Source: Patescibacteria group bacterium AH-259-L07
GTDB lineage: Bacteria; Patescibacteriota; Patescibacteriia; UBA2591; UBA6264
Length of the DNA stretch: 33,749 bases
Reading direction: 5' to 3'
Assembly (NCBI GenBank): GCA_027718005.1
Contig: JALLOP010000004.1
Location: 1-33,749 of the forward strand
Positions 1 to 33,749 of the stretch are shown here, in pieces. The notes below the pieces were generated by a model, which was given only the letters and a program-made list of their open reading frames with translations, was not told the DNA's origin and ran no database searches. Position 1 is the first letter of the stretch. Every line of letters starts with the position of its first letter. The translations under genes and the position numbers were made by a program.

Positions 1-1383
1 TCACCAAATATCGTACATATTATACACAAGAGCAGGTTTAGGCAGCGGGTATCTTTTAAGGTATTCCGTAAACTTGGGCCAGTTAAAGCTTTGTTTCTGG
101 CTTCTTCGGTTCATCCATTTGAAAGTTAAGCGTAGTGTGTGATAGTAATATATTTGAATGCTCCTGCTATTCCCGCTAATGCCGTAATAGTTGTAATGGC
201 CTCTGAGTTTTGCTGATAGTATTTTCCAAATTTCTTCTGCCTTTACCATATTTCTGATTGCTTTTAGCCATTGATTTAATTCTTTAAGCTTCTTTCTCAT
301 CCTTTTATGGCTTGTCTTTGCTCTGATTAAGAAATTTCCTTTTCTTGATTTGGTGCAGTAATGCGTTAATCCTAAGAAGTCAAATGTATCTGGTTTTCTT
401 TTGCCCCTGTTTCTACTGTTTTCTTGAGCGTATCTGCCAAATTCAATGATTCTTTCCTTAGATAGTTTTAGATTAAACTTTTGTAATCGTTCTTTTAAGT
501 CTTTGAGTATTTGTTCTGCTTCTTGCTTGGTTTGAGCTCCAATAATGAAATCATCAGCATATCTGATTATTTCTGTATATCCTTTTATTTGTTTGGTTTC
601 TCTTGTTTCAAACCAGAGGTCAAGGACATAATGGAGATAGATATTTGCTAACATAGGACTGAGTACTCCTCCTTGTGGCGTTCCTTTATCCACCTCATAG
701 TATTTTCCTTGCTCCATTACTCCTGCTTTAAGGAATTTAATGATAATGCTTCTGAAGTTTGGGTCTTTTATCTTTTGGTTTAAACATTTTATGAGCCAGT
801 GGTGGTCAACATTGTCAAAGAATTCTTTTATGTCCACATCTATTATCCAATTCACTGGTTTAGTCATTATCATTCTATACACTGCTTTCAAAGCTTGATG
901 ACAATTTTTGTTGGGTCTGAAGCCGTACGAGAAGTTTAGGAAATGCGGTTCAAAAATCGCTTCCAGTATTTTCTTTATGCCCAATTGGATTGTTTTATCT
1001 ATGACCGTTGGTATGCCTAGTGGTCTGTGCTTGTTTCCTGATTTTGGTATATATACTCGTCTGACTGGTTTTGGCTTGTATTTCTTGGCTTTCATCTTGG
1101 CTACTGTTTGTGCTATTTCTTGTTTAATGATTTCATCTGTATAGTGCTCTGCGCGTTTTCCGTCTATGCCCGCTGCTTTATTCTTGTTTAGTTCTTGAAA
1201 GCAATCTATGAGATACGGCACATTCAGTAAGTGAGCCAGTGATATGAACTTCTCTTGTGGTCTATGTATCGACCTTTTGGTGATAAGGGTAAGTTTTGTC
1301 GCTGTACTATTTTCCATTTCTGTGTATGGCACTTGTTTCATACTTCCCCTAGATATTACCGACAGCTCCTTCCCCGTGCTCAA
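1..1383 (-). CDS. ltrA: Group II intron reverse transcriptase/maturase
   Basis: RT motifs: GIDGKRAEHY, RPLGIPTVIDKTIQ, YGFRPNKNCHQAL, TPQGGVLSPMLANIYL, RYADDFII, and a maturase-like C-terminus. The ORF is complete; its stop is at the window edge. Confidence 0.95.
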   Translation of the reverse strand: MSTGKELSVISRGSMKQVPYTEMENSTATKLTLITKRSIHRPQEKFISLAHLLNVPYLIDCFQELNKNKAAGIDGKRAEHYTDEIIKQEIAQTVAKMKAKKYKPKPVRRVYIPKSGNKHRPLGIPTVIDKTIQLGIKKILEAIFEPHFLNFSYGFRPNKNCHQALKAVYRMIMTKPVNWIIDVDIKEFFDNVDHHWLIKCLNQKIKDPNFRSIIIKFLKAGVMEQGKYYEVDKGTPQGGVLSPMLANIYLHYVLDLWFETRETKQIKGYTEIIRYADDFIIGAQTKQEAEQILKDLKERLQKFNLKLSKERIIEFGRYAQENSRNRGKRKPDTFDFLGLTHYCTKSRKGNFLIRAKTSHKRMRKKLKELNQWLKAIRNMVKAEEIWKILSAKLRGHYNYYGISGNSRSIQIYYYHTLRLTFKWMNRRSQKQSFNWPKFTEYLKRYPLPKPALVYNMYDIW

Positions 1384-1825
1384 CCCATTACAGGCAAACG
1401 TTGGGTACTATGAACTGCTCAGACTCCTGCATATGTCTTTAGCCCCGCCCTTGCCTCTTCAGCTTGTTTAGGGTTACCCTTTATTAGGGAAACATACGCA
1501 GGTCTCCCAAGTTCCTTACATATCCTTTCCACATCTTGCCGCGGCCTGAGACCCCGACAGAGTTGTACTAAGCTCACCATTAACGCTTGGCACAATATTG
1601 TCTTCCCACATATGAACAAGGTTGACCTCTGTGGTAGAAAATTTTTCGTGGCTTAAAGCCTTCACTTGCGTTGCGGCCTGATATTTCCCTTTCCTCGGCT
1701 ATGCCCAGATTGTCGCCATTTCTGGACACGAGGTTTGGTTCAGTCCTGATGGTTAGTCTTTGGACTGGTTGGACTTTAACCAACTGGATACGTAAAGCTT
1801 ATCTTGGCGCTTCTCATATCCCTTT
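1384..1825 (-). ncRNA. Group II intron RNA 5' part (domains I-IV upstream of the maturase ORF); 5' boundary uncertain
   Basis: Non-coding, GC-richer stretch directly upstream of the RT ORF. Minus-strand text such as GTCTGAGCAGTTCATAGTACC and GGCCGCAACGCAAGTGAAGGCTTTAAGCC is intron-like. Domains V/VI would lie outside the window. Confidence 0.65.
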
Positions 1826-1832
1826 TTATTTA

Positions 1833-1860
1833 ATTATACCAAGTTTTCTGAGTTTACCAA
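1833..1860 (-). promoter_or_regulatory. Sigma70-like promoter pointing into the group II intron
   Basis: Minus strand TTGGTA-16 nt-TATAAT (-35 at 1860-1855, -10 at 1838-1833). Confidence 0.5.
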
Positions 1861-1863
1861 CCC

Positions 1864-1887
1864 AAAAAAGCGAGGAATTGCCTCGCT
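1864..1887 (-). terminator. Rho-independent terminator downstream of the TrlF-like gene
   Basis: Minus strand AGCGAGG-CAATT-CCTCGCT followed by TTTTT. Confidence 0.7.
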
Positions 1888-2111
1888 CTTTAAGCTATAG
1901 CCCAAACGTTCTCCAATTGGAACCAATTGGTAGAAATGCTTAGACTATGGAATGTTGCTGTTGAGGAATATAAGGGAAAAATAATTGTTTAGCATTCTAA
2001 GTCAATTCAGAACCAACGGTTTAAGGGTAAAAATGGCGACTCTAGGGGTATTTTACGGACGAAAACGGGTCGGTTTCAAACAAGTCTGAAATGTCTTTAC
2101 CAAATTTCTTT

Positions 2112-4724
2112 TTATAAATTGCCTTGTATTCCTTTAAAGCTTTCTCGAAAATCATTTTTTATATATTTAGTGTCTCTAATTGTGAATGCTGGCATCGTTC
2201 CCTCTAATACATCCACAACTCTTTTGTTGGTAGCGGGGTTCTCAATACTGCCAGAAGAATATCTTATTTCATTTACCCTTTTGTTCATGCTTGCAGATAT
2301 AATTTGCTCTGCATCACACACAACGGCTAAATTCGGATTGTGAGTAACTATGATTAATTGTCTTTTTTGTTTCGCTCTTTTTATATATGGTACTAACAAT
2401 TCATAAACAGATTCATTGTCTAGATTTTCTTCAGGTTGATCCATAATCAACGGAATATCGCCTTTATCAATCAACAGATAAAAAATAAGTAATAAAGTAC
2501 CTTTTTCTCCTGGGGAAAATTCATTATCATTTAAATCTTTGCCATTGAATAGAAGTTTATATTTAACATCCAGATAACCAAACCCGAATACAAAGTCGTA
2601 AAACTCTATGTTTTTTTCATCACCCCCCTTAAGCTGATCCTTTATAACATTTGAGGTTGGCGGATTATTTGTTTTGTCTTCTTCTAAATGTTCTATCAAT
2701 TCTTGAGTAAAATCTTCAGTTTCTTTTTCTTGGATAAAATCATACTTCACTATAATGTCATTTAGAATTTTTTTACCTTTATCAATAAATTGAAAACTAC
2801 CATCTCTATTTTGATTTATATGCCCCAAGAACTGTTCACTAAATCCTTGCCTATCAAATACGATACCTACATCAAAGCTTAAGATACTTTTTACTCTTTT
2901 TTGTGCTTCTTTTTCTCTTGCTATAAATTGAGTCAGTGGATAATAGATTTCTTTATAAAAGGAAATCTTTTTCTCTAATTCTTGAAATAAAGTTCTCGCC
3001 TTATCGCTTCTTTTCTTTTTCAACTCTTTTAAATCTGTTACGAGAAACTTTTGTACATATTTAATTTCCGCCTCAATAGACTTAATCGTTTCTAGACTTC
3101 CATCATCTTTTTTGCCTATAATTTTTTTCTTCTGATTTTCATAATCTTCTTTCCTTTTCTTATACTCCTCGTATAGTTTTTGATCTGCATCAAGGGTTTT
3201 CGTGATTTTATCTCTCTTGTCCTGTAAGCTACTTTTTTTAGCAGATAAACCCACTTTCTCATCTGGGCTGTATATATTAAGTTTTTCTAAAAGATTATTC
3301 TTTTGCCTGGTCAAAGCTGTTTTTTTCTTTATGATCGATGATTTGTTTAATTTAATTTTAATAATCTTATTTAAGTCCAAAGATAATAATCTTGCATCAT
3401 CAGTAAATTTACTGATTACTGCTTCAAATTTCTCAAGTAATTCATCAATACTGCTTTCTATTTTTTGTATCTTAACAAGTTTATCTTCAATATCTTTCAG
3501 GTTCTCTTTTGAAGTAGATATTTCTTTGTCAACTTTGCCAAGCATCATAGTTAAGGAGTCGTATCTTTTCTGTTGTTTTTCACTTAATCTTAACGTTGGC
3601 TTTTTAACTATTTTAGGTTTAGATAAGCTCTTTAGTTGTCGTTGTTTATCGGCAAGCTTCTTTTTTAATTGCTTAACATAAGTATCGTTATTCTTACTTT
3701 CTAAATTTACAACTTTTACATTAATGTCGTGTATAGTATTTCTAATTTTAGTTATATTACCATCAATTACCTCTGTCTTTATCTTGACTAAATCGGCTAA
3801 ATTATTAGTTCCTAATCTATTTTCATCTGGGACATAAGAGTAAATAACCTTATCAATTTCTTGCTGGAACTTAACGCTCACACCATCCTCGTTACAAATA
3901 GTCTCTACATATTTTTGTGGTAAATATGCGACCTCTTCAACTTCTGTTTGTACAACCTCGCTGTCTAAATTAGCCTTGGTTTCTTTTTTATCCAGCCACC
4001 TTAAAGTAGCTTGGTAATTTTTAGCCAATCCTTTTTTGCGAAATTTCTTCGTTGTTAAGAAAGAATAGTCGTCGGGATTAATCTTACTTCTTCCCAAAAG
4101 GCTTACAATATCTGTAAAGGCACTTTTGCCACTCCCTTTTCTTCCTATGACAGCAACTAGACCACTATTGAGTGGTAGTTCATCGTTAAACCACGATGGC
4201 GAAGCTCCATGGTTAACGTTGCTGATTTTAATTGAATCAACGTACTTTGACCTATTTTTTTCAATTTCAGAAATCTTCAGAGGTAATGTGCCAATATAAA
4301 CCCTGTCTTCAGGTTCATTGACTATCTGTTTAAAGCCCTGGAATGTAGTATCTGCTTTTATCCAAGTTATCTTACCATTCGGAAATTTGCCATATTCAGA
4401 ATACTTATGTGCATCACTACCAGATATAACTGGTTTTGGATATCCTCCGAGAGTCTTCTGAAAGTTTTTTATGAACTTTTTATTTTTTTTTGTTTTTCTG
4501 CCTAAAAATAAATCTATGGAATCATCGTTTCTAGATTCAAATATATGAGCAGATTGCATAAAATAATTATCTGCGTAAGGTTGATTCTCCCATTTAAGTT
4601 TTTTTAAGCCATCGCTTGTATCATAGGGCATTATGATGTATGCGGTTCCTTCTGGAACAGAGAGTAAAGCTTCCTTGAGTGATTCCTTGGTAACCTCAAT
4701 CGTCTTTGACCCCAATTGTAACAA
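2112..4724 (-). CDS. SMC/AAA-like ATPase part of a PHP-ATPase (TrlF-like) protein; 3' part of a frameshifted gene
   Basis: Walker A GRKGSGKSAFTDIV, long coiled coil, Walker B region DIPLIMDQPEENLDN, and IIVTHNPNLAVVCDAEQII. The ORF begins in mid-domain at a TTG. Confidence 0.8.
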   Translation of the reverse strand: MLQLGSKTIEVTKESLKEALLSVPEGTAYIIMPYDTSDGLKKLKWENQPYADNYFMQSAHIFESRNDDSIDLFLGRKTKKNKKFIKNFQKTLGGYPKPVISGSDAHKYSEYGKFPNGKITWIKADTTFQGFKQIVNEPEDRVYIGTLPLKISEIEKNRSKYVDSIKISNVNHGASPSWFNDELPLNSGLVAVIGRKGSGKSAFTDIVSLLGRSKINPDDYSFLTTKKFRKKGLAKNYQATLRWLDKKETKANLDSEVVQTEVEEVAYLPQKYVETICNEDGVSVKFQQEIDKVIYSYVPDENRLGTNNLADLVKIKTEVIDGNITKIRNTIHDINVKVVNLESKNNDTYVKQLKKKLADKQRQLKSLSKPKIVKKPTLRLSEKQQKRYDSLTMMLGKVDKEISTSKENLKDIEDKLVKIQKIESSIDELLEKFEAVISKFTDDARLLSLDLNKIIKIKLNKSSIIKKKTALTRQKNNLLEKLNIYSPDEKVGLSAKKSSLQDKRDKITKTLDADQKLYEEYKKRKEDYENQKKKIIGKKDDGSLETIKSIEAEIKYVQKFLVTDLKELKKKRSDKARTLFQELEKKISFYKEIYYPLTQFIAREKEAQKRVKSILSFDVGIVFDRQGFSEQFLGHINQNRDGSFQFIDKGKKILNDIIVKYDFIQEKETEDFTQELIEHLEEDKTNNPPTSNVIKDQLKGGDEKNIEFYDFVFGFGYLDVKYKLLFNGKDLNDNEFSPGEKGTLLLIFYLLIDKGDIPLIMDQPEENLDNESVYELLVPYIKRAKQKRQLIIVTHNPNLAVVCDAEQIISASMNKRVNEIRYSSGSIENPATNKRVVDVLEGTMPAFTIRDTKYIKNDFRESFKGIQGNL

Positions 4725-5230
4725 ATCCCCTCATCGTCTAGATTATTTGGGGAGTCAAACCCATGTTTTTTCGCTTTGCTATCATCTAAACTTTTTGCAA
4801 AAGATATTATGGCTTCATCTGACAATACCTTGTTACTAAGGCTTGCAACTTTTAACTTTGATTTAAAATCAATCAAGGTTTGCTTGGAGAGTTTGTCAGA
4901 CAAAATCACCTGTATATTTAGTCTATAATTTACTGGAGCTTCAATCCTTAACTCCATTCCAGGGAATACAGCCTTACTCAAATTTATTTTATACTTATCT
5001 AAATACTCTCGAAAAGCTATATATCCATCAAATGTCCAGTAATCCATTATGGCGAAAGCGGCTACGTTACTATTTTTGATTGCCTTTTCCATATCTTCCA
5101 TTGTTCTCCCCTTCTCATTATCATTCATATTTATTAAGCGTTTCCCTCCTTTCCAATAAAAAGAGGCGGGTGTATGAATATGTAAATCCCACATTCTCCA
5201 TTCAGAACCTCTCTCAAAATTAGTTGACAT
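4631..5230 (-). CDS. PHP-like N-terminal part of the same protein; 5' part of a frameshifted gene
   Basis: WRMWDLHIHTPASF PHP-type motif. The ORF runs out of frame at about 4725-4735, where the 870-aa ORF picks up. Confidence 0.75.
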   Translation of the reverse strand: MSTNFERGSEWRMWDLHIHTPASFYWKGGKRLINMNDNEKGRTMEDMEKAIKNSNVAAFAIMDYWTFDGYIAFREYLDKYKINLSKAVFPGMELRIEAPVNYRLNIQVILSDKLSKQTLIDFKSKLKVASLSNKVLSDEAIISFAKSLDDSKAKKHGFDSPNNLDDEGICYNWGQRRLRLPRNHSRKLYSLFQKEPHTS

Positions 5231-5334
5231 AATTTTTTATAAATTATCTTCTTAGTTCTTCTTTTCTTGTTTCATAATAAAGAGATAGATCTTTGTTTAT
5301 CCAATCGAGTCGTAATAATCCTTTGTAATTTTTT

Positions 5335-5556
5335 TTATTCCCCATCTTCTTTAAAATCCAATATTAATGCCGTTAAAAACATTAACGGCCACATAAGCAT
5401 AGCTGTTCTTCCGTATAGGATTATATTTCTTTCTTTTTTCTTTTTAACGCTTTCAGATTTTGTTTTCTTACTTGAATAAAAACTCAACCACGCTGCTACA
5501 CTAAAAAGAATAAACAACGCGGGATATATTAAAAAGATAAATATATTTATATTCAT
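5335..5556 (-). CDS. Small membrane protein, hypothetical
   Basis: 73 aa with two hydrophobic segments, same strand as neighbours. Confidence 0.45.
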   Translation of the reverse strand: MNINIFIFLIYPALFILFSVAAWLSFYSSKKTKSESVKKKKERNIILYGRTAMLMWPLMFLTALILDFKEDGE

Positions 5557-5584
5557 AGATATCCAGAAATAATAGATAGCAACA

Positions 5585-5809
5585 TTATCTAAATTTTATA
5601 ATACCGAAAAAAATTAAAGCACCTACTATAATTAGAAATATTCCCACGAGTGTCAAACCTATTTCAAGATAGTGTTTACCATAGTGTAAACGGAAAATTT
5701 TATAATAAAAATTTGCGGTAAACCTAGCTGCCCATTTTCTAAATATAACCATACACAGCCCCAAAGCTACAAAAAATATCGAAAAAATAGTTGATCCAAA
5801 AAAATTCAT
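5585..5809 (-). CDS. Small membrane protein, hypothetical
   Basis: 74 aa with two predicted TM segments, same strand as neighbours. Confidence 0.5.
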   Translation of the reverse strand: MNFFGSTIFSIFFVALGLCMVIFRKWAARFTANFYYKIFRLHYGKHYLEIGLTLVGIFLIIVGALIFFGIIKFR

Positions 5810-5973
5810 AAATTTTATTATTAAAATTCTTATTATTTAGTGGGTGGAGGTCTGCTAAGCTCGAAGGTTCATCCTATTATCTCGCTAAACTTATCGAACA
5901 GACGATTTGATGTTTCTCAAACATAGATGATTGTCAAAGAACCGCCAGCAGGAGCTCCTACACCAAATAAATA

Positions 5974-6729
5974 TTAAAAATAAACTGCTGTCAAAGTCAT
6001 CCCGAGATTAATTAAATAATGAATAAATATAGAATACTTTATGTTTTTAAATCTTAAATATATATAACCAAGCACTAGTCCTATAGAAAAAAACATTCTA
6101 AAGCCATGCAATATATTAGACGGTGAGAAAAAATTAAAAATATCAGTAATACTATTGGGCGCGGCCGGCAAGTGAAATAAGGCAAAAAGGACAGAGCTCA
6201 TTAATAAAACGGGCCATGCATTTATCTTCCAAACGCCTTTCCCGTAAAAGGCATCTAAACCCAATCTTATTAATACGCCCCTAAAAAATATTTCCTCAAA
6301 AAAAGGGCCCAAGGATATAGCTATAATGGTCGGGAAATAGTAAGGCTTAAAGAAAAGGATAGGAACCAAATGAAATATTTTTTGAAAAACTAAATTTAAA
6401 AGTATATAAATACCAAAAAGAATAAATGGTAAAGCGACATAACTCCAAAGCCCCCCTTTAAAACCGATATATGACAGAACTTCTTTTGGTTTTCTCTTGA
6501 AAAGAAGAAAGGGTAGAAGAAGAAAGATTATTGGCAAAAAACCGATGAAATATATAGCTATTATAAATCCCGCTATTCTTATTCCCGTAGGCATCGGTAA
6601 AGAATTGGCAATAAAAGTATTTATATAATATCCTCCAGAAACATAAAAAATTATATTAAATACTGCAAAGGCACTAACTAACAATAGTTTCTGCTTGCCT
6701 GACAAATTTCTTGCCTTCTCAAAAAACAT
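5974..6729 (-). CDS. CPBP (CAAX/Abi) family intramembrane metalloprotease
   Basis: FFEEIFFRGVLIRL (EExxxR), SVLFALFHLP and IFIHYLINLG motifs; multiple TM helices. Confidence 0.85.
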   Translation of the reverse strand: MFFEKARNLSGKQKLLLVSAFAVFNIIFYVSGGYYINTFIANSLPMPTGIRIAGFIIAIYFIGFLPIIFLLLPFLLFKRKPKEVLSYIGFKGGLWSYVALPFILFGIYILLNLVFQKIFHLVPILFFKPYYFPTIIAISLGPFFEEIFFRGVLIRLGLDAFYGKGVWKINAWPVLLMSSVLFALFHLPAAPNSITDIFNFFSPSNILHGFRMFFSIGLVLGYIYLRFKNIKYSIFIHYLINLGMTLTAVYF

Positions 6730-6732
6730 AAC

Positions 6733-9700
6733 TTACTTTACTCTTTCAATCTCCATAATGTTTATTGCCGCGACACTGGCAGGAGTAACAAAAGATGGTA
6801 AGAATTTATATGTACCCTCCATGAATTTTAAAAGAACCCTTATGATAGGCAACCTACTCACTTTCTCATATTCAAATACGGCATCAGGTATAAACCCTCC
6901 AACTTTCTCCATAATCAATTCTCCTATTACTTTATTGGTAGGGTCTGCAATATATTCCTCAATTAACGGCCGGATCTCGAGATAAGTAGCAAAATCTGCC
7001 TGTTTAATTCTTAAAATTGCATCAAAAACTACGGATTGGACATTATATTCACTTATTTGGTACTCATAATAGATATTGATGCCTGCCTCTATAAAAAACC
7101 GCGCTGTTTCTGCTGCTAATACCGTTCCGATAATCCCAATTTTTCCGCTTGGATCAACTTGATTTGCTGGATTATTTGTTACATACAAATATCTATTTGA
7201 AGTTTGGGGCATATCCGGAAAGCCTCGAAACACATCCCTCCCTGTAAACCTCCCTACCTCTGGATCATAGTATCGGGCACGGTAGTAGTATAAACCTGTT
7301 TCTTTGTCATATTCTCTTCCTGTAAACGTATACGGTTGTTTAATTCTGTCTTGCTGATCTTTAAGGTTCCCGAATGAATCGTACTCATATCTCTGAATAA
7401 TCCGTCCCCTGTCATCACTTAAACCAACAACACTGCCTAGGCCATCAAACAAATAATACGATGTTCTTTGTTTCTGGGTTATAGCCAACGGTTCATCAAT
7501 CCCAGGACCATGAATAAATGAAGAAATTTTCCGACCTTTATTGTCGTAAATAGCCAATATATCTTCATTATCATAAAGATATTGTTCAACTCTTACTTCT
7601 TTTTCATTTTCGTCATCTTCGTCCTCGTTGTCATTCTCGTCCTCATCCTCTTCTTCTCCCTCTATTTCCTCAACCCGTTTTTCTATGCGTCGGCCAAAGG
7701 GATCATACAAGAAAATGATGGTTTTTTGCTCTTCAAGTTCTTCATCTTCAAATTCTTGAATAATTACCTGAACCAACCGATTTTCTGGATCATAGCTGAA
7801 CGTAGTAAGTTTTTTCTCCTCCTCTTCAAATTTTTCTTTTATTATAACATTCCCATTAAGATCATATTGAAGCGTGACATCTTTGAATTGTAATAATTCA
7901 TTTGCGGTATTATAGGTATAGGTTTGTTTTTTCGGCCCGGCTAAGCGGTTGCCAACCGGGTCATACACATAATTCTCAACAGGTTTTGGTTTGTGTTCGT
8001 CATCATCATCTTCGTCATCATCTGCCTTTGCTTCCAATGCTTTCAGTAAACGGGATAGCGCATCATATTGATAATTCGTGCTCTTTTTCAGTTCTTGTTT
8101 TGAGAGGCGGTTGCCTAATTGGTCGTAAGTATATGAAAATTGAGAAATAGGTCTATGGCGAGCGTTTTCAGTGTGCAAATCTAATAATCTATCCGCAGAA
8201 TCATAGGTATAAGCAGTAGTTAAAGCATTTGGTAGAGATAACCTGATCCTTCGCGAAAGACTGTCATAAGTAAAAAGGTAGTTTTGTGCTTGCGGATCAG
8301 TAATTTTAATAAGTCGATTTAAGGGGTCATATTTATAGGTAGTGGAAAGGTCCTGTGGATCAGTTAATGAATTGCGATTACCAAGATCATCATAGGTATA
8401 TGCAATCGTGCCAAATCGTGAATCATCAACACTGGTTGCTCGATTTAATGTATCGTACTCATAGGTATAGGTAACATTTTGGTTCTGGGCTGTAATAATA
8501 TTGCCATTTTCATCATAGGTAAATGACGTAACTGAACTATCAGGAAATGTTTTTTGCACTAAACGATTATTCGCGTCGTATTGATACGCAATGATTTCGC
8601 CCTTACCATTGGTAAAACTTACTACATTGCCAATACCATCATAGGTATACGAAATCGTTTTACTTTCGGAATCAATAGTTTGAGTCAAGCGATTTAATGA
8701 ATCATAGGCGTACGTGGTAGTATGATTATTCGCATCAAGGATCGCAATGCGATTATCAAGTGCATCGTATTGATAGGTCGTTATACTTTCTAACGCATCC
8801 TCAGCACTACTAAGATTATTTTTCTCATCATAAGAATATAGTGTTAGATTACCCTTGGCATCAGTTATGGTAATAGGGTTGCCAACGCTATCATATACAA
8901 AACTAGTTTGATTATCTAATGGATCAATAACTTGAGTAAGTCTGCCTACTTCATCATAGTCTGAAAAAGCAGTATTGGCTTGCGCGTCAGTAATGGTAAT
9001 AAGGCGGCTTACAATATCATAATCAAAGGTTGTAGTATTACTCAAGGCATCCGTAATAGCCTCAAGATTACCGTGTTGATCATAGGTATAACTGGTCGCG
9101 TTGTTTTTAGCATCTTGTTTCTCAATAAGCTGACCAAATTGGTCATAGATGAATATGGTTTGATTGTCTAAGGCATCACTAATTTTGATGAGATTGTTGT
9201 CTTGGTCATATGCAAATAGTGTCGTATCGCCCTTAGCATTGGTTGAAGACAACAGGTTATTGCTATCATCGTAGGTAAAGGTAAGTATATTACTCAATGG
9301 ATCAGTTATACCGGCGAGATTGCCGTTTTGATCATAGGTAAATAATGTAGTGTTTCCATTTGCATCAGTAATTGAAGTCCGATTGTTGTTCTCGTCAAAG
9401 GTAAACAGAGTTTGGTTATTTTGTGCATCAACCTGTTTGATAACGCGGAAATCCTCATCAAAATGATACTCAGTTTGATTGCCTAATGGATCAATAAATA
9501 CTGTTACCCCCACCTCAGGATCATATTGCAATGTACTTTGATTATTTTTTGCATCGAGCTGGGCAATTACTCTGCCTTGATCATCATACGTATTCGTAAC
9601 TACGGTATGGTTATTTGCATCAATAAGGGAAATAAGATTATGTCTCTCATCGTAGTTATACTGCGTTTGTACACCCGTTGGATCAGTAAAAGAAATGAGA

Positions 9701-11286
9701 TCGCCTAACTCATCATATTGGTACATATATTCTTGTCCCGAAGGATCAATCAGCGTGGTGATTCTACCATCTGAATTTAGGTCAAAATTCAAAGATCGAT
9801 TAGTGGAATCAATAACGTGGATAAGTTGATTATCTTGGTTATATACCAAGATAGTTTGATTATTATTGCGGTCAACAAGAGCGGTGAGTTTTCCATTAGA
9901 ATCAAATTGAAATCTTATTTGATTTTTCTTAGTCAGCGTAAATGTATCATCTTGATTTTTTACTAGTTGGTCAAATACACTTTTCTGCGGTGTATACGTG
10001 CCGTCTAGCTCTAATGTAAAAAGATCTTCCCTACCATCAGCATCAACCAAGATCACTGCCGTAGAGAAAATCTTCAAATGAATATTATAGGTATGGGTCC
10101 ATTTTGCGCCTAAGGGACCATCTTCAATACTCTGGGAATTATAGGTGCGCTCAAAAAGTAAAGGTGGTCCTCTGCCGGGGATAGATACATCTCGTTCTTG
10201 TCGAAGATAATTACCAAACACAGGATTTACCGGTTCAGTTATAGGAGGGATCCAAATACTCGTCGGCGCATTATTGTGTAACAGGGCAACCTCTTCTTCA
10301 AATGGAGACACCTGCTCTTCTGGCTCACCAATCTCAAATACTGTCGGCCCCGGTTTTGTTAAGTTGCGTACATAGAGGAAATCAACTCGAGGTAGATCAC
10401 CCATGCCGATATTACCAGCTGCCACTAAATCAGTATCTACATATGTATGAGTAAAGGTATAGTCAGGATTAACAAAGTGGTGCCAGAGAAAATTGGTTTC
10501 GGCTTCATGGGCAACTACTTCACTATAAAAAGGACTGTTTTCAAACAGAAACGGATTTTCTGATTTAAGTGTGGTTACCACCCCCTCAACCACCTTTTCT
10601 AATCGCACAGGGGGTGTTTCTCCCCTTCTGCTCACAAATCTGCCGAAAAACGTGCCATCCACTTTGCGCCAAATCACGGTTTGATTGCCGCTGAAAGGAC
10701 CGCCCACGCGGTAGACAAAGTTTTTAATGGCAAAATTTTTAGGAAAAATAAAGCCATTTACTAATCTTATGCGAGAATTGGCGGTATCCCAAGTTACTCT
10801 ATCATGATCATATTCACTGCTTCGATCAGAGGTAAAATGATCAAACCATGTAAGCGTTTGCGAGAGATTTGCAGTACTTGCCGCACTCGGATTATCATAG
10901 TAGAGGTAAATTGTTTTTGTGGCATTTGCTGGTATTGAGGGCACCTTCACCGTGGCTCGTGCCGATACACCATTTTCTTTTACATCTAATCCTTTCTCAT
11001 CAATGTCCCAGCCATGGTTTAACAACGTTGTCCCATCATTATCAGTAAAGCGGAGGTCAGAAAAATCAGTATTCATTCTCGGATCAAATGCAATAGTTAT
11101 ATCAACCTCGTAATCACTGAGGTTTTGAGATGAGACATTCGTGATAGTAATCGGTTTTCGTACTTCCCAACCGCTCAGAAAAGGGGGAGTTGCTTTTACA
11201 AAAAATCTAAAAGAAAGCAAATATCCGAAAATTCCAACAAAAATAAGGAGAGTGATCGTAGAAATGACAATTGATTTTTTTAGCAT
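6733..11286 (-). CDS. DUF2341 domain + RHS/YD-repeat protein with variable C-terminal tip
   Basis: N-terminal TM/signal; WEVRKPITITN (DUF2341-like); NPVFGNYLRQERDVSIPGRGPPLLFERTYNSQS; dozens of YD repeats; RHS core GLYYYRARYYDPEVGRFTGRDVF...YVTNNPANQVDPSGK followed by about 134 aa of unique sequence. Confidence 0.92.
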   Translation of the reverse strand: MLKKSIVISTITLLIFVGIFGYLLSFRFFVKATPPFLSGWEVRKPITITNVSSQNLSDYEVDITIAFDPRMNTDFSDLRFTDNDGTTLLNHGWDIDEKGLDVKENGVSARATVKVPSIPANATKTIYLYYDNPSAASTANLSQTLTWFDHFTSDRSSEYDHDRVTWDTANSRIRLVNGFIFPKNFAIKNFVYRVGGPFSGNQTVIWRKVDGTFFGRFVSRRGETPPVRLEKVVEGVVTTLKSENPFLFENSPFYSEVVAHEAETNFLWHHFVNPDYTFTHTYVDTDLVAAGNIGMGDLPRVDFLYVRNLTKPGPTVFEIGEPEEQVSPFEEEVALLHNNAPTSIWIPPITEPVNPVFGNYLRQERDVSIPGRGPPLLFERTYNSQSIEDGPLGAKWTHTYNIHLKIFSTAVILVDADGREDLFTLELDGTYTPQKSVFDQLVKNQDDTFTLTKKNQIRFQFDSNGKLTALVDRNNNQTILVYNQDNQLIHVIDSTNRSLNFDLNSDGRITTLIDPSGQEYMYQYDELGDLISFTDPTGVQTQYNYDERHNLISLIDANNHTVVTNTYDDQGRVIAQLDAKNNQSTLQYDPEVGVTVFIDPLGNQTEYHFDEDFRVIKQVDAQNNQTLFTFDENNNRTSITDANGNTTLFTYDQNGNLAGITDPLSNILTFTYDDSNNLLSSTNAKGDTTLFAYDQDNNLIKISDALDNQTIFIYDQFGQLIEKQDAKNNATSYTYDQHGNLEAITDALSNTTTFDYDIVSRLITITDAQANTAFSDYDEVGRLTQVIDPLDNQTSFVYDSVGNPITITDAKGNLTLYSYDEKNNLSSAEDALESITTYQYDALDNRIAILDANNHTTTYAYDSLNRLTQTIDSESKTISYTYDGIGNVVSFTNGKGEIIAYQYDANNRLVQKTFPDSSVTSFTYDENGNIITAQNQNVTYTYEYDTLNRATSVDDSRFGTIAYTYDDLGNRNSLTDPQDLSTTYKYDPLNRLIKITDPQAQNYLFTYDSLSRRIRLSLPNALTTAYTYDSADRLLDLHTENARHRPISQFSYTYDQLGNRLSKQELKKSTNYQYDALSRLLKALEAKADDDEDDDDEHKPKPVENYVYDPVGNRLAGPKKQTYTYNTANELLQFKDVTLQYDLNGNVIIKEKFEEEEKKLTTFSYDPENRLVQVIIQEFEDEELEEQKTIIFLYDPFGRRIEKRVEEIEGEEEDEDENDNEDEDDENEKEVRVEQYLYDNEDILAIYDNKGRKISSFIHGPGIDEPLAITQKQRTSYYLFDGLGSVVGLSDDRGRIIQRYEYDSFGNLKDQQDRIKQPYTFTGREYDKETGLYYYRARYYDPEVGRFTGRDVFRGFPDMPQTSNRYLYVTNNPANQVDPSGKIGIIGTVLAAETARFFIEAGINIYYEYQISEYNVQSVVFDAILRIKQADFATYLEIRPLIEEYIADPTNKVIGELIMEKVGGFIPDAVFEYEKVSRLPIIRVLLKFMEGTYKFLPSFVTPASVAAINIMEIERVK

Positions 11287-11314
11287 AGTAAGCTAGTAGA
11301 GAATGTTAAAATAT

Positions 11315-12541
11315 TTAATATGGTAGTAAATTTTTAAACCATGTTTTTACTTTTGAGCCCATGCTCGTAACTGAAGAAAGTCTGGATTTGACAGCCAGCG
11401 GCTTTTCCCCCCACAATACCAAACCAACAGCTGTTGAAAAGCTCGTATCAAACGCTTTATTTATCCCGCTTACAAATCCCTGAGGCGCGCCTGCTGATGC
11501 GGGTATTCGTAACACATCCTTGGCAGTCTCTACTAATCCTTCTAATTTTGATCCTGCTCCCGTTAAAACAGCGCCTGCAGGCAGCTTGCCACTTCTTTCA
11601 ATTTTTTTCAACTCATTATCCACGAGTTTAAAAATCTCCTCACACCGCGCCTCAATAATCTTTGCAACCTCTTTACGTGATGCAGTGCCTTGTTCTTTTT
11701 CATCTACATCTTCAAAATTGATTTGATCAGATTTGGCAACTTTTGAAGGCAATGAGGTTCCATAATTGAGCTTGATTGCCTCAGCTACCTTCATAGGAAC
11801 ACGCAGACCAATAGCAATATCAGACGTAATATGTCGTGAACCAATAGGTAAAACTTTTGCAGTTAAAACATCTCCTTCCTCAAAAACAGCAATACTTGTG
11901 GTAGTCGATCCTAAATTAACCACGAGAACCCCGAGTTCTTTTTGCCGCTTATCTAATACTGCTTTAGAGGTAGAGAGTACGGTAAAAACTAAATCATCTA
12001 TCCCAATGCCAACGCGATAAAATGCCCTGGTTAAATTTTTAATTTGATTAGAAAGGCCAAGAATAATCTGGGCATCAACTTCCAAACGAACACCAGTCAT
12101 CCCAACGGGATCCATAATTCCTGGCTGATTATCAACAGAAAAACTACGCGGCAAAATATGTAAAATTTCATAATTTGCCGGTGTCGCTACGGTTTTTGAT
12201 GCCTGTAACACCCGCTCTACATCTTCACTTTTAATTTCTCCGTCCGCTTTTGAAATCGCAACGACGCCCCTACTTTCTTGAGAAATAATATGACTTCCGG
12301 AAATACCTATATAGGCATGTTCGATTGGTGTACTGATAAGTTTCTCAGCCTCTTCAACACATGCTGAAATAGAAGAAACCGTATCTTCAATATTAGTAAT
12401 TACCCCTTTATTAATTCCCTCTGAAACTCCCTCTGCTAAACCAATAATACGTAACTCTCCCCTCTCATGAACTTGCCCTACTGCAAATCTGATGGCGCCA
12501 GAGCCAAGATCTATACCGGTTATAATATCGTGGTTTGACAT
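11315..12541 (-). CDS. ftsA: Cell division protein FtsA
   Basis: GIDLGSGAIRFAVGQ, LVVNLGSTTTSIAVFEEGDV, GAVLTGAGSKLEGLVETAKDVL; FtsA-like architecture. Confidence 0.93.
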   Translation of the reverse strand: MSNHDIITGIDLGSGAIRFAVGQVHERGELRIIGLAEGVSEGINKGVITNIEDTVSSISACVEEAEKLISTPIEHAYIGISGSHIISQESRGVVAISKADGEIKSEDVERVLQASKTVATPANYEILHILPRSFSVDNQPGIMDPVGMTGVRLEVDAQIILGLSNQIKNLTRAFYRVGIGIDDLVFTVLSTSKAVLDKRQKELGVLVVNLGSTTTSIAVFEEGDVLTAKVLPIGSRHITSDIAIGLRVPMKVAEAIKLNYGTSLPSKVAKSDQINFEDVDEKEQGTASRKEVAKIIEARCEEIFKLVDNELKKIERSGKLPAGAVLTGAGSKLEGLVETAKDVLRIPASAGAPQGFVSGINKAFDTSFSTAVGLVLWGEKPLAVKSRLSSVTSMGSKVKTWFKNLLPY

Positions 12542-12544
12542 AAG

Positions 12545-12765
12545 CGCTTACGCTAAAATAAAAAATTAAATACAAAAAATAAAAAACAAATATGTAAAAA
12601 CGAAAAAATCAACGCTTCCCTTTTGTTTATACAATACTTTATTTATACAAAACCATGCTCTTCGCGCTTCTCTATTTTTATCTTTTCTCTGATTATTCTG
12701 TCTTTTCATTTTTTATTTTTATCTTTTATCTTTTATTTTTGATTTTTTATATTATATCACACTTT
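12545..12765. repeat. AT-rich intergenic inverted-repeat element, copy 1
   Basis: Left arm AAAAAATAAAAAACAAATATGTAAAAACGAAAAAAT and a T-rich right arm. Left arm closely resembles 14800-14860. Confidence 0.5.
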
Positions 12766-13169
12766 TATCTCATTGACAATTTCTGTAATATTTTGTCGGT
12801 CAATGATTGCATTACCGTTTCTTGTTTTTTGGTTTTATGGTCATAGCCCAAAATATGAAGCAAGCCATGGACAAGAAGCAAGGCTAATTCTTTTTTTTGA
12901 CGCACCTTATTTGTTTTTGCATTTATAACTAGCTGCTTCCAGCATATAACTATCTCAGGCGGATCATCAAAAGACAAAACATCAGTTACTCTATTCTGTT
13001 TTCGATATTTCCTATTAAGCCTCTTAATAGTTTTCTCATCAACAAGAGCAACTGACAGATTATCTATTCTTTGTTTTGATTGAGCTATAGTATATGCTTT
13101 TTCTATTACCGCTATAATAAACGTTGTGCTCGCGCGAGCATGTACCACATTATTAACCTCTACTTCCAT
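12765..13169 (-). CDS. ybeY: Endoribonuclease YbeY (rRNA maturation)
   Basis: NRKYRKQNRVTDVLSFDDP and LLVHGLLHILGYDHKT (HGxLHxxGxDH). Confidence 0.92.
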   Translation of the reverse strand: MEVEVNNVVHARASTTFIIAVIEKAYTIAQSKQRIDNLSVALVDEKTIKRLNRKYRKQNRVTDVLSFDDPPEIVICWKQLVINAKTNKVRQKKELALLLVHGLLHILGYDHKTKKQETVMQSLTDKILQKLSMR

Positions 13170-13175
13170 TTTCTT

Positions 13176-13433
13176 TTATTTTTTCTCTTTTTCTTTAAAT
13201 GCTTTCTTGATTTCTCCAATACCTTCTTCTATATCACTTTTAATCTCCCCCGCCTCATGCGCAACCTTCTTGGCTGTGTCAATCGCTTTGTCCTTGCCTT
13301 TCTCAAGTTTCTCTCTGAGCTCTTTTCGCGTCTCATCGCCTGGTTTTTTTGCGTACAACGTACCGAGCAATGCACCAAGCGCGGTTCCGAAAAATCCTGC
13401 TTTAAAAATTTTTTTTATTTTTCCCATAAGCAA
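13176..13433 (-). CDS. YtxH-like small protein
   Basis: N-terminal Gly-rich hydrophobic segment (FFGTALGALLGTLYAKKPGDETRKEL) followed by a charged helix. Confidence 0.65.
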   Translation of the reverse strand: MLMGKIKKIFKAGFFGTALGALLGTLYAKKPGDETRKELREKLEKGKDKAIDTAKKVAHEAGEIKSDIEEGIGEIKKAFKEKEKK

Positions 13434-13436
13434 TTT

Positions 13437-13560
13437 TATTAAATTAAAATTTAAAAATGAAAAAGTAAAAACGACATTTTAAAATTAAAAACTATTATTA
13501 TAAAACTTTTTTACTTTTTCCTTATCGTTTTTCATTTTTAGTTTTTCCTTTTTACTTTTA
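13437..13560. repeat. AT-rich intergenic inverted-repeat element
   Basis: Arms AAAAATGAAAAAGTAAAAACG and CGTTTTTCATTTTTAGTTTTTCCTTTTTACTTTTA. Confidence 0.45.
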
Positions 13561-13887
13561 CTTCCAGCCGCCCCTTAAGTGGAGGTGAATGTGATCAATT
13601 ATTTGACCACCGCCTCGACCACAATGAAAAATCAATTTATATCCGGTTTTATCAAGTCCCTTTTCTTCTGCTAGAAGCTTAGCCCGCCAAACCATTTCCG
13701 CTATCAAATTTCGATCTCCTTCTTTTATGGTAATCACCGACTCGATATGTTTTTTTGCTACAATCAAAAGATGTACCGGGGCTTTTGGATTAATATCTTT
13801 AAAAGCAACTAACGTCTCATCTTCAAAAGTGAAATCTTTTGGAATTTCCTTATTTACTATTTGACAAAAAATACACATAAAGCTCAC
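13558..13887 (-). CDS. HIT family protein (Hint-like)
   Basis: CIFCQIVNKEIP, DINPKAPVHLLIVAKKHI, HIHLHLRGG histidine triad. Confidence 0.94.
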   Translation of the reverse strand: MSFMCIFCQIVNKEIPKDFTFEDETLVAFKDINPKAPVHLLIVAKKHIESVITIKEGDRNLIAEMVWRAKLLAEEKGLDKTGYKLIFHCGRGGGQIIDHIHLHLRGGWK

Positions 13888-13963
13888 TCCGTTCGCACTT
13901 AAAACTTATGAACTTAAGAACTTATGAACAATTTGTTCTTCCGTTCTTCAGTTTTTAGGTTCT

Positions 13964-14788
13964 TCAGTTTAATAGTGATGGGAAAAAGTATTTTTTACGC
14001 TTTTTCTTCTTTAGTTTATCCCACTCATGAAGAATTGCCACTGCTTCAGATGCTGCCTTGCCAACTTTTTCTTCTCCGGTAACTTTCCATTTATTGGTTA
14101 CTAAATTATCAAATACGGTACAAATCGCGCCTGCACGCAATTTATATAAACTTGCTAAGGTAAACAGCGCTGACGTTTCCATCTCAATATTAGCCACTCC
14201 TGCTTTAATTAAATCTGGCACAATATGTTTATGATATGACTGCTCATATCCGCCCAATCCAGGCCTACCTTCGCCCACATAGAATGCGTCAGCCGAAGCA
14301 GTTACACCAACATGATATCTAAATTTCAATTTTTCACATGCCTCAATCAATGCAAGGACAACTTCGTAGTGTGCACTCGCCGGATACTCTGGTCTTACAT
14401 AACTTTGAGAAGTTCCATCCAGCCTTACTGAAGCCGTACTTATTACCAAATCGCCAAGGTCAATATCTGATTGCAGCGCGCCTGTTGATCCCACTCTGAT
14501 AAAGGTATCAACGCCGATACGCGCTGCTTCTTCAACCGCAATAGCTTCTGCGGGCGAACCAATGCCTGTTGAAAGGCAGGAAACAGGAGCGCCATTATAA
14601 TTGCCGGTCATGGAATGAAACTCTCTATGGTACGCAACCTGTTTTTTCGTGTCCCAACTGGCTGCAATTTTTTCTACGCGGCCAGGATCGCCGGGCAGCA
14701 AACAATAAGGAGCAAGATCTCCGCGTTTGAGCGCAATATGATATTGTTTTCCTCCCTTGCCTTTTGGCATAGCAATTGCTGATTTCAT
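13964..14788 (-). CDS. udp: Nucleoside phosphorylase (uridine phosphorylase-like)
   Basis: LLPGDPGRVEKIA, GIGSPAEAIAVEEAARIGVDTFIRVGSTGAL, NIEMETSALFTLA. Confidence 0.9.
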   Translation of the reverse strand: MKSAIAMPKGKGGKQYHIALKRGDLAPYCLLPGDPGRVEKIAASWDTKKQVAYHREFHSMTGNYNGAPVSCLSTGIGSPAEAIAVEEAARIGVDTFIRVGSTGALQSDIDLGDLVISTASVRLDGTSQSYVRPEYPASAHYEVVLALIEACEKLKFRYHVGVTASADAFYVGEGRPGLGGYEQSYHKHIVPDLIKAGVANIEMETSALFTLASLYKLRAGAICTVFDNLVTNKWKVTGEEKVGKAASEAVAILHEWDKLKKKKRKKYFFPSLLN

Positions 14789-15020
14789 AAAAAATCAAAT
14801 ATTAAATATTAAAAATAAAAAACAAATATATAAAAATAAGAAAATAACGTTTCCCTTTCGTTTAGGCGGGGATAGGAACATGTTGTCATGTTGACTCATG
14901 TTGATATCATGTTGACATCCGATGTCAACACACGCAAATGATTGACATCGGGAGTCAATCAAATTTTGTTTTTTCATTTTTTCGTTTTTGTTTTTGATAT
15001 TTTATCTTTTATTTTTTATT
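14788..15020. repeat. AT-rich intergenic inverted-repeat element, copy 2, with internal palindromes
   Basis: AAAAATAAAAAACAAATATATAAAAATAAGAAAATAACGTTTCCCTTTCGTTTA resembles 12570-12630. T-rich complementary right arm. Palindrome at 14910-14930. Confidence 0.55.
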
Positions 15021-16343
15021 TTAACCAATGAACTCTCTTAAAATTGAATTTTTGGGGACTACACTATCATTGTTCCACCCATGCACCTGCTCAAGCAATG
15101 CATAGACGCGCTGCGCGCGCATATATGCATCTTGCCGATGAGAATCTTTTTGATACGCCTTGATTATTTTGGGAAAATATTTAAAAAGATAAAATTTTAA
15201 AATAGGGAGCTCATACGCAAGCGAAGTGTCAAAAATATAGTCTGCCTGATCAATATAGGGAATAATATTTTTAAGTTCTCCGTGGCGCACATAATGCCAA
15301 TGCCCCACAGTTTTCATTGGATCATAAGAACGGAATTGTGTATCTCTAATCATTCTTCTCAACATCCTGACATCAGTCCACCGTACAAAATCACTGTTTT
15401 TATCTCTTAATTGACACAATGTTTCTAAATATACTTTGTATTTCTGATTTTGTTTAACGCTCTCTGTTACTTTATCATAAATACCAAAAAGGGAATCAAT
15501 AAGAATAATTTGGCCTTTTTTTCGGCGCAATTCATCTGTCTTTTTTTCTCTTTTACCTGTTTTAAAATCATATCGGGGGACATTAACCGTTTTGCATTGA
15601 ACTAAATCAGCAAGGTGCTGATTAATTAAAGGAAGGTCAAGCGCATACGGCCCTTCAAAATCATAATCTCCATATGGATCTTTAAGATGAACTTTTAAAT
15701 TATAATAATAATTATCTATATCAAGTCTGATAAATCCGATTTTCTGTTGTTCTAACAGTCTTCTCAATCGTTTAGCAGTGGTGGTTTTGCCTGAGGATGA
15801 AGGCCCGCAAATAATAAGGAGCTTTATCTCATTTATTCGTTTACTAATATCTGCCGTAATACGCGCTAATTCCTCAGAATATGCATCCTCAGATGCCGTA
15901 ATAAGTTCGGGCAACGTTTTGTTATCAACATAGGTATTAAGCTTATCAACAGTCTCGCACTGGTGATCCAAATTCCACACTAATGTTTTCCAGATGGTTT
16001 GATACGGAATGGTTTCTACCTGATCTTTTTCTTTTTTCTCGCGCAGATCCTTTCGCTTTTGCCGATAAATAATATATGCTTTTGCAATATTGCCATGCCC
16101 TTGTTCAATTAAAACCTGCTCGACAATATCGCCAACATCTTCTACCGTGGGAACTGTTTTAGGGAAATGATTTTCTAAAATGTCAATCACTTTATCAGCC
16201 AAACGACGTGCCAATTTTTGATCTTTTTTGCCTATTTCTGCCGCTGCTTTGTAAATAGCCCTCATTGTCCTTTCCTTATCAAAAGGGACAACACTTCCAT
16301 CACGCTTGTATATCTCTTCTATTGCCATATTAAAGTTTAGCAA
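15021..16343 (-). CDS. ATP-cone domain fused to uridine kinase/PRK-like kinase (start more likely at about 16328)
   Basis: ATP-cone: IYKRDGSVVPFDKERTMRAIYKAA...VEQVLIEQGHGNIAKAYIIYRQKR. Kinase: LIICGPSSSGKTTTAKRLRRLL, DIDNYYYN, DYDFEGPYALDLPLI. Confidence 0.88.
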   Translation of the reverse strand: MLNFNMAIEEIYKRDGSVVPFDKERTMRAIYKAAAEIGKKDQKLARRLADKVIDILENHFPKTVPTVEDVGDIVEQVLIEQGHGNIAKAYIIYRQKRKDLREKKEKDQVETIPYQTIWKTLVWNLDHQCETVDKLNTYVDNKTLPELITASEDAYSEELARITADISKRINEIKLLIICGPSSSGKTTTAKRLRRLLEQQKIGFIRLDIDNYYYNLKVHLKDPYGDYDFEGPYALDLPLINQHLADLVQCKTVNVPRYDFKTGKREKKTDELRRKKGQIILIDSLFGIYDKVTESVKQNQKYKVYLETLCQLRDKNSDFVRWTDVRMLRRMIRDTQFRSYDPMKTVGHWHYVRHGELKNIIPYIDQADYIFDTSLAYELPILKFYLFKYFPKIIKAYQKDSHRQDAYMRAQRVYALLEQVHGWNNDSVVPKNSILREFIG

Positions 16344-16366
16344 TAAATATCGTACTTTTTATCTTC

Positions 16367-16443
16367 AAGGTCCTGTGAATCCCCTCACCCAGCGAACTGG
16401 TTCCGATTTTATCGGAACTGGGTGAGGGATGGGCAGGTTCTTA
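16367..16443. repeat. CCCTCACCCAG hairpin insert bracketed by AAGGTCCTG / GGTTCTTA
   Basis: AAGGTCCTG...CCCTCACCCAG...TTCCGATTTTATCGGAA...CTGGGTGAGGG...GGTTCTTA. Confidence 0.7.
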
Positions 16444-16510
16444 AAGTTTGGATAAAGATATTACTCCTTTCAAACTTCAAGGTTCTGCGAGCAAAGCGAG
16501 CAGGTTCTTA
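16444..16510. repeat. AAGTTTG...CAAACTT hairpin plus GGTTCT-bracketed short insert
   Basis: AAAGTTTGGATAAAGAT...CAAACTTCAAGGTTCTG-cgagcaaagcgagca-GGTTCTTA; the last TTA is the hisS stop. Confidence 0.65.
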
Positions 16511-17983
16511 TCGTAATCTTTTTCTTAATTCGTTAACTAGTTTTTTCTGATCAATAACTTCTTGATTGCCGGTATTCATATCTCTGATAATGATGGTGCT
16601 GTTACGCGTCTCCTCTTGCCCTAAAATGAGCGCCAGCTTAACATGTAATTTATTTGCTTTTTCTAACTGTTGCCGCAAACTATCTTTGGCAAAATTTTCT
16701 GCTATTTTAAATTTTTCTTTTTGAAGCTCATTAAAAATCTTTAACGCACGGCGTGATGCTTTTTCTCCTACGTGCGTGAAAAAAATCTGCGGCGAGCGCG
16801 GCCTCGTAATCTTTACCTCTTGCTTCTTAATCTCATCAATAATCCTTTCCATACCATATGAAAGTCCTGTGGCAGGCGTAGAAAGCCCGCCTAAGCTCTC
16901 CACAACATTATCATATCTCCCTCCACCACCTAATGCTACTTGGGCGCCAAGCCTCTCTAGAATTAAAGATCTCTGACGTTGTTTTTTTGACTTTTTCTGT
17001 ATTTCGCGGTCTGGCCAAAATTCAAATACGGTTCGCGTATAATAATCAAGCCCGCGCACCAAATATGGATTAAACTCATATACAACATTTATTTCATCAA
17101 GATACTCCAGGGTCTTAACAAAATGACGCTGGCAATCTTCACACAAATAATCAACAAGCTGAGGAGCTTGCCGAGTAAATTTCTGGCATGTTTCTTTTTG
17201 ACAATCAAAAATGCGCAAAGGATTTTTGCTCAACCGTTTTTTACAATCCTCACAAAGCCACCTTTTTTTAAATTTAAAATATTGAACTAAACGTGATCGA
17301 TACGATTTTCTGCACTCCTCACATCCCAAACTATTAATCTGAATACTCGCTTTAATATCTAAACTATTAAATAGTGTCTGAGAAAATAAAATGAGCTGCG
17401 CATCAATCAAGGGTTTTTCTGAACCAATAACTTCAATGCCAAATTGATGAAATTGTCTTGACCTCCCTGCCTGAGGCCGCTCATAGCGAAACAAAGGACC
17501 AAAATAATATAATTTTACTGGCTGGGGCAAATTAAACATGCCAGTCTCAATATATGCGCGCACCACTGAAGGGGTAAATTCAGGGCGAAGCACCACTTTA
17601 TTGCCACTGCGATCCCGAAACGTGTACATTTGTTTTTCAACCACGTCAGATGTTATGCCGGCTGATTTTTCAAAAAGAAAAAGTCTCTCAAGCACGGGGA
17701 CGATGATTTGATTAAAGCCGTATCGTTCGCTTAAATCAACCATTTTCTTAAGTGTATACTGCCAATACATAATATCTTCGCCGTAAATATCATTCATGCC
17801 GCGCAAAATCTGCGCCTCCTCCTTTATTTTAAATCCGTCCTCTTGTTTTTTTTGTTGCTGAGAGGTTTTTTTCCTTTTCACTCCCCATGCCGTTCTCTTT
17901 TTTGTCCCTATTTTGCGCGGCCTCCCTACCTTTTTCTTCTTAGGAAAAACGGCTTTTTTCTTTTTTTTAGTTTTTTTAGGCAT
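16508..17983 (-). CDS. hisS: Histidyl-tRNA synthetase with Lys-rich N-terminal extension
   Basis: RGMNDIYGEDI, FRYERPQAGRSRQFHQFGIEVIG, LVRGLDYYTRTVFEF, ALGGGGRYDNVVESLGG. Confidence 0.95.
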   Translation of the reverse strand: MPKKTKKKKKAVFPKKKKVGRPRKIGTKKRTAWGVKRKKTSQQQKKQEDGFKIKEEAQILRGMNDIYGEDIMYWQYTLKKMVDLSERYGFNQIIVPVLERLFLFEKSAGITSDVVEKQMYTFRDRSGNKVVLRPEFTPSVVRAYIETGMFNLPQPVKLYYFGPLFRYERPQAGRSRQFHQFGIEVIGSEKPLIDAQLILFSQTLFNSLDIKASIQINSLGCEECRKSYRSRLVQYFKFKKRWLCEDCKKRLSKNPLRIFDCQKETCQKFTRQAPQLVDYLCEDCQRHFVKTLEYLDEINVVYEFNPYLVRGLDYYTRTVFEFWPDREIQKKSKKQRQRSLILERLGAQVALGGGGRYDNVVESLGGLSTPATGLSYGMERIIDEIKKQEVKITRPRSPQIFFTHVGEKASRRALKIFNELQKEKFKIAENFAKDSLRQQLEKANKLHVKLALILGQEETRNSTIIIRDMNTGNQEVIDQKKLVNELRKRLR

Positions 17984-17999
17984 AATAATGCTTCGCTTA

Positions 18000-18193
18000 A
18001 AACTCTAAACTCTAATTTCTAAATCCTAAACAAATTCAAAATTCTAAACTCAAATGACCAAAACAAGGCTTCTGAATAACTGGTTTTGCCAGCTTTAGCT
18101 GGTCGAACGTGATTCGACCATTTTGAACATTTGGATTTTGGTATTGTTTAGAGTTTCGGATTTAGGACTTAGAATTTCCGCACGAAGTGCGGC
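18000..18193. repeat. Large intergenic imperfect inverted repeat (MITE-like) between hisS and lepB
   Basis: Left arm AACTCTAAACTCTAATTTCTAAATCCTAAACAAATTCAAAATTC; right arm GTTTAGAGTTTCGGATTTAGGACTTAGAATTT. Inner hairpins CCAGCTTTAGCTGG and GGTCGAA-CGTGA-TTCGACC; terminal hairpin CCGCACGAAGTGCGG. Confidence 0.6.
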
Positions 18194-18781
18194 TTAATAC
18201 GCAAATATTGGCATTTTAATAATTCCAATGGAATCCACTGGCCATCCGCGAAACCATGTTTTCCCTATAATATATTCCCTGTTTACTGAACCAAATGAAC
18301 GTGAATCTAAACTTGCATTTCTGTTGTCTCCTAAAACATAATAGCTATCCTTTGCTAATCTGACATCAATGCTCCCTGGTGTGGCAATCCCGGCTGATAA
18401 ATATTCTTCTTCATCAAGCACAATTCCTTGCGGTAAGAGTTTGTTATAAATATAAATGCTGCCTTTTGAAATTCTAATTCTCTCTTCCGGGAGTGCAATA
18501 ACGCGTTTAATTAAATAGTCTTTCTGATCTCTTGGCGAGCGAAATACCACCACATCCCCTCGCTGTGGTTCGTTATAATAATAGCTTATTTTGCCAATAA
18601 TTAAATACTCTTTATCATAAAAATTTGGCTCCATCGAAGGGCCAACCACATAAAACGGCTGAAACACAAATCGGTGAATTGGCCATACAATAATAAAGGC
18701 GATGATAACGAGTTTAACAAGATCAAGAATAAATAATACAACAGGCGGAATCTTATGTCTTATGATTTTTTTTATCCTCAT
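18194..18781 (-). CDS. lepB: Signal peptidase I
   Basis: VVGPSMEPNF (Ser), RGDVVVFRSPRDQKDYLIKRVIALPEE (Lys), YYVLGDNRNASLDSRSFG. Confidence 0.95.
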   Translation of the reverse strand: MRIKKIIRHKIPPVVLFILDLVKLVIIAFIIVWPIHRFVFQPFYVVGPSMEPNFYDKEYLIIGKISYYYNEPQRGDVVVFRSPRDQKDYLIKRVIALPEERIRISKGSIYIYNKLLPQGIVLDEEEYLSAGIATPGSIDVRLAKDSYYVLGDNRNASLDSRSFGSVNREYIIGKTWFRGWPVDSIGIIKMPIFAY

Positions 18782-19094
18782 CTAAGCTTATTTTTCTTAC
18801 AATGCCGGTAATCTGCTGTTCAATAATGCGTAGACGTACCGTGATATAGAAAATAAAATAAAATATTAAAATTAATGAAATATATATAACCACATCAGCA
18901 CCGCGCCCCACGCCTAGTGCCCGTGCGATATAGCTTGACGCCTCAGGATATAAAATAATGCCTGTAGCGGCAATCCAAAAAACAAGCCAAATTAAAAAAT
19001 TTAAAACACTGACTTGCCTGCTTTTTAATCTAACTGCCAAGCGGCTAACAACAAATAAGATCAAAATTATTAATAATATTTGAATTAAAATCAT
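18753..19094 (-). CDS. DUF2304-like membrane protein
   Basis: 113 aa, three hydrophobic segments; adjacent to GT2; C-terminal amphipathic segment VRLRIIEQQITGIVRKISL typical of DUF2304. Confidence 0.7.
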   Translation of the reverse strand: MILIQILLIILILFVVSRLAVRLKSRQVSVLNFLIWLVFWIAATGIILYPEASSYIARALGVGRGADVVIYISLILIFYFIFYITVRLRIIEQQITGIVRKISLDEDKKNHKT

Positions 19095-19757
19095 CTATAC
19101 AAACTTAGAAAGAATTAAGTCTTTGACTATTCTCAATCCTCCTGCCACCCCCTGACCAAATTCGTTGTAAACAACAGTTACTGGAATTTCTTTGTATCTT
19201 AATTTAAATTTATTAATAGCATGAACAATTTCTGTATTGTGAGCCATACGGTCTTGTTTAATCTGAAATTTTTCTGCAACATCTCTGGTAAAAGCTCTCC
19301 AGCCGCTATGGGCATCTGTCAACCACAGACCGGTGAAGAACCAATTAACAAGCCGCGCTGGCTTTAGAATAAAATATTCCTTGAAAAACGGGATGTTTGA
19401 CTTTTTGCTAAGAAATCGCGATCCTAATGTAATATCTGCTTTTCCTTTTGTAATCAGCCCAATCATTGCCTCGATCTCAGACGCCAACATCTGTCCATCA
19501 GCATCAAAATGAACAATAATATCTACTCCGAGCCGTAGGGCCGCCTCATTGCCGGTCTGCAAGGCAGCACCCATGCCCCTGTTTATCATATGTTGTACAA
19601 GCTTGACGCGCGGAAAAGTTCTTACAATATCTGCTGTTGTATCTGTTGATCCGTCATCAACTACAAGTATGTGATATGGATACTGGCTTAATTCAGTTAA
19701 TACCGCGCCAATATTATTTTCCTCATTATATGCAGGAATGATAATAATTATTTTCAT
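19095..19757 (-). CDS. Family 2 glycosyltransferase (dolichyl-phosphate mannosyltransferase-like)
   Basis: MKIIIIIPAYNEENNIGAVL, VVDDGSTDTTADIV, HFDADGQMLASEI, LGSRFL. The ATG at 19757 is a better start than the 244-aa track start. Confidence 0.9.
   Translation of the reverse strand: MKIIIIIPAYNEENNIGAVLTELSQYPYHILVVDDGSTDTTADIVRTFPRVKLVQHMINRGMGAALQTGNEAALRLGVDIIVHFDADGQMLASEIEAMIGLITKGKADITLGSRFLSKKSNIPFFKEYFILKPARLVNWFFTGLWLTDAHSGWRAFTRDVAEKFQIKQDRMAHNTEIVHAINKFKLRYKEIPVTVVYNEFGQGVAGGLRIVKDLILSKFV
19726..19754. repeat. 29-bp direct repeat, left copy (within the GT2 5' end)
   Basis: TTATATGCAGGAATGATAATAATTATTTT; 28/29 match to 24288-24316. Confidence 0.85.
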
Positions 19758-19837
19758 GTGATTATGTTTACAGGAACAGGGGCAGAGTGTCAACTTTCTC
19801 TTGCCTTCCTGTTTCCGCGAGAGAAGCAAGCAGCTTT

Positions 19838-20716
19838 TTAAGAAAAGCGAAAATATTGATTAAGAAAAAAGATTTTGCCTTTCCCTTTGCCTTTTTCTTG
19901 TTCCAGGGTGACTGTGATCGTTTGTATTGATTCATCACCGAGATCAGCTCTGATTTGGTATTGGCCTGGGGATAAATCTTTGGTTGAAAGATTAAAGACA
20001 TATTGATTTTTATCTAGGTCATATCGAGCAATATTATCAAGATTAGCCTTGCCTGAAGAAACGGCTGGTTGTTCTGGTTGAGGGACTCCATTGATAATTT
20101 CCGCGATATAGATCAATGGTTGAATGCCCGAGATAAAATTCTCCTGCGCGTCTTTAAGCTGAAACTTAACGGGCAAATCTCTGCCTAAATTATATGTCTT
20201 GTCTTTCTGGAATGGTGGTAAAAATCCAGAAAAGTCATAAAAGACTTTAAATTCTTTGGTTTCTGTAGTGGTATGACCTGCAAAATCAGTGGCAGCCAGG
20301 GTAAATACATTTGTGCCTCGTTGATCAAGAATTATTTGTTGACCACTGGTAATTGGTTGATTATTGAAAGTAGCTGAGATACCTTCAATACCTGAAACTG
20401 CATCAAAGGCAGAGAATTCAATTACTAATGGTTGTTTATAGATATAACTCTCTGCAAATACAGGTGCCGTTATTTCTGGTGCTGTTTTATCAATTTTAAT
20501 CTCTTTTGATTTGGCTTCCTCAATATTACCTGCGTTATCAATTGAACGATAAAATAACGTATGAATTCCTTCATCAGTGATCGTAAATGGTTGCGTAAAG
20601 GTCTGCCATATCTCTTGATCAAAACTATATTCTGTTTTTTCAACACCCGTACCACCCTCATTATCAACTGCGGTGAGACTGATTGTAACATCTGAAGTAA
20701 ACCAGTTATTTTGTCC
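19838..20716 (-). pseudogene. Frameshifted C-terminal part (Ig/OmpL47-like + PxKF-like) of the metalloprotease gene
   Basis: Continuous stop-free frame from 20716 to 19838: GQNNWFTSDVTISLTAVDNEGGTGVEKTEYSFD...APVFAESYIYKQPLVIEFSAFDAVSGIEGI...NLGRDLPVKFQLKDAQENF...TVTLEQEKGKGKGK. No start codon of its own before the TTG at 20176. Confidence 0.8.
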
Positions 20717-23700
20717 TTATAGTATCTGATAAAGAAATAGTGGTTGTTGGCGGAATAGCATCAACGATACCTGGCGAGATAGAAATATCTACTGTCCCTT
20801 GAGTTTGGTGAACTATAACCTCGCCGGGGTTGATGATTTGATTGGAAATGACGGCAGAATCAAAACTATTGGATGTCGTGTCAAAGAAGCGAGCGAAGAT
20901 GTCATAACTATCTGATGTATCGGGGAGTTGAGCAGCAATATCAGGATTTTCCTGGAAGAATTGCTGCGTATCTTTAGCAAAAACGAGGAATTTCACCTGG
21001 GTGCCTTCGGGTACAAAAATCCACTCTTCACCGCCCCAAAGATCACCCGATGCGATGGCACTTGGAATTTGGATTTCGTACTCTCCTATCTCGTAATTCA
21101 TCCCTACGTGAAGACCACTTGGACTGAATGCATGAAGGTCGAGGTCTGGAGCAATGTTTCCATCATCTAACGCGGCGGCATAAATACGAGGATGCGGTAC
21201 CTCTCGTGCCACCGTACTCGCATTAAGAGAGAGGGGGAAGAAAAGAAAGAAAATCAAGGCGAGAAGCACCAATACAATAACAAGGGCAACGACACCCAAC
21301 ACCTTTCTCTTCCGCGTACCCAACCGACTAATAACCACGCCGAACACGATCACAGTTAGCAGCGCAGCTACTCCGAAGCTTTTATAAAGTAGGGTTCGCA
21401 GCCCATATATCCAGTACTCCGGGTCACCCCTAACCCAATTCGGCCCGAATTCACCGCTATCGCTCTGTGCGTACACGGCATTGAGCCTCTCCGGCCCTCC
21501 GAAACTCCACAATCGTCCAAGCAGGTCCAGTCCCGGCCGCATCAGTGCACCCACATAGTTTGTGAGCGATTCATCGGTGACATCGACATCGACCTCGAAA
21601 CGATCAGGGAGATCCCGCGTACTGGTGACATCAACGATCAGGTCGTCAACAGGATTGCGGTATGGCAAGAGTCCGGCGGTGCCGAGTTCGGCCACAACAT
21701 CAACGAACGTGATGGTGGTCGGCTGACCATCGACAGTAACCTGCCGCGGTTCGACTCGATACACGACAGCTCCACTCTGCGGAGCATTGGTATCCCAGTC
21801 CGAGTACAGCGGATCCGTCGATCTTGCCTCGAGGAGGAAGTACACACCGCTTCCGGCGTCGAAACGCTTCACCAGGTCTCCCTCATTCATCGTGGACAGC
21901 GACTCGAGTGTGTGTGGCCCAAAAACAATGGGGTCTTCACCAAGCCAACCGAGTTTAATCTGGCTGTAGGACGAAAGATGCGCAGGGTCAGCACGAAAAA
22001 GCTTAGACAGATCCGTTCCCCCCATCAACCCCCAGTTGCCGATCGACCCGCCATCTTCACATCCCCCTACTGTCGTGTAGAGATCACATAAATGTGCTTT
22101 GAACTGTACGTCTCCGATGTGATGACCCATCTCATGGGCCCACTCGAGAACCTTATCGTTCTCTGACACCGTGATCCAGCGCGGAATTGGTGCAGGATCA
22201 AACTTGAAGGCAAAATCCCTTAGTCGGAGTGGGTCGAACGGAAACACGAGTGCGCTTTCTCGCTCGCCAGGGAATACCACAACCGCAAAATCAGGAAGAG
22301 GGGTAATGTCCTGTATCGCAGCGACAAGCGCGTCGTAACCGAACTGTATCGTGCGATCGCGCTGATCCTCAAAATCGGTCACGGAATCACCATTGAAGTC
22401 AAGATCGATCCGTGGGTCGTGATTTTCGGAATAGAAGGCCCAGTCATTAGGGAGCTGGTAGAGCTGCCCACCGTTATCGAAGACTTGGAATTGTAAGTCC
22501 ACCAGCCCATCAATACAGACATCACTCTCGTCACGCGCACCAAAAGACACTTCACACCAATAGTCCTTTACGTCCGGAAACACGTTAGATGTGAAGTGAG
22601 CCGCATCATGACTTGGGTCGAAGTTTCTACCGCCGCTCGGCTCAGCTAAAATCACTGCCACATCAATCGTGGTAACTGGAGGAATAAACTCGCCAGTATA
22701 TGGTTCATCACTCGTAAAAATAAAGTTAATTTGCTCGTCCTCCAACGCTTCACTGCGAATAAACAAATCATCAAACCCGTATGCTCGGTTCGCCTGGGCA
22801 GACCCAAAATTAACCCCGTACCAAGACGTTTGTGGGATAATGGAGGCATGGGGCGCCGTTGTCTTTAAGATCCCGTCAACAAACAATGAAACACTGGTGC
22901 CGTCATACCGACACGCGGCATGATGCCACTGGTTGTCAAGGGTCCAGGGTGTGGTCACTGCTACCTTGTGGTCAGTGAAAATGTCACAGCCAACACGGAC
23001 ATCGCCAGGACTTTTTTGGATCAAATACAAGCCCGATCGCTGGGCAAGAAGAGACGCCTTTACACACAGGCTTTCACTTAAGTTCTGGCACAGACTTAAT
23101 ACATACTGGGGACGATTATTGTCTCGAAGACTCCAATTCGTCGGGGTGTTTACCCACAAACCAAACGTGGTCTGGGAAAGTGATGACAAGGGCTTGGTTG
23201 ACTGATTGCGCAGTGCTACTTGGGCACCGCCGCCACGTATTATCGTACCGCCGTTGTGAAATTTGCCCACGTCCCAGGTGAAAAAAGAGGGAAATTGGCC
23301 GGTCAGTTCTAAATGGCGCCCATTCGTGGTGGCATCATTGAAATTACCATCTAAGTGGTAAATGGCTTCGTCGATCTTCGCGGGTGGCGGTATATCAGGA
23401 AGAGGCGGACCATAGGGTTTTCCTGAGGTAGCGATGGTCGTAATTGCCGCATCACTCAACGCTTCACTGCGAATAAACAAATCATCAAACCCGTATGCTC
23501 GGTTCGCCTGGGCAGACCCAAAATTAACCCCGTACCAAGACGTTTGTGGGATAATGGAGGCATGGGGCGCCGTTGTCTTTAAGATCCCGTCAACAAACAA
23601 TGAAACACTGGTGCCGTCATACCGACACGCGGCATGATGCCACTGGTTGTCAAGGGTCCAGGGTGTGGTCACTGCTACCTTGTGGTCAGTGAAAATGTCA

Positions 23701-24242
23701 CAGCCAACACGGACATCGCCAGGACTTTTTTGGATCAAATACAAGCCCGATCGCTGGGCAAGAAGAGACGCCTTTACACACAGGCTTTCACTTAAGTTCT
23801 GGCACAGACTTAATACATACTGGGGACGATTATTGTCTCGAAGACTCCAATTCGTCGGGGTGTTTACCCACAAACCAAACGTGGTCTGGGAAAGTGATGA
23901 CAAGGGCTTGGTTGACTGATTGCGCAGTGCTACTTGGGCACCGCCGCCACGTATTATCGTACCGCCGTTGTGAAATTTGCCCACGTCCCAGGTGAAAAAA
24001 GAGGGAAATTGGCCGGTCAGTTCTAAATGGCGCCCATTCGTGGTGGCATCATTGAAATTACCATCTAAGTGGTAAATGGCTTCATCAATTTGGGCAAAGA
24101 GTTGCTGCTGCTGTTGTTGGAAAAGTGGATAAAATAAAAAGAAGAGAAAAAAACAAAAGAAAAAAATTAGCCTTATCCTAAACCATGGATTTAAAAACTT
24201 AATTTGTTTATATTCTCTATTAAAAAATTTCTTTCTTATCAT
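20706..24242 (-). CDS. LamG-LamG-M6-like metalloprotease, membrane-anchored giant protein
   Basis: Two identical LamG-like domains (IDEAIYHLDGNFND...FDDLFIRSEAL); VLEWAHEMGHHIGDV (HExxH) with downstream IGNWGLMGG (M6-like); TM segments near residue 950. Confidence 0.85.
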   Translation of the reverse strand: MIRKKFFNREYKQIKFLNPWFRIRLIFFFCFFLFFLFYPLFQQQQQQLFAQIDEAIYHLDGNFNDATTNGRHLELTGQFPSFFTWDVGKFHNGGTIIRGGGAQVALRNQSTKPLSSLSQTTFGLWVNTPTNWSLRDNNRPQYVLSLCQNLSESLCVKASLLAQRSGLYLIQKSPGDVRVGCDIFTDHKVAVTTPWTLDNQWHHAACRYDGTSVSLFVDGILKTTAPHASIIPQTSWYGVNFGSAQANRAYGFDDLFIRSEALSDAAITTIATSGKPYGPPLPDIPPPAKIDEAIYHLDGNFNDATTNGRHLELTGQFPSFFTWDVGKFHNGGTIIRGGGAQVALRNQSTKPLSSLSQTTFGLWVNTPTNWSLRDNNRPQYVLSLCQNLSESLCVKASLLAQRSGLYLIQKSPGDVRVGCDIFTDHKVAVTTPWTLDNQWHHAACRYDGTSVSLFVDGILKTTAPHASIIPQTSWYGVNFGSAQANRAYGFDDLFIRSEALEDEQINFIFTSDEPYTGEFIPPVTTIDVAVILAEPSGGRNFDPSHDAAHFTSNVFPDVKDYWCEVSFGARDESDVCIDGLVDLQFQVFDNGGQLYQLPNDWAFYSENHDPRIDLDFNGDSVTDFEDQRDRTIQFGYDALVAAIQDITPLPDFAVVVFPGERESALVFPFDPLRLRDFAFKFDPAPIPRWITVSENDKVLEWAHEMGHHIGDVQFKAHLCDLYTTVGGCEDGGSIGNWGLMGGTDLSKLFRADPAHLSSYSQIKLGWLGEDPIVFGPHTLESLSTMNEGDLVKRFDAGSGVYFLLEARSTDPLYSDWDTNAPQSGAVVYRVEPRQVTVDGQPTTITFVDVVAELGTAGLLPYRNPVDDLIVDVTSTRDLPDRFEVDVDVTDESLTNYVGALMRPGLDLLGRLWSFGGPERLNAVYAQSDSGEFGPNWVRGDPEYWIYGLRTLLYKSFGVAALLTVIVFGVVISRLGTRKRKVLGVVALVIVLVLLALIFFLFFPLSLNASTVAREVPHPRIYAAALDDGNIAPDLDLHAFSPSGLHVGMNYEIGEYEIQIPSAIASGDLWGGEEWIFVPEGTQVKFLVFAKDTQQFFQENPDIAAQLPDTSDSYDIFARFFDTTSNSFDSAVISNQIINPGEVIVHQTQGTVDISISPGIVDAIPPTTTISLSDTIRTK
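22743..23369. repeat. 627-bp tandem duplication, copy 1
   Basis: By eye identical to 23457-24083; offset 714 bp (238 codons). Confidence 0.95.
23457..24083. repeat. 627-bp tandem duplication, copy 2
   Basis: By eye identical to 22743-23369. Confidence 0.95.
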
Positions 24243-24287
24243 AAAACTTAAATTTTATTCGAGTAAAACGAATATCAAGCTGAATTC

Positions 24288-24316
24288 TTATATGCAGGAA
24301 TGACAATAATTATTTT
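24288..24316. repeat. 29-bp direct repeat, right copy (GT2 5'-end remnant)
   Basis: TTATATGCAGGAATGACAATAATTATTTT; the minus strand reads KIIIVIPAY. Confidence 0.85.
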
Positions 24317-25388
24317 ATTCTTGGTCATATTTTCCTACCATTGGTCTTAGCAGCATGCGATGTGCTTTTGTATACTCTATCATTTTCTTTAGTCCCTCAT
24401 GAAGGCTGGTAACCGGGAACCACTCTAATTTTTCTTTTGCAAGGCCTACATCGGGGATGCCTAATGGCCGCATAAACGAGAGCGGCGGCTTAAATATAAT
24501 TTCTGAGCTTGATCCGGTTAATTCAATGATCTTTTTTGCTAAATCAATAAGTTTATGCGCTTGCGGGCCGCCTATATTAATCGGCCCTGCCTCCCCTGAG
24601 GCCATCATACTCATAATGCCTTCAATAACATCATCTACATAACATAATGAAGTGGAAAAGCTTTCATCACCATAGATAACCAATGGCTTATTATTTAACG
24701 CCTGGAGTATAAAATCAGGGACCATTTGTCCGTCAAATAACGGCTGACGAGGTCCATAGGTTCTAAAAATACGAACAATTTTTGTATCTACCCCTTGTGC
24801 TTTTCGATACGTCGCCATTGCAGTTTCTGAAAATCGTTTTCCTTCATCATATACTGCCCGCGGACCTACTGAATTTAGCTGACCAGCATCACTTTCTTTA
24901 AAAGGAACTGTGTTGTTTCTTTTTTGCCCATATATTACTGAAGAAGACGCAAACACTATCTTTGCTTTATAAAACTTGGCAACCTCGAGCATATTAAGCG
25001 TTCCTAAAGAATTCGTATAAAGGGTTTGCACTTTCAGTTCATCAAATTTTTTTACTGACGTAGGGCATGCGAAATGATACATCTCTGAAATGCCATGGAT
25101 GTTAATTTTAAAACCCGCAAGCTCTGGAAATTGTTCAAAATCTATAGGTTCATTAATATCATGCTTGATAAAATGAAAATTTGGCTTTTGCAGCAAATGC
25201 TTGATATTATTCACATCACTGGTCCCGGTAAAATTATCAATACAAATCACATTCCCCTGTTCAACTAAACGATCGCATACATGCGATCCTAAAAATCCTG
25301 CACCTCCTGTCACTAAAACATTTTTAACCTTGCCTGAATAAAACTTTTGTTTTCTAGGAAGGATTGATAATACTTTACCTAATTGCAT
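24315..25388 (-). CDS. NAD-dependent epimerase/dehydratase, UDP-glucuronate decarboxylase (UXS)-like
   Basis: VLVTGGAGFLGSHVCDRL, FASSSVIYGQ, GPRAVYDEGKRFSET, RIFRTYGPR. Confidence 0.88.
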   Translation of the reverse strand: MQLGKVLSILPRKQKFYSGKVKNVLVTGGAGFLGSHVCDRLVEQGNVICIDNFTGTSDVNNIKHLLQKPNFHFIKHDINEPIDFEQFPELAGFKINIHGISEMYHFACPTSVKKFDELKVQTLYTNSLGTLNMLEVAKFYKAKIVFASSSVIYGQKRNNTVPFKESDAGQLNSVGPRAVYDEGKRFSETAMATYRKAQGVDTKIVRIFRTYGPRQPLFDGQMVPDFILQALNNKPLVIYGDESFSTSLCYVDDVIEGIMSMMASGEAGPINIGGPQAHKLIDLAKKIIELTGSSSEIIFKPPLSFMRPLGIPDVGLAKEKLEWFPVTSLHEGLKKMIEYTKAHRMLLRPMVGKYDQE

Positions 25389-25480
25389 GATTTTGAATTA
25401 TGAATGACGAATTATGAATTAATTTTAGCTTAGCTATGCTCATTCTTCATTATACATTCTTCATTCTGCATTCTGTATTG

Positions 25481-27724
25481 TTAATATCTATTTTTTCTAT
25501 ACTTTGGCTGACCGCGCCGCGGCTCGTATCCGCTTGACGGTCGTCTCTGCTGAGGGAGAGATGTGCTGCCTTTTACTTTATTTACCATGGTCAGATTAAT
25601 TCTTCCCTGCTGATCAATCTCAATAATTTCCACTGGGATAACATCTCCCACGCTCACCGCATCACTCGGGTGCCTGATATGACCCTCTGCCATTTTTGAT
25701 ACATGGACCAAACCATCTTGGCCAGGAACAAGCTCTACAAATGCACCAAAATCCATAATACGCGCGACTCTTCCCTGAAATACCTCGCCAACTTTTAATT
25801 CTCTGGTAATATCCTTTACCCAATCTGCTGCTTTGCTAATAGACTCATCGCTCTGCGATGTTATATACACCGTCCCATCTTGTTCAATATCAATCTCAAC
25901 CCCTGTTTTATTAATAATTTCATTAATCACGCGCCCTCCCGGGCCAACAACATCTCGGATCTTTTCTGGATCAATTTTAATAAGGGTCACCCGTGGTGCA
26001 TAGGGCGATAAGGTTGCACGCGGCTTTGATAATATTTTGGTCATTTTCTCTAAAATTTCTTTCCGCGCCTTGGTCCCTGCGGTAAGTGCCTCTTGAATGA
26101 TCTCGAGGGTAAGTCCTTTTGTTTTCGTATCCATTTGAATTGCCGTAACACCATTTTCAGTTCCTATAACTTTAAAATCCATACCGCCCGGACCATCTTC
26201 TAAATCCTGTATATCAGTAATAACTTTATAACGAACAAACCCATTCTCATCTTCCTCAGACGCTAGGCCAATTGCCACACCAGCAATCACTTGGGTTATA
26301 GGAATACCTGCGTCCATTGCTGCTAATATTGAAGCACATGCCGAGGCCATAGAGCTTGATCCATTGGAAGAAACAACTTCTGAGACAATGCGAATCGTAT
26401 GGGGGAATTCCTCTTTTTCAGGTAAAATAGGCAAACATCCTTTTTCTACCAATGCACCATGGCCAATCTCTCTTCGGGACGTAAACCGCATCGGCCGCGC
26501 CTCTCCTACGCTAAATGGCGGAAAGTTATAGTGGTGCATAAAACGCTTTTTCCCTGTTTCCTCCATGGTATCTAAGTACTGCTCTAATCCAGGCGCGCCT
26601 AAGGTAACCGCAGAAAGTACTTGTGTTTCACCGCGTGAAAAAAGAGCTGAACCATGAACGCGTGGCACCTTAGCAACCGAACAACTAATGGGGCGTAATT
26701 CATCAAGTGCTCTGCCATCGATGCGCTGATCCTTATCAAGGATAGCGCGTGATACTAACTGATATATTAATTTATCCATATATTCTATTGCCTTTATTCT
26801 TTTCTCCTTGCCAATTTGTTTTTCAAGAAGCAGCTCTTCAAGTCGTGCCCGCATATTTTCTACCGCACCAATACGCTCCTCTTTTGTTTTTAATGGCTGC
26901 TTAAATAAATATATTGGCGCAAGTGATTCCACCAAAACTTGTGTCATTTTTTTGATCTCCTCACGAGAAGGCGTCTCTTCGCTTGGCGATTGGGAAACCA
27001 TGGGCACTTTTTCCTTACCCACTTTATCAACAATCTCGCTAATAAAACGGTTAATGCGCTCAAAATGTTTAACGCCATATTGGACAGCTTCAAACACTCT
27101 TTCGTCCTCTACCTTATTCGCTCCCGTCTCTAACATTATTACTCTTTTATCTTTTCCGCATACCACCAGATCAAGGTCGCTTTTTTCTCTCGCTTCATAG
27201 CTTGGATTTAAAACCCACTCGCCTCCTCGCTCTGGCTTGGTTGGCGTTTCCCCTTGTTTTACCGGAATGCGCGAAACACGAACGCCCGCAACCGGCCCCT
27301 CCCACTCAATATCAGAAATAGCTAATGCAATAGAAGCAGCGTAGAGCGCCACAATATCAGGATCATTTTCTTGATCAACTGATAATACGGTTAAAACAAC
27401 TTGGACCGCACGCCGCCCCTCTGAGTTAAACAATGGCCGAATAGAACGATCAATTAATCGATCTGCTAATACCGCTTCATCAGGCGGCCTGGTCTCGCGT
27501 TTAATAAAACGCGAGCCCTTAATTTTACCGGCCGCGTAAAACCGCTCTTCATATTCAACCGTGAGCGGAAAATAATCAAGCTCGCCCTCTTGTTTCCCTA
27601 TTACCGCAGTACCTAACACCGTGGTCTCACCATATTGAACAACACAACTGCCATTGGCTTGTCCCGCGACTTCGCCAATGGTAACGTTTAACTTTTCCCC
27701 TCCAACTTGTATGCTAAATTCCAT
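25481..27724 (-). CDS. pnp: Polyribonucleotide nucleotidyltransferase (PNPase)
   Basis: Two RNase PH domains (RSIRPLFNSEGR; SVGEARPMRFTSRREIGHGALVEKGCLPILP), KH (IRDVVGPGGRVINEI), S1 (GEVFQGRVARIMDFGAFVELVPGQDGLVHVS). Confidence 0.97.
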   Translation of the reverse strand: MEFSIQVGGEKLNVTIGEVAGQANGSCVVQYGETTVLGTAVIGKQEGELDYFPLTVEYEERFYAAGKIKGSRFIKRETRPPDEAVLADRLIDRSIRPLFNSEGRRAVQVVLTVLSVDQENDPDIVALYAASIALAISDIEWEGPVAGVRVSRIPVKQGETPTKPERGGEWVLNPSYEAREKSDLDLVVCGKDKRVIMLETGANKVEDERVFEAVQYGVKHFERINRFISEIVDKVGKEKVPMVSQSPSEETPSREEIKKMTQVLVESLAPIYLFKQPLKTKEERIGAVENMRARLEELLLEKQIGKEKRIKAIEYMDKLIYQLVSRAILDKDQRIDGRALDELRPISCSVAKVPRVHGSALFSRGETQVLSAVTLGAPGLEQYLDTMEETGKKRFMHHYNFPPFSVGEARPMRFTSRREIGHGALVEKGCLPILPEKEEFPHTIRIVSEVVSSNGSSSMASACASILAAMDAGIPITQVIAGVAIGLASEEDENGFVRYKVITDIQDLEDGPGGMDFKVIGTENGVTAIQMDTKTKGLTLEIIQEALTAGTKARKEILEKMTKILSKPRATLSPYAPRVTLIKIDPEKIRDVVGPGGRVINEIINKTGVEIDIEQDGTVYITSQSDESISKAADWVKDITRELKVGEVFQGRVARIMDFGAFVELVPGQDGLVHVSKMAEGHIRHPSDAVSVGDVIPVEIIEIDQQGRINLTMVNKVKGSTSLPQQRRPSSGYEPRRGQPKYRKNRY

Positions 27725-28239
27725 TATTTTAATTTTTTTAATTTTTTAATTAAAAACTTTTTTTTATCCTTGCTCATGTCAACAAATCCATCTGCAGATT
27801 CTTTTAATTTAGCTGATGCCGTTTCTCCAAAGGCCATTATCTCAATACGACATCCTTTATTTTCCCGCAAGTATGTAACTAACGGCACATAATCACCATC
27901 GCCCGTCACTAAAACAATAACATCAAGTTTGTCAGCTAATTTAATTGCATCCATTGCAATACCTACATCCCAATCCGCCTTTTTCTCTCCACCTGGAAAA
28001 ATCTGCAGATCTTTCATTTTTACCTCAAATCCTTGCTTGGAAATGGCCTCAAAAAATGTCTGCTCCTCCCGCGTGTTTGAACGAATCACATAGGCAATCG
28101 CCCGAATAAGCTGTCTGTCGCCAAGTGCCTGTTCTAACACGTATGAAAAATTAACATTTGCATGATACAGGTTCTTTGCTGAGTGATACATATTTGCCAC
28201 ATCAACAAAAATACCTACGCGTTGATTTTCATATCTCAT
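27724..28239 (-). CDS. NYN domain (LabA/DUF88-like) putative ribonuclease
   Basis: RVGIFVDVANMYHSAK, KADWDVGIAMDAI, VILVTGDGDYVPLVTYL. Confidence 0.9.
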   Translation of the reverse strand: MRYENQRVGIFVDVANMYHSAKNLYHANVNFSYVLEQALGDRQLIRAIAYVIRSNTREEQTFFEAISKQGFEVKMKDLQIFPGGEKKADWDVGIAMDAIKLADKLDVIVLVTGDGDYVPLVTYLRENKGCRIEIMAFGETASAKLKESADGFVDMSKDKKKFLIKKLKKLK

Positions 28240-28433
28240 CCCTCACCCAAAAATTATGCTTTTTTTAATACGAAGCATAAGTATTAATTTATTTAATTTT
28301 GACCTTTTATTTCTCATTTTATATCCCCTTCCCAGAACTCGACAAAAAAGCTGAGTATTATTATGAGCGAAGCGAATAACAAGGTTCTTCCGAGCGAAGC
28401 GAGGAACGGTTCTTATAATTTCTGGGTGAGGGA
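28239..28433. repeat. Inverted-repeat-bounded element filling the rpsO-NYN intergenic space
   Basis: ATCCCTCACCCAAAAATTAT at about 28239 and ATAATTTCTGGGTGAGGGAT at 28414-28433 (19/20 complementary). Confidence 0.7.
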
Positions 28434-28709
28434 TTATTTTTTTATCTTTTTAAGCATCTCTTCATAGTTTTTCGGATCATGCACTTCTAAGTATTTTAAA
28501 AGCTTTCGGCGCTGGGACACTTTTTTTAATAGCCCGCGCCGAGAAGAAAAATCATGAATATGTCGCTTAAGGTGCTCATTGAGCTCTTTAATTTCTTTGG
28601 TTAAAATACCAATTTGGACCTTTGTTGAACCTGTGTCCTTTTCACTTGTTTTAAACTCATCTATAATCTCCTTTTTTTGTTGTTTTTTTCTTTTTTTCTT
28701 TTTAAGCAT
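28434..28709 (-). CDS. rpsO: 30S ribosomal protein uS15
   Basis: DTGSTKVQIGILTKEIKELNEHLKRHIHDFSSRRGLLKKVSQRRKLLKYL. Confidence 0.95.
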   Translation of the reverse strand: MLKKKKRKKQQKKEIIDEFKTSEKDTGSTKVQIGILTKEIKELNEHLKRHIHDFSSRRGLLKKVSQRRKLLKYLEVHDPKNYEEMLKKIKK

Positions 28710-28779
28710 AGTAATTACAATTTTAACATATATGACTATTTTTAGTATATACTAAAGTTTGGATAAAGATGACACGAAG

Positions 28780-28858
28780 TGTCATTGCGAGCGACCGAAA
28801 GGAGCGTGGCAATCTCATATTAAGAGATTGCTTCGTCGCTCCGCTCCTCGCAATGACA
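28780..28858. repeat. REP/MITE-like palindrome TGTCATTGCGAG...GGCAATCTC / GAGATTGC...CTCGCAATGACA
   Basis: Imperfect inverted arms around the ATATTAA loop. Confidence 0.8.
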
Positions 28859-28874
28859 TCAAAGATGTCACTTC

Positions 28875-28933
28875 AAGGTTCTGATCCCTCACCCAGTTCG
28901 CTGGGTGAGGGACGGAGCGAGTCATGGTTCTTA
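28875..28933. repeat. GGTTCT-bracketed CCCTCACCCAG-TTCG-CTGGGTGAGGG hairpin
   Basis: AAGGTTCTG...TCCCTCACCCAG TTCG CTGGGTGAGGGA...GGTTCTTA. Confidence 0.75.
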
Positions 28934-28969
28934 TTGTAACATAATATAAATAAATACACAACAGTCAAT

Positions 28970-29022
28970 CCCCTTTGTCACCCCGCATTTAACAAAGTTA
29001 AATGCGGGGTGACAGAAAAGGG
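28970..29022. repeat. Long perfect hairpin between rpsO and xerC
   Basis: GTCACCCCGCATTTAAC AAA GTTAAATGCGGGGTGAC (17-bp perfect stem), flanked by CCCCTTT/AAAAGGGG. Confidence 0.75.
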
Positions 29023-29127
29023 GTGACAAAAAAAGATTTTTAGCGTCATACAAGTAAGATTGTTACCACACACTGCGTGAGTCGTAAAAGTAATATTCTT
29101 GCAACGCCCTATGGGCGTCGCAAAATA

Positions 29128-29156
29128 TTGACACTATATATATATTACTGTATAAT
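29128..29156 (+). promoter_or_regulatory. Consensus sigma70 promoter of xerC
   Basis: TTGACA (29128-29133), 17-nt spacer, TATAAT (29151-29156). Confidence 0.85.
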
Positions 29157-29162
29157 ATAACC

Positions 29163-30122
29163 ATGCCAACCAAAATTCAAAAATTAATTACTGATTTTCT
29201 TGAACACTTAGAGATTGAAAAAGGATGTTCTCAATTAACAATTAGAAATTACCATTTTTATCTGAACCGTTTTTTAGAACAATCAGGCATTTCATCGCCA
29301 GAACAAATCACCTCAGAGGTTGTTCATCAATACCGTTTGTGGCTTTCACGGTTAAAAAACCCGCGCGGCGGCACATTATCTCGAGCAACGCAAAATTATC
29401 ATTTAATTGCCTTACGCGTATTTTTAAAATACTTACTAAAACAAGATATTGAAACGCTCTCACCAGAAAAAATTGAGCTCGCCAAAACATCTGACCGGCA
29501 GGTCTCATTTTTAGAAGGCGAAGATTTGGAAAACCTTTTAGACGCCCCGCTCACTATAAAACAAAATAATATTATTAAATTTCGTGATAAAGCAATTTTA
29601 GAACTACTTTTTTCCACAGGATTACGTGTTTCTGAGCTATGCAGCTTAAAAAAAGAAGATATTAATCTTGATAAGAGCGAATTTAGTGTTCTTGGCAAGG
29701 GCAGAAAATATCGACTGGTTTTTCTCTCAAACCAAGCGAAACATTGGCTGAAAAAATACCTTGAAATGCGAAACGATATGGATCCTTTTCTCTTTATTCG
29801 CCACGACCGCGCTGCTAAAAAAACAACGAAAAAAAAGAAAAAAACGCGATACACATCAGCATCAACAGGTCTCACCCCGCGCTCAGTGCAACGATTAGTA
29901 AAAAAATATGCAAAAGTTGCCGGGGTCACGAAAAAGATAACTGTCCATTCGATTCGCCACTCTTTCGCGACTGACCTGCTTTCCAGCGGTGCTAGAATGC
30001 GTGCAGTTCAAGAACTGCTCGGTCATAAAAATATTACTACCACTCAAATTTATACTCATGTCACTGACCAACACTTAAAAAAAATATACCAAGCGTTTCA
30101 CGACAAAAAACGAAAAAAATGA
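29163..30122 (+). CDS. xerC: Tyrosine recombinase XerC/XerD-like
   Basis: LLFSTGLRVSELCSLKKEDI (R), HSIRHSFATDLLSSGARMRAVQELLGHKNITTTQIYTHV (HxxR...H...Y). Confidence 0.95.
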   Translation: MPTKIQKLITDFLEHLEIEKGCSQLTIRNYHFYLNRFLEQSGISSPEQITSEVVHQYRLWLSRLKNPRGGTLSRATQNYHLIALRVFLKYLLKQDIETLSPEKIELAKTSDRQVSFLEGEDLENLLDAPLTIKQNNIIKFRDKAILELLFSTGLRVSELCSLKKEDINLDKSEFSVLGKGRKYRLVFLSNQAKHWLKKYLEMRNDMDPFLFIRHDRAAKKTTKKKKKTRYTSASTGLTPRSVQRLVKKYAKVAGVTKKITVHSIRHSFATDLLSSGARMRAVQELLGHKNITTTQIYTHVTDQHLKKIYQAFHDKKRKK

Positions 30123-30167
30123 TACTATAACACTTGATCATTGGGTGCACTGCCCAGCCCCTTTTCC

Positions 30168-30239
30168 CTCCCCATAGCTCAATGGATAGAGCACTAGTCT
30201 TCTAAACTAGGTACGCAGGTTCGACTCCTGCTGGGGAGA
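30168..30239 (+). tRNA. tRNA-Arg (anticodon TCT)
   Basis: Cloverleaf: CTCCCCA acceptor / TGGGGAG; D-arm GCTC...GAGC; anticodon stem CTAGT-CTTCTAA-ACTAG; T-arm GCAGG-TTCGACT-CCTGC. Confidence 0.96.
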
Positions 30240-30435
30240 CTAAAGGGGCTGGGTGAAAGTCCTGCCAGGCGCACCACCAAAAAAAGTCAAACTCAAAACA
30301 CATTTTAATAAAAAAAAAATTTTAATTAGTGCGGAAACAGAAATTCCTAAAGATTTCTGTTTTTTTATGTTGCAAATCACAAAACAAAAACAACAAAAAA
30401 AATGGTGACATCTTGACTTATCCCCAACAGGGGGA

Positions 30436-30464
30436 TTGACAAAATTGGAAAAATGTGCTAATAT
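30436..30464 (+). promoter_or_regulatory. Promoter upstream of the lipoprotein gene
   Basis: TTGACA (30436-30441), 17 nt, TAATAT (30459-30464) with extended -10 TGC; a TATAAT also overlaps at 30462. Confidence 0.6.
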
Positions 30465-30550
30465 AATAGTAATGTAGCCTGGAGCTGCATGCACTGACAC
30501 AAGTCAGTAAAGTGTTCTATAAATCAAAACACAAACAAAGGAGGTATGTG

Positions 30551-31006
30551 ATGAAGACTAGCGTAATCGCGGTACTCGCAGCTATCGGATTTTCTATCCT
30601 GTTGGCCGGATGTGATAATGCTTCGCCCCCGCCCGCTGAACCTATTCGTGCTGATATCAATAACGATGGAACTGTCGAATTTGTCTATCTTGAGATGGAC
30701 AAATCAAGAACAGGAAATGATAGGTGGTATGACTGGGACCTCAAAGCCGTTGGAGCATATGGAGAATCACAACTTTCTCAACCGGTTGTCCTATTGTCCT
30801 TTGAAACCAAGCCAGAAAATCTCAGGGTTGAAGACTACAACAGCGACGGAATCAATGATATTGTTTTCCTCGCCGTTGACAAAAGCATCACTGGGAACGA
30901 TCGATACTACGATTGGCACCTCATAGTGGCACTTGGTGACGGAAACGGCCAATTCTCTAAAAACCAAATCGTTGCTACTTTCGAAAGACGACCTGGCATT
31001 CCGTAG
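30551..31006 (+). CDS. Secreted lipoprotein with DxNxDG-type repeats
   Basis: SD AAAGGAGG; MKTSVIAVLAAIGFSILLAGC lipobox; ADINNDGTVEFV and DYNSDGINDIVF; internal repeat EMDKSRTGNDRWYDWDL / AVDKSITGNDRYYDWHL. The ATG at 30551 is preferred over the track start at 30512. Confidence 0.8.
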   Translation: MKTSVIAVLAAIGFSILLAGCDNASPPPAEPIRADINNDGTVEFVYLEMDKSRTGNDRWYDWDLKAVGAYGESQLSQPVVLLSFETKPENLRVEDYNSDGINDIVFLAVDKSITGNDRYYDWHLIVALGDGNGQFSKNQIVATFERRPGIP

Positions 31007-31018
31007 CCTTCTTCCATC

Positions 31019-31048
31019 AGCCGTATGGTTCGCCCAGCGGCTTTTTTT
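31019..31048 (+). terminator. Rho-independent terminator-like hairpin
   Basis: AGCCG...CGGCT followed by TTTTTTT. Confidence 0.55.
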
Positions 31049-31122
31049 TATCCCTCCGCCCCATGACACTTTTTATATTTTCTTGGCTAGTCCACAAGGA
31101 TTAAAGCGGCTTATTCGTGTCT

Positions 31123-31161
31123 AGCCACCGACTTCCTCACAGGAGCGGTGGCTTTTTCTTT
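31123..31161 (+). terminator. Rho-independent terminator
   Basis: AGCCACCG-acttcctcacaggag-CGGTGGCT followed by TTTTCTTTT. Confidence 0.7.
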
Positions 31162-31409
31162 TAATTTCAAACTTGCCGCCAAAGGGAAAATTTGATATGA
31201 TTTTACTAATGAGCTCCACTCACTAAAAACTTGAAATTGTCGCTTGCTTTCAGGAAACAAAAACTGCCAAAGACCCGGTAAAAAATATCGACTCGAACCA
31301 TATTTTAGTAGAAAGAAGAAAAGAAAATTTTTTAATCTTACGATATGATAAGTTAGAAAAATTAGTCGCTTTTCTAATCAAGCAATTAACTAAACTAATC
31401 AACAAAACT

Positions 31410-31796
31410 ATGATGGAAAAATATCCAACGTTTGAGAATAATCCTGAGGACAAAGAGGATAAGCGAGGCAAAATCCCGGAATCGCTTAAAGTCGAAGCTA
31501 CAACAGAAGAGGGAAAGAAAATCGAGGGAGAACTTTTCCTGTCTGAAAAGCAGGTAGCTGAATACTTAGCTGAGCATGAATCTATGCAACGGGAAATGCT
31601 TGGCGGAAAAGAACACCTTGTATTGCGAGGTATGTCAGTAAAAAGAGCACAAGAACTAATGGATGCTATGGGCACACGAGGTCTAACTGTTGAAGAGTTA
31701 GCTGAAGCAATGGTGCACGATGCCGGTTTTGCCAAGCGAGCAAAAGAACAAGTGAAGGCTTTAATGAGCGCGGAAGAGGGCCTCGAAAAAACTTGA
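31410..31796 (+). CDS. Hypothetical protein, probably 5' part of a frameshifted ORF
   Basis: 128 aa charged helical protein. An adjacent +1-frame continuation (KLEYFKAGKLPMELFNEVRNV...) begins at an A6 run. Confidence 0.55.
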   Translation: MMEKYPTFENNPEDKEDKRGKIPESLKVEATTEEGKKIEGELFLSEKQVAEYLAEHESMQREMLGGKEHLVLRGMSVKRAQELMDAMGTRGLTVEELAEAMVHDAGFAKRAKEQVKALMSAEEGLEKT

Positions 31797-31815
31797 ATAT
31801 TTCAAAGCAGGAAAA

Positions 31816-32064
31816 TTGCCAATGGAACTTTTTAATGAAGTAAGGAATGTTCTCGAAAAGGGAGAAGAGGCAATTCCAGAAGCAATTGAAGAAGCTAAGA
31901 AAAAATTTGCGGAAGTCGAATACATAAGGAATGAATATAATAATCCGAAATCAGTAAATTTCAGATTCGGTGGTGGCGTACCGACAGAAGGAACGCCCGA
32001 AGAAATTTTGAAAGTCGATGATAGTGAATTCACGAGAGTCAAGAGAGAATTGGAAAATAAATAG
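31816..32064 (+). CDS. Hypothetical protein, probably 3' part of the preceding ORF
   Basis: 82 aa in the +1 frame; its reading frame is open upstream to the A6 run. Confidence 0.5.
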   Translation: MPMELFNEVRNVLEKGEEAIPEAIEEAKKKFAEVEYIRNEYNNPKSVNFRFGGGVPTEGTPEEILKVDDSEFTRVKRELENK

Positions 32065-32108
32065 GTTTTCATATTTTTGGTTTATATTAGCCTCGCGAAC
32101 TTTTCAAC

Positions 32109-33308
32109 TTGCCGCCAAAAAAAAATTGGAAATTGTTAAATCTTGCGGCGAAGCCGCTCCGAATTATGCAAGAAGAAACACAAATTACAGATGAGTGGGT
32201 TCGCTCTGGTCTGCTAGAGGCAATTCACATCAATTATCAAGAATCTACTCTAAATATTCCACCCTTTAAAAAACTTGAAAGCAAACAAGTTTCTTTGTCG
32301 TTACCGGAGGCGAACCCACTCCAACAGCAAACGCAAGGGTTAGCGCCAGTTGATCAGATTCTGGCAATTATGCTTTCAAAATCTGTCCGTAGGGGCAAGA
32401 AGGCCCTTATTGAGCCTTTTTTGGATTCGGTTCGAAAAAAAATACAAAGTATTGTTGATCATCAGCAGCCAATCAGTTTTATATTACCCACATTACCTTT
32501 CAAGGACCAAAGCCCTTTTGTAACTGGCGCATCAATTGGCCATGTTGATTTGGGCGAATATGCGTTTTTCGCGCAAATCAAAAGAATTCTTAATGCGATA
32601 AGAGAAGTTTATGCGTCCGGAGCGCACATGACTCTGCTTTGTGATGGATATATATACGCGGATATTTTCGCTAATGGCGATAAAAAAGGAGCCGGACGCT
32701 ACAAAGCTCGATGTGAGCAAATAAAAAATGATTACGGATTATACAACGAAGTCACTTTGTTCGACATGCGCGAAGTTCTTTTTGATATGCCGGGATGGAA
32801 ACATGTAGAAGCCGCCATTCAAGAAGTTGTTCGAAAATTATATCAAGCCGACCCAGCCGCAAAAGAAAGATTGGATACTTTAGCCCGGCGATTTGTTTTC
32901 CATGTCGCAATACCAAATCATTCATATGAAGAAGCCCGAGTGATTTACTCCAACCCTCCTTGGCCAAATTGGCTTTGGGAGAAACTTTTAGATTCGGCTA
33001 TTAGGTACAGCGCGCTGCAACTTACTCTTAAAAAAACTGAACTTGTGAAAAGAGCTTTTCCCTCAGCGGTGCGTTGTACTGTTCATCCAAAAGCTGCAGC
33101 GCAGTTGCCACTGCATTTAACCAACCCACACAATCAACTATTGCCCTACAATGGTGTTGCCACAATATCGCGACAAGCCCAAACGAGAGGTCAATCTTTG
33201 TTCCAAGCTTTAAGAATCAAAAGATTATGTAATATTCTTGAATATGACAACGTTATTGCCGTAGACACCGAAAATTCAAAAGATCCGATTTATTATGAGA
33301 TCCCTTAA
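32109..33308 (+). CDS. Isocyanide synthase family protein (DIT1/PvcA-like); start possibly ATG at 32166
   Basis: ILAIMLSKSVRRG, ISFILPTLPFKDQSPFVTG, GAHMTLLCDGYIYADIF, EVTLFDMREVLFDMPG, FPSAVRCTVHPKAAAQLPLHLT, LLPYNGVATIS, all in DIT1/PvcA order. Confidence 0.82.
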   Translation: MPPKKNWKLLNLAAKPLRIMQEETQITDEWVRSGLLEAIHINYQESTLNIPPFKKLESKQVSLSLPEANPLQQQTQGLAPVDQILAIMLSKSVRRGKKALIEPFLDSVRKKIQSIVDHQQPISFILPTLPFKDQSPFVTGASIGHVDLGEYAFFAQIKRILNAIREVYASGAHMTLLCDGYIYADIFANGDKKGAGRYKARCEQIKNDYGLYNEVTLFDMREVLFDMPGWKHVEAAIQEVVRKLYQADPAAKERLDTLARRFVFHVAIPNHSYEEARVIYSNPPWPNWLWEKLLDSAIRYSALQLTLKKTELVKRAFPSAVRCTVHPKAAAQLPLHLTNPHNQLLPYNGVATISRQAQTRGQSLFQALRIKRLCNILEYDNVIAVDTENSKDPIYYEIP

Positions 33309-33445
33309 TTCAGTCGGCCTGTTCAAGCGAAGGCGCAGCGAACTATTTTCAGTATTCTGCACTTTTTTTATTTTATAATCGAGGAATTTTGAAAATGTCT
33401 GAAATTAACAATTTCAAGCATTTTCCAGAAATTCCGAAATTAGTT

Positions 33446-33645
33446 ATGTGCCGAGTGAGCAGAGCGAGCGAGGCACATGTCCAAAATCGCTTAATAATTC
33501 TTGTAAAAAATTCTGGCATCAAAACTGAACAATAAACCCTGACATTTTGTTGTATCGGAATTTCTAAATTCCGATACAACAGGAAGGGGGTCGGGGAAAT
33601 CCCTCACCCAGTACGCTGGGTGAGGGACCAGAGGGCGGAAGCCCT
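33446..33645. repeat. Cluster of intergenic hairpins
   Basis: ATGTGCC...GGCACAT (33446-33478); TGTTGTATCGGAATTT-CT-AAATTCCGATACAACA (33548-33581); TCCCTCACCCAG-TACG-CTGGGTGAGGGA (33600-33627); AGGGC-GGAA-GCCCT (33632-33645). Confidence 0.8.
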
Positions 33646-33707
33646 ATGGAGAACATCGTTCGCGAGCGTTAGCGAGCGACTATGTTCGCTTATCCACAAC
33701 ATGGAGT

Positions 33708-33736
33708 TTGACTTATTTTTTAAGCTATAGTATAAT
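33708..33736 (+). promoter_or_regulatory. Sigma70 promoter for an off-window gene
   Basis: TTGACT (33708-33713), 17 nt, TATAAT (33731-33736). Confidence 0.75.
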
Positions 33737-33749
33737 GAAAAAGTAATAA

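Follow-up and report, generated by a model that had tools for sequence, protein, structure and literature searches.

A separate branch of the PF05141 (DIT1/PvcA) family in Patescibacteria, with isonitrile synthesis as a plausible function

Patescibacteria are bacteria with reduced genomes, in which little specialised metabolism is known. Among the enzymes of the PvcA/IsnA family, an Fe/2OG oxygenase is a common, albeit not essential, partner. In a published phylogeny, bacterial PF05141 proteins come mainly from Proteobacteria, Cyanobacteria, and Actinobacteria (PMC5974471). The Pfam family, DIT1_PvcA, also includes yeast Dit1 (PMC5974471), compared here by description. Dit1 reportedly yields formyl tyrosine, with the P450 Dit2 as its partner, and is no isocyanide synthase (PMC7345447). 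Here, we explored the relationships and the genomic setting of a PF05141 gene from Patescibacteria group bacterium AH-259-L07. The window, that is, the whole stretch of DNA analysed, is a complete contig (C83, 33749 nt), so that nothing past position 33749 is readable in this assembly; the original prediction, made from this stretch, rightly described the genome as CPR-like. A congener, Patescibacteria group bacterium AH-259-L05, carries a 90%-identical orthologue.

The frame proposed at 32109-33308 on the forward strand is indeed open, and all the motifs quoted for it are present, namely, FILPTLPFK (residues 124-132), GAHMTLLCDGYIYADIF (171-187), FPSAVRCTVHP (317-327), PLHL (334-337), and LLPYNGVA (344-351). 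Translation probably starts at the ATG at 32166, giving a protein of 380 aa (32166..33308, forward strand), rather than at the unlikely TTG at 32109, because codons 1-19 counted from the TTG are poorly conserved and lie within one half of a dispersed repeat, and because, in the congener, an upstream HD-domain gene also reads through the stretch matching the pre-ATG region. Compared with the congener orthologue, these 19 codons show 63% identity and a dN/dS of 0.61, a rough figure from few codons; the value is 0.145 for codons 21-60 and 0.085 for the last 339 codons. For the orthologous pair, dN/dS is 0.10, in the range of the neighbouring housekeeping genes (0.07-0.29), which, at the level of codon comparison, shows that the gene is under purifying selection.

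Profile comparison confirms that the protein is a genuine member of the PF05141 family, as anticipated in the original prediction. The match scores 64.4 bits (E 1.6e-17; Pfam gathering cut-off, 26.4) and spans profile positions 1-254 of 273, i.e., nearly the full length of the domain (32442..33176, forward strand). In a single-sequence search, the only PDB relatives were PvcA (3e59, the best match, E 3e-9) and the isonitrile synthases 9dh4/9dhm (E 3e-9 to 2e-8), and PvcA and isonitrile-synthase structures were likewise the sole significant relatives of a ten-row profile (E 5e-30 and 2e-27). The nearly complete domain match, combined with this exclusive structural kinship, argues for a PvcA-like enzyme. 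The NCBIfam model NF045653 (PvcA-type L-Tyr isonitrile synthase) yielded 45.9 bits, compared to its equivalog cut-off of 600. A structure predicted from two sequences reached a pLDDT of 34, and the model was discarded.

Phylogenetic trees included the Patescibacteria relatives along with plasmid sequences of Agrobacterium, Microvirga, Burkholderia, Streptomyces, Embleya, and Hymenobacter. The window protein, its AH-259-L05 orthologue, and one protein from a genome of another family (G582) formed a single clade with 100/100 support. The canonical PvcA sequences formed a separate clade (95/87 in the 32-row tree and 100/100 in the 23-row tree); placement of the window protein inside the canonical PvcA/IsnA clade was tested, and the canonical sequences branched alone. 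Sequence comparison thus reveals a small branch, separate from the characterised PvcA clade and so far met only in Patescibacteria, in three genomes (the window genome, G000; the congener, G001; and G582). Its signature reads LPTLPFK.Q.P / DLGE...FAQ / DG..YA..F and continues AFP..R.TVHPK.A.QLPLHL.N.H / PYNG.A..SR; the G582 protein is 32% identical to the window protein, with most core residues invariant between the two. The sister of the branch is not fixed by the tree: its grouping with PvcA or with proteins fused to a MerR-HTH domain gave AU p values of 0.36 and 0.46, respectively, and its grouping with proteins encoded next to ROK kinases received 49/6 support. The profiles of these three groups give the window protein 59 bits (PvcA), 93 bits (MerR type), and 109 bits (ROK type).

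The likeness to PvcA/IsnA (3e59, 9dh4, 9dhm) extends beyond the nearly full-length domain to the Lys, Asp, Glu, Asp-Gly, Tyr, Arg, and His-Pro positions. Ten polar positions, chosen by conservation, are common to all canonical PvcA sequences and the IsnAB-type fusion, and the window protein retains 8 of these (K132, D147, E150, D179, D185, Y198, R322, and H326); 7 of the 8 are invariant across the three branch members, the exception being D185, which is Glu in G582. By contrast, PvcA Lys265 is replaced by Gln332, and PvcA His282, the His of the PWHG motif, by Asn348 in all three members. The window protein further differs in its N- and C-terminal extensions and in that nothing in it aligns with the canonical ITRFLxED segment, a loss that is not decisive because the IsnAB-type fusion also misses most of this segment. 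Of the original designation as an isocyanide synthase (DIT1/PvcA) homologue, membership in PF05141 therefore stands; the enzyme name is plausible rather than demonstrated, as the protein lies outside the PvcA clade, has lost the equivalents of Lys265 and His282, and falls far under the NCBIfam cut-off. These two losses, together with the failure to find partner genes, would fit a degenerate or purely binding or regulatory relative devoid of catalysis; given that most core residues stay invariant in a homologue of 32% identity from another family and that dN/dS is about 0.1, we consider such a relative improbable.

PF05141 is rare in the sampled Patescibacteria (about 1-3% of genomes; 4 of 145 relatives and 6 of 380 phylum-wide genomes score above the cut-off, with the window genome in both counts), yet the phylum holds at least four branches, that of the window included. 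In viral contigs, the patterns used found no relatives. Two of the Patescibacteria branches have conserved neighbourhoods. The MerR-HTH fusions (G080, G453, and G642) are 53-63% identical across three families; an O-methyltransferase gene comes next in G080 and G642, and in G453 the contig ends at this point. These fusions have in common with the window protein the domain and the retained Arg and His-Pro but differ in the fused HTH, an extra C-terminal domain, Met in place of the PWHG His, and the O-methyltransferase that follows in two of them. Fusions of MerR-HTH, PF05141, and C-terminal domains followed by an O-methyltransferase were located at L019:6723-9656 and L054:5801-8434; in L019, the pair sits between two serine recombinases. 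The ROK type is typified by G151 and G546, where a weak relative is followed, in this order, by HAD phosphatase(s), PF05141, and ROK kinase. A recurring Patescibacteria cluster of a divergent PF05141-like gene, HAD phosphatase(s), PF05141, and ROK kinase was located at L022:6499-12358 and L052:5193-9110. On plasmids of Agrobacterium and Microvirga, PF05141 lies between TRAP transporter and ROK genes, with genes that read by eye as zwf-pgl-edd-eda coming next in Microvirga. A third kind in Patescibacteria comprises weak relatives of 340 aa that carry an FGGYK motif.

The proteins of the ROK type resemble the window protein in their N- and C-terminal extensions and give it its best profile score. 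They differ in that Asp-Gly is mostly Glu-Gly, the Arg is lost in 7 of 8, the His of His-Pro is lost in all, the PWHG His is kept, and a ROK kinase adjoins the gene, with HAD phosphatase neighbours in Patescibacteria. The higher scores of the ROK and MerR profiles relative to PvcA, as well as the sugar-catabolic neighbours of the ROK type, argue against a PvcA-like enzyme. Instead, the window gene could encode a PF05141 enzyme that makes no isonitrile, its product being an N-formyl amine, as thought for Dit1, or its substrate or product a sugar-amine (Amadori-type) adduct broken or made in salvage. We hold this to be a serious, although secondary, possibility: it is favoured by the report that Dit1 is not an isocyanide synthase (PMC7345447), by the ROK kinases, HAD phosphatases, TRAP transporters, and Entner-Doudoroff genes that adjoin the ROK-type relatives, and by the disappearance of two polar residues common to PvcA and IsnAB, but the window branch retains Arg322 and His326, which are missing in nearly all ROK-type proteins, and neither a ROK kinase nor any other sugar kinase or phosphatase lies next to the window gene or in the regions flanking its orthologue.

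The gene ends 0.4 kb from the end of the contig, in a fragmented genome (1.41 Mb, 148 contigs, 75.6% complete), a position at which a contaminant or a misassembly might be suspected. Such an origin, which we consider extremely unlikely, is refuted by the congener, where the orthologue lies downstream of the same epimerase-PNPase-NYN-rpsO-XerC-tRNA-Arg block, and the GC content and codon use of the window fit the host genome; contamination was rejected on these grounds. Within the block, the gene for a XerC-type tyrosine recombinase (29163..30122, forward strand) is syntenic in the congener and adjoins the variable stretch, an association of position only, and the tRNA-Arg(TCT) gene (30168..30240, forward strand) marks the conserved edge of the variable stretch in which the PF05141 gene lies. 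The adjacent ORFs at 31410-31796 and 31816-32064 read as one protein split at an A run near 31786, through either a sequencing error or a real frameshift. Farther away, an 870-aa AAA ATPase ORF (2112-4724, reverse strand) matches the PADLOC Ppl model (66.7 bits) and overlaps an N-terminal ORF that reads by eye as PHP-like (4631-5230, reverse strand), so that 2112-5230 probably holds a single Ppl-like defence gene that a frameshift has interrupted. The start of the contig (1-1777, reverse strand) carries a group II intron (RF02005, 1542-1777) with a reverse transcriptase/maturase ORF. A 1178-aa LamG-domain protein (20706-24242, reverse strand) contains a long, apparently perfect internal duplication, and its gene has a GC content of about 50%, compared to about 38% around it.

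As originally noted, no PvcB-like oxygenase is encoded in the window; moreover, no PF02668 oxygenase (PvcB/IsnB type) was found in six genomes, namely, the three of the window branch, of which G000 and G001 are about 76% complete, and three others. The 10 kb downstream of the congener orthologue hold neither an oxygenase nor an NRPS, so an off-contig PvcB partner is unsupported, as are the suggested off-window partner genes. The promoter proposed at 33708-33736 does exist as a site (11/12 matches), but 10 promoter-like sites were counted in the region versus 6.7 +/- 2.7 in shuffles; a perfect DnaA box (TTATCCACA) adjoins this sigma-70-like site at the very end of the contig (33690-33736). AMP-binding proteins were rejected as partners as well, since they occur in G000 only and are thus not consistent. 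Downstream of the congener orthologue are toxin-antitoxin-like genes (assigned by eye), an SDR gene, and metK. The G582 gene is on its own, bracketed by terminator-like sequences (read by eye); a ferredoxin-reductase-like gene downstream forms a separate unit. All three window-branch genomes encode RpiB, a source of ribulose-5-phosphate.

DNA homology with the congener around the gene is confined to 32106-33364, and the flanks differ on both sides. The two ends of this block match the two halves of one repeat: the left half (32106..32165, forward strand), where the homology starts, is directly upstream of the ATG, and the right half (33339..33364, forward strand), where it ends, begins 31 nt after the stop codon and matches the repeat over 33339-33362. 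The repeat is intergenic, dispersed, and about 110-185 bp long, with two hairpins, and has ten full or partial matches in the window draft genome (among them L076:4263-4447, L076:1-160, L077:2643-2807, L078:1012-1120, and L010:12131-12250). Empty copies occur elsewhere in this genome, e.g., on contig C133 (4263-4447); close to the left end of C133, an empty copy adjoins the orthologue of the congener gene that follows PF05141. Thus, the flank comparison and the empty copy of C133 show that the PF05141 gene is set between repeat halves, with different neighbours, in two species. This cassette arrangement could reflect either repeat-to-repeat recombination or true insertion, as the draft contigs fit either, and the gene, judging by its place in a variable stretch between dispersed-repeat halves, behaves as an accessory gene. 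Considered as an integron attC site, the repeat is not exceptional in its folded single strand (z -1.3); a literature search found no published description in CPR. A more far-reaching and rather doubtful scenario is that PF05141 is mainly a family of enzymes condensing or cleaving sugar phosphates and amines, with several uncharacterised branches among Patescibacteria, the known isonitrile synthases as one specialised offshoot, and the window branch as a stand-alone cassette moved between loci inside a dispersed repeat.

We propose that the window gene codes for a functional enzyme of the PvcA/DIT1 superfamily with PvcA-like condensation chemistry, a reading to which we assign a probability of roughly 55%. 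The low dN/dS and the retention of 8 of 10 polar residues argue for a working enzyme, and the occurrence of RpiB in the three genomes, the fully supported clade, and the empty repeat copies also count in favour of the proposal; the replaced Lys265 and His282, the missing ITRFLxED segment, the lack of an oxygenase partner, and the low-confidence structural model weigh against it. The enzyme would most likely condense a pentulose phosphate (for PvcA, ribulose-5-phosphate) with an amino acid, at its amino group, or with another amine, through the Lys/Asp/Glu/Arg/His core conserved with PvcA, and, acting alone, could yield an isonitrile, which we consider the most likely single product, at somewhat less than even odds.

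Isonitrile synthesis is a plausible but still hypothetical function for a separate branch of PF05141. The recurring partners of two other branches suggest a chemistry that differs from the PvcA-PvcB route. Should the window enzyme make isonitriles, presumed epibionts would be the source of a small molecule that binds metals or is toxic; if it makes none, the enzyme would help to define other roles of the PF05141 fold.
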